The notes beneath the pieces are model-generated. The model ran no database searches. It worked only from the letters and a program-made list of their open reading frames with translations, and was not told where the DNA came from. Shown piece by piece: positions 1 to 37,745 of a stretch of DNA of 37,745 bases. A program made the position numbers and the translations under genes. Each line of letters starts with the position of its first letter. Position 1 is the stretch's first letter. This DNA comes from Candidatus Daviesbacteria bacterium RIFCSPHIGHO2_02_FULL_43_12 (GTDB lineage: Bacteria > Patescibacteriota > Microgenomatia > Daviesbacterales > UBA10151), in NCBI GenBank assembly GCA_001776775.1, contig MFDD01000002.1, positions 1 to 37,745 on the forward strand, read 5' to 3'.

Positions 1-49
1 CATTATCAATCTTGTAATTCGGTAAATATTCGGGTATCTTAAACTAAGT

Positions 50-696
50 GTGAACTTTATCGACACTTCTTGGACATCTAACCTGGCCTATGCTGTTGGC
101 TTGATTGCTACGGACGGGTGTTTATCCAAAGATGGAAGACATATCGATCTAACGTCTAAGGATCTTGAGCAAGTTGAGAATTTTAAAAATATCCTTAGCT
201 CGAAGGCTAAAGTTAGTCTGAAGACTAGAGGAACGCCTCCTTTCAAATCATACTATCATATTCAAATTAGTAATGTTTCTTTTTATAGATGGTTAAAAAA
301 CATTGGTCTGACCCCTAATAAATCTAAAACTTTGGGTTCAATTAAGATCCCTGACTCTTATTTATAGACTTCTTACGAGGCTCTTTAGATGGAGATGGAT
401 CAACTTACTCGTACTTTGATCCCCGCTGGAAAAATAGTTTTATGCTGTATACCCAATTCTCTTCCGCGAGTAAGAAGCATATAGAATGGCTTAGCCAGCG
501 AATTTATCTTCATTTTAGGGTAAAGGGCAAGGTTAATTTTGGAGGTAGAATTTATCAGCTACGATACGCAAAGTCAGCCTCAGTAACTCTTCTGAATGGG
601 ATCTATTATAGTGACGTTCTTATCTGTTTAACGAGAAAAAGGTTTAAAATACAACAAGCATTAGCTATAATACAAAAATCAGCCGGGATGCTGTAA
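50..696 (+). pseudogene. Frameshifted LAGLIDADG homing endonuclease
   Basis: Two adjacent reading frames form one two-motif LAGLIDADG endonuclease of about 215 residues. The first (GTG start at 50, 105 residues) carries motif 1, AVGLIATDGCLS. It ends ...IPDSYL at a TAG at 365-367. The -1 frame continues at once as FIDFLRGSLDGDGS, which is motif 2 with its catalytic Asp, and runs to TAA at 694-696. A single missing base near 361 explains the break; nothing around it looks like a programmed slip site. Such enzymes cut long DNA targets and spread introns or themselves by homing. The 3' end overlaps the first 15 bases of tRNA-Leu(GAG), so the stop codon lies in the tRNA D-arm region. No 5' exon of a split tRNA is visible, so this looks like a free-standing gene lodged against the tRNA. 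Confidence 0.8.
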
Positions 697-764
697 TGGT
701 AGCCAGGCTACCTTGAGGTGGTAGTGTCTGAAAAGACGTGGAGGTTCAAGTCCTCTTCCCGGCA
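682..764 (+). tRNA. tRNA-Leu (anticodon GAG)
   Basis: Acceptor arms GCCGGGA and TCCCGGC pair fully, with discriminator A at 764. The anticodon stem CTACC/GGTAG encloses the loop TTGAGGT (anticodon GAG). A long variable arm (GTCT-GAAA-AGAC) marks a class II tRNA, consistent with leucine. The T-loop is TTCAAGT. CCA is not encoded. The 5' end overlaps the 3' end of the homing endonuclease gene. Confidence 0.93.
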
Positions 765-770
765 CTTGAG

Positions 771-787
771 GAGACACTCGGTGTCTC
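771..787 (+). terminator. Hairpin downstream of tRNA-Leu(GAG)
   Basis: GAGACAC-tcg-GTGTCTC is a perfect 7-bp stem with a 3-base loop, six bases after the tRNA. There is no T-run, so it may act in tRNA 3' processing or mark a repeat boundary instead of terminating. A conserved repeat follows directly. Confidence 0.4.
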
Positions 788-821
788 GAACATATGAATG
801 GATTGATATATCGGGCTAATC
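786..821. repeat. 36-nt dispersed repeat, copy 1 (downstream of tRNA-Leu)
   Basis: The core GATTGATATATCGGGCTAAT at 801-820 recurs exactly at 29761-29780. Similarity extends left through GAAT (796-799) and TCGAA (786-790). In both places the GAAT begins 32 bases after the tRNA discriminator base. Function unknown. Confidence 0.7.
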
Positions 822-938
822 TCGGTGTTGTAGTAACTAGAATAGTCCCAGACCAGCCCAGATGGCGCTATTGAACACATGAGTACTCTAATCTGGCTCA
901 AATCAGACATTTGATAGGTTTGGGGCAAGTTGGCAAAC

Positions 939-1079
939 TTATCTTTCATAAACTTCACGAGACAGAGTAGATTTATGACGTCCCATAGCTTTCCCAATAT
1001 CTTCCAGGTTCTGTCCTAAAAGAAGTTTATTGGCTAATGTTTCACGCTCAAAAATAGTTAAATGTTTATATCTTTTCAT
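939..1079 (-). pseudogene. IS30-family transposase N-terminal remnant
   Basis: A 46-codon frame starting MKRYKHLTIFERETLANKL and containing LEDIGKAMGRHKSTLSREV matches the N-terminal helix-turn-helix of IS30-family transposases, which recognises the element ends. It stops right after SREVYER, where the intact enzyme (about 300-380 residues) would continue to the DDE catalytic core. The other frames downstream show no catalytic residues. I saw no clear terminal inverted repeats. I read this as a decayed insertion-sequence fragment in the tRNA-rich block, not a functional gene. A small stand-alone DNA-binding protein is possible but less likely. Confidence 0.6.
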
Positions 1080-1220
1080 CTGCAACGTACGAGTATACCA
1101 AACTCTTACCCGTTGCACTTATACTTTGAACCCAAGCCCAAGCTAAGTAAAAATCACAAACTATAAGATAATGTATCTGTTTACTACAAAAAAATCTATT
1201 ATCTGATAAAATATGGTCAT

Positions 1221-1270
1221 GGGCACTTAGCTCAGTTGGTTAGAGCGGTCCGATGTCCATCGGACAGGTC
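1221..1270 (+). pseudogene. 5' half of an interrupted tRNA-like gene
   Basis: The sequence begins GGGCACT-TA-GCTCAGTTGGTTAGAGC, a canonical acceptor strand and D-arm, then an anticodon arm GTCCG/CGGAC with an eight-base loop ATGTCCAT. After the variable region (to 1270) it fails to continue into a T-arm. The missing T-arm and 3' acceptor strand (AGTATCC) occur at 1650-1675. Joining 1221-1270 with 1650-1675 gives a 76-nt cloverleaf whose acceptor pairs apart from one C-A mismatch and one G-T wobble. The U33-like position precedes GTC, so an Asp-type anticodon is possible, but the eight-base loop makes identity uncertain. Confidence 0.6.
1244..1270. repeat. 27-bp direct repeat, left copy
   Basis: An exact 27-bp copy of this tRNA anticodon-arm segment lies at 1623-1649. 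The pair brackets tRNA-Val(TAC) and the GIY-YIG nuclease gene, like a target-site or att-type duplication. Confidence 0.85.
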
Positions 1271-1283
1271 GGGGTAAGATTAT

Positions 1284-1357
1284 GGATCCCTAGCTCAGTT
1301 GGTTAGAGCGACTCGTTTACACCGAGTAGGTCAGAGGTTCGACTCCTCTGGGATCCA
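1284..1357 (+). tRNA. tRNA-Val (anticodon TAC)
   Basis: Full 74-nt cloverleaf: acceptor GGATCCC/GGGATCC, D-arm GCTC..GAGC, anticodon stem ACTCG/CGAGT with loop TTTACAC (anticodon TAC), variable AGGTC, T-arm AGAGG-TTCGACT-CCTCT, discriminator A. CCA is not encoded. It sits inside the interrupted tRNA-like gene, three bases upstream of the GIY-YIG start codon. Confidence 0.95.
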
Positions 1358-1360
1358 CAC

Positions 1361-1597
1361 ATGTATTTTGTGTACATCCTCCAGTCTATAAAAAACTCAG
1401 GATATTACATTGGTTCTACAAATGATTTCGAGCGAAGATTAGTGGAACATAACTCAAATCATTCTCACTACGACAGATCTGCGGGACCATTTAAACTAGT
1501 TTTCAAGCAAGAATACCCAACCTCAGAAGCTGCAAGAGCAATTGAGCTTAAGTTAAAAAGCATTAAGAGCAAAGTGATGCTCGAGAATACTAGCTGA
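1361..1597 (+). CDS. Small GIY-YIG endonuclease-like protein (YhbQ/UPF0213 type)
   Basis: A 78-residue single-domain protein. FVYILQS and GYYIGST give the GIY and YIG halves of the active site, FERRL supplies the conserved Arg, and EAARAIELKLKSIK contains the expected metal-binding Glu. Usual length is 80-95 residues; the C-terminus here (KVMLENTS) departs from the typical ending and may be slightly truncated. The family is related to the UvrC N-terminal nuclease and to homing nucleases; in several bacterial groups I recall such genes lying next to tRNA or rRNA genes. The ATG is three bases after tRNA-Val, with no room for its own promoter, so it is probably expressed by read-through from the tRNA. 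Together they sit between two 27-bp direct repeats, which suggests a mobile tRNA-nuclease cassette. Confidence 0.85.
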   Translation: MYFVYILQSIKNSGYYIGSTNDFERRLVEHNSNHSHYDRSAGPFKLVFKQEYPTSEAARAIELKLKSIKSKVMLENTS

Positions 1598-1622
1598 CGG
1601 AGTTATTAAAACAAAAGTGTAA

Positions 1623-1675
1623 AGCGGTCCGATGTCCATCGGACAGGTCCGGGGGTTCGACTCTCTCAGTATCCA
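1623..1675 (+). pseudogene. 3' half of the interrupted tRNA-like gene with duplicated anticodon arm
   Basis: Positions 1623-1649 repeat the 27-bp anticodon arm of 1244-1270. They continue into a T-arm GGGGG-TTCGACT-CTCTC, acceptor strand AGTATCC and discriminator A. This is the part missing from the 5' half. No D-arm lies upstream, so it is not a complete tRNA. Its last ten bases (AGTATCCACA, 1668-1677) recur at 2430-2439. Confidence 0.6.
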
Positions 1676-1688
1676 CACTATCCTATAG

Positions 1689-1717
1689 TTGCTACCAGGC
1701 CCCAAAGATAGTAAAAT
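1689..1717 (+). promoter_or_regulatory. Promoter for the gene starting at 1724
   Basis: TTGCTA (1689-1694), a 17-base spacer and TAAAAT (1712-1717). The -10 lies six bases before the ATG at 1724, implying a leaderless transcript. Confidence 0.6.
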
Positions 1718-1723
1718 GCGTGT

Positions 1724-2356
1724 ATGCAGGGTTCTGAGTTAAAGGAAAGAGTATTTGCTCCAGGTAATTTAGTTCATGGTAGAGATTATTATGAACTTTT
1801 TGATGATGGTGGAATAAAACCAGGTAGCTGGTTAGTGGCAAATGGTAGCAGGAGAAATGAATATAGATGGCAGATTTGTACTGCATTATTACCACGTAGA
1901 GATAATGATTTTAATTACAATATAGCCTGTCACTCAGGCCCAAAAAGGGAAAGCGCAAGAGGTAGTATTGCAGGAGTAGTATTATCTCGAGAAAGAGTAT
2001 TAAGTCTTTTGCCTGGTAAAGTGTTTGCCATTGGCGATCTTTTCGTTGCCCCAGGTCGTGTCCCTTGGACACGTATGCCAGCGGAGTTAGATGCAATGTA
2101 TAAGTTTAGTAAAGATCGATCAACTGTGTTTGATATTCCTGTAAAAGACTCTGCGGGTGAAACAAGATGGGATGATGAAGTACGAATTTATGCCACAGGT
2201 AGAAATGATTTTCTTCTGACTCCAGATTTATGGGAAGGGATAGTAATTACAGAAGCCTCGTTGAGTATTATTAGAAAACTAGGAGTAGGTAAGGGATTTC
2301 CTGAGGTTCCAGTTTTTAATACCCAAGGTGAGTTAATTGCTAATAGTTTAAGCTAA
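1724..2356 (+). CDS. Conserved-looking hypothetical protein in tRNA-flanked segment
   Basis: A 210-residue soluble protein that I do not recognise. It has no signal peptide, no membrane segment and no clear catalytic motif; it is mixed alpha/beta in composition with many Arg and Asp residues. The start is supported by a promoter whose -10 is six bases upstream, and there is no Shine-Dalgarno. The gene lies alone between two tRNA-like 3' ends (AGTATCCACA at 1668-1677 and 2430-2439), so it looks like cargo integrated at a tRNA 3' end. Codon choice favours A/T-ending codons. Real coding is supported by the long frame and the promoter; function is unknown. Confidence 0.65.
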   Translation: MQGSELKERVFAPGNLVHGRDYYELFDDGGIKPGSWLVANGSRRNEYRWQICTALLPRRDNDFNYNIACHSGPKRESARGSIAGVVLSRERVLSLLPGKVFAIGDLFVAPGRVPWTRMPAELDAMYKFSKDRSTVFDIPVKDSAGETRWDDEVRIYATGRNDFLLTPDLWEGIVITEASLSIIRKLGVGKGFPEVPVFNTQGELIANSLS

Positions 2357-2404
2357 TGCATAAAAATATTAATAATTTTTGATATACACTGAGTATAGAT
2401 TCCA

Positions 2405-2439
2405 GGATGGGGTTCCACCCGACACCCCTAGTATCCACA
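2405..2439 (+). repeat. tRNA 3'-end-like remnant
   Basis: GGGGTTCCACCC followed by ACCCCTAGTATCCACA resembles a T-arm plus acceptor strand with an insertion in the T-loop. The last ten bases equal 1668-1677. The vapC stop codon lies five bases further on. Confidence 0.5.
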
Positions 2440-2443
2440 GAGG

Positions 2444-2860
2444 TTAATAATCTTTAAGAGCAATAACTTTAATACTTGAGTCTTTTCCTTGATGTTTTAT
2501 ATTTTCAGTTACTAGGATCGCATCATATTGCTTTGTAAGTGATAAAAACGAAGCATCATAATAGGTTATTCCTATGGAGTCAGCCAGAAAATATGTTTGT
2601 ATTGCCAAATCTAATGATTCATTAATAAAAGTTATGGGGAAAGCATATAGTGTGCTTAAGGAAATCTTTGCTTCTTCTACTCCGACATCTTTTGTTGTAA
2701 GAACATTCCCTACCTCGTATTTTGCTAACTCGGGTGCAATTAAATCAACCAAACCATCTCGAGCTTGATTTAGGATTTTATCAGCTTGTTCTAAATTCTG
2801 CTCTTTTGTTTGGTTTAACCACTTAACTATAACTGAGGAGTCAACTACAAGAGTCTTCAT
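2444..2860 (-). CDS. vapC: PIN-domain toxin, VapC family
   Basis: A 138-residue PIN-domain ribonuclease. VVDSSVIVKWL near the N-terminus holds the first acidic metal ligand (Asp7), APELAKYEVGNVL the Glu, and YYDASFLSLTKQYDAILVTE the third and fourth acidic positions. VapC toxins are Mg-dependent RNases that often cut tRNA or rRNA when their antitoxin is degraded. Length is typical. Its ATG overlaps the antitoxin stop codon by one base (TAATG), so the two are translationally coupled. The 3' end abuts a tRNA-like remnant, suggesting acquisition at a tRNA site. Confidence 0.85.
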   Translation of the reverse strand: MKTLVVDSSVIVKWLNQTKEQNLEQADKILNQARDGLVDLIAPELAKYEVGNVLTTKDVGVEEAKISLSTLYAFPITFINESLDLAIQTYFLADSIGITYYDASFLSLTKQYDAILVTENIKHQGKDSSIKVIALKDY

Positions 2861-3117
2861 TAATGACTTTGGCGATCTTTTTGTAATATTTCAATAGCAC
2901 TAATTGCGTTTTTTCCTTTAACAGCACGTGATCTGCGAATGCCTTCCCAGATTTTATCCCAATCTATCTGCTTTTGATGAGGAGTAATTAGTATTTGATC
3001 AGATTTAACTACTGAAATAGTGACTACAGACTGGGGAGTAATCCAACTTACTAATTTACGTACAGAATCAGGAATTGTTAACTGACCTCGGTCTCGAATA
3101 ATACTAACAGTTTTCAT
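2860..3117 (-). CDS. vapB: AbrB/SpoVT-type antitoxin, VapB
   Basis: An 85-residue protein. Its N-terminal half (VSIIRDRGQLTIPDSVRK) is a swapped-hairpin AbrB DNA-binding domain, and its C-terminal tail (WDKIWEGIRRSRAVKG) is the kind that wraps around the toxin. The gene precedes vapC, the usual order, and overlaps it by one base. VapB neutralises VapC and represses the operon. A promoter (TTGAAA-17-TATTCT) lies just upstream. Confidence 0.82.
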   Translation of the reverse strand: MKTVSIIRDRGQLTIPDSVRKLVSWITPQSVVTISVVKSDQILITPHQKQIDWDKIWEGIRRSRAVKGKNAISAIEILQKDRQSH

Positions 3118-3123
3118 AGTTTC

Positions 3124-3152
3124 AGAATATCAGAAAATCAGATTTATTTCAA
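3124..3152 (-). promoter_or_regulatory. vapBC promoter
   Basis: On the minus strand TTGAAA (3152-3147), a 17-base spacer and TATTCT (3129-3124). Repeated ATCAGAAAATCAGAT-like words overlap the -10 and could be the VapB(C) operator. Confidence 0.6.
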
Positions 3153-3180
3153 GACACAGATTATCAGGGATTTAAATCGC

Positions 3181-4257
3181 TTACACTGTTTTTACCATGT
3201 CTTCCCATTCTTCTATAAACCAGGGAGTGAACTGGTTTTTACTTAACATTTTTAAAATATCTTGTTTGCTAAAAAAGTTTCCGGCGGCTACTTCTCTTGG
3301 GTCAAAAGACAGCTTTCCGTTATAGATTGCCTCATATGTCTCTACTAATTCATTTTCTATTATCGTTTCTTGTCCTTGTTTGTATTCGCTTCGTTGACGG
3401 TGTTGAGGTTTGATTCTTTTAACTTTAGCTTCTATACCCAACTCTTCTTTTAAACCTCTCTTGGCAGCCTCGGTATAGGTCTCTCCGGGTTTAAGATGCT
3501 CAGAGCAGGAGATATCCCAATAGAGCGGGAAAGCTTGCTTGTCTTTAGATCTCTGCTGCAGATAAATCTGACCATGGGAGTTTTTGAGTACCACATTCAC
3601 TGCTCGGTGCAGTAAACCCTTGGCATATACTTCTTTTCGGGTAGCTCTGCTTATGACTTTGTTCTTTTCGTTGACTATACTCAGTAGCTCTGTTAACTCT
3701 TGGCTAGGGCCTGTAAAGAAATTATATTTATTAAGTAACCCTAGTCCGGCTACTGCCCAGGGTGAAAATTCTTCTGGATGTTGGTTAATATCTTTCAAAA
3801 ATTCGCCCTTGTCCACCCATCTATAGCTATATCCTACCTCTGGATTTAGCTTGAATTTTCCGTTGTATTCTCCGATCAGTAAGGCACAGTGCTCGTTTTC
3901 CGAGAGACCTCCGATATATTCTGAGAAGTAGTTAAACGCCCCGAGATTTTTTAGAGAAACAGTGTTTAGTGGGATATTATATTCACGCTCCAGGCAGCGA
4001 TGAGTTGATTCTTCAAAGGATTCATCATGACCCTCCAGGTGCAGGAGATGAGTAGCGCCAGTAAAGTCCCAAACGTCATCGAAAATTTTATGCTTTCTCT
4101 GTTGGAGCAGCACTTCTCCTTTCTTGTTATAGAGTAAAACAGCGATGGCAAAATGTCGACTGCCTTTGCCGGTATGCCCAAAATCTTTGGGAAAATATTT
4201 ACCGGTAAAAACGCCTGACTCATCACAAGATAAGATAATTTGATCGTCTTGGCTCAT
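3181..4257 (-). CDS. Tandem Nudix-domain protein, IPP-isomerase-like
   Basis: About 358 residues from the ATG at 4257 (MSQDDQIIL); an in-frame GTG at 4302 could add 15 residues but lies close to the divergent promoter. Two Nudix folds are seen in series. The first has RHFAIAVLLYNKKGEVLLQQR and a degenerate box around GHDESFEESTHRCLEREYNI. The second has AVNVVLKNSHGQIYLQQRS and a better box around KPGETYTEAAKRGLKEELGI. Both contain the LQQR strand and W-D-F/I context typical of isopentenyl-diphosphate isomerase type I and related Nudix hydrolases. The duplication gives a single-chain pseudo-dimer, possibly with only one active site. Substrate is not predictable. The start is divergent from the membrane-protein gene at 4326. 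Confidence 0.75.
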   Translation of the reverse strand: MSQDDQIILSCDESGVFTGKYFPKDFGHTGKGSRHFAIAVLLYNKKGEVLLQQRKHKIFDDVWDFTGATHLLHLEGHDESFEESTHRCLEREYNIPLNTVSLKNLGAFNYFSEYIGGLSENEHCALLIGEYNGKFKLNPEVGYSYRWVDKGEFLKDINQHPEEFSPWAVAGLGLLNKYNFFTGPSQELTELLSIVNEKNKVISRATRKEVYAKGLLHRAVNVVLKNSHGQIYLQQRSKDKQAFPLYWDISCSEHLKPGETYTEAAKRGLKEELGIEAKVKRIKPQHRQRSEYKQGQETIIENELVETYEAIYNGKLSFDPREVAAGNFFSKQDILKMLSKNQFTPWFIEEWEDMVKTV

Positions 4258-4288
4258 CTTGGAAAAGTTTACCACAACGTTACTGCCC

Positions 4289-4319
4289 TTGACTCGGCAC
4301 ACATAATTGTTGGTACACT
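4289..4319 (+). promoter_or_regulatory. Promoter for the membrane-protein gene at 4326
   Basis: TACACT (4314-4319) is six bases before the ATG. A TTGACT at 4289-4294 has a long 19-base spacer. A leaderless mRNA is implied. Confidence 0.45.
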
Positions 4320-4325
4320 AGAAAT

Positions 4326-4775
4326 ATGTGGCGGAAACTTTATGAATTGACAATTGGGCGGTATACAGAGGTTGTGTCTTTTATTGTGCTGCTGTCATTT
4401 TTGATTACTTTTATTATTGCCCGATTGACGATCTACCTAATAGATGCTCAGATTCTGCCTGACTTTTATTTGGCTGTAGGCCAAACTCATGTTCATCATC
4501 TAAACTATGGAATATTTTTACTCTCGTTTGTGGGTTATCTGGCGTTGATCTATCACGACGAAGCCGTCAATGAAATTCTGGGGATACTCTATGGCATCGG
4601 TCTGGGGTTAACTTTTGATGAATTTGCCCTTTGGCTTCATTTACAAAACGACTATTATGCCCGGGTTAGCTATGATGCGATTGTGGTAATCATAGTATTG
4701 CTGCTGAATATCATTTATCTGGGTAATATCTGGAAAAGGCTTTATAAGTACCTAACAAAGCAATTTCCAGATTAA
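4326..4775 (+). CDS. Four-helix membrane protein with HxHH motif
   Basis: 149 residues with about four hydrophobic helices: VVSFIVLLSFLITFIIA, a second across GIFLLSFVGYLALIY, a third across ILYGIGLGLTF, and a fourth across IVVIIVLLLNIIYL. Conserved-looking polar groups sit at the helix ends: GQTHVHHLNYG before helix 2 and TFDEFALWLHLQNDYYARVSYDA between helices 3 and 4. His, Asp and Glu in such positions could bind a metal or form a membrane active site, but no named family is recognised. It is the first of two similar membrane proteins in a row. Predicted leaderless start. Confidence 0.7.
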   Translation: MWRKLYELTIGRYTEVVSFIVLLSFLITFIIARLTIYLIDAQILPDFYLAVGQTHVHHLNYGIFLLSFVGYLALIYHDEAVNEILGILYGIGLGLTFDEFALWLHLQNDYYARVSYDAIVVIIVLLLNIIYLGNIWKRLYKYLTKQFPD

Positions 4776-4792
4776 TTTTTCTGGTCCTTGCC

Positions 4793-4821
4793 TTGCAAAA
4801 AACTTACAATTCTATTACACT
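4793..4821 (+). promoter_or_regulatory. Promoter for the membrane-protein gene at 4840
   Basis: TTGCAA (4793-4798), 17 bases, TACACT (4816-4821), leaving a leader of roughly 12 bases before the ATG. Confidence 0.55.
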
Positions 4822-4839
4822 AAACATTACTAAGGCTTT

Positions 4840-5256
4840 ATGGAGTCACTTGTGCAGCTATTACCGGGTGGAGTAATCAGTTTCCTGCTCTTTCATTTTA
4901 CAAGCCGGGATGAACTGTCTATCAAACAAAAACTTCCCAAAATTAGGTTTTTTCGTTTTGAAATTTGTCCGAATATCCGTTTTTACTACAAAGATAAAGT
5001 GTTGCATTTTCATCATTGGATGAATATGTTAATTCTACTTGGTATATCTATTCCCCTTCATGGGGCCATTGCTGACTCTACTTTTTCCAAAAGTTTTTTG
5101 TGGGGAGGCATACTCCAAGGGTTGCTGACTCCTAATTCCGGCAAAATTATATACCGTCAAAATGAAGAATGGCTGAGCGTTAAAACAGCTTATCTTCGAA
5201 AAGAGTTGCTACACTCCCCCCTCCGATTGCTTAAAAAAGGTAAAGATTTAATCTAA
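4840..5256 (+). CDS. Membrane protein with HFHHW motif
   Basis: 138 residues with two or three hydrophobic stretches: LLPGGVISFLLFHF, MLILLGISIPLHGAI and FLWGGILQGLLT. The LHFHHWMNMLILL segment parallels THVHHLNYGIFLL in the preceding protein, in the same place relative to a following helix, so the two may be distant paralogues or partners. No family is recognised. It has its own promoter but follows the first gene by only 64 bases on the same strand, so co-function is plausible. tRNA-Phe follows 53 bases downstream. Confidence 0.65.
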   Translation: MESLVQLLPGGVISFLLFHFTSRDELSIKQKLPKIRFFRFEICPNIRFYYKDKVLHFHHWMNMLILLGISIPLHGAIADSTFSKSFLWGGILQGLLTPNSGKIIYRQNEEWLSVKTAYLRKELLHSPLRLLKKGKDLI

Positions 5257-5265
5257 CGCACAAGC

Positions 5266-5294
5266 TTGCCCTTTTACTGCTTTTCCATTAAAAT
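5266..5294 (+). promoter_or_regulatory. Promoter for tRNA-Phe/tRNA-Gly
   Basis: TTGCCC (5266-5271), a 17-base spacer and TAAAAT (5289-5294), 15 bases before tRNA-Phe. It likely drives both tRNAs. Confidence 0.6.
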
Positions 5295-5309
5295 TGTCAG
5301 GAGTTTGTT

Positions 5310-5382
5310 GCCACAGTAGCCAAGTTGGTCAAGGCGGATGCCTGAAGAGCATTTTATTGGGGTTCGATTCCTCACTGTGGCA
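5310..5382 (+). tRNA. tRNA-Phe (anticodon GAA)
   Basis: Acceptor GCCACAG/CTGTGGC, anticodon stem GATGC/GCATT with loop CTGAAGA (anticodon GAA), T-arm TGGGG-TTCGATT-CCTCA, discriminator A. CCA is not encoded. Nine bases separate it from tRNA-Gly(GCC). Confidence 0.93.
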
Positions 5383-5391
5383 CTTATTCGT

Positions 5392-5466
5392 GCGGGGGTA
5401 GCTCAGTGGTAGAGCGTCTCATTGCCAATGAGAAGGTCGCGGGTTCAAGTCCCGTTCCCCGCTCCA
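5392..5466 (+). tRNA. tRNA-Gly (anticodon GCC), CCA encoded
   Basis: Acceptor GCGGGGG/TCCCCGC, anticodon stem TCTCA/TGAGA with loop TTGCCAA (anticodon GCC), T-arm GCGGG-TTCAAGT-CCCGT, discriminator T at 5463, encoded CCA at 5464-5466. A GGGG-cagtgt-CCCC hairpin and an AGAAAA-gtca-TTTTTCT hairpin follow; the latter could terminate. Confidence 0.94.
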
Positions 5467-5469
5467 GAC

Positions 5470-5500
5470 GGGGCAGTGTCCCCAGAAAAGTCATTTTTCT
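5470..5500 (+). terminator. Hairpins after tRNA-Gly(GCC)
   Basis: GGGG-cagtgt-CCCC is followed at once by AGAAAA-gtca-TTTTTCT, whose second arm provides the T-rich stretch. This is a plausible end for the tRNA-Phe/tRNA-Gly transcript. Confidence 0.5.
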
Positions 5501-5536
5501 CAAATTTAGCTTCAAATCTTGGGTTCGATGTAATTT

Positions 5537-5553
5537 GACGGGAATCGAACTTT
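5537..5553 (-). repeat. tRNA T-arm-like remnant, copy 1
   Basis: GACGGGAATCGAACTTT read on the minus strand is AAAGTTCGATTCCCGTC, a T-loop with one intact stem side. A near copy (two mismatches) lies at 29851-29867. Each ends within about ten bases of the stop codon of a minus-strand gene, and each follows a tRNA-Gly. Confidence 0.5.
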
Positions 5554-5556
5554 TTA

Positions 5557-6141
5557 TTACCAATAGCCAAAATAACGTAGACCGCATAATACTACTGATC
5601 CAGAAATAATGATTCCTGCTAAGAGTTGGGTAATTGAATGCTTGTTTTGTTTTAATCTTGCCCAAAAGATTATCGGGATCATTAAATATAAAAAAGACAA
5701 GCTCCACCCAAACAAAAAGTTTATAAGTATCGCCCCAAATGTATTAAGTGCTGTATGGAGACTTATTTGCCAATAAAGTGTGGTTATGAAAAATATGGTC
5801 AAACAGGTTGTTAAAAGAATACTTAGGTTAAAGAAAAGTTTTGTTCCAAACTGGTAAACCAAAAGTAGCGAAATAAAATTAGTTATAAAGACCAGACTTA
5901 AGAAGGGGTAACGCTCATTTCTTTTTGGTAAATCCCAGGTGGTTGCTAAACCCAATTTTGGAGCAAAGTACAAATATGCTAAAGGAATAAGTACTTCCAG
6001 GATCAAAATGCTTGGAAATAGTATGGTTAGTTGATGGTTATTTAGCTCAGAGCGAAGCAAAATGGCGAGAAATAATACTGGTAACCATGTTGCTGGACCA
6101 AGTATTATAGATATTAAACTAGAAATTCTTTTGATATCCAT
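5557..6141 (-). CDS. PAP2-like integral membrane phosphatase (divergent)
   Basis: 194 residues with about six transmembrane helices. The PAP2 phosphatase pattern is partly visible: DLPKRNERYPF resembles the first K-x6-RP motif, LYWQISLHTALN the P-S-G-H motif (here I-S-x-H), and WARLKQNKHSITQLLAG the final SR-x5-H-x3-D motif (here R-x5-H-x3-Q). PAP2 enzymes remove phosphate from lipid phosphates such as undecaprenyl-PP or phosphatidate. The last acidic residue is Gln, so activity is uncertain. The gene ends beside a T-arm-like remnant and follows the alpha/beta hydrolase on the same strand after 33 bases, so the two may share a transcript. Confidence 0.6.
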   Translation of the reverse strand: MDIKRISSLISIILGPATWLPVLFLAILLRSELNNHQLTILFPSILILEVLIPLAYLYFAPKLGLATTWDLPKRNERYPFLSLVFITNFISLLLVYQFGTKLFFNLSILLTTCLTIFFITTLYWQISLHTALNTFGAILINFLFGWSLSFLYLMIPIIFWARLKQNKHSITQLLAGIIISGSVVLCGLRYFGYW

Positions 6142-6174
6142 ATTTTGATCATATCAAAAAATGTGTCTAGCAAG

Positions 6175-7038
6175 TTACTGAGTATATTTTTGCAGAAATG
6201 AAAGCACTTTGTCTTTAAATTCTTGAGGGTGTTCGTCAAAAATATCGTGATGGCTATCAATCTCCCAGTATTCCTTCGGTTGGTTTGCCAAACCGTAAAG
6301 GACTTTGGCATCTTGGCTATTTACATCTTGATCCTGCTGGGCTGAAATTAACAAAATAGGAGTTTTTATGTTTTTAATCACAGCTAAAGGTGTAAATTTC
6401 TCGTAATCCTTGCCAAGTTCTACTAAAGCGGAGGCTTTCATAAAGGGATAAAAGATTGTCGAAGGAAGACCTGCTGCCTTAATTTGTGAATAGAACATGG
6501 ATTGGAAATTAGCATATGGAACCGAAGCAATAACAAAATCTCCTTTGCCTGTTTTGCCTGTCGCCAGGATTGAAGTGACAGCTCCCATCGATACTCCTAA
6601 AAAGCCAATCTTTTTATCTTTATTTTCAGGTAATGATTTTATGCAGTCAAAGACTGCTTCTACGTCTTTCCATTCATTGACCCCTAAAGTTATTTTCTTC
6701 CCTTCGCTTTCACCAAAAGATCGTAAGTCCAAAAGTACTGTTGAATATCCGGCTTCCTGTAAATATTCAGCATGACCTAGCATTTGAGATTTACCACCAG
6801 GAACGCTATATCCATGAACAAGGATAACAACAGCCTTAAGTTTGTCATTGGGGAAATACCAATAAGCTATTTTTTGATTATCAGTATTTAAAACAAATTG
6901 TGTTTTTGTTTCCCAGCCAGTCGGTAAGCTTCTTTTTGAATTTTCTGAATGAAGATTTAATTTTACATGTAGCCGGTACCAAGTATACAGAAACAACCCA
7001 GTGGGTATTGTGATAAATAAAACGACTATCAGAATCAT
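6175..7038 (-). CDS. Membrane-anchored alpha/beta hydrolase
   Basis: About 287 residues from the ATG at 7038 (MILIVVLFITIPTGLF), which gives a clean N-terminal anchor; an upstream TTG at 7092 is less likely. The hydrolase core is clear: VVILVHGYS (oxyanion strand), STVLLDLRSFGES, nucleophile elbow GFLGVSMGAVTS (G-x-S-x-G), acid in LLISAQQDQDV, and the catalytic His in IDSHHDIFDEHP. This is the serine-aminopeptidase-S33/BAAT type of fold. It probably faces outside the cell and hydrolyses an ester or similar bond; the substrate is unknown. It precedes the PAP2-like gene on the same strand. Confidence 0.8.
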   Translation of the reverse strand: MILIVVLFITIPTGLFLYTWYRLHVKLNLHSENSKRSLPTGWETKTQFVLNTDNQKIAYWYFPNDKLKAVVILVHGYSVPGGKSQMLGHAEYLQEAGYSTVLLDLRSFGESEGKKITLGVNEWKDVEAVFDCIKSLPENKDKKIGFLGVSMGAVTSILATGKTGKGDFVIASVPYANFQSMFYSQIKAAGLPSTIFYPFMKASALVELGKDYEKFTPLAVIKNIKTPILLISAQQDQDVNSQDAKVLYGLANQPKEYWEIDSHHDIFDEHPQEFKDKVLSFLQKYTQ

Positions 7039-7104
7039 TAATTTTATAGTATGAATATGTGAATAGTATATTAGATGAGATTGGCAATTCAAGAAGATAC
7101 TACT

Positions 7105-7140
7105 AAAAAAGATCCCGCCCCGAAAGGAGGCGAGATCTTT
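7105..7140 (-). terminator. Terminator of the DUF378 gene
   Basis: Arms AAAGATC..GCC (7108-7119) and GGC..GATCTTT (7129-7140) form a stem. Read on the minus strand it is followed by a T-run (TTTTTT). It lies 28 bases after the DUF378 stop codon. Confidence 0.75.
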
Positions 7141-7167
7141 AATAATTACCGAAAGTATCCTGACGGA

Positions 7168-7371
7168 TTACTTCATCATTCCCTTACATTGTTGACAGCC
7201 AACCAGTTTATAAACAGCCGCTGCCCCAACCAAAACATAAACCGCTCGGACTGCTGTTGGCCAAGAACCAAGCAAGGTCTTGACTAAGTCAAAATCAAAA
7301 AGTCCGACCAGCCCCCAGTTCAAAGCGCCAACTATTACGAGAACAAAAGAAAGAGTGTGTAAAGATTTCAT
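7168..7371 (-). CDS. DUF378 family small membrane protein
   Basis: 67 residues with two hydrophobic helices. SFVLVIVGALNWGLVGLF carries the hallmark G-x-L-N-W-G-L-x-G of DUF378, and AVYVLVGAAAVYKL is the second helix. It ends in a Cys-rich tail (GCQQCKGMMK) often seen in the family. Function is unknown. A strong Shine-Dalgarno (GAGGAGGTGAG) sits about nine bases before the ATG. The gene has its own promoter and terminator, so it is a monocistronic unit. Confidence 0.85.
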   Translation of the reverse strand: MKSLHTLSFVLVIVGALNWGLVGLFDFDLVKTLLGSWPTAVRAVYVLVGAAAVYKLVGCQQCKGMMK

Positions 7372-7414
7372 TTAAGCTTACTCACCTCCTCTATCTTTAA
7401 GTGCTACTAAATTT

Positions 7415-7443
7415 ACTGTAGGACTATCCGACAGAGGAGTCAA
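7415..7443 (-). promoter_or_regulatory. Promoter of the DUF378 gene
   Basis: Minus strand TTGACT (7443-7438), a 17-base spacer and TACAGT (7420-7415). It leaves a leader of about 35 bases containing the Shine-Dalgarno. Confidence 0.65.
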
Positions 7444-7455
7444 GTACTCGTTAAA

Positions 7456-7770
7456 TTACTGATTAGTTGAATCAGTAGATGGTGTCTCTGTTGCTGGAGC
7501 AGCATTTGCGTCAGCAGTAGGCATCTCTTCGGTTGTACCCATAGGAGCGCCAGGATTCATTCCACCCATGCTTGGCTGTTCAGGCATTGCTGCAGGAGCA
7601 GCGGCTGCGTTTGCATCATCACCAGAAGCAGTTTGAGCCTGTTGAGGAGCCCAAGGAGCATTGGCAGCAGGTGCACTACCCATAGGAGCAGCTGTTGATG
7701 GATCTGCCGGAGTGGTTACATCAGGAGATGCAACAGGACTAGTTAAACTAGTATCATTAGTATCGGTCAT
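7456..7770 (-). CDS. Ala/Pro/Thr-rich disordered protein
   Basis: 104 residues made mostly of Ala, Pro, Thr, Ser, Met and acidic residues. There is no Lys or Arg, no Cys, no signal peptide and no predicted fold. A perfect Shine-Dalgarno (GGGAGGTGA) sits six bases before the ATG, and a promoter-like TTGATC with TACACT lies upstream. Translation is therefore well supported although homology is not. Such acidic low-complexity proteins can be stress-related or surface-associated; nothing here decides between these. Confidence 0.65.
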   Translation of the reverse strand: MTDTNDTSLTSPVASPDVTTPADPSTAAPMGSAPAANAPWAPQQAQTASGDDANAAAAPAAMPEQPSMGGMNPGAPMGTTEEMPTADANAAPATETPSTDSTNQ

Positions 7771-7879
7771 TTAATTCACCTCCCTTTCAGAAATTAATCT
7801 TTCCCAAGTGTATAGGGTTTAGACCTGTAGATCAAGAGAGAGTTCAGTAAGAAACTTATGTTTGTAGGATCAAAAAGGG

Positions 7880-7885
7880 TATAAT
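7880..7885 (+). promoter_or_regulatory. -10 box of obg
   Basis: A perfect TATAAT, seven bases before the ATG at 7893. The upstream in-frame ATG at 7884 overlaps the box itself, which argues that 7893 is the real start of a leaderless mRNA. Confidence 0.65.
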
Positions 7886-7892
7886 GTTGGCT

Positions 7893-8861
7893 ATGATAAA
7901 TACACAGCATCAAGCCAGGTTAATTGACGAGATCGATATTAGCTTTAAAGCTGGTCATGGAGGCCCGGGAAGGGTTTCATTTGTCCCCCATAACCCTCAC
8001 GGTGGTCCAGATGGAGGAGATGGCGGACACGGTGGAGACGTCTATATCCGAACAACAACCGACCTGACAGCTTTGAAGGCTTTTTCAAATAAAAAAGTTG
8101 TGGAAGCCGTAGACGGAGAGATGGGTGGTAAGAACAAAAGAAACGGAGCAGCCGGAGCAGATATTATGGTTGAACTGCCTCTTGGATCGATACTCACTGA
8201 AAAAGAATCGGAAAAGATTATCGAGCTGGATTCTCCTGGCTCGGTGATCCTGATTTGTCAAGGCGGCATTGGCGGAAGAGGAAACGCTGCACTCGCCCAT
8301 TCCCGGAGGACGACTCCCCGCTTTGCTCAAAAAGGCCGTCCCGGAGAATCAAAAACTTTTTTAGTTTCACTTAAGCTAATTGCCGAGTTTGGCTTAATTG
8401 GGCTGCCCAATGCCGGAAAAAGCAGTTTACTCAATTCTCTAACCAACGCTACAGCTAAAATTGGTGATTATGACTTTACTACTTTAGAACCAAACTTAGG
8501 AGTTTACAGAAATAAGATTATTGCAGATATCCCCGGTCTGATTGAAGGAGCTTCGGAAGGAAAGGGATTGGGAATAAAATTTCTAAAACATATTGAAAAA
8601 ACCAAAGTTCTACTGCATTGTATTGACAGTACCTCATCAGACGTTAAGCGTGATTATCTGATCGTCCGTAATGAACTAGCCAGCTTCAATAAAGATCTAT
8701 TGGATAAAGAAGAGGTGATTTTGCTGACTAAAACAGACGAGATCTCTGATCAGGAGCTAAAAGCCAAACAAAAAAAGCTGACTAGTTTGAGGAAAAAAGT
8801 CCTGCCGATATCGATCTTGGATGATCAACTATTGGCTAATCTCCGCAAGATTTTAGATTAA
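7893..8861 (+). CDS. obg: Obg family GTPase
   Basis: About 322 residues. The N-terminal Obg domain is glycine-rich (KAGHGGPGRVSF, GGPDGGDGGHGGDV, GGIGGRGNAALA). The G domain has G1 GLPNAGKSS, G3 ADIPGLIEGA, G4 TKTD and a G5-like SILD. The C-terminal Obg extension found in some species is absent, giving a compact form. Obg binds the 50S subunit during assembly and links growth to nucleotide levels; it is nearly universal and usually essential. The start at 7893 is preferred because the TATAAT box covers the other ATG. The stop overlaps the murA stop by four bases (convergent genes). Confidence 0.97.
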   Translation: MINTQHQARLIDEIDISFKAGHGGPGRVSFVPHNPHGGPDGGDGGHGGDVYIRTTTDLTALKAFSNKKVVEAVDGEMGGKNKRNGAAGADIMVELPLGSILTEKESEKIIELDSPGSVILICQGGIGGRGNAALAHSRRTTPRFAQKGRPGESKTFLVSLKLIAEFGLIGLPNAGKSSLLNSLTNATAKIGDYDFTTLEPNLGVYRNKIIADIPGLIEGASEGKGLGIKFLKHIEKTKVLLHCIDSTSSDVKRDYLIVRNELASFNKDLLDKEEVILLTKTDEISDQELKAKQKKLTSLRKKVLPISILDDQLLANLRKILD

Positions 8862-10129
8862 TCCACTCTTTCGATGTTTGCTCCCAAAGATAGTAGCGTT
8901 TCGACCACGTTTTCGTAACCTCGTTCAATCAACTCGGCCCGATTAATAACGCTTTCTCCCTGGGCAATTAGAGCCGCCAAAACCATGGCCATACCGGCTC
9001 GGATATCCGGACTTTCCAAGTCCCTCCCGTAAAGCTTGGTTGGGCCATAAACCAGAACCCGATGAGGATCGGCAATGGTGATATGCGCTCCCATCCCAAT
9101 GAGTTTATCCACAAAAAACATTCTATTCTCATACATCCAGTCGTGACACAAGGTAACCCCCCTGGCTTGAGTGGCTAAAACTATGGCCAGACTCATAACG
9201 TCTGTGGGAAATCCCGGCCAGATATTGGTGTGAATTTTTTGATGCGGAACTATTCTTGGGGCAGACATCACGATCCCCCCTGATTTTTCTTCAAACTTTA
9301 ACCCCATTCTGACTAAAGGCAAGACTAAAGGCTCGAGACCTCTGAGTAAACAATTTTCCGCAAAAATCTCGCCCCTAGTGATCGCTGCTGCAATAGCATA
9401 AGTTCCCAGCTCCACATAATCCGGACCGATGCTAAATTCACAACCATTTAATTTTCTGGCTCCCTGAACAGTCAGAGTAGAGCTGCCTATACCCTGGATT
9501 TTAACTCCCATTAGCGAGAGTAAGTTACACAGATCAACAATGTGCGGTTCCTCGGCACAGTTACGCAGAATAACTATGTTTGGATTTAGCGAGCAGCCCA
9601 GCAATAGATTCTCGGTGGCGGTCACAGAAGCTTCTTCTAAAAACACATCCAGTATTTTTTGGTTATGAATTTTGGAATATCCTTGATATTCACTGCCGCC
9701 GGATTTTACCCTAAATTTGTATCCTAGAGCTCGAAATCCATCCAAATGCGGTTCAATGCTTCTTCTACCAATTATATCACCTCCTGGGTGAGAAAAAGTT
9801 ACCTTATTTAAACGCGCGAGTAACGGACCAACAAACAATATAGACGCTCGTAATTTGGCCACCAGCTCTTTAGGGAGCTCGGTTTGACTAATTTTTTTGG
9901 CTTCAACTGTGACCTCACGGCCTTCGGAGGTGGTTTGTGCACCTAGGGTCTGTAGAATTTGCAAGGATACACCTACGTCTCTAATAATGGGAACATTCTT
10001 TAAAGTAACTTTATCCTCTGTGAGCAGTGTAGCGGCCAGACAGGGTAGTACGGAGTTTTTATTGCCGGAGATTCGCACCTTTCCTCTTAATTGATTACCA
10101 CCAGAAATGACATATTGAGCCATAAACAC
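8858..10129 (-). CDS. murA: UDP-N-acetylglucosamine 1-carboxyvinyltransferase
   Basis: 423 residues, the typical MurA length. It transfers enolpyruvate from PEP to UDP-GlcNAc, the first committed step of peptidoglycan synthesis, in the cytoplasm. The N-terminal RISGNKNSVLP has the conserved Lys-Asn pair, RASILFVGPLLAR matches the substrate loop, and the FPTDVMSLA and DIRAGMAMVLAA motifs are present. The active loop reads HPGGDIIGRRSIEPHLDG: the usual Cys (Cys115 in E. coli) is Asp here, the change associated with natural fosfomycin resistance in Mycobacterium and Chlamydia. The start may be the GTG at 10129 (five bases after the -10) or the ATG at 10123. Confidence 0.96.
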   Translation of the reverse strand: MFMAQYVISGGNQLRGKVRISGNKNSVLPCLAATLLTEDKVTLKNVPIIRDVGVSLQILQTLGAQTTSEGREVTVEAKKISQTELPKELVAKLRASILFVGPLLARLNKVTFSHPGGDIIGRRSIEPHLDGFRALGYKFRVKSGGSEYQGYSKIHNQKILDVFLEEASVTATENLLLGCSLNPNIVILRNCAEEPHIVDLCNLLSLMGVKIQGIGSSTLTVQGARKLNGCEFSIGPDYVELGTYAIAAAITRGEIFAENCLLRGLEPLVLPLVRMGLKFEEKSGGIVMSAPRIVPHQKIHTNIWPGFPTDVMSLAIVLATQARGVTLCHDWMYENRMFFVDKLIGMGAHITIADPHRVLVYGPTKLYGRDLESPDIRAGMAMVLAALIAQGESVINRAELIERGYENVVETLLSLGANIERVD

Positions 10130-10134
10130 TGAGT

Positions 10135-10163
10135 ATTGTAAGGCTTATATATCTAAAGCGCAA
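10135..10163 (-). promoter_or_regulatory. murA promoter
   Basis: Minus strand TTGCGC (10163-10158), a 17-base spacer and TACAAT (10140-10135), very close to the start codon. Confidence 0.6.
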
Positions 10164-10167
10164 ATAT

Positions 10168-11682
10168 TTAAGACGGATTGTTAAGGCTTTTTGCCAGAGT
10201 TTCGATCTGCTCAAATAGCGCGGAATCTTCATTGATCATTGCCTTTTCCTGCTCACCCAGCCAAAGATTTGCCTTCATCTTATTTAAAATTTGAGTGGCA
10301 TTGCTCTGTCTTTTTCGCATTAAATCCAGCAATTTTCGAAGATCCTCCTGATTTACTCTGGAGTTGCTGTTTAGAGATTCCCATCCGGGCAAGACTTTAG
10401 CGGTATTATCTATCAAATTTTGCCAACCCTGCTTTTCCTGATCTGTATAAGTAGGTGGAATGTATCCTCCAAAATGCTGGACAATGACCTGTACCGGGCA
10501 GCCATTAATTTCACCAATCTGAGCGGAAACACCAGTGTCCTGATACTTTTCATTCAGCAGAAAGTTTTTGGTTTGTGGGAATTGAAAGTAATTGTCTATT
10601 AGTTCGTCAGCCGTAAAAAAGCCTTGAGTAGGTGCTTCGCCCATGATTATATTACTATACCCTACCTCCGAGGTTGCCTTGTCCATGGTGTAGCCACTCC
10701 GAGTTGCTTCAAAAGAGAGATCGTTATATTTAATAATCACCTGGGCTCTTTTTTTGGCTGACTGACTAAGTTTAGGTTCAAGGCTTAGTGCTTTGAGTCC
10801 CGACTCCTGTCTTTTTTGGTTTAGTAACTTGATGTACTCTTTTTCATCTAAGACTGGTTGGTTGGCCATTTTAGAATCTTCGCTTGTATCTCTCCAGTGA
10901 ACTTTTAAGCCATCTCTTTTGCTAGGACTAGACTGGTCCGCTAAGGGGATCACACTACTAATATCTCGAAGTAGTACAAACCCCACATCAAAACGGGAGT
11001 CATTGCTTCCCTTTCGGTTGTCTCCCATCACGATAACAGCGTCACTAGGGATAGTTATTTCATGGCAATCAGGTAGAAAAGCTCCTCCGTAAGTCGACCG
11101 GGGAGTCGCTATATATGGTTCATCCAGCAGTTGTCCATTGACCTTTACAAACCCATCCCTGACTTCAATCCGTTCTCCAGGCAATCCAATCACCCGCTTA
11201 ATAAAGCCAATATCAGTTTTCTGATCTCCGGATTCCTTGGCCACGATTTCCTGGGTTTTCTGATTGGCGAAGGTGACAATGTCCCCTCTTTGTAAGTCTC
11301 TTCCAAAGTACCTTTGTCCAAAAAACAGAATTCCTCCGGGATAGGCTCGGACTTTTGCTTGCGCAACTATCTCGTCCATTCTTTCTAAGTTGGTAAGAGT
11401 CTCTCCTTTAGGAAAAGTTGGATACATTGAGCCTGTACCAGCCACATATTCACTAACTTGGACTACTCCGACAGCTTGAGCAACTCTTACCCCGGCTACT
11501 GCAATCATCAAGTAACCCCCGACCCATAAAGGGACTATTTGAAAAGCTAAAACAGCAAAAATTAAGCGCCGCAAGAAATGTCCCCTGCCTCCAATAGCTG
11601 ACATCATCAATACCACCGGAGCAAACACTATAAAGATCAGGACTTTGAAGACGGAGCTAAACATAGCGGAAATATGCTTCAC
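10168..11682 (-). CDS. lepB: Signal peptidase I fused to a C-terminal CAP (SCP-like) domain
   Basis: 504 residues, far longer than a usual signal peptidase I. Two hydrophobic regions (about 11-30 and 40-66) anchor it. The catalytic Ser is in GTGSMYPTF (Ser85), the general-base Lys in GFIKRVIGLPGE (Lys162), and the family box GDNRKGSNDSR is at 220-230. About 40 extra residues lie between the Ser box and the Lys region. After a linker, residues 280-408 look like a CAP/SCP domain (YIKLLNQKRQESGLKAL, then LSQSAKKRAQ, later a QDTG strand and VIVQHFGG). A helical tail follows. The peptidase part cleaves signal peptides outside the membrane, so the CAP domain would also be external. The GTG start is seven bases after a TATTAT box. 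It lies 5 bases downstream of the methyltransferase gene. Confidence 0.85.
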   Translation of the reverse strand: MKHISAMFSSVFKVLIFIVFAPVVLMMSAIGGRGHFLRRLIFAVLAFQIVPLWVGGYLMIAVAGVRVAQAVGVVQVSEYVAGTGSMYPTFPKGETLTNLERMDEIVAQAKVRAYPGGILFFGQRYFGRDLQRGDIVTFANQKTQEIVAKESGDQKTDIGFIKRVIGLPGERIEVRDGFVKVNGQLLDEPYIATPRSTYGGAFLPDCHEITIPSDAVIVMGDNRKGSNDSRFDVGFVLLRDISSVIPLADQSSPSKRDGLKVHWRDTSEDSKMANQPVLDEKEYIKLLNQKRQESGLKALSLEPKLSQSAKKRAQVIIKYNDLSFEATRSGYTMDKATSEVGYSNIIMGEAPTQGFFTADELIDNYFQFPQTKNFLLNEKYQDTGVSAQIGEINGCPVQVIVQHFGGYIPPTYTDQEKQGWQNLIDNTAKVLPGWESLNSNSRVNQEDLRKLLDLMRKRQSNATQILNKMKANLWLGEQEKAMINEDSALFEQIETLAKSLNNPS

Positions 11683-11687
11683 TAAAG

Positions 11688-12698
11688 CTATAATACACTT
11701 TTTGTAGGTTTATTGGAGGCGACTTTGCGTAATTTGGCCACAAAAAAGCCCTCGGTTAAAGCAGTCGGGAGAATCCTCAGGGTAAGTTTTACCTGGGGAT
11801 GATAAGTTTTGCCCTGCCATGAAACTAAGGCGGGATAGGATTCGGGTATACCTAAAGAGATCTCTTCTACTTCGACCTTACCCTGCTCTTTTTCCAGCAG
11901 CCAATCGATGACTGATTCATTTTCTTCAGGGGAGATAGTACAGGTCGAATAGACTACTAAACCTCCGACTTTGGTAGCCGTAACGCCTGCCCGTATCAAA
12001 AATTTCTGCAGAGCTGATAGCTCTCTAACCTTTTTTTCAGTCCAATCTCGATAGGATTTTTCATAAGTTGACAGAAACCTCCCCTCCATGCTGCAAGGAA
12101 CGTCGACTAGGGTTTTATCGAAATACTCCGGATACTTTCGCCAAAGATCTTTTCCATCGAGGTAGGTTATCTGAGAGTTAGTAACTCCCTGCAGCTTTAG
12201 ATTTGCTTCCAGTTTAAAGAGCCTAACCCGGCTTTTGTCATTGGCTATAATTTGGCCAGTGTTTTTCATTAAGGCAGCGATCTGGGTTGTCTTACTTCCC
12301 GGAGCTGCGGTAAGATCTAAAATCAACTCACCTGGTTGAGGATCCAGGACCAAAGGTGGAATCATGCTGGACAAGCTCTGCACATAGACTAACCCCTGAT
12401 TATAAATATCGTTTTCGGTAAGGACTCGCTGAGGAGTGTCTTGAAGTATAAAAGCCTCAGGAAGCAGCTCACTACTTGGTGCACCGCTTCGCCATCCGAC
12501 TTTTTCAAAAGGTAATCCAGCCTCCTTTAGCTTTATTTTTAGATCTGAGGCCGAGATTTTAAGAGTATTAGCCCTAAAGGTAGTGGGTCGAATGGTCGTA
12601 AAAGACTGGAGTACGGACTCTATATTTTGTGGAGGAATAATAAGCTTTAGTTTATTCAGAAATTTTTGAGGCAATTTCTGCCAGGATTGATCTGCCAT
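11688..12698 (-). CDS. RsmB/NOP2/Sun-family RNA cytosine-5 methyltransferase
   Basis: 336 residues. It methylates C5 of cytosine in rRNA or tRNA using SAM. Motif I is LDLTAAPGSKTTQIA. The two cysteines of the family are both present: DVPCSMEG (motif IV) and YSTCTISPEENE (motif VI, the catalytic nucleophile). An N-terminal PUA-like/RNA-binding part precedes (PTTFRANTLK). There is no C-terminal extension as in RsmF, and no NusB-like domain as in RsmB, so the exact target cannot be assigned. A perfect TATAAT six bases before the ATG implies a leaderless mRNA. The signal peptidase-CAP gene follows after five bases, but the latter may have its own -10. Confidence 0.92.
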   Translation of the reverse strand: MADQSWQKLPQKFLNKLKLIIPPQNIESVLQSFTTIRPTTFRANTLKISASDLKIKLKEAGLPFEKVGWRSGAPSSELLPEAFILQDTPQRVLTENDIYNQGLVYVQSLSSMIPPLVLDPQPGELILDLTAAPGSKTTQIAALMKNTGQIIANDKSRVRLFKLEANLKLQGVTNSQITYLDGKDLWRKYPEYFDKTLVDVPCSMEGRFLSTYEKSYRDWTEKKVRELSALQKFLIRAGVTATKVGGLVVYSTCTISPEENESVIDWLLEKEQGKVEVEEISLGIPESYPALVSWQGKTYHPQVKLTLRILPTALTEGFFVAKLRKVASNKPTKSVL

Positions 12699-12704
12699 GA
12701 GAGT

Positions 12705-12710
12705 ATTATA
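12705..12710 (-). promoter_or_regulatory. -10 box of the RNA methyltransferase gene
   Basis: Minus strand TATAAT (12710-12705) followed by ACTCTC and the ATG, a six-base gap. Confidence 0.6.
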
Positions 12711-12743
12711 GCTTAAGACCTGGTCACGGTTTTATATGGACAC

Positions 12744-13013
12744 TTAGAGTTTTGCTGCGTTTGCTGCAGCTTTTTCATCACTGGCAGCTTTTTTAAGGGC
12801 GTTACGCTCTTGGAGTTTTTCTTCTCTCTCTATACGTTGTTTTTTGACTTCAGCTGTTTTTTTATCGATTGCTTCCTGACATTCATCATTAGAACATCTG
12901 AAAGTAACTGTAATTTGGGGAGCTTGGTGAGGAGAAAGCTCCTTAACCGTTCTACTCAGCTCAATTAAAACACTTCCACACCTCGCACAATTTATTTGAT
13001 CAGTGTTTGACAT
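12744..13013 (-). CDS. Small zinc-ribbon protein with charged helical tail
   Basis: 89 residues. INCARCGSVL and FRCSNDECQEAI supply a CxxC and a C-x4-C pair, enough for one zinc ribbon. Residues 50-89 are a Lys/Glu/Ala-rich helix or coiled coil. A good Shine-Dalgarno (GGAGCGAGGTGA) lies just before the ATG. It is 47 bases downstream of the RRM gene on the same strand and may be co-transcribed with it; both have nucleic-acid-binding features. The family is not recognised. Confidence 0.7.
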   Translation of the reverse strand: MSNTDQINCARCGSVLIELSRTVKELSPHQAPQITVTFRCSNDECQEAIDKKTAEVKKQRIEREEKLQERNALKKAASDEKAAANAAKL

Positions 13014-13060
13014 GTATCACCTCGCTCCTTCTTTTTGTATTTTAAAACGCTAATTGAAGT

Positions 13061-13447
13061 TTAATATCTACTTCTTTTATTGTTGTTATTTCTGTTGAAT
13101 CCGCCCCGGCTAGGTCCACTTCCTGATCTATTGTCTCGGTTATATCCACCATTTCCACTGTCTCTGTTGTATCCGCCGCCATCGCTATTTCGAGGCCTGT
13201 CCTCTCTTGGACGCGCAACTGAAACACCTAGGGTACGATTATTCAACATCGAACCGTTTAGCTCGGAAATAGCTTTTTGAGCTGCTTCATCGCTATCCAT
13301 TTCTACAAAACCAAAACCTTTGCTTTGATTGGTAAATTTGTCGGTCACAACTTGAGCTGAAATTACAGTTCCGAATACTGCAAACATATCTTGCAGATCT
13401 TGATTAGTATGAGAATAGGGTAATCCACCTATAAATAATTTAGTCAT
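13061..13447 (-). CDS. RRM-domain RNA-binding protein with Gly/Asn/Arg-rich tail
   Basis: 128 residues. A complete RRM covers residues 1-80, with RNP2 LFIGGLPY and RNP1 KGFGFVEM. The C-terminal 45 residues are rich in Gly, Asn, Arg, Ser and Tyr (GGYNRDSGNGGYNRD), like eukaryotic and cyanobacterial glycine-rich RNA-binding proteins. Such proteins bind single-stranded RNA and are often cold-induced. The leader is long (about 105 bases) and folds so that the Shine-Dalgarno is paired. A second RRM gene without the tail lies at 22120-22374; their N-termini (KLFIGGLPY and KLFVGSLPW) show they are paralogues. Confidence 0.92.
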   Translation of the reverse strand: MTKLFIGGLPYSHTNQDLQDMFAVFGTVISAQVVTDKFTNQSKGFGFVEMDSDEAAQKAISELNGSMLNNRTLGVSVARPREDRPRNSDGGGYNRDSGNGGYNRDNRSGSGPSRGGFNRNNNNKRSRY

Positions 13448-13551
13448 TTAATTTAATTCACCACCCCTCTTTGTCATTCTGATGGTGAAACCTGTCACAA
13501 AAGAATGTTTTCTTTCTGTCTTGAAGTATCTTTTAGATTAATTCGAGAAGA
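13448..13551 (-). promoter_or_regulatory. Structured 5' leader of the RRM gene
   Basis: Minus-strand TTCACCA (13489-13483) is complementary to TGGTGAA (13463-13457), which includes part of the Shine-Dalgarno GGGGTGGTG. A 7-bp stem would hide the ribosome site. This suggests temperature-dependent or autoregulated translation. No named riboswitch is recognised. Confidence 0.5.
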
Positions 13552-13558
13552 TAAAGAG

Positions 13559-13587
13559 ATTATAGCAGAAAAAGGTTCTTGGTACAA
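13559..13587 (-). promoter_or_regulatory. Promoter of the RRM gene (128 aa)
   Basis: Minus strand TTGTAC (13587-13582), a 17-base spacer and a perfect TATAAT (13564-13559). Transcription would start near 13552. Confidence 0.7.
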
Positions 13588-13630
13588 GCCAAACTAATAA
13601 AGCTAACAAGCGAGTATTTGAGCTATATTA

Positions 13631-14185
13631 TTATTTAGTTCTTCCGAGAGTAACCGTCAGTAGCAAAGGGAACTCGTCATATACCTGTCCATTTGATGTT
13701 GACCCAAAATGTCCATCAAAAAGTATTATTTGTGTACCGCCCAAGTGATCAAACATTATACGACCCTGTTTATCATCACAACTCCATGGATCATTTACGG
13801 AGTTAATAAATACAATTTCTTTTACATTTTGTTTTATCTTTTCCCAGTTGTACTTTTCCTGAAGAATTAGATCTTCCATTTGCTCGTCTGGATGCTGTGA
13901 GTAACCAGCAACTAATACAGCTTTTGTGATCCGCACATCAATATGTTCCAAGATGCTCAGGATAAGCGGTCCGCCAGATGAATGACCAACAAGCAATGTC
14001 TCTGAATCAAACGTGTGTTGTTTGAGTACTTTCGGAAGGAATGTATTAATGGGTTCCTTATTAATTGTTGGATTATATGGTATCGATACTATGTAACCAC
14101 CTTTTTCTAGCTCTTTACCTAACCACTTGTACCAATATCGGTCCGGATTATCGTCTGTACCATGAAAGATAATAGCATTTTTCAT
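13631..14185 (-). CDS. RBBP9/YdeN-type small serine hydrolase
   Basis: 184 residues, the usual size for this alpha/beta-hydrolase family. AIIFHGTDDNPDRYW is the oxyanion region, LLVGHSSGGPLIL the G-x-S-x-G nucleophile elbow, NSVNDPWSCDDKQG the acid region, and FDGHFGS the catalytic His. The family's substrates are poorly known. It is cytoplasmic (no signal). A TATAAT lies eight bases before the ATG with a TG extension. It stands alone, between the RRM gene and the CheR-like pseudogene. Confidence 0.85.
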   Translation of the reverse strand: MKNAIIFHGTDDNPDRYWYKWLGKELEKGGYIVSIPYNPTINKEPINTFLPKVLKQHTFDSETLLVGHSSGGPLILSILEHIDVRITKAVLVAGYSQHPDEQMEDLILQEKYNWEKIKQNVKEIVFINSVNDPWSCDDKQGRIMFDHLGGTQIILFDGHFGSTSNGQVYDEFPLLLTVTLGRTK

Positions 14186-14252
14186 TTGATCAGATTATAT
14201 CAGAAGACCTTCTTCTTAGTAGGAACTTTCTATGCAACACGACCTTATGCTT

Positions 14253-14948
14253 TTATCTGACGTGTGATAAAAAACCACTACTACCTAAAATGCCGCTTAT
14301 TCTTTGCATGGAAGCTTCATTATTAAAGTATCTGGACGTTGTGTGACAGACAACAACATTGAATACATCGGCTCTAAAAACTCCAGGAAGTTGAGTAACC
14401 TGTGGAGATTAAGCATCCATTTGTAAATACGTAATTCTACTTAGTATTCCTTCTGGGAATGAAACAAATGCTTCAGGCTCAATAAATGCGGGGCCTGGAG
14501 AATCTGGTGCTGGAGATGCTTTTGATGCAACATACCTCATCACTCTATCGAGCTGCTTATCTCGACTACCAAAAATAGGAAATCTATTTTGTCGAAAAGT
14601 GGCTATAGCTTCAGGATTGCGCTCTATCGCTAATACTCCAACTGTACCATCAAACTCAGGGTTTATCTCTCTAACCATCTCTTCCCACGACATAACAAGT
14701 GAAAGAGGTTCTTTACCTGTTGAAGCACCTACGGATAACACTAAGTAATCTCCTTTACCTGACTTAATGTGATCACTCATGTGACCTTCAATTTTTTTGA
14801 ATTCTTCAGGATACCTATAAAATGCATCACCAGTGAATACATTAGTTTCTGCTTCTAAAGATTAAGCAAGTCGAGCTAAAAGTTCCGCATCAACAGCTAT
14901 AGGAGGCCTATTTGCGGGAATATCATGTCCAGTACCACTTTCTGACAT
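14253..14948 (-). pseudogene. CheR-like methyltransferase gene with two in-frame TAA codons
   Basis: One 231-codon frame covers a CheR-type SAM methyltransferase. Segment 1 (ATG 14948) reads MSESGTGHDIP...LLARLA then TAA at 14864-14862. Segment 2 has VFTGDAFYRYPEEFKKI (CheR N-terminal pattern), the SAM loop VLSVGASTGKEPLSL, the acidic strand VLAIERNPEAIATFRQ, and ends QMDA then TAA at 14411-14409. Segment 3, still in frame, has DVFNVVVCHTTSRYFNNE and ILGSSGFL, matching the later CheR strands, and ends in TAA at 14255-14253. Both internal stops sit in the same ten bases, TGCTTAATCT. Three separate segments that keep family features in one frame mean either recent nonsense decay or stop read-through. 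A TATACT lies six bases before the first ATG. Confidence 0.7.
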
Positions 14949-15061
14949 ATCTGGAGTATACCAAAAGCTCCCACATCGTACACTAGGGAGACTAGAGCTT
15001 CTTAGAAAAATATTCCCTTAATATCTGCTTTAAAGTGACCTTACCTTAATGGGTTTGGGGC

Positions 15062-15223
15062 GTACCACTCGCTAACGCTCGGATACACTCCTGCCTCACC
15101 GGTCGCTTTTCGGCGAAGCGATGAACTGGAATACGGGGGACGTACTAGTCTCTATCGCTCCAGTACATCCCAACGCACACCCTCTTTTGCGAAGCGGTGC
15201 ACCTGAACGTTAGTGAATGGTGC
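15062..15223. repeat. Foldback element with internal 80-bp tandem units beside tRNA-Gln
   Basis: Ends GTACCACTCGCTAACG (15062-15077) and CGTTAGTGAATGGTGC (15208-15223) are inverted copies matching at 13 of 16 positions. Inside, two units of about 80 bases (from CGTAC at 15061 and 15141) are clearly related, each with a GCGAAGCG-centred hairpin. No protein is encoded. The right end is five bases from the tRNA-Gln 3' end. It resembles a miniature inverted-repeat element or a structured RNA. Confidence 0.55.
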
Positions 15224-15227
15224 GCTG

Positions 15228-15298
15228 CTGCGGGACATGGATTCGGACCATGATAGTCAGATCCAAAGTCTGACGTCCTGCCATTAGACGATCCCGCA
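15228..15298 (-). tRNA. tRNA-Gln (anticodon TTG)
   Basis: Minus strand: acceptor TGCGGGA/TCCCGCA, anticodon stem TCAGA/TCTGA with loop CTTTGGA (anticodon TTG), T-loop TCCGAAT, discriminator G. CCA is not encoded. A foldback element follows its 3' end. Confidence 0.93.
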
Positions 15299-15425
15299 AT
15301 ATTAGTTATGAGTTATTGGTTCATAGTTCACCCCGATTCAATCGGGGTTCAAGTTTAAACAAAAAACAATAAGCTCAGGTTCGGTAATTTTATCAGAATC
15401 TGGATTTATATGAAAGCCAGCCTAA
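15299..15425. other. Intergenic stretch with CCCCGATT hairpin
   Basis: Contains CCCCGATT-ca-ATCGGGG (about 15332-15348) and a run of AGTTATGAGTTATTGGTTCATAGTT-like short repeats that resemble 20893-20940. No gene seen. The hairpin could end transcription from either side, but no T-run follows. Confidence 0.4.
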
Positions 15426-15454
15426 TTGACAAAATAACAACCTCTCACTAAACT
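15426..15454 (+). promoter_or_regulatory. Promoter for the coiled-coil gene at 15465
   Basis: A consensus TTGACA (15426-15431), a 17-base spacer and TAAACT (15449-15454), ten bases before the ATG. Confidence 0.7.
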
Positions 15455-15464
15455 TAAATTCATT

Positions 15465-15716
15465 ATGGACGAAAAGACCAAAGAGGACTTTATCAAATTA
15501 TTTAATCAAGGATTTGAAGAGATGGTACTCCCCCAGTTCGAAGAGATAAGGGAAGACATGGCTTCAATGAGAAAGGAGATGGCTACCCAGACTGATATAA
15601 ATAGACTAGAGAGGAAAATAGATCACTTATTAGATAAGTCTGGCGACCACGAGAATCGACTTAAGAGGATCGAGACACTCCCCATTATTGCTAGTGAACT
15701 GAGAGCGGTTAAATAA
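15465..15716 (+). CDS. Short coiled-coil protein
   Basis: 83 residues with no Cys and high Glu, Lys and Arg content. Residues 15-70 show heptad spacing (FEEMVLPQFEEIREDMASM, then INRLERKIDHLLDK, then HENRLKRIETL), so it should form a dimeric coiled coil. There is no membrane segment. Similar small coiled-coil proteins are frequent in Patescibacteria and are often annotated as hypothetical. A strong promoter stands directly upstream, so it is likely well expressed. It converges on ung with 8 bases between. Confidence 0.7.
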   Translation: MDEKTKEDFIKLFNQGFEEMVLPQFEEIREDMASMRKEMATQTDINRLERKIDHLLDKSGDHENRLKRIETLPIIASELRAVK

Positions 15717-15724
15717 TAGTATCT

Positions 15725-16390
15725 TTATCTCCAATCGATAGGTAGGATCCCATTTTCCAAAAGATAATCATTGCACTTACTAAAATGGTGTTTGCCAAAA
15801 AAAAGTGAGGCCGAAAATGGAGAAGGATGTCCGGATTCTAATACTAGATTCTTATCTCTATCGATCACTGCTCCTTTTGCTTGGGCATATTTGCCCCATA
15901 ACATATATACAATATTAGTCCTCTTAGCGTTAAGTGTTTGGATAATTGCATCGGTAAACTGCTCCCAGCCTATTCCGGCATGAGAAGCGGGTTTATTAGC
16001 GAGCACAGTTAAAACGCTGTTTAGCATCAGAACCCCTTGGGTAGCCCAACGAGTTAGATCTCCTGAGGGAAGTGGCTTAGATCCTAAGTCACCCTTTATC
16101 TCCTTGAAGATATTCTTTAAAGAGGGAGGGAGGGGTATCCCATCATTTACAGAAAAAGATAATCCATTAGCTTGACCTGTTCCGTGGTAGGGATCTTGTC
16201 CAACGATTACCACCTTTACCGAATCTAAGGGACAAAGATCTAAGGCTCGGAAGATATTTTGGGCTGGTGGATAGGTTTGTTGAGTTTGATACTGCTTTCG
16301 GATATTAGTGGTCAAGTCTTTCCAGTAAGGCTTAAGAAATTCTGGCTTCAAAGCTTCTTTCCAAGTAGGATCTAGTTTTATGGCACTCAT
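15725..16390 (-). CDS. ung: Uracil-DNA glycosylase (family 1)
   Basis: 221 residues, normal for Ung. It removes uracil from DNA to start base-excision repair. The water-activating motif VVIVGQDPYHG (Asp66, His69), NGLSFSV, LLNSVLTV-type strand LMLNSVLTVLANKP, and the minor-groove loop GHPSPFSA (His188) are all present. The start MSAIKLDPTWKEAL is standard. A TAACTT lies six bases before the ATG, a weak -10. It stands alone and converges with the coiled-coil gene. Confidence 0.97.
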   Translation of the reverse strand: MSAIKLDPTWKEALKPEFLKPYWKDLTTNIRKQYQTQQTYPPAQNIFRALDLCPLDSVKVVIVGQDPYHGTGQANGLSFSVNDGIPLPPSLKNIFKEIKGDLGSKPLPSGDLTRWATQGVLMLNSVLTVLANKPASHAGIGWEQFTDAIIQTLNAKRTNIVYMLWGKYAQAKGAVIDRDKNLVLESGHPSPFSASLFFGKHHFSKCNDYLLENGILPIDWR

Positions 16391-16457
16391 TAGATGAAGT
16401 TAGTCTAGTTTTGTGATTTATTATCTATTCAAATAGTATGGAAATCAAGTAAAATAA

Positions 16458-17648
16458 ATGCTCGTGGTTAAAAATAACAAAAGTTTACTGATTATTGCCT
16501 TGATCGCCATGGTTAATATGCTGGGATATGGGATTATCATTCCCATCCTCTATGCTTACTCCAAAGAATACGGTCTATCAGATTTTCAAAATGGTCTACT
16601 TTTTGCCTCTTTTTCCATCTGTCAGTTTATTTCGACTCCCATTATCGGCCGGTTGTCAGATAAATATGGTCGCCGGCCCATGCTGCTAATCTCTATTATT
16701 GGAACCGCGTTATCTTTTTTTATAATGGCTTTTGCTCCGAACGCCTTGTTTCTTTTTCTGGCCAGAGCCTTAGACGGGCTAACGGCCGGAAATATCCCAG
16801 TCGCTTTTGCAGTTATATCCGATACAACTAAACCGGAAGAGCGAGCCAGAGCCTTTGGTTTGATCGGTTCGGCCTTTAATTTTGGGTTCATCTTTGGACC
16901 CGCTATCTCAGCGTTTACTGTAGGTTTTGGTTCGGGAGTACCCTTTATTATTGCTGGAGTAGTGACAATCGCCGCTGTGATCTTGACTGCACTTTTCTTG
17001 CCAGAGACAAATAAACATATGGGTGAGGTAAAATCTGGCAAATTATTTGACTTTCCACTATTATGGCGCACTTTGTTTGATCAGAATGTCGGGATGACTT
17101 TTGTGATCTCACTAATCTTTTTTCTAGCATTTTCCTGTGCTATCATCTATGGTTTTCAACCCTATACTATGAATATTCTTAAAATCACTGCCTCGCAGAA
17201 CGCTTGGCTTTTTACGATGTTTGGTGTGGTCGGTCTCTTGTCTCAAAACTTTTTTGTACACCGTATATCTAAAGCCTTGGGACTCAAAAAAGCCTTTACC
17301 CAATCTATTCTATTTACTGCCCTGGCCTTTTTGATTATGTTCTTTGCTCAGTCACTGCCTGTTTTTATAATTGCATCCATTATATTGGGAATAGTAAATA
17401 GCGTCGTTCAAACCCTTATTCCCACAATCCTCTCTCAGGAAACAGATGAAAAATCCCAAGGTTCGATAATGGGATTAAACTCTTCGTATCAGAGCATCGG
17501 GATGATCATTGGACCAATTTTGGGTGGTATCGTAGCGATGGTGGCTATCCCCTTGCCTTTTTTGGTTGGTTCCATCTTGGTGATGGTTTGTTTTCTTTTA
17601 TCCTCCAAAATCATGCGTCCTGGTATCAAAAAAGATTCAGCCTTCTGA
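16458..17648 (+). CDS. MFS transporter, DHA1 (drug:H+ antiporter) type
   Basis: 396 residues with 12 predicted helices. Motif A between helices 2 and 3 reads GRLSDKYGRRP, and motif C-like GSAFNFGFIFGPAI is in helix 5; both point to drug/proton antiporters such as TetA and its relatives. It would export a small molecule across the cytoplasmic membrane. A TAAAAT at 16450-16455 is only two bases before the first ATG; with TTCAAA at 16428-16433, transcription would start near the in-frame GTG at 16464. The real start may therefore be that GTG, as a leaderless mRNA. A second, unrelated MFS gene follows after the MazEF pair. Confidence 0.88.
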   Translation: MLVVKNNKSLLIIALIAMVNMLGYGIIIPILYAYSKEYGLSDFQNGLLFASFSICQFISTPIIGRLSDKYGRRPMLLISIIGTALSFFIMAFAPNALFLFLARALDGLTAGNIPVAFAVISDTTKPEERARAFGLIGSAFNFGFIFGPAISAFTVGFGSGVPFIIAGVVTIAAVILTALFLPETNKHMGEVKSGKLFDFPLLWRTLFDQNVGMTFVISLIFFLAFSCAIIYGFQPYTMNILKITASQNAWLFTMFGVVGLLSQNFFVHRISKALGLKKAFTQSILFTALAFLIMFFAQSLPVFIIASIILGIVNSVVQTLIPTILSQETDEKSQGSIMGLNSSYQSIGMIIGPILGGIVAMVAIPLPFLVGSILVMVCFLLSSKIMRPGIKKDSAF

Positions 17649-17657
17649 TTTATTACG

Positions 17658-17676
17658 ACCCTGGGTTAACCAGGGT
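17658..17676. promoter_or_regulatory. Palindromic operator candidate for mazEF
   Basis: ACCCTGG-gttaa-CCAGGGT is a perfect 7-bp inverted repeat whose last base is the first T of the -35 box. Binding by MazE or the MazEF complex would block the promoter. Confidence 0.5.
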
Positions 17677-17704
17677 TGACAGCCTTCTGCTATGTAGATA
17701 CAAT
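17676..17704 (+). promoter_or_regulatory. mazEF promoter
   Basis: Consensus TTGACA (17676-17681), 17-base spacer, TACAAT (17699-17704), ten bases before the mazE ATG. Confidence 0.75.
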
Positions 17705-17713
17705 GTACTTACT

Positions 17714-17953
17714 ATGATTACCACATTGATTGCAATTGGAAATTCCCGAGGAATACGAATACCTAAGCCCCTTCTTAGTGAAAGTGGCCTTGAAGGGGAA
17801 GTTGAGTTGCAGGTAACAAAGGGCGAAATAAAAATTGTCGCGGCGCCTTTAAGGAAAAAATCCGTTTCGAGCTCCTTAGTAATGTCAGAGGGAGTGCTGG
17901 GAGCTGATTGGAATCGACCTGAAGAGGATGAGGCATGGGAAAGCTTGCAGTAG
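17714..17953 (+). CDS. mazE: MazE-type antitoxin (AbrB fold)
   Basis: 79 residues from the ATG at 17714, which follows a strong promoter. ITTLIAIGNSRGIRIPKPLL is the AbrB/MazE swapped-hairpin DNA-binding motif. The C-terminal acidic tail (GADWNRPEEDEAWESL) is the usual toxin-binding segment. It overlaps the toxin gene by 19 bases, so the two are coupled. MazE neutralises MazF and autoregulates the operon, probably through the palindrome at the -35. Confidence 0.88.
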   Translation: MITTLIAIGNSRGIRIPKPLLSESGLEGEVELQVTKGEIKIVAAPLRKKSVSSSLVMSEGVLGADWNRPEEDEAWESLQ

Positions 17954-18267
17954 GCAACGTTGTTCTTGTAACATTTCCGTTCTCCAATTTAAAAGGCCAA
18001 AAAGTTCGACCGGCATTAGTCTTGGCAAATGTAGAGTTTGACAATCTTATTCTTTGCCAGATTACTTCAAAGTCCTATACTAGTAAAACAGCCGTCTTAA
18101 TTAAAGCTGAGGATTTTAAAAGTGGCAAATTACCAGTCTTAAGTTTTGTGCGACCAGATAAGTTATTTGCGGCTGATGCAACTATTATTAGGAACGTAGT
18201 TGGTGATCTGAATTCAAAGAGCAAGAATTTAATCATAAAGCGAGTGCGTGAATTATTTGCTGTCTGA
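17935..18267 (+). CDS. mazF: MazF/PemK-family toxin endoribonuclease
   Basis: 110 residues, the standard size. The N-terminal strands GNVVLVTFPFSNLKGQKVRPALVLA match the family signature, including the conserved Arg-Pro that helps form the active site; LSFVRPDKLFAADATII is the second conserved block. MazF enzymes cut mRNA at short sequences. ATG at 17935 within the mazE reading frame. Stop is TGA. Between this gene and the next MFS gene there is a 100-base gap with a short non-matching frame ending KGPEHAVMIAQVLDSLK, perhaps a remnant. Confidence 0.9.
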   Translation: MGKLAVGNVVLVTFPFSNLKGQKVRPALVLANVEFDNLILCQITSKSYTSKTAVLIKAEDFKSGKLPVLSFVRPDKLFAADATIIRNVVGDLNSKSKNLIIKRVRELFAV

Positions 18268-18369
18268 TATACTGGCTTGATGGATCAAAGTTAGAAAGCG
18301 CGAAGGGTCCGGAACATGCGGTAATGATCGCCCAAGTATTAGATTCCCTTAAATAAGAATAGAGTCGCT

Positions 18370-19656
18370 ATGAAAAATATTAGACTATTTACTGCCAGAA
18401 CTTTTTCGTCGCTAAAAATACGCAACTACCGCCTATATTTTTTGGGCCAGGCAGTCTCATTGTCCGGCACCTGGATGCAGACGATCGGTCAGGGTTTACT
18501 AGTACTAAAATTGACGGGTTCAGGAACCGCCCTTGGTTTGGTGACAGCTTTACAGTTTTTACCAATTCTAATTCTTGGGCCTTGGGGTGGGGTGATTACA
18601 GACAGGTTCCCCAAAAGAAAAATACTTTTTATTACTCAATCAATTTCTGGAATACTGGCTTTAATACTAGGAATTTTAGTCATAACAACATCAATTAAAC
18701 TCTGGATGGTTTATTTACTCGCTTTGAGTCTCGGAGTGGTGAATACTTTCGATAACCCCACCCGCCAAACTTTTTTAATGGAAATGGTCGGAGCAGAGAA
18801 TTTATCAAATGTGATTTCACTCAATTCCAGTGAAGTAAATATGGCCAGAATTATCGGGCCGGCTATTGCCGGGGTTTTGATAGCTACTTTTGGACTAGGA
18901 ATTTGCTTTATTATTAATGGTTTATCTTACGGAGCAATCCTCATTGTGCTGATGTTAATGAAAAAACAGGAGCTGCTCTCACTTCCTTTAGTTCAAAAGT
19001 CCAAAGGGCAGCTTTTGGAAGGCTTTCGCTATATCCGATCTTCCCCTCTGATCTTATACACGCTTTTAATGATGGCAATTATTGGCACGCTGTCATATGA
19101 ATTTTCCGTAATCCTGCCGCTGTTTGCTAAATTTACCTTTCGTGGAGACGCCGGAAGCTATGCGCTACTGACAGGGGCGATGGGCGTAGGTTCGGTCATC
19201 GGAGGGCTAATTACTGCCTCCAGACATAAGACCTCGCCCCAAATGTTAGTCTGGGCAGCCTTCCTTTTTGGGATAAGTTTGCTGGCCGCCTCCTTAGCCA
19301 CCACTTTAATAATGGCAGTTGTGGCGATGGTTGTAGTGGGCATCTTCTCGATCAACTTTACGTCTTTAGGAAATATTATATTACAGCTGGAGAGTATTCC
19401 GGAGATGAGAGGTCGCGTCATGTCGTTTTGGACAGTGGCTTTTTTGGGCTCTACCCCAATTGGCGGTCCAATTATTGGCTGGATCGGTGAACATATTGGA
19501 CCAAGATGGGGCTTGGTTGTGGGCGGCATGGCCGCGATTGCTGCCTCGGGTTTTGGTTTTTTGACTCTGAGTAAGGGTATAAAGTTTGTTATTCCTGATG
19601 ATTTGCAAAGAAACGCCACCCTAGTTGAAGCAGAGAAAGAGTCGAGAGTTTTTTAA
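18370..19656 (+). CDS. MFS transporter, EntS/MFS_3 type
   Basis: 428 residues with about 12 helices. The N-terminus SSLKIRNYRLYFLGQAVSLSGTWMQ is typical of the MFS_3 branch that includes the enterobactin exporter EntS. GPWGGVITDRFPKRK is motif A, and DNPTRQTFLMEMVG is another signature of this branch. Likely exports a hydrophobic small molecule. No convincing promoter is seen immediately upstream; read-through from mazEF is possible. The 3' end overlaps the convergent DUF1003 stop by four bases. Confidence 0.88.
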   Translation: MKNIRLFTARTFSSLKIRNYRLYFLGQAVSLSGTWMQTIGQGLLVLKLTGSGTALGLVTALQFLPILILGPWGGVITDRFPKRKILFITQSISGILALILGILVITTSIKLWMVYLLALSLGVVNTFDNPTRQTFLMEMVGAENLSNVISLNSSEVNMARIIGPAIAGVLIATFGLGICFIINGLSYGAILIVLMLMKKQELLSLPLVQKSKGQLLEGFRYIRSSPLILYTLLMMAIIGTLSYEFSVILPLFAKFTFRGDAGSYALLTGAMGVGSVIGGLITASRHKTSPQMLVWAAFLFGISLLAASLATTLIMAVVAMVVVGIFSINFTSLGNIILQLESIPEMRGRVMSFWTVAFLGSTPIGGPIIGWIGEHIGPRWGLVVGGMAAIAASGFGFLTLSKGIKFVIPDDLQRNATLVEAEKESRVF

Positions 19657-20288
19657 TCTTTTTTGATTGCTTCTTTAATCTTTTCTTCTTCTGCCCGTAC
19701 TTCTTGGGTAAAAGAATGGACTTTATCTAAAGGTTTTCTAATCTCATCTTTTAGGTCTTGCATAATTGGCCGATTAGCAGTGCTCAACTGCTCTTCAATT
19801 GATTTTTCGATATAGCTAGTATTAGTTCTTTGCAGCATCCTAACAAGCTCTGGATCCTCTTTTGTAATTCCCATTTTAGATCTCATTTCGTCCAGCAGTT
19901 GCAAAACCTTGGTAATTTCTTCTTCGGCAATCAAGTTCACCCGAAGCTGGACTTCGTCTCGGATGGTGCTGATATATGAAGACCTGTTTTGTGAAACCAG
20001 CACAAAGATCGACAGAAATATCGCCTCGAGGGAGACAACCATCGTTAAAAGTCCAAAAGGAAAGGGGTCAAAAGGAGGAACCTCTGGAATTAGGTTGGTA
20101 TTAATCAAAATCCAACCGGAAAAGAGAAATACATGAAAGACCAGAAAAGATGTTGAACCACATATGGCGGTTAAGTCATCGGCCACCCTGGTTAGAAAAG
20201 AACGTGATCTAAGGGATTTAGCTTCAAAGGATTTAAAAAAGCGCTGCCTTCTGTCTGTGGTTTGTATTTCTTGAGGAACCGACTCCAT
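19653..20288 (-). CDS. DUF1003 membrane protein
   Basis: 211 residues. The DUF1003 core is LTAICGSTSFLVFHVFLFSGWI (helix 1), PFDPFPFGLLTMVVSLEAIFLSIFVLVSQNR (helix 2 with the diagnostic P-x-D-P-F-P-F and SLEAI-FLS). The C-terminal 100 residues are a charged coiled coil predicted to be cytoplasmic. Function is unknown. A TACGAT with TG extension lies six bases before the ATG, implying a leaderless start. Confidence 0.88.
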   Translation of the reverse strand: MESVPQEIQTTDRRQRFFKSFEAKSLRSRSFLTRVADDLTAICGSTSFLVFHVFLFSGWILINTNLIPEVPPFDPFPFGLLTMVVSLEAIFLSIFVLVSQNRSSYISTIRDEVQLRVNLIAEEEITKVLQLLDEMRSKMGITKEDPELVRMLQRTNTSYIEKSIEEQLSTANRPIMQDLKDEIRKPLDKVHSFTQEVRAEEEKIKEAIKKD

Positions 20289-20323
20289 GTCTTTATCGTA
20301 TCAAAGAATAAGTAAAGATACTA

Positions 20324-20794
20324 TCATTTAAAAATCGAAGATTTTTTGACCAGCTTGGCATCATAGACTATTTCCCTAACCTCACCATCCTCACCTTCTA
20401 TTTCATTCACCCCCGACATGCGGTTGTATTCTTGAAGATAATCAGACAGGGCTATTTGTAACTCTTTGACCTCTGATTTAAGCGCCTTTATTTTACTGGC
20501 CAGTTCGCCAGCCTGAGGTTGTTTTAGTATCTGAGCGCGGGTAGTGGCCCTAACCTTGGAAGCCTCTTTGGCTGCCTTATCATGCGCCTGATAGGTGGGG
20601 TCGTTAGCAAAAATATCGTCAAGCATCCCCTTATGCTTTTTAGCTTCATCCTGAAGTTTATCAATGGAGCTAACATGGCTTTTGATTAAACCCTCCATGT
20701 TTATCAAAACCTGAGCCCCTCCTGCAGAGGCCTTATTTAAAGCTTCATCATTTATGATTTCTGCATCAACAACCGGAGAGTTCTCTGAATCCAT
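20324..20794 (-). CDS. Coiled-coil hypothetical protein
   Basis: 156 residues, soluble and mostly helical. Two long heptad-rich stretches are seen (about 30-85 and 95-125: IKALKSEVKELQIALSDYL). No signal peptide, Cys or catalytic motif. The last 25 residues are basic (VYDAKLVKKSSIFK). It lies upstream of the DUF1003 gene on the same strand, 35 bases away, so a functional link is possible; both carry long cytoplasmic coiled coils. The family is not recognised. Confidence 0.65.
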   Translation of the reverse strand: MDSENSPVVDAEIINDEALNKASAGGAQVLINMEGLIKSHVSSIDKLQDEAKKHKGMLDDIFANDPTYQAHDKAAKEASKVRATTRAQILKQPQAGELASKIKALKSEVKELQIALSDYLQEYNRMSGVNEIEGEDGEVREIVYDAKLVKKSSIFK

Positions 20795-20852
20795 ATCTAT
20801 TTAATATATAGACAGTTGCAAGCAAATTCAAGTAAGTAATTTTGCCTTGCAC

Positions 20853-20890
20853 AATAATCTGCGCGATTATTGCGCCATTTGTGGTATACT
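20853..20890 (+). promoter_or_regulatory. Promoter region and operator candidate of the Fic gene
   Basis: AATAATC-tgcgc-GATTATT (20853-20871) is a perfect 7-bp inverted repeat located where a -35 box would be, followed by TATACT at 20885-20890. The Fic protein's C-terminal winged-helix-like domain could bind it (inference). Confidence 0.45.
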
Positions 20891-20941
20891 ACACTAGTTC
20901 ACAGTTCACTGAGAACCGACAACCATGAACTGATAACCGTT

Positions 20942-21994
20942 ATGTACAAGCCCAACTACATCATTTCACCATCAATCCTCTCAGCAGTATCAGAGATAGC
21001 CCAAATCAAGACCTTGGTTGAAAGATCCCGAGTCCTCCCGCTTAACGAAGCACAGATGCGCCGACAGGCTATTGTGCGCATGGCGCATACCTCTACTTCT
21101 ATTGAAGGCAATAAACTAGCCGAGTTTCAGGTTAAAAAGGTTTTGGCAGGTGAAAAGATTGCCGGAGATGAAAAAAGCATTCAGGAGGTGAAAAATTATC
21201 AAGTGGCCCTGCAAAAAATAGAAGAGTTGTCTGTAAGCTATACGCATCTGACGATAGATAAAATTCTGCAGCTGCATCAGATTTTAATGAAGGGACTACT
21301 GGAGACCAAAAAAAGTGGACATTTCCGCCCTGCCTCAATCTTTGTTGTAGATGATTTGGGTAATGGTCAGGAGATTCTAAGATATGAGGGTCCGGTAGCC
21401 TCTAAGGTGCCTTTTCTGATCAATCAACTATTACTTTGGGTTAATTCTTCAAGCATGATTCATCCGATCATCAAAGCTGGTATTTTTCACCTCCAATTCG
21501 TTTCGATCCATCCTTTTACCGATGGCAACGGACGTATGGCAAGACTGTTAACTCAGTACCTACTTTACCGGGACGGCTGGGATTTTCGAAAAATAATCGT
21601 TCTGGAAGATTATTACAATCGAGATCGACAGGGTTACTACAATGCAGAAAACATGGTTCAAGGGAAGCGTTATCAAGAGGGTCAGGACATTACTACCTGG
21701 TTAGAATATTTTGTGGGAGGATTCCTGGTTGAAGCCCAAAAGGTCGCCGAGGCAATCTCCTCGATAGGTTTTGACAAGATAGCACTAAAGGGCGGCCAAG
21801 TCTTTTTGGATAAAGATGAAGCCATTATTGTCGATTTTCTGACCACCACCGGAAGGATTACATCTCAAGATGTTCAGGATATCTTGGGAATTGCCAAAAG
21901 AACAGCCCAGCTTAGACTAAAGGCTCTCGTGGATAAGGGGATGCTAGTATCACAGGGCAAGGGACCAAGCACTTATTATGTCCTGAGTAACTAG
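20942..21994 (+). CDS. Fic-domain protein (AMPylator-like) with C-terminal helix-turn-helix
   Basis: 350 residues from the ATG at 20942; a TTG further upstream precedes the -10 box and is rejected. The N-terminal inhibitory helix reads TSTSIEGN (50-57), the S/T-x3-E-G/N motif that blocks ATP binding in class II Fic proteins. The Fic active motif is HPFTDGNGRMAR (His190). After residue 280 a winged-helix-like segment (TGRITSQDVQDILGIAKRTAQLRLKALVDKGML) follows. Such proteins transfer AMP or another nucleotide to Tyr/Thr/Ser hydroxyls on target proteins. The whole layout is the widespread Fic/DUF4172-or-similar plus HTH type. It stands alone. Confidence 0.9.
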   Translation: MYKPNYIISPSILSAVSEIAQIKTLVERSRVLPLNEAQMRRQAIVRMAHTSTSIEGNKLAEFQVKKVLAGEKIAGDEKSIQEVKNYQVALQKIEELSVSYTHLTIDKILQLHQILMKGLLETKKSGHFRPASIFVVDDLGNGQEILRYEGPVASKVPFLINQLLLWVNSSSMIHPIIKAGIFHLQFVSIHPFTDGNGRMARLLTQYLLYRDGWDFRKIIVLEDYYNRDRQGYYNAENMVQGKRYQEGQDITTWLEYFVGGFLVEAQKVAEAISSIGFDKIALKGGQVFLDKDEAIIVDFLTTTGRITSQDVQDILGIAKRTAQLRLKALVDKGMLVSQGKGPSTYYVLSN

Positions 21995-22006
21995 TTTCTT
22001 ATCTGG

Positions 22007-22035
22007 TTGACTTCCGAAAGCATTTCCTGTATGAT
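22007..22035 (+). promoter_or_regulatory. Promoter of the second RRM gene
   Basis: TTGACT (22007-22012), a 17-base spacer and TATGAT (22030-22035). Transcription would start near 22042, giving a leader of about 78 bases. Confidence 0.7.
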
Positions 22036-22068
22036 GATAAATAGTACTATGATAGTTCCGGATTTAGT

Positions 22069-22115
22069 TTAACTAGTCCTAGGATCTAGAGCTAGTGACT
22101 AGTTAAGGTGGTGAG
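22069..22115 (+). promoter_or_regulatory. Leader hairpin and Shine-Dalgarno of the second RRM gene
   Basis: TTAACTAGTC (22069-22078) and GACTAGTTAA (22097-22106) form a perfect 10-bp stem; the inside (CTAG..CTAG) can add more pairs. The Shine-Dalgarno AAGGTGGTG begins at the base of the stem (its two A's are in the stem). Folding should limit ribosome access, as in cold-responsive leaders. Confidence 0.55.
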
Positions 22116-22119
22116 TTTT

Positions 22120-22374
22120 TTGAAAAAATTATTTGTAGGTTCCCTTCCTTGGGCTACTACTGACGAACAATTAAACGATTTATTCGCTCCTTTTGGACAA
22201 GTTCTTTCCGCTAAGGTTTTACAAGATCGAGAAACCGGACGAAGTCGCGGTTTTGGTTTTGTGGAAATGGCTGATGATGCAGCAGCTGATGAGGCTATTG
22301 CTAAACTCAATGGTTCAGATATGGATGGTCGTAAAATTGTAGTCAATGAAGCCCGACCTCGAGAAGATCGATAA
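22120..22374 (+). CDS. RRM-domain RNA-binding protein (minimal form)
   Basis: 84 residues if it starts at the TTG at 22120 (MKKLFVGSLPW), which is well spaced from the Shine-Dalgarno AAGGTGGTGAG; an upstream GTG at 22108 lies inside that site. A single RRM fills the protein: RNP2 LFVGSL and RNP1 RGFGFVEM. It lacks the Gly-rich tail of its paralogue at 13061-13447. It probably binds single-stranded RNA as a chaperone or post-transcriptional regulator. It has its own promoter, structured leader and terminator. Confidence 0.92.
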   Translation: MKKLFVGSLPWATTDEQLNDLFAPFGQVLSAKVLQDRETGRSRGFGFVEMADDAAADEAIAKLNGSDMDGRKIVVNEARPREDR

Positions 22375-22383
22375 GGTTTTTTT

Positions 22384-22421
22384 AAAAACAGGGTGAGGAT
22401 AAGTCTTTGCCCTGTTTTTTT
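22384..22421. terminator. Bidirectional terminator after the RRM gene
   Basis: AAAAACAGGG...CCCTGTTTTTTT forms a 9-bp or longer stem with T-runs on both strands. It ends the RRM transcript and also the convergent deacetylase transcript, whose stop is at 22426. Confidence 0.88.
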
Positions 22422-22425
22422 GTGC

Positions 22426-23352
22426 TCAAATTCTCCTGATAAAGTCTGCTAAGGGCAAACCTCCCGGAATTTTAATCCGGGGCATATTAAATAGATTACC
22501 CTCACTCTCTATTCTGCCGGTCCAAGTACCTACAGCGCCTACAAATCCCGACTCCCTGACAAGCTTCCAAAGTGCCGGGTTGGATGTGCCGTATGGGTAG
22601 GAAAAAAAGTTTATGGGTACGCCTAATATAGCTTCTAAAGTTTGCTTGCTCTGAGAAATCTCTTCCTTGGCCTGATCTAAGGAAAGAGTTGGTAAATTAG
22701 CATGATGAATAGTATGTGCTTGAAAAGAAACCAAACCTGAAGAGTGGATTTCTTTGACTTGATCCCAGTTCATATAATAACTAGTTCCAATGAGTCCCGT
22801 AGGCAAAAAAGAGGTAACGTGTATATCTAACCTTCTAATTATGGGGTAGGCGTTAATATAAAAATCTATATACCCATCATCAAAGGTTAGTACGATGGGT
22901 TTTTGAGGCGCCGGAACTGTTCCCATCAAAATAGCGTGTAAAGTGTCCAGAGAGATGGTGTGGTATCCATTGGAAACTAAATAGTTCAGCTGCTCTTCAA
23001 ATAGCTCAGGGGTTACCGAAAGATTATCCCTGGCCAGGTCCTTGCCGGGGTTAGGATTAGCCCCGATGTAATGATACATCAGAATAGGCACATTAATTTG
23101 TCTACCGTAATTTTTTGGAATAAAGTAGGCCGAAGAGGTGGCGGTTTTAGGCTTAGGGGTAGATGCAGCTGCTGTAGCTTGGACAGCTGTGAGGATGCTT
23201 TGGCGAATAGAACTCAAAGGAGTGCCAGATACCTTAATTTGATTAGGGGTTTTGGGAAGGAAGATAAAAGCAAAAATTAGCAGAGATAATATCAGGCACA
23301 AAGCTAGACTAATCTTTTTAACCCCAAACATAGATACTTGTGATTGTACCAT
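22426..23352 (-). CDS. Polysaccharide deacetylase (NodB domain), membrane-anchored
   Basis: 308 residues from the ATG at 23352; the ATG at 23331 (MFGVKKISLALCL) may be the true start because a -10 box lies between the two. An N-terminal helix (ISLALCLILSLLIFAFIF) anchors it, then a 50-residue Ala/Thr/Pro-rich linker, then the CE4 deacetylase: ILMYHYIG, IVLTFDDGY (catalytic and metal Asp), FQAHTIHHANL (two metal His), FFSYPYGT. It removes acetyl groups from N-acetylated cell-wall or surface polysaccharide, outside the membrane. It is divergent from tRNA-Leu(TAA) across an 18-bp palindrome. Confidence 0.92.
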   Translation of the reverse strand: MVQSQVSMFGVKKISLALCLILSLLIFAFIFLPKTPNQIKVSGTPLSSIRQSILTAVQATAAASTPKPKTATSSAYFIPKNYGRQINVPILMYHYIGANPNPGKDLARDNLSVTPELFEEQLNYLVSNGYHTISLDTLHAILMGTVPAPQKPIVLTFDDGYIDFYINAYPIIRRLDIHVTSFLPTGLIGTSYYMNWDQVKEIHSSGLVSFQAHTIHHANLPTLSLDQAKEEISQSKQTLEAILGVPINFFSYPYGTSNPALWKLVRESGFVGAVGTWTGRIESEGNLFNMPRIKIPGGLPLADFIRRI

Positions 23353-23360
23353 GGTACAAT
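23343..23360. promoter_or_regulatory. Palindromic divergent -10 element between the deacetylase and tRNA-Leu
   Basis: ATTGTACCATGGTACAAT is a perfect 18-bp palindrome. It contains TACAAT on the plus strand (23355-23360, 13 bases before the tRNA) and on the minus strand (23348-23343, 11 bases before the ATG at 23331). One symmetric site could start transcription both ways. Confidence 0.55.
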
Positions 23361-23373
23361 ACGATGGTTGTTT

Positions 23374-23458
23374 GCTGGTGTGGTGGAATGGTATACACGC
23401 GCGCCTTAAGAGCGTGTGGGCTACGCCTATGAGGGTTCGACTCCCTCCACCAGCACCA
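23374..23458 (+). tRNA. tRNA-Leu (anticodon TAA), CCA encoded
   Basis: Acceptor GCTGGTG/CACCAGC, anticodon stem CGCGC/GCGTG with loop CTTAAGA (anticodon TAA), long variable arm, T-arm GAGGG-TTCGACT-CCCTC, discriminator A at 23455, CCA at 23456-23458. Confidence 0.95.
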
Positions 23459-23539
23459 TATAGAACTTTTTACAAAATTCATAGGCTTGATTTATCTAGT
23501 ATATATCTGATAGATTTATAACTGACTAAATCAAATCAA

Positions 23540-23938
23540 ATGCCAGAACTAGAGGCACGTAAACCATTATCACCCTTTTCTTATCCTAAGTGGGTATTAT
23601 TGTTTTCAGCTGGAGTGCTTATTTCTACCATCTATTCCCTATTCCTTGCCCCGATGTATATTCAAGCTTCAAAAGATCTCAAGGCCGGTCGACATGCTTT
23701 TTATAACGAAAACTATAATGAGGCTATCGATAATTACTTGGCGGTACTAGACGTAGTCCCCTCTTCCAAGGAAGCTCGGATTTCTGTGGCCGAAGCATAT
23801 TTTAAAAACGAGAACCTATCAGATGATGAGTATGGCCTCATTTATCTGGAAGATCTTCGTTTGGAAAAAAACGACTGGACCAGAATAAAGGAGGTTATCC
23901 CTGCAAAATATGAAGAATATTTTGATGTCATAAAATAA
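23540..23938 (+). CDS. Membrane-anchored TPR-like protein
   Basis: 132 residues. One transmembrane helix (YPKWVLLFSAGVLISTIYSLFLA) is followed by a helical region with tetratricopeptide-like pairs: DLKAGRHAFYNENYNEAIDNYLAVLDVVP then SKEARISVAEAYFKNENL. The G-x3-F-Y-x4-Y-x-E-A-I-x2-Y pattern is typical of a TPR. It probably holds a partner near the membrane. The next gene, an M50-like membrane protein, starts two bases after its stop, so they are an operon and may work together. No clear promoter recognised. Confidence 0.75.
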   Translation: MPELEARKPLSPFSYPKWVLLFSAGVLISTIYSLFLAPMYIQASKDLKAGRHAFYNENYNEAIDNYLAVLDVVPSSKEARISVAEAYFKNENLSDDEYGLIYLEDLRLEKNDWTRIKEVIPAKYEEYFDVIK

Positions 23939-23940
23939 AG

Positions 23941-24474
23941 ATGTTTTTTATACCAGGTTGGTTGATCTCATTAGTCACATTCCCAGGGGTTATTGCCCAT
24001 GAGGCTGCCCATAGATTTTTTTGTGATTTGGCTAAAGTACCAGTGTATAGAGTTTGTTATTTTAGAGTTGGAAACCCTGCAGGGTTCGTCATTCATGGAC
24101 AGGTTAAATCTTTGCGGAGTTCCTTCTTGATCTCGGTCGGACCATTGATCGTAAATACCCTTCTTTGTATGTTGCTGACCTTTTCAGCCGCTTTCCCGTT
24201 GATGATTTTAAATGCCAAGAGTTATAATCCTGTTTTTATGCTAATCGCCTGGGTTGGATTTTCCATCGGTATGCATGCTTTTCCCAGTAATGAAGATATG
24301 TCTGGTTTTCTGGAGCAGGTTAAATTGACTCACGAAAGAGACTTCTTTTACTTCGTTTCTAAAATCTTTGCCTGGATAATTAAATTTGCCAATATGGCTC
24401 GAATCTTCTGGTTTGATTTCATCTACGCTTTTGCTATCAGTATGCTACTGCCTACTCTTCTGGTAGGGATCTAA
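23941..24474 (+). CDS. M50-like membrane zinc metalloprotease
   Basis: 177 residues with about four helices. The zinc motif VIAHEAAHRFFCDL (HExxH) lies in the first helix region, as in site-2-type intramembrane proteases. GNPAGFVIHG follows, and the SVGPLIVN helix resembles the family's second conserved block. The third ligand is uncertain: MHAFPSNEDMSGF contains an Asp in a suitable spot near His. It could cleave membrane or signal-anchored proteins. Coupled to the TPR-like protein gene two bases upstream. DUF3267-type proteins are an alternative label. Confidence 0.78.
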   Translation: MFFIPGWLISLVTFPGVIAHEAAHRFFCDLAKVPVYRVCYFRVGNPAGFVIHGQVKSLRSSFLISVGPLIVNTLLCMLLTFSAAFPLMILNAKSYNPVFMLIAWVGFSIGMHAFPSNEDMSGFLEQVKLTHERDFFYFVSKIFAWIIKFANMARIFWFDFIYAFAISMLLPTLLVGI

Positions 24475-24483
24475 CATATTCAG

Positions 24484-24555
24484 TCGGGGTGACAAGAATT
24501 GGACTTGCTACTTCTCGCTCCCAAAGCGAGCGTTCTACCGATGAACTACACCCCG
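24484..24555 (-). tRNA. tRNA-Pro (anticodon TGG)
   Basis: Minus strand: acceptor CGGGGTG/CACCCCG, anticodon stem CTCGC/GCGAG with loop TTTGGGA (anticodon TGG), T-loop TCCAATT, discriminator A. CCA is not encoded. It lies nine bases after the metalloprotease gene, on the opposite strand. Confidence 0.93.
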
Positions 24556-24624
24556 ATCGCCCATTATTGTAGCTTAATAGAGTAGTTTTGTACACCTAAA
24601 TTGTTTTAGAAAAGTTAATACCGC

Positions 24625-24653
24625 TTTAAAATTGTAGCTAGATCTGATATGTT
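24625..24653 (+). promoter_or_regulatory. Promoter of the HIT gene
   Basis: TTTAAA (24625-24630), 17-base spacer, TATGTT (24648-24653) with TG extension, six bases before the ATG. Confidence 0.5.
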
Positions 24654-24659
24654 TAAGCT

Positions 24660-25067
24660 ATGGAAGAATGTATTTTTTGTCAGATAATTGAGGGGAAAAT
24701 ACCCGGTTTTAAAATTTTTGAAAACGATGATATTCAAGCCTTCTTAACAATAGCTCCTATCAAACCGGGTCATACTCTGGTTGTTCCCAAAAAACATATC
24801 GATTATTTCTTTGATTTAGACGAAGTGCTAATGAATAAACTTATGGCTGTTTCAAAACAAGTAGCTGCTGATCTTCTAAAAGCTTTTCGTCCGACAACCC
24901 ATAAAATTGGAGTGATGATTGCTGGGTTGGAAGTTGCCCATGCTCACCTACATCTAATTCCCATGGACAATGAAGAGGAGTTAGATTTTTCTTTGGCTAA
25001 ACAAGTTTCGACAGATGAGTTAAAGGAAAATTTTGAAAAAATAAAGACTATTCAAACACCGGGGTAA
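24660..25067 (+). CDS. HIT-family nucleotide hydrolase/transferase
   Basis: 135 residues. The start CIFCQIIEGKIP with CxxC is typical of HINT-type proteins. The active motif VAHAHLHLIPM fits H-phi-H-phi-H-phi-phi. HIT proteins hydrolyse dinucleoside polyphosphates or nucleoside phosphoramidates in the cytoplasm. The length and layout are standard. The leaderless start is supported by the -10 spacing. Its 3' end overlaps the AlgJ-like gene (opposite strand) by 20 bases. Confidence 0.93.
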   Translation: MEECIFCQIIEGKIPGFKIFENDDIQAFLTIAPIKPGHTLVVPKKHIDYFFDLDEVLMNKLMAVSKQVAADLLKAFRPTTHKIGVMIAGLEVAHAHLHLIPMDNEEELDFSLAKQVSTDELKENFEKIKTIQTPG

Positions 25068-26160
25068 GAAGTCTCCATAAATCGCGCTCTGTTAATTCAT
25101 AAATCACAACATCTGGCCGAGTAGATTCAAAATCCTGCAGAGAATATGGCGCTATTCCCCACAGATAAGTCGACTCGCTAAAATGCTCAGAAAGAAAAGG
25201 GATTACATTTGTCAGAAATGAGTCTCTTAAAAATAACGCCTTGGGGGTACCTTGACCCTGGATAGCTTTGACTATCTTGGGACATTGAAAGTAGAGGTTA
25301 GGACAGGGTGAGACGATATCCAAGGCTTTTTCTCCTGACTTTAATTTTAGCATCGGTTCCTCTTCGTGTAGAAAAGTTTCTCCTCCCACTAAGACTGCCA
25401 AATCCTTACGCGGATTGTCCGCGTAGGAGACTGTAAAGTCTTCTAGGGGTGTGGGTTGCAAGCTTGGAAAGTCTGTAGATAAGCTTTTTAACAACTGCTG
25501 ATAAACGACCCAAGCTCCTAGCTGGTTCCAATGCGTATCGTATTTGTAGTAAACTTGCCCTAAGCTTTTGGCAAGCGTCAAGCTTTCTGTGGGGTCGATA
25601 ATAGAAATGTTAGAACCCTGGAGATACTTTTTAATTTGTTCTCTTTGGGATAACCCATTGCTAGATTTTAGATAACTTGGCAATAACTCCGGGTAAACAG
25701 TTTGAGCTTTGGGGGCAATAAGAAAGACAAATTTTGCTCCTTGAGTAGCCCAGTGTTCTTTGGCGTTAACTAAATTTGTTTTGACTTTCAAGAGTTCATC
25801 GTCTGTAAAAGGGTGGGCATGCAAACTATCTAAATAAGTATCCTCTGAGTTGTAAAAGAACCAATCATCCTTACCAATTGTTACCAAGTTGTTAGGTGAA
25901 CTTTTAAATAACTTGACTTGGATAATATTCCCAAGTTGAACAAGCAGTGGACGAAAACCAAAGTGGTCATTAAAAAAATCTGAGTATAGTTTGGGAAATG
26001 TTTTTAGGTTCTGTATTTTTAAGATCGGTTTTTGGGCTAAACTGCGGTTTTCTGTTAAAGTAAAGCGACTATTTACTCCCTTAAGATATCCAAAAACGGA
26101 GGAAGATATTACTATTAAAAATAAATATATTTGTAAGTAATAGTAAATATTTTTTCTCAT
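25048..26160 (-). CDS. AlgJ/AlgX-like O-acetyltransferase, membrane-anchored
   Basis: 370 residues from the ATG at 26160, two bases after the AlgI-like stop; a longer frame would overlap that gene. A signal anchor (YLQIYLFLIVISSSVFGYL) is followed by the SGNH-like fold: NDHFGFRPLL, GKDDWFFY, VFLIAPKAQTVYPELLP, the Asp-His dyad in YYKYDTHWNQLG, and the Ser region LFLRDSFLTN. AlgJ/AlgX-type proteins take acetyl groups passed by the MBOAT partner and put them on a surface polysaccharide, outside the membrane. The residue before the Ser is Arg, not Gly as in the common GDS. Confidence 0.88.
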   Translation of the reverse strand: MRKNIYYYLQIYLFLIVISSSVFGYLKGVNSRFTLTENRSLAQKPILKIQNLKTFPKLYSDFFNDHFGFRPLLVQLGNIIQVKLFKSSPNNLVTIGKDDWFFYNSEDTYLDSLHAHPFTDDELLKVKTNLVNAKEHWATQGAKFVFLIAPKAQTVYPELLPSYLKSSNGLSQREQIKKYLQGSNISIIDPTESLTLAKSLGQVYYKYDTHWNQLGAWVVYQQLLKSLSTDFPSLQPTPLEDFTVSYADNPRKDLAVLVGGETFLHEEEPMLKLKSGEKALDIVSPCPNLYFQCPKIVKAIQGQGTPKALFLRDSFLTNVIPFLSEHFSESTYLWGIAPYSLQDFESTRPDVVIYELTERDLWRLLTPVFE

Positions 26161-26161
26161 A

Positions 26162-27565
26162 TTAAAAACGAAAATAAATAAATGGTGCAAAGGTACTTCC
26201 GGCAACCGAAATTATGGAGTAAATAAACAAGGTGATAATAAAAATAGTCTTACCAAATTGGAGTACGGTTTGATGATTGCTTAAGGTTTGGTTAATTTTG
26301 GAAACTACGGGAAGAGCGGTAAAGATCGCAATAATTAGGATCAGTAGTTGGTAATTGGAAACAAAAATAAAGGGACTTAAAGTATGGTTTCCAGGGGTCA
26401 GGCCAAACATTATTTTGAGCAGAAATAAGGTGTAGTTTAAGCTGTCTGTTCTAAATATTAACCAACCAATCATAACTGCAAATATAGTGTATAAATACTG
26501 TATCGGTTTCCAGCTCCTAGCTAGAAACTTCCCTAAAAATAGCCTCTCTAAAACAAGTAAGATTCCGTAATACAATCCCCACATTACAAAGTGCCAACTT
26601 GCACCGTGCCAAAGACCTGTCAAAGTAAAAACTATAAGTATATTTAAACAAGTTTTTGTTAAGCCTCTTTGGCTGCCGCCCAGGGGGATATAAACATAGT
26701 CCCGAAACCAAGACGAAAGAGTCATATGCCATCTTTTCCAAAATTCCTGAATTGATCTGGAAATATAGGGATAATTAAAATTTTCATTGAAGTTAAAACC
26801 AAACATCTTTGCCAAGCCGATTGCCATGTCTGAATATCCAGAAAAATCAAAATATATTTGCAATGTATAAGCGAGTAGAGCGATCCATAAGAGCTCTGAA
26901 GATAAGTAATAGGGCCTGATTGCAAAGATTCGGTCAGCAACAGTCGCACAAGTATCGGCGATGACGACTTTTTTGGCTAGTCCTACAGCTAATCTAGCTA
27001 CTCCACTTGAGAAAAGCTCAAGTGACACCCCCCGTTTTCTAATTTGCCTGCCAATATCCTTGAAACGTACGATCGGTCCGGCGATCAGATGAGGGAATAA
27101 ACACATATATAGCAAAAATTTAGAAAACTTTTTTTCCGGGTTAATGGTCTTACGTTTGACATCAATTAAATATGACAGGGCGTGGAAGGTAATAAAGGAT
27201 ATTCCAAGAGGTGTATAAAGGCTAACGCTAGGAAGAGAGAGGTTTAGAAGAACAAGGGGCTTTAAAAGAAAACTTGCAAAAAATACTAGGTATTTAAAGT
27301 AAACCAGAATACCCAAGTTTGTCAGTATCCCAAAATAAAACCATAAATCCAAACCCTTTTTGCGTTTGGATATCCTCAGAGCGAATAGATAATTGATTAA
27401 AATAATACCCAGTAGCAAAAAGATATATGTAGTTTCTCCCCAGGCATAAAAAAATAAACTAGCCAGAATAAGAAAGAGGTTTTTATGTTTACGGAAAAGT
27501 AAAAAGTAGCCTACTAAAACAGTAGGGAGAAACAGAAATAAGAATATCGGTGAGCTAAAAAGCAT
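26162..27565 (-). CDS. MBOAT-family O-acyltransferase, AlgI type
   Basis: 467 residues with about ten helices. Signatures are SLFFYAWGE, LFPHLIAGPIVRF, YFDFSGYSDMAIGLAKMFGF, NYPYISRSIQEFWKRWHMTLSSWFRDYVYIPLGG, and LTGLWHGASWHFVMWGLYYG with the catalytic His. It moves acetyl groups from the cytoplasm across the membrane to a partner acetyltransferase, here the AlgJ-like protein encoded two bases downstream. Together they O-acetylate an exported polymer, perhaps cell wall or capsule. Confidence 0.95.
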   Translation of the reverse strand: MLFSSPIFLFLFLPTVLVGYFLLFRKHKNLFLILASLFFYAWGETTYIFLLLGIILINYLFALRISKRKKGLDLWFYFGILTNLGILVYFKYLVFFASFLLKPLVLLNLSLPSVSLYTPLGISFITFHALSYLIDVKRKTINPEKKFSKFLLYMCLFPHLIAGPIVRFKDIGRQIRKRGVSLELFSSGVARLAVGLAKKVVIADTCATVADRIFAIRPYYLSSELLWIALLAYTLQIYFDFSGYSDMAIGLAKMFGFNFNENFNYPYISRSIQEFWKRWHMTLSSWFRDYVYIPLGGSQRGLTKTCLNILIVFTLTGLWHGASWHFVMWGLYYGILLVLERLFLGKFLARSWKPIQYLYTIFAVMIGWLIFRTDSLNYTLFLLKIMFGLTPGNHTLSPFIFVSNYQLLILIIAIFTALPVVSKINQTLSNHQTVLQFGKTIFIITLFIYSIISVAGSTFAPFIYFRF

Positions 27566-27642
27566 CTGGAAATGAGAATATCATAAAAGATAGGTCTTTT
27601 ATAAGTGACGTAGTATTAGGATTTTCCTCTCCATGTTCTGCT

Positions 27643-28272
27643 CTAGACTCCCTCTAAGTAGCACTCCCCAGGGATCTTCGCGATTAGGGCCCAAACCTCC
27701 TTTACCATCGTAAGTAACCGCGTCATCCATCCTTGTCCTGGGTTTAGACTTAATTGATCCTCTGGGCCCACTGTCCATACATGGTAGGTTGAGTCTTCTG
27801 GATCGTCGGGTTTGCTGACGATCTTACCCAAATAGACATGATCCAGGTCTTGATGAGCTGCGACAGTTATTCTAGCAGTATACCCATTAGCCTCACCTTC
27901 ATTTTTATATAACCTTTGTCCAGCTTCGAACGAGGAATCTACTGCAAGTGCTACAGCGATACCTTCTGTTTGCTCACCATTAGAGGCAACATGCCAACCG
28001 TTCCAGGACCTCTGAGCTACATAAAGTGTAGCAGTTGGGTCGCCAGCCTGAAATGCTGGGTTTTGGACAGCTGTTCTAATAAAGTTTCCATTGCCGTTCA
28101 GCTCAGGAATCTCCTGATACCATCTATTTTTGGATCCATGGCTTCTACCGCCCATTCCTGCAAAGAGTCTAATATGTCTGCCGTCTGGACTCAGGGATGC
28201 TGCCACAACTCGACCCCTATTTGGATCAAGTAATTTTTGAAGATTTCTGACTGATTCTTTAGGTGTAATCAC
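27643..28272 (-). CDS. IMP cyclohydrolase-like (PurO-type) protein
   Basis: 209 residues, cytoplasmic. RGRVVAASLSPDGRHIRLFAGMGGRSHGSKNRWYQ resembles the start of archaeal-type IMP cyclohydrolases, where the G-R-S-x-x-S-x-N-R segment shapes the active site. PurO closes the ring of FAICAR to give IMP. No other purine gene is in the window and Patescibacteria usually lack full purine synthesis, so another role is possible. The start is a GTG at 28272 with no Shine-Dalgarno. Confidence in the coding call is higher than in the family call. Confidence 0.55.
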   Translation of the reverse strand: MITPKESVRNLQKLLDPNRGRVVAASLSPDGRHIRLFAGMGGRSHGSKNRWYQEIPELNGNGNFIRTAVQNPAFQAGDPTATLYVAQRSWNGWHVASNGEQTEGIAVALAVDSSFEAGQRLYKNEGEANGYTARITVAAHQDLDHVYLGKIVSKPDDPEDSTYHVWTVGPEDQLSLNPGQGWMTRLLTMVKEVWALIAKIPGECYLEGV

Positions 28273-28334
28273 TAACTCATAAATTAATATTACAGTCTTT
28301 AAAAGTCAATAGATAAATTTATAGGATATAGTGC

Positions 28335-28340
28335 TATGAT
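28335..28340 (+). promoter_or_regulatory. -10 box before the gene at 28346
   Basis: TATGAT, five bases before the GTG start; leaderless expression is suggested. Confidence 0.45.
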
Positions 28341-28345
28341 GTTGT

Positions 28346-28642
28346 GTGGATGAATTGACACCGGTTATGGAATATCGGATTCCTGGTGCCAATGCCAAGA
28401 TGCCGTTTGAGCTTGTGGTCTATGAGGACAGACTAGTTTGTATTACCTCCTGGACTTTTAAGACAAAGACTGATACTTACCTGTTTAAAGATATCAAAAG
28501 AGTAAATATTCAAAAAAACGAGTCCGGCTGGCCCAAATACTTAAGTATTTTTCTAAGAGATGGCAAGCATGTGACCTTTGATTTGGGTTATTCCAAAGCT
28601 GGAATAGAAATCCAAGAGTATATCGAGGCTAATATTTTCTGA
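28346..28642 (+). CDS. Small beta-rich protein, possibly PH-like
   Basis: 98 residues, soluble. The pattern PFELVVYEDRLVCITSW, TDTYLFKDIKRVNIQK, YLSIFLRDGKHVTFDLGYS, then a final helix IEIQEYIEANIF matches the seven-strand plus C-terminal helix layout of bacterial PH-like domains. No catalytic residues are evident. The GTG start is set by a -10 box five bases upstream. It precedes another unknown gene by 44 bases that has its own promoter. Confidence 0.6.
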   Translation: MDELTPVMEYRIPGANAKMPFELVVYEDRLVCITSWTFKTKTDTYLFKDIKRVNIQKNESGWPKYLSIFLRDGKHVTFDLGYSKAGIEIQEYIEANIF

Positions 28643-28651
28643 ATCTAATAG

Positions 28652-28680
28652 TTGTGAGGGTTTAGCCTAGTTCCTATAAT
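28652..28680 (+). promoter_or_regulatory. Promoter of the gene at 28687
   Basis: TTGTGA (28652-28657), 17-base spacer, perfect TATAAT (28675-28680), six bases before the ATG. Confidence 0.7.
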
Positions 28681-28686
28681 AGCTAC

Positions 28687-29583
28687 ATGTCAGAGCGAAG
28701 CAAGATTAACAAAGTTCTGGCATCCCTACCTCTTCAAACATGCTCTATCGAAGCTAATCCAGTAACTGGAGAATCTGGGTGGAAGGCGCCTCACGGAAAA
28801 CTTTTTAGAGTAACTGGAAGATTCTCTATTAACTGGCTGGAGTCACATCCAAATTGGCCCCAGCCACAAGATAGTTCAGATCTTCTGAGGGCCGGAAATC
28901 ATATGCTATATAAGCGCTTGTTGAAAAAAGCGAAGGGTGATGACAAAAAAGCCCTCTCCGATCTTCTGCAAGAGCTTGACCTGGATGAATTTAATGGCTA
29001 CATGCCCCCAACTTCATTTGAGGGAAAGTGGCTGGTTAAATCTGCTGAAACCGATAGAAATCCCTATGAAATCAGACGAAGTAGGGATTCAGACGAACTC
29101 TACGTTAAGCAAGATGTTGATATTTGGTATGAGCGAAGTCCTCTTGTCCTTACAACTAAAGACCTAGGCCCTTCACTAAGAGACCCTGTTGTTTTTGAAG
29201 ATGAAGACGGAGATCTTCGATGGATGCAAGCTTATGCTGAGGTTGTGCCTGGACATGCTCCTATAGAGTTAGTATGTTTTGCTGAACCGTATCCAAATAT
29301 CTATACTCCGAAACAAAGACCTCGGGATAAACTTATACTGCCAGTACCAGTTCGAGGTAGTGATGCCTTTTTTGATACTTTAGAAAGAGGATTAGGGAAA
29401 ATAGATCTAAACCAAAGACTACAAGAGGTTCGTAATCATCGCATGCTTGGTATGCCCTTTGCAGATGATCCCCTCAGAGGCTTTGTATTACCATCCCCAG
29501 CTAGAATTGCCCTCCCAAGAACCCCCCGAATATTAAGAGCAGATCAAAGAACAGAAAGCCCAGACGAAGATATAGAATTTTGA
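28687..29583 (+). CDS. Hypothetical protein, 298 aa
   Basis: A soluble acidic protein of 298 residues, rich in Arg, Asp and Pro. I do not recognise a family. Three parts can be seen: residues 1-55 with GKLFRVTGRFSINWLESHPNW; 60-100 a helical stretch (LYKRLLKKAKGDDKKALSDLLQEL); and 110-225 a beta-rich region with VVFEDEDGDLRWMQAYAEVVPGH. The last 60 residues look disordered. There is no signal peptide. The strong promoter, perfect -10 and long frame support expression. Like the gene at 1724 it is a lone unknown next to a tRNA (tRNA-Gly(TCC) starts 68 bases on). Confidence 0.65.
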   Translation: MSERSKINKVLASLPLQTCSIEANPVTGESGWKAPHGKLFRVTGRFSINWLESHPNWPQPQDSSDLLRAGNHMLYKRLLKKAKGDDKKALSDLLQELDLDEFNGYMPPTSFEGKWLVKSAETDRNPYEIRRSRDSDELYVKQDVDIWYERSPLVLTTKDLGPSLRDPVVFEDEDGDLRWMQAYAEVVPGHAPIELVCFAEPYPNIYTPKQRPRDKLILPVPVRGSDAFFDTLERGLGKIDLNQRLQEVRNHRMLGMPFADDPLRGFVLPSPARIALPRTPRILRADQRTESPDEDIEF

Positions 29584-29651
29584 GCTCTTCTTAAACAAAT
29601 CTCTCTAATTCTTGCGAAAAACTGTTGTTTCTGGGAGAATATGTACTTATT

Positions 29652-29727
29652 GCGGGTGTAATTCATCGGTTAGAATGTCACTTTTCCAAAGTGAACGTAA
29701 GGGGTTCGATTCCCCTCACCCGCTCCA
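29652..29727 (+). tRNA. tRNA-Gly (anticodon TCC), CCA encoded
   Basis: Acceptor GCGGGTG/CACCCGC, anticodon stem TCACT/AGTGA with loop TTTCCAA (anticodon TCC), T-arm AGGGG-TTCGATT-CCCCT, discriminator T at 29724, CCA at 29725-29727. A GGGA-tggtag-TCCC hairpin follows. Confidence 0.94.
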
Positions 29728-29745
29728 GACGGGATGGTAGTCCCA

Positions 29746-29781
29746 TCGAAGTCCCGAATAGATTGATATATCGGGCTAATC
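29746..29781. repeat. 36-nt dispersed repeat, copy 2 (downstream of tRNA-Gly)
   Basis: Shares GATTGATATATCGGGCTAAT with 801-820, plus GAAT and TCGAA at matching distances. GAAT begins 32 bases after the tRNA discriminator, as in copy 1. Confidence 0.7.
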
Positions 29782-29850
29782 CTACTCTTTTCGAAAGATT
29801 TTGTCTTCATAAAACTCATCAAGTATTCGTGCCTAATTTTATTTCAAAGA

Positions 29851-29867
29851 GACGGGAGTCGGACTTT
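29851..29867 (-). repeat. tRNA T-arm-like remnant, copy 2
   Basis: GACGGGAGTCGGACTTT matches 5537-5553 at 15 of 17 positions. It ends seven bases before the stop codon of the minus-strand monooxygenase gene. Confidence 0.5.
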
Positions 29868-29873
29868 CGCTAC

Positions 29874-31076
29874 TCATTTAATGTGATCAGCTAAATATTC
29901 TGCATCTTCAGCTATACCGCATAATAAGAACGATTTATATTTTGATAGCCATCTTAAACCGATAAAATGTAATCCAGGAATTTTACTAACTCCCTTTATA
30001 TGAACTGGCTGATTCTGGTTGTCAAAAACATCTACTTTTAACCAATCATAATCATCTTTAAAACCAGTAGCCCAGATAACGGAAGTTACATTGTTTGCTT
30101 TCAAATCGAGCGATTCTATACCTTTTGGCATTTCTAATGCTTCACTTTCTTCTTTTTCTTCAGGAAGGTCTAAATTGTGTTCTGTAATATATTTATCTGC
30201 TGTAGTTTTAAATCCAATTAACGCACTTTCTCCTTTTTGGATATTTTCATCTAAATCAGAATTAAATATAGCTTTTGAAGTGTTTATATCTTTTAGTCTT
30301 CCTACTAACTGAACTCCGTCTTTTGCCAGTTTCCTTAAATTCACTGTTTCAGGATTGCCATATAGAATTGGCGGAGTGGTATTTTTTACTTCTTCTGATG
30401 TTTCTTCCGCTTTTCTATCTAATATTCCTAAGATTTCAGCCCACTCCATGAAGTCTTTACCTCTATAAACCCTAGGAACAATTCTCACTCTGCCAATTGA
30501 AAGAAAGACCTTTCTTCCTGATTTGTTTAAATCATTTGCAATCTGAATTCCGGAATTGCCTCCACCAACTAACAACACAGCACCATCTGGTAATTGCTTG
30601 GCATTTTTGTAGTCAGAAGAGTGGATCTGAAGAATATCCTTAGGTAAATTCTTAGAAATATCGGGAACTAAAGGTTTGTGAAATGAACCTATTGCGACTA
30701 CAACATTTTTAGCTGAATAATCTCCCTTGTTTGTTTTTACTATGAATACATCTTTATCTTTAGTAACTGAAGTAACCTCAGTATTCTCAGATAAGGGTAC
30801 ATTAAATGATTTTGCATAGTTTTCAAAATGCTTGACAATTTCATCTCTAGAATCAAATCCATTTGGTTTCCCACCTTTGTATGGAAAACCTGGAAGCCTA
30901 GTCATAAAGTTTGGTGTAATCAGATGGAAAGCGTCCCAACGACGCGATTTCCATTCCTCACCAACTTTACCTTTTTCTAAAACAAGGTGATCTATGCCTT
31001 TTTGAGTAAGAAGATGACTTACAGAAAGCCCTGCTTGTCCTGCGCCAATTATTACCGTATTGATTTGTGCTACCAT
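29874..31076 (-). CDS. Flavin-containing monooxygenase-like oxidoreductase (CzcO type)
   Basis: 400 residues. The FAD site is VIIGAGQAGLSVSHLL (GxGxxG); the NADPH site is VLLVGGGNSGIQIAND. VGEEWKSRRWDAFHLITPNF and the late VIWATGFKDDYDWL (ATG motif) are typical of the FMO/CzcO group. These soluble flavoproteins oxygenate soft nucleophiles or act as NADPH oxidases. Its 3' end abuts a tRNA T-arm remnant. A perfect TATAAT with TG extension lies six bases before the ATG. The AT-rich codon use and the location in the repeat-bounded array suggest lateral gain. Confidence 0.9.
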   Translation of the reverse strand: MVAQINTVIIGAGQAGLSVSHLLTQKGIDHLVLEKGKVGEEWKSRRWDAFHLITPNFMTRLPGFPYKGGKPNGFDSRDEIVKHFENYAKSFNVPLSENTEVTSVTKDKDVFIVKTNKGDYSAKNVVVAIGSFHKPLVPDISKNLPKDILQIHSSDYKNAKQLPDGAVLLVGGGNSGIQIANDLNKSGRKVFLSIGRVRIVPRVYRGKDFMEWAEILGILDRKAEETSEEVKNTTPPILYGNPETVNLRKLAKDGVQLVGRLKDINTSKAIFNSDLDENIQKGESALIGFKTTADKYITEHNLDLPEEKEESEALEMPKGIESLDLKANNVTSVIWATGFKDDYDWLKVDVFDNQNQPVHIKGVSKIPGLHFIGLRWLSKYKSFLLCGIAEDAEYLADHIK

Positions 31077-31082
31077 ATTTGG

Positions 31083-31088
31083 ATTATA
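31083..31088 (-). promoter_or_regulatory. -10 box of the monooxygenase gene
   Basis: Minus strand TGATATAAT (box 31088-31083), then six bases, then ATG. Confidence 0.55.
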
Positions 31089-31110
31089 TCAAATGATCAG
31101 GCTCCTCTTC

Positions 31111-31187
31111 GTAAAAGTTCATCAATTTGCTAAAATGAGATAAGTATTCAATGAGGAGCGGTTCCAAATAAAATGCGTCTCCCGCTC
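31111..31187 (+). repeat. Accessory-array repeat, copy A
   Basis: Shares ATCAATTTGCTAAAATGAGA (31121-31140) exactly with copy B (32728-32747), then GTTC..AATA and GCGTCTCCCGCTC. The tail after GCTC differs and has a CTCAC..GTGAG hairpin. Function unknown; the TAAAAT could be a -10. Confidence 0.65.
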
Positions 31188-31267
31188 TGGGTTCGGCAAG
31201 CTCACCATTCGCGTGAGATTGCGGAATCCATAGAAGAGTTTCGAATAACATAGGAAGAGGTTTGATC

Positions 31268-31717
31268 TTAAACTCTTGGGAACCAGAAAAAATAGAAAAA
31301 AATACAGAGCAGAAACAAAACAGAATACATAAGCATTAAAAATATATTTATACTTTTGTTTTTATCTGAAGCCCGAATCAAAGGATATGCAACTAAGTAA
31401 GCCAATATAAAAATGCTTGCAAAAATTGGCAGAAATCGACCAAGATCTATAACTTTATTCCATTCTCCTCCTACCCAATCTTCTTTTATTAAAATAAACG
31501 GAGCTTTGATTAGAGGTAATTCTACTGCGGTATCCCTTAGGCTAACTCCTGCCCATGAGATAAACAGGCCTCGATTGACGTAGTACCAGTGAGGTAAATC
31601 GTGTTTTGAGTAGAAACCGCTCGAGAAAACATAAAAGATTCCACTAAAAAAACATAGAACAAAAGCAAGCTCAAAAGCTAGAATTGCGGCCTTAACCGAA
31701 ATCAAATTACGTACCAT
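31268..31717 (-). CDS. Four-helix membrane protein, unknown
   Basis: 149 residues with helices near 10-33 (AILAFELAFVLCFFSGIFYVF), 45-60, 92-113 (FLPIFASIFILAYLVAYPLI) and 122-146. The loop between the first two helices holds SKHDLPHWYYVNRG, and WAGVSLRDTAVELPL follows. No motif of a named family is recognised. It lies alone between repeat copies A and D. A TATAAT at about 31740 gives a 22-base leader. Confidence 0.6.
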   Translation of the reverse strand: MVRNLISVKAAILAFELAFVLCFFSGIFYVFSSGFYSKHDLPHWYYVNRGLFISWAGVSLRDTAVELPLIKAPFILIKEDWVGGEWNKVIDLGRFLPIFASIFILAYLVAYPLIRASDKNKSINIFLMLMYSVLFLLCIFFYFFWFPRV

Positions 31718-31767
31718 AAATCTTAATGGTTGTAGCTAAATTATACGCTATTTTCCTAACAAATTTC

Positions 31768-31830
31768 CATTAATTTGCAAAAGTGTATGAAGATTTTATC
31801 TAACATAAGTTCAAAATAATTTGAATGTCA
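31768..31830 (+). repeat. Accessory-array repeat, copy D (degenerate)
   Basis: ATTAATTTGCAAAAGTG... followed by AAGTTCAAAATAATTTGAATGTC aligns along the length of copies A and B with many changes. Confidence 0.4.
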
Positions 31831-31836
31831 GAAAAC

Positions 31837-32496
31837 TTATTCAAGAGCCTCTTCTTTTAAATTCTGAGCTTCCTGTAGCCAAAAATTCTGCCATTCTTTT
31901 TCTGGTAATTCTATAATCAGAGTAGGATAATCTAATACTCCAATAACTTTTAAGAGTTGTTGTCCCATCTGGATTGGATCAATGCCTGAATCAAACTTAG
32001 CGCGTGCCTTTCTTATTAGTTCCTTAAAACTCCACCCCTTTTCCTTAAAAATTAAGTATAAATCAATAAAATGCCTGCTACTTGGCTGTTGGTAAAGAGT
32101 AAAGGTTTTGTTAACGGCTATATCTAGTAAGCCATCGACCTTAATACCATTTATGATCCTTGGTTGTTCTAATTGAGTAAAAGGATAATAGGTGAATTCT
32201 GTTTTAATAACCCCATCAGTTGTGTGGAGAAAGAAAAGATTTCTGTTAAAACTTTGTTGAAAGTCAATCTTATGTATTCCAGCTTTGTCTTGGATATTTT
32301 TTAAACTTACTTGTATATTCATAGGATCTACTTCTTCCAGACTAAAAAAATCCAAGTCTTCTGATAATCTATGGTGAAGGTAGTATTCAGCAAGCGCTGT
32401 TCCACCAGATAAATAGAAATTATTCATGATATCCTTTTGTTGGAAGATAAGATTAAGAAGGAGTTGTTGCTTTGGAGTTAAGATTGTTTTTGCCAT
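31837..32496 (-). CDS. AbiEii/AbiGii-type nucleotidyltransferase toxin
   Basis: 219 residues from the ATG at 32496. The nucleotidyltransferase signature FYLSGGTALAEYYLHHRLSEDLDFFS has the G-G-T and the D-x-D (DLD) metal site. The later VDGLLDIAVNKTFTLYQQPSSRHFIDLYLIFK is also typical. Such enzymes attach nucleotides to tRNA or other targets and act as type IV-like toxins or in phage defence. The gene overlaps the upstream small gene by 19 bases, as in a toxin-antitoxin operon. Confidence 0.85.
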   Translation of the reverse strand: MAKTILTPKQQLLLNLIFQQKDIMNNFYLSGGTALAEYYLHHRLSEDLDFFSLEEVDPMNIQVSLKNIQDKAGIHKIDFQQSFNRNLFFLHTTDGVIKTEFTYYPFTQLEQPRIINGIKVDGLLDIAVNKTFTLYQQPSSRHFIDLYLIFKEKGWSFKELIRKARAKFDSGIDPIQMGQQLLKVIGVLDYPTLIIELPEKEWQNFWLQEAQNLKEEALE

Positions 32497-32681
32497 AGCC
32501 ACATCTCAAGAAGTTTTTTTCTTTGAGGATCAATGTGGAGTTTAGGCCAATATTTTTTTAATTCGCTGATTTTTAACTTAGTACCATTAAGACCAAAATT
32601 AACACTCTGTTCTAACTTCCATATAGCATATCTTTCAGGATTTTTCTTAAGTTCTGAAGTGTTTATATTCCAGTTGTACAT
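32478..32681 (-). CDS. Small partner protein of the AbiEii-type toxin
   Basis: 67 residues from the ATG at 32681, which is six bases after a TATAAT; a GTG two codons upstream would lie within the spacer. It is basic and rich in Trp and Lys (NPERYAIWKLEQSVNFGLNG, then LKKYWPKLHIDPQRKKLLEMWLW). It is much shorter than the usual AbiEi antitoxin and lacks its winged helix. Position and overlap suggest it is the cognate antitoxin or a regulatory subunit, but this is inference. Confidence 0.72.
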   Translation of the reverse strand: MYNWNINTSELKKNPERYAIWKLEQSVNFGLNGTKLKISELKKYWPKLHIDPQRKKLLEMWLWQKQS

Positions 32682-32687
32682 ATTCAC

Positions 32688-32693
32688 ATTATA
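32688..32693 (-). promoter_or_regulatory. -10 box of the AbiEii-type operon
   Basis: Minus strand TGATATAAT (box 32693-32688), six bases before the ATG at 32681. Confidence 0.6.
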
Positions 32694-32717
32694 TCATTTT
32701 CAGGATTATTTTTCTTG

Positions 32718-32820
32718 GTAAACTCCTATCAATTTGCTAAAATGAGATAGGAATTGGACGAGCATTAGTTCGGAATAATTTGCGTCTCCCGCTCCAAACC
32801 GGACTGACGTGCGGATTTTT
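32718..32820 (+). repeat. Accessory-array repeat, copy B with terminator-like tail
   Basis: ATCAATTTGCTAAAATGAGA (32728-32747), then GTTCGGAATAATTTGCGTCTCCCGCTCCA-like sequence (in two parts with copy C identical except one base), then AACCGGAC-tgac-GTGCGG-ATTTTTT, an imperfect terminator. Ends in GCTCCA like the two tRNA-Gly genes. Confidence 0.7.
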
Positions 32821-32896
32821 TGTTTTTCCCCAATAAATCAACCTATTCTTGAGTTCTAGCCTTAAATTCTGCTAAAATCCCATTAGCCTGGAGACA

Positions 32897-32902
32897 TATA
32901 AT
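32897..32902 (+). promoter_or_regulatory. -10 box before the gene at 32925
   Basis: A perfect TATAAT, 22 bases before the ATG. Confidence 0.5.
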
Positions 32903-32924
32903 ACCGGCAAAGAGAATAGAACCT

Positions 32925-33104
32925 ATGGATGATGATTTACTAATAAATAAAGAAGAGCTTGAAGAATTTAAAAAAATTGCATTCAAAGAATATGGAATCA
33001 AACTCACTGACGAACAAGCTTACGAGCAAGGATCTGCATTACTTAGGTTAACGGATTATCTAATAGAAAAAACTATTGAAAAGAAGAGGATGTTAAAGAA
33101 ATAA
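32925..33104 (+). CDS. 59-aa charged helical protein
   Basis: MDDDLLINKEELEEFKKIAF then EYGIKLTDEQAYEQGSALLRL then TDYLIEKTIEKK. This pattern (E-F-K-x-I-x3-E-x-G-x-x-L-T-D-E-x-A-x5-S-x-L-L-R-L) resembles a widespread family of small unnamed proteins on mobile elements and in Patescibacteria. It is helical with no catalytic residues. Its stop codon is directly adjacent to the stop of the convergent HEPN gene. It could be an antitoxin or regulator of a neighbour, but that is a guess. Confidence 0.6.
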   Translation: MDDDLLINKEELEEFKKIAFKEYGIKLTDEQAYEQGSALLRLTDYLIEKTIEKKRMLKK

Positions 33105-33896
33105 TTAAAAAACGGTTTTTGAGATTTTTTTAACCCCCTCAATAAGTTCTTCGATTTCTTCTGGGGTCGGGTCACTAGTTTTTTTATGATCACACTTATT
33201 TCTTAAATCACCAAGATGCTGGATGTATCTCCACACAGATGTCTCGATAACCCTGCTTGTTTTTAAGAGATCATTGAGGTCGCCGATAGCCGGATCTTTT
33301 TTAGAAATTTTCAAATTGTGATTTTCACACACCTGTAAAAGATGCGATTCTAATACTACGCCTGCAACTGCACCAGCTCCACGAGAGAAACCTTTCTTGT
33401 TGAGTTCTTGAGCAACTTCTAGTTCAGAGTCAAATAGATCTGCCTGAACTAGTTGTTTAATATCAAACAGAGAACTTTTAAATCTTTGCTTTACAGATTT
33501 CAGAATATTAAGTTGTTGCTGAAATTGAGAAATTGCAGCTTCGGGACCAACTTTTCTATCGCCATAAGATGCTGTAACTACCAAATTTTGCAAATAATCT
33601 TCGATGACGTAATTGCCATACTCTATAGACTTTCTGTTTTTAGGTTTTTCATACAACTTTACAAAATCACTTATTCGGTCAGGTAATAGTAATTTGATAA
33701 CCACCAAAGATTCAGAATACCAATTTTGATACTGATCCCTAAAGTTGCGTAAATCTTTAATAAATGCTTCGCTTTTTTCTCCCAACTGCTTTTTAATTTG
33801 TTCGGGGTGACATTCAAACAGCATTGCGTTATACAGCTCACCACCAGAATCAATGAGTGTTTCTAGATCTTTTTCGTATTTTTCAAGATTATTCAT
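33105..33896 (-). CDS. HEPN-like protein with RN-x3-H RNase motif
   Basis: 263 residues from the ATG at 33896; an in-frame TTG at 33920 overlaps the upstream stop. Residues 1-160 are helical, with no known domain. The C-terminal part (from SRGAGAVAGVVLESHLLQVC to VKKISKTVF) is an all-helical HEPN-like domain. It carries the motif LRNKCDHKK, an R-N-x3-H that forms the RNase site of many HEPN toxins. HEPN proteins appear in abortive infection and toxin systems and cut RNA. The gene lies directly downstream of a ParB-like gene, so they form an operon. Confidence 0.75.
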   Translation of the reverse strand: MNNLEKYEKDLETLIDSGGELYNAMLFECHPEQIKKQLGEKSEAFIKDLRNFRDQYQNWYSESLVVIKLLLPDRISDFVKLYEKPKNRKSIEYGNYVIEDYLQNLVVTASYGDRKVGPEAAISQFQQQLNILKSVKQRFKSSLFDIKQLVQADLFDSELEVAQELNKKGFSRGAGAVAGVVLESHLLQVCENHNLKISKKDPAIGDLNDLLKTSRVIETSVWRYIQHLGDLRNKCDHKKTSDPTPEEIEELIEGVKKISKTVF

Positions 33897-33913
33897 AAGA
33901 TATTTTTCTTCGC

Positions 33914-34570
33914 TTACCAAAGGTACCCCTCATCTACGATTCTGTTTAATTCTAAGATATTTTGTTGATAACCCTCCCACTCAGGTGCCCAAACGCATTT
34001 AGATAAATCAGGCGCTATACCTAAATACGCTTTAGTTCCTGGAATACCACCTTTAATAGTTAAAAAACTGGAGCGATGGGTACCATCAATAATTGTAAAT
34101 GGCCCTGTTTCTGAAGCACTAATCATTATGATATCCTGAACCCCCGTGTCAGGGGTTTTTAGCATCTCATCTATTTTTACTTTATGATCTGCTGCTCCAG
34201 GAGGGAAATTGGAGATACGATGTCCATGTCCACTCGACAGGTTCTTCAATACTCCTGAGAGTTTGAATGTTTTTCCTGTGTCAATAAACCAGTCCCATAT
34301 GGCAAGCAGGTATAAATTTTCTATGTCCTTCTCTTCAATCTCAACCTCATGCCACGTAATATCTGTCGGCACATGATCCATTATTGGTTTTCTCCCATAT
34401 ATATTAAAAATCAAATTTTCTCTTTGTTCATTTTCGGATCGATTATCGAGGTTCGGGTTCTCAATAATATCTACTTGTTCTGGGCTCAAACTATCTTTCA
34501 TTCGATAAAATTCGCTTTTAAGCCATGCTTCGTAAACTTTATCTTTGGTGGAAGTATTAACTATTTTCAT
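33914..34570 (-). CDS. ParB/Sulfiredoxin-like domain protein
   Basis: About 218 residues from the ATG at 34570 (MKIVNTSTKDKVYEAW). The centre has FTIIDGTHRSSFLTIKGGIPGTKAYLG, matching the D-G-x-H-R box of the ParB/Srx nucleotide-binding fold; ParB uses it for CTP, other members for ATP or as nucleases. N-terminal residues 1-90 are charged and helical. It lacks the ParB helix-turn-helix, so chromosome partition is unlikely. The stop overlaps or nearly meets the HEPN start. Putative function with the HEPN protein: a nucleotide-sensing regulator of an RNase (inference). Confidence 0.6.
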   Translation of the reverse strand: MKIVNTSTKDKVYEAWLKSEFYRMKDSLSPEQVDIIENPNLDNRSENEQRENLIFNIYGRKPIMDHVPTDITWHEVEIEEKDIENLYLLAIWDWFIDTGKTFKLSGVLKNLSSGHGHRISNFPPGAADHKVKIDEMLKTPDTGVQDIIMISASETGPFTIIDGTHRSSFLTIKGGIPGTKAYLGIAPDLSKCVWAPEWEGYQQNILELNRIVDEGYLW

Positions 34571-34612
34571 TAAGCACAATTTTATCAAACTGTTGACTTG
34601 ATTGCTAATCAT

Positions 34613-34866
34613 ATCGATCTAAAACTCGATGTACCAATGTGGCTCTTTAGAGCATTAAGTTGTAAAATTAAATCCGGAGTAACCAACTCCCGCAGGTTCG
34701 AGCAAAGTACGGTGACCAGCTCCAAATTGATTAGATTGAAAATTTAACTTCAATTGTCTCATAATTTGTAGGGCATCCCGTCTCCCACCTCCGTTTTTGA
34801 CTTGATCTTAGGCTCACTTGGGCGCTACCTAAAACCCTTGTCAAGAACCTATAATTGCTGTATTTC
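34613..34866. other. Non-coding spacer with tRNA-like and degenerate repeat pieces
   Basis: No convincing gene. AACTCCCGCAGGTTCGAGC then GACCAGCTCCA (about 34686-34725) resembles a broken T-arm and a 3' end. ATAATTTG...CCCGTCTCCCACCTCC (about 34761-34792) looks like a worn copy of the array repeat and precedes GTTTTTG. Confidence 0.4.
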
Positions 34867-34896
34867 TTACTTAAAAGTAATCAATAATGGTAAACT
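34867..34896 (+). promoter_or_regulatory. Promoter of the YdjM-like gene
   Basis: TTACTT (34867-34872), 18-base spacer, TAAACT (34891-34896), six bases before the ATG. Confidence 0.5.
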
Positions 34897-34902
34897 GATA
34901 GC

Positions 34903-35373
34903 ATGACGATAACTAACCATGTTCTTGCCGGTTCAATTATTGGATTAATAGTTAAAGAGCCCATTTTGGCAGTCACAATAGCTTTTGCTTCACACTTTGT
35001 AATGGATGCTCTGCCGCATTTTGGTTATCCAGGCAGAAAAGGTTTTCCAGAGGTTCTCAAACACAGACTAAGTTATATTGTGGGGATTATTACCTTAATC
35101 TCAACACTTTGGATAGTCTTTATATTGATAAATAACAGCCTTTACTTTCCCCTTACTTGTGCTCTAGTTGCAGCTTCACCTGATTTTGTAGGTTGGTACA
35201 ACTACATAGCTTATGAGAGGAAAGGCAATCTTGCTACAGGTTGGCTAAAATTATTACATGTCCAGTTTCACCGGCGAATCCAAAAATTTGAAAGACCTTG
35301 GGGTCTTTTGGTGGAAGTTGTAGTATTTGTTAGCCTGTTATGGTTGCTCATATTATTAGGTTTCAAGCCATAA
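34903..35373 (+). CDS. YdjM-like membrane-bound metal-dependent hydrolase
   Basis: 156 residues with about four helices. TNHVLAGSIIGLIV, FASHFVMDALPHFGYP and the late LLHVQFHRRIQ provide the ordered His and Asp residues of the YdjM family (H..S-H-x3-D-x2-P-H), thought to bind metal in the membrane. The biological substrate is unknown. Leaderless start. It stands between the spacer at 34613 and repeat copy C. Confidence 0.72.
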   Translation: MTITNHVLAGSIIGLIVKEPILAVTIAFASHFVMDALPHFGYPGRKGFPEVLKHRLSYIVGIITLISTLWIVFILINNSLYFPLTCALVAASPDFVGWYNYIAYERKGNLATGWLKLLHVQFHRRIQKFERPWGLLVEVVVFVSLLWLLILLGFKP

Positions 35374-35452
35374 TACTCAGACAATACTATTAGAAATCCT
35401 TAGGGTTATAAGCACAGTAGAGTTTATCAATCATGTCCCAGACTTCCCAAAA

Positions 35453-35507
35453 GAGTTCGGAATAACTTGCGTCTCCCGCTCCAAACCGGACAAACGTCCG
35501 GTTTTTT
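35453..35507 (+). repeat. Accessory-array repeat, copy C with strong terminator
   Basis: GTTCGGAATAACTTGCGTCT (35455-35474) differs from copy B by one base, then CCCGCTCCA. The tail AACCGGAC-aaac-GTCCGGTT followed by T's (35484-35507) is a perfect intrinsic terminator. The upstream ATCAATTTGC half of copies A and B is missing. Confidence 0.75.
35484..35507 (+). terminator. Intrinsic terminator in repeat copy C
   Basis: An 8-bp perfect stem, four-base loop and TTTTTT. Confidence 0.85.
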
Positions 35508-35605
35508 CGTTTTCCCCCAAGAAAGCCACCTTCCCCCGAGTTCGAGCCTCATTTTTTATTGTTTACATTCCGAATTTTACTCCCATTTCAGAATATAAAG
35601 GTGGC

Positions 35606-35634
35606 TTGAAATTTATACTTTGATTTACTACGAT
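35606..35634 (+). promoter_or_regulatory. Promoter of the thioredoxin/DipZ-like operon
   Basis: TTGAAA (35606-35611), 17-base spacer, TACGAT (35629-35634), 29 bases before the ATG, with GGGGGTGA as Shine-Dalgarno. Confidence 0.65.
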
Positions 35635-35663
35635 AAATAAAGATTGGGGGTGAACTGAACTAT

Positions 35664-36131
35664 ATGAAAAATCCAATAGTAATTTTCGTTATTATCGCAG
35701 TTGTAGCTGTTCTGGGAATTGGCACATACGCTTTATTTCAGAATTCTTCTCAGTCTAACTCCACTTCGAAAGATGCTGCAGTAATCGAACCAACTGATGC
35801 GACGACTAGCTCTCGGTACGTAGAGTACAGTAAGTCAGCTTTAAATAATGCCGCGAATAATCGTCGTGTGTTATTTTTCTATGCGTCTTGGTGCCCAATC
35901 TGTAAACCGGCCGATGCTAACTTCACTCAAAATGTAAGTAAAATTCCTGAAGATGTTACGTTGATTAGAGTCAATTACGAAGACACAGAAACAGACCAGG
36001 AAGAAAAAGATCTTGCCAAAAAGTATGGCATAATCTATCAGCATACATTTGTTCAAATAGATAGTGCGGGCAAGGAAGTCACGAAATGGAATGGTGGACA
36101 GATAGAAGAACTCTTGTCTAATATTAAGTAA
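35664..36131 (+). CDS. Membrane-anchored thioredoxin-like protein
   Basis: 155 residues. A signal anchor (IVIFVIIAVVAVLGIGTYALF) and a 35-residue Ser/Thr-rich linker precede a thioredoxin fold: VLFFYASWCPICKPADANF carries the redox C-P-I-C site; the cis-Pro position appears as YQHTFVQID, with Thr where Pro is usual. It works outside the membrane, reducing or oxidising disulfides. Four bases separate it from the DipZ-like gene; the latter's membrane domain likely supplies its electrons. Confidence 0.88.
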   Translation: MKNPIVIFVIIAVVAVLGIGTYALFQNSSQSNSTSKDAAVIEPTDATTSSRYVEYSKSALNNAANNRRVLFFYASWCPICKPADANFTQNVSKIPEDVTLIRVNYEDTETDQEEKDLAKKYGIIYQHTFVQIDSAGKEVTKWNGGQIEELLSNIK

Positions 36132-36135
36132 TCTT

Positions 36136-37745
36136 ATGATACTACTTATCGCATTTGCATTTTTGGCTGGAATTATAACCATCCTCTCACCATGTATTCT
36201 CCCTATTCTTCCCATTATTCTTACCTCAAGCATTGGTGGGGTAAATACGGGAAAATCTCGACCTTTGGGGGTTGTTATTGGCTTTATCCTTAGTTTTACT
36301 TTTTTTACCCTCTTTCTCTCAACTATTGTCCGTCTAAGTGGTATTCCAGCAGAAACACTTCGATTCGTGTCTGTGCTTGTTGTCGCGGGGTTTGGAGTAT
36401 CTCTTCTTGTCCCAAGGTTTCAAGTTCTTATCGAGAAGCTTTTTTCTAAACTGGCAAGCTTTATACCAAATAACCAAGGCAGAACTGGTTTTGGAGGAGG
36501 ACTGCTCATCGGGTTTTCTGTGGGACTTCTTTGGACACCGTGTGTTGGCCCAATACTCGCTTCGGTTATTTCATTGGCAATTACTGGAACTGTTACTTTT
36601 GATGCATTTTTAATCACACTTGCGTATTCATTTGGCACAGCAATTCCGATGTTTTTAATCATGCTGGGCGGACAAAATGCCCTTCGCCGAGTCCCGTGGT
36701 TACTTGCTAACTTGGGCAATATCCAAAAATTGTTTGGAGTACTTATGATTCTGACAGCTATTGGGATATTTTTTAATGTTGACCGAAGATTTCAGACGTT
36801 TGTACTAAACGCTTTTCCGAAGTATGGTATTGGTCTTACAAAATTTGAAGACAATGAGTTGATTCGAAATCAACTGGATAAAAAAGGCGAGGAAGCAAAA
36901 AAAGAAGATATGGGAAAGCCAATGTTTGATCTAGTTGAACCAAAAGGTATAAAAGCTCCTGAAATTATTCCTGGAGGCAAGTGGTTTAACAGTGAACCAT
37001 TGTCGCTTGCACAACTAAAAGGTAAGGTCGTCATCATAGACTTCTGGACGTATTCTTGTATTAACTGTCAAAGAACTTTTCCTTATCTAAGAGATTGGAA
37101 TGAAAAGTATAGGGATAAAGGGCTTGTCATTATTGGAGTTCACGCTCCAGAGTTTGAATTTGAAAAGAGCGAGAAAAATGTGGCTCAAGCAATCAAAGAC
37201 TTTAATCTGACTTATCCTATTGTCCAAGATAATGATTTCTCTACTTGGAGGGCGTATAATAACCGCTTCTGGCCAGCAAAATACTTTATCGATAAAGAAG
37301 GATATGTAAGGGACTCCCATTTTGGAGAGGGAGCGTATGATGAAAGTGAAAAAGTAATTCAAGAACTTTTAAAGGAGGCGGGCGCAACAGATGTATCTTT
37401 TGAGATAAACAATCCAACCTATCAAATTAACGCAAAAACCCCTGAAATATATTTGGGATATGAAAGAATCGAACATTTTGCATCCCCTGAAACAATTAAG
37501 AAAGATAGTCTTGGGACTTATTCTACACCAGTAAATCTTGGGAATAATCTGGTTGCATATAAGGGAGCTTGGAATGTTATGGAAGAGTATGCCAATCCTC
37601 AAAATGGCGCAACGCTCTCTCTTAATTTTGAGGCAAAAGAAGTATTTTTAGTCGTGCGTACAAAAGGAACTTCTGCAAAGATAAGAGTGTATCTAGATGA
37701 CAGAATGCAGGATTTTGGGGAGGATAATGTAAGCGGTGTCGTAAC
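36136..37745 (+). CDS. DipZ-like protein: CcdA membrane domain plus thioredoxin domain (3' end cut by window)
   Basis: At least 536 residues, open at the right edge. The CcdA/DsbD-beta part (1-230) begins FLAGIITILSPCILPILPII, with the first redox Cys; the second lies in GLLWTPCVGPILA. The helices run to about residue 220. A thioredoxin/TlpA-like domain follows: VVIIDFWTYSCINCQRTFPYL carries the S-C-I-N-C site, and RFWPAKYFIDKEG the cis-Pro. From about residue 440 a beta-rich domain starts, as in DipZ of Mycobacterium. It carries electrons from cytoplasmic thioredoxin to extracellular proteins. The ATG is four bases after the upstream thioredoxin gene, so they are co-transcribed. Confidence 0.9.
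   Translation, partial: MILLIAFAFLAGIITILSPCILPILPIILTSSIGGVNTGKSRPLGVVIGFILSFTFFTLFLSTIVRLSGIPAETLRFVSVLVVAGFGVSLLVPRFQVLIEKLFSKLASFIPNNQGRTGFGGGLLIGFSVGLLWTPCVGPILASVISLAITGTVTFDAFLITLAYSFGTAIPMFLIMLGGQNALRRVPWLLANLGNIQKLFGVLMILTAIGIFFNVDRRFQTFVLNAFPKYGIGLTKFEDNELIRNQLDKKGEEAKKEDMGKPMFDLVEPKGIKAPEIIPGGKWFNSEPLSLAQLKGKVVIIDFWTYSCINCQRTFPYLRDWNEKYRDKGLVIIGVHAPEFEFEKSEKNVAQAIKDFNLTYPIVQDNDFSTWRAYNNRFWPAKYFIDKEGYVRDSHFGEGAYDESEKVIQELLKEAGATDVSFEINNPTYQINAKTPEIYLGYERIEHFASPETIKKDSLGTYSTPVNLGNNLVAYKGAWNVMEEYANPQNGATLSLNFEAKEVFLVVRTKGTSAKIRVYLDDRMQDFGEDNVSGVV

Follow-up and report, generated by a model that had tools for sequence, protein, structure and literature searches.

Large integrative elements are known to insert at tRNA genes. 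Several systems built around a nuclease gene come closest to the locus described here. In the mobile ORFs of fungal mitochondria (Allomyces atp6; Glomus atp6, atp9, cox2 and nad3), an endonuclease gene is inserted in an essential gene and brings a foreign gene stretch that restores the host gene, while the displaced native stretch matches that of relatives (PMC3630166). SegB of phages T4 and T6, as described in the accessible parts of the literature, is a free-standing GIY-YIG homing endonuclease of the tRNA region (PMC13096335; PMC2988022), which cuts within tRNA genes at the motif RAWTSGAAC (PMC13096335). By our own reading, this motif is the reverse complement of the T-loop sequence GTTCSAWTY. 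The rRNA genes of CPR bacteria contain GIY-YIG genes in insertions distinct from both group I and group II introns, and the authors of that study doubted that these insertions spread by homing (PMC11270868).

At positions 1221 to 1675 of the window (the whole 37,745-nucleotide stretch of DNA that was analysed), a tRNA gene in two halves encloses a sound tRNA-Val(TAC) and an intact GIY-YIG gene. Like the fungal mobile ORFs, this locus combines a nuclease gene within an essential gene with an apparent replacement for the disrupted sequence. In the fungal elements, however, the 3′ coding end is replaced and the hybrid of native 5′ and foreign 3′ parts works, whereas at the present locus the tRNA inside is whole and is flanked by the two native halves, which are dead; a palindromic hairpin at both edges and the location on a bacterial chromosome set the locus further apart. 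With SegB it shares a GIY-YIG enzyme tied to tRNA genes, but SegB lies between phage tRNA genes, and the accessible portions of the SegB reports describe neither a split native tRNA nor a replacement; moreover, the present protein is a bare domain, and the phage relative that was inspected is not beside a tRNA. The CPR insertions also place GIY-YIG genes within structural RNA genes of the same bacterial radiation, but these are rRNA and not tRNA genes, and no replacement gene is present. The closest solved sequences are those of the small single-domain GIY-YIG proteins of the UPF0213 group (PDB 1ZG2, 1YWL). As far as the accessible parts of these sources go, neither SegB nor the fungal mobile ORFs nor the CPR rRNA insertions appear to carry a whole replacement tRNA inside a split one, and a literature search whose coverage stopped short of subscription papers and preprints returned no description of this arrangement in bacteria.

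Read along the window, the order of elements is the 5′ tRNA half, a palindromic hairpin (H), 18 bases comprising a spacer and the start of a T stem, tRNA-Val(TAC), two bases, the GIY-YIG gene, 25 bases, the second repeat copy with H, and the 3′ half (Table 1). The preliminary description of this DNA had reported a split tRNA-like gene with 27-bp duplications, a sound tRNA-Val(TAC) in the insert and a GIY-YIG gene close behind it, and all these features were recovered. The direct repeat, exact over 27 bp, is embedded in a 34-nt repeat with 94% identity, and we calculate the chance of such a 27-bp repeat within 6 kb at ~1e-9. The cassette measures about 380 bp. An integrase gene was sought between the repeats and is absent; the nuclease is the sole gene there, which does not fit an integrative element in a tRNA gene. 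A search for a group I intron ribozyme core found no intron family at its cut-off in the window, where the Rfam matches are tRNAs only, and we rejected a group I or other known intron as the insert on this ground.

Table 1. Features of the split tRNA locus and of its cluster neighbours, in coordinates of the window.
Feature	Position	Strand	Evidence and remarks
5′ part of split native tRNA-Val(TAC)	1221..1247	+	acceptor 5′ strand GGGCACT and D arm; 26/27 vs Val(TAC) of G132, 26/26 vs G032; Val place of Leu-Val-Phe-Gly cluster
Palindromic hairpin H, copy 1, GTCCGATG-TC-CATCGGAC	1248..1265	.	replaces anticodon arm; base pairs maintained through compensatory substitutions among loci
27-bp direct repeat, copy 1	1244..1270	+	exact match to copy 2
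Variable region and T stem start of split tRNA	1266..1274	+	end of 5′ remnant
Complete cassette-carried tRNA-Val(TAC)	1284..1358	+	70 bits; 70/75 vs Val(TAC) gene of G008, which is uninterrupted
GIY-YIG nuclease gene, 78 aa	1361..1597	+	PF01541 E=4.9e-17; alignment A1 of relatives
27-bp direct repeat, copy 2	1623..1649	+	exact match to copy 1
Palindromic hairpin H, copy 2	1627..1644	.	same palindrome as copy 1
3′ part of split native tRNA-Val	1645..1675	+	variable region and T arm, then AGTATCC (acceptor 3′ strand) and A; 25/29 vs Val(TAC) of G132
tRNA-Leu(GAG)	682..765	+	cluster neighbour fixing place of split gene
tRNA-Phe(GAA) and tRNA-Gly(GCC)	5310..5466	+	Phe from 5310, Gly from 5392; downstream members of same cluster

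Judging from sequence matches and gene order, the split gene is the tRNA-Val(TAC) of a syntenic cluster. A Leu(CAG)-Leu(GAG)-Val(TAC)-Phe(GAA)-Gly(GCC) tRNA cluster is conserved in relatives, and the split gene occupies its Val place in the window. The host gene had at first been taken for a tRNA-Asp; the matches of both halves to tRNA-Val(TAC) and their place in the cluster rule this identity out, and the proposed check for another tRNA-Asp(GTC) in the genome turned up a separate, intact one. What had been described as an eight-base anticodon loop on a 5-bp stem is part of H, a perfect 8-bp palindrome at the anticodon arm position.

A 76-nt cloverleaf can indeed be drawn when the halves are joined, and ARAGORN accepts it as tRNA-like, but the anticodon is unusable: the program types the joined gene as 'tRNA-???(gtcc)', with no assignable anticodon, because H stands exactly at the position of the anticodon arm. 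In split or permuted tRNA genes the halves jointly hold a usable anticodon, which ARAGORN does not find here. The joined acceptor stem (GGGCACT / AGTATCC) has one C-A mismatch and one G-U pair, and the joined fold is no better than that of shuffled sequences (z −0.22, compared with −2.46 for the inner tRNA). In its joined form the split gene reads nothing. Given the missing anticodon and the acceptor mismatch, decay after insertion is the best fit among the three outcomes that had been suggested for this gene. No Val(TAC) other than the inner tRNA turned up in the genome of the window, as far as the Rfam search shows (tRNAs were taken from this search and from fetched stretches); one other valine tRNA, Val(GAC), is present.

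Occupied and empty alleles of the same site were found within one genus of relatives (g26). Two of its genomes, G038 and G035, have an uninterrupted Val(TAC) of the form GGAGTTG..CAACTCC, and a third, G040, has an uninterrupted Val(TAC) of the form GGAGTCA..TGACTCC. In G034, the GGAGTTG..CAACTCC tRNA-Val(TAC) is split, with H, around a nuclease and a GGAGTCA..TGACTCC tRNA, the latter being identical to the G040 gene at 72 of 74 positions. The downstream genes fam15 and fam17 are common to all four genomes, and tRNA-Phe is also a shared neighbour. The element is thus present in G034 and absent from the same site, among shared neighbours, in G038, G035, G025 and G040, as is seen with homing elements. 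Empty loci have no nuclease, and none in g26 has an H-like site. The empty form that had been predicted, with one copy of the 27-bp repeat, was not found; empty alleles have a normal anticodon arm and no H.

The G034 comparison is the strongest evidence that we have, and it indicates that an element entered the resident gene and that, of the two tRNAs, the inner one arrived later. As in the fungal mobile ORFs, the inserted part in G034 is foreign and the displaced part native. In the window both tRNA types have counterparts in its family or class (G132 and G032 for the split gene, G008 for the inner one), and the relatives compared include no exact before-and-after pair for its own genome. By analogy with G034, the inner tRNA of the window is likely to be the newcomer and the split gene the resident.

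The architecture recurs as a remnant of a tRNA with a hairpin, followed by a GIY-YIG gene and a complete tRNA of the same kind in either order, often with a second remnant. A partial copy of itself lies near 51 of 93 tRNAs located beside a GIY-YIG gene, compared with 21 of 206 other tRNAs (Fisher p 6e-16), and in the fragments beside nucleases a palindromic hairpin replaces the anticodon arm or sits in the D loop. Where both flanks are seen, the order is nested: the 5′ remnant with H, the nuclease and complete tRNA, and then H with the 3′ remnant. The nuclease mostly precedes the tRNA, and nesting in this order occurs in L075, L083, L084, L085, L090 and L095; the tRNA-first order of the window is also found in L170, L181 and L195 (Kiritimatiellales, Flavobacteriales, Verrucomicrobia). 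For Phe, Ser and others the arrangement is simpler: a tRNA, then the nuclease, then a 3′ remnant. Although many of the genomes are metagenome assemblies, the layout is not an assembly error, as it recurs in too many genomes, and isolates, Indibacter alkaliphilus for one, are among the named genomes. At L083 and in the window, the two outer halves belong together and are unlike the inner tRNA. At L075, L080 and others, the remnant does not differ from the carried tRNA outside H, and gene conversion or local duplication would explain this identity as well as import does. Tandem units of a tRNA fragment with H are present at L125, L181 and L190, as if multiplied or left behind, and L125 is without any nuclease gene. 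Elsewhere in the genome of the window (contigs C1 and C8, L014-L034), a tRNA-Thr(GGT) and an initiator tRNA-Met are apparently interrupted by intron-like inserts.

The nuclease is a single domain in which every column that is invariant in 22 aligned relatives is intact; it thus has the conserved residues of the GIY-YIG domain. Its relatives were sought with the window's protein as a single query and selected by similarity, so that the following counts are not rates for all GIY-YIG genes: a same-strand tRNA lies within 200 bp in 26 of 29 related genes of relatives and in 51 of 74 named loci across phyla (the remaining 23 have no tRNA within this distance), and an opposite-strand tRNA in 0/29 and 0/74, respectively. 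The named genomes belong to Patescibacteria, Bacteroidota, Neomarinimicrobiota, Kiritimatiellae, Omnitrophota and others. On the nuclease tree, which is built from 87 columns and has mostly weak forks, tRNA isotype is clustered (44 changes, compared with 65.2 after shuffling; 0 of 200 shuffles as low), consistent with the target-specific lineages of homing endonucleases. Of the 41 loci with a tRNA downstream, 28 have a nuclease frame whose stop codon falls within that tRNA, in most cases at the conserved T8-A9-G10 (L075-L098, L133-L191), so that the two are not easily parted. A phage origin was rejected, since the phage matches were limited to a single IMG/VR locus plus ten records from related Rhizobium phages.

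Several further nuclease genes and tRNA-like stretches were noted. At L140, L144, L152 and L160, a tmRNA gene is followed after 130-170 bp by a related GIY-YIG gene, and these four nucleases group together on the tree with weak support; at L035 a distant GIY-YIG gene follows the tRNA-Ser(TGA) of the window's genome by ~100 bp, with no visible remnant. At 50-696 of the window, a LAGLIDADG endonuclease gene is broken into two frames, the last of which ends inside tRNA-Leu(GAG); G038 has a homologue at the same place, and this pair is possibly the same kind of nuclease-tRNA association in another nuclease family. The ORF at 1724-2356, which has relatives in 4 of the 137 other genomes, was considered as a second nuclease and rejected, having no family match and no tRNA beside the copies of its five relatives. 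It is followed at 2398-2440 by a further stretch resembling a tRNA 3′ end, which terminates in AGTATCCACA and resembles the 3′ remnant at 1667-1676.

H is not a general repeat of the genome, which holds two copies, both at this locus. Across loci, 98.5% of the cells of H are paired, with 19 double changes and 0 of 500 shuffles as high; the sequences were picked as hairpins, which favours pairing, and the telling part is the distinct pair types (GC, UA, CG, AU) at the outer pair. This covariation fits a DNA palindrome and an RNA hairpin equally. H seems to go with the nuclease and not with the tRNA or the host, because (i) H type is clustered on the nuclease tree (12 changes, compared with a shuffled mean of 16.2; 0 of 200 as low), (ii) the GTCGCC-type H forms one clade across Val, Ile and Gly loci, and (iii) two H types occur within one genus. 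It is not exclusive to this element, since H-like palindromes (GTCCGAYG..CRTCGGAC), read by eye, occur in relatives at the tips of apparent 23S rRNA helices and group I introns (L103, L108, L111, L112, L114, L116, L120, L127). At L115, the anticodon arm of a tRNA-Ala(GGC), GTCCGATGGCATCGGAC, equals H with a one-base centre, and H might descend from such an arm.

Combining these comparisons, we consider it quite probable that the locus is a homing-type element that invades tRNA genes and supplies a replacement tRNA, here in tRNA-Val(TAC). The core of this idea, a homing-type nuclease gene that enters a tRNA gene with a tRNA of its own, was already in the preliminary description and is supported by the layout in dozens of genomes and by the occupied and empty alleles within one genus; the tRNA-Asp named as its host is not. 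The nuclease would cut an uninterrupted tRNA gene of its isotype, at a putative site in that gene; the isotype clustering on the tree links nuclease lineages with isotypes. Repair from an element-bearing copy, with the tRNA halves as homologous flanks, would then insert the nuclease, the spare tRNA and H; the invaded resident gene and the replacement tRNA are seen in G034. The native gene is left split and deprived of its anticodon arm, as the alleles show, and would neither work nor, if H protects it, be cut again. The supplied tRNA would take over, and the host would come to depend on it. Recombination between the 27-bp repeats, which had been put forward as a way of restoring the gene, would instead yield a dead, H-bearing tRNA that lacks an anticodon, with loss of the only Val(TAC) found, and in this way the host may be held to the element. 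The homing proposal does not account for the escape of the carried tRNA from cutting, which counts against it.

The same remnants could have arisen by local tandem duplication and decay, in which a nuclease gene would have inserted into or between two copies of a duplicated tRNA gene, the superfluous copy then degenerating, with no homing involved. The tandem H-bearing units at L125, L181 and L190 and the identity of remnant and carried tRNA outside H in several loci agree with such a history, as does the amplification by recombination of a tRNA-Tyr and segB segment that is reported for SegB of phage T6 in the accessible part of that study (PMC13096335). We nevertheless regard duplication as unlikely, because it gives neither the nested order nor H at both ends, the two tRNAs of G034 are unlike and have their matches in uninterrupted genes of other species in the genus, and the outer halves at L083 and in the window pair with each other and not with the inner tRNA.

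Domestication of the nuclease, which would have acquired a host role in tRNA genes or tRNA metabolism and been kept beside tRNA genes for co-expression, with the remnants as by-products, appears highly improbable: its presence is sporadic within genus and family, a single tRNA cluster may contain several copies (G038), and loci with both flanks visible have lost the native tRNA gene, even if its association with many isotypes and with tmRNA, the overlap of its frame with the downstream tRNA and the unknown role of the UPF0213 proteins would suit a host function. The idea that RNA-level joining of the halves yields a working 76-nt tRNA, the insert behaving as an intron, which had also been raised for this DNA, is scarcely credible. 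It draws on the drawable cloverleaf that ARAGORN accepts and on the group I introns in other tRNAs of this genome, but the joined product would have no anticodon and a mismatched acceptor stem, it folds like shuffled sequence, no intron family reaches its cut-off in the window, and the halves overlap by 27-34 nt, as the 3′ remnant alone repeats the H arm. Joining would, moreover, lose the only Val(TAC) reading. On the absent anticodon and the poor fold we rejected a spliced tRNA.

A bolder extension of the homing proposal, which we put forward tentatively and hold to be somewhat less probable than its negation, is that of a widespread bacterial cut-and-rescue drive, in which each nuclease lineage would destroy a given essential tRNA gene, supply a rescue tRNA and lock itself in through a nuclease-borne H that abolishes the native anticodon and renders clean loss of the element lethal. 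Any likeness to designed cut-and-rescue drives is an analogy only.

An essential tRNA function thus appears to have passed from the resident gene to a cassette of ~380 bp. If true, this would account for the abundance of small unannotated GIY-YIG genes beside tRNA genes across bacterial phyla, reveal a source of tRNA gene replacement and of tRNA pseudogenes, and provide a naturally occurring nuclease that destroys an essential gene and also rescues it.
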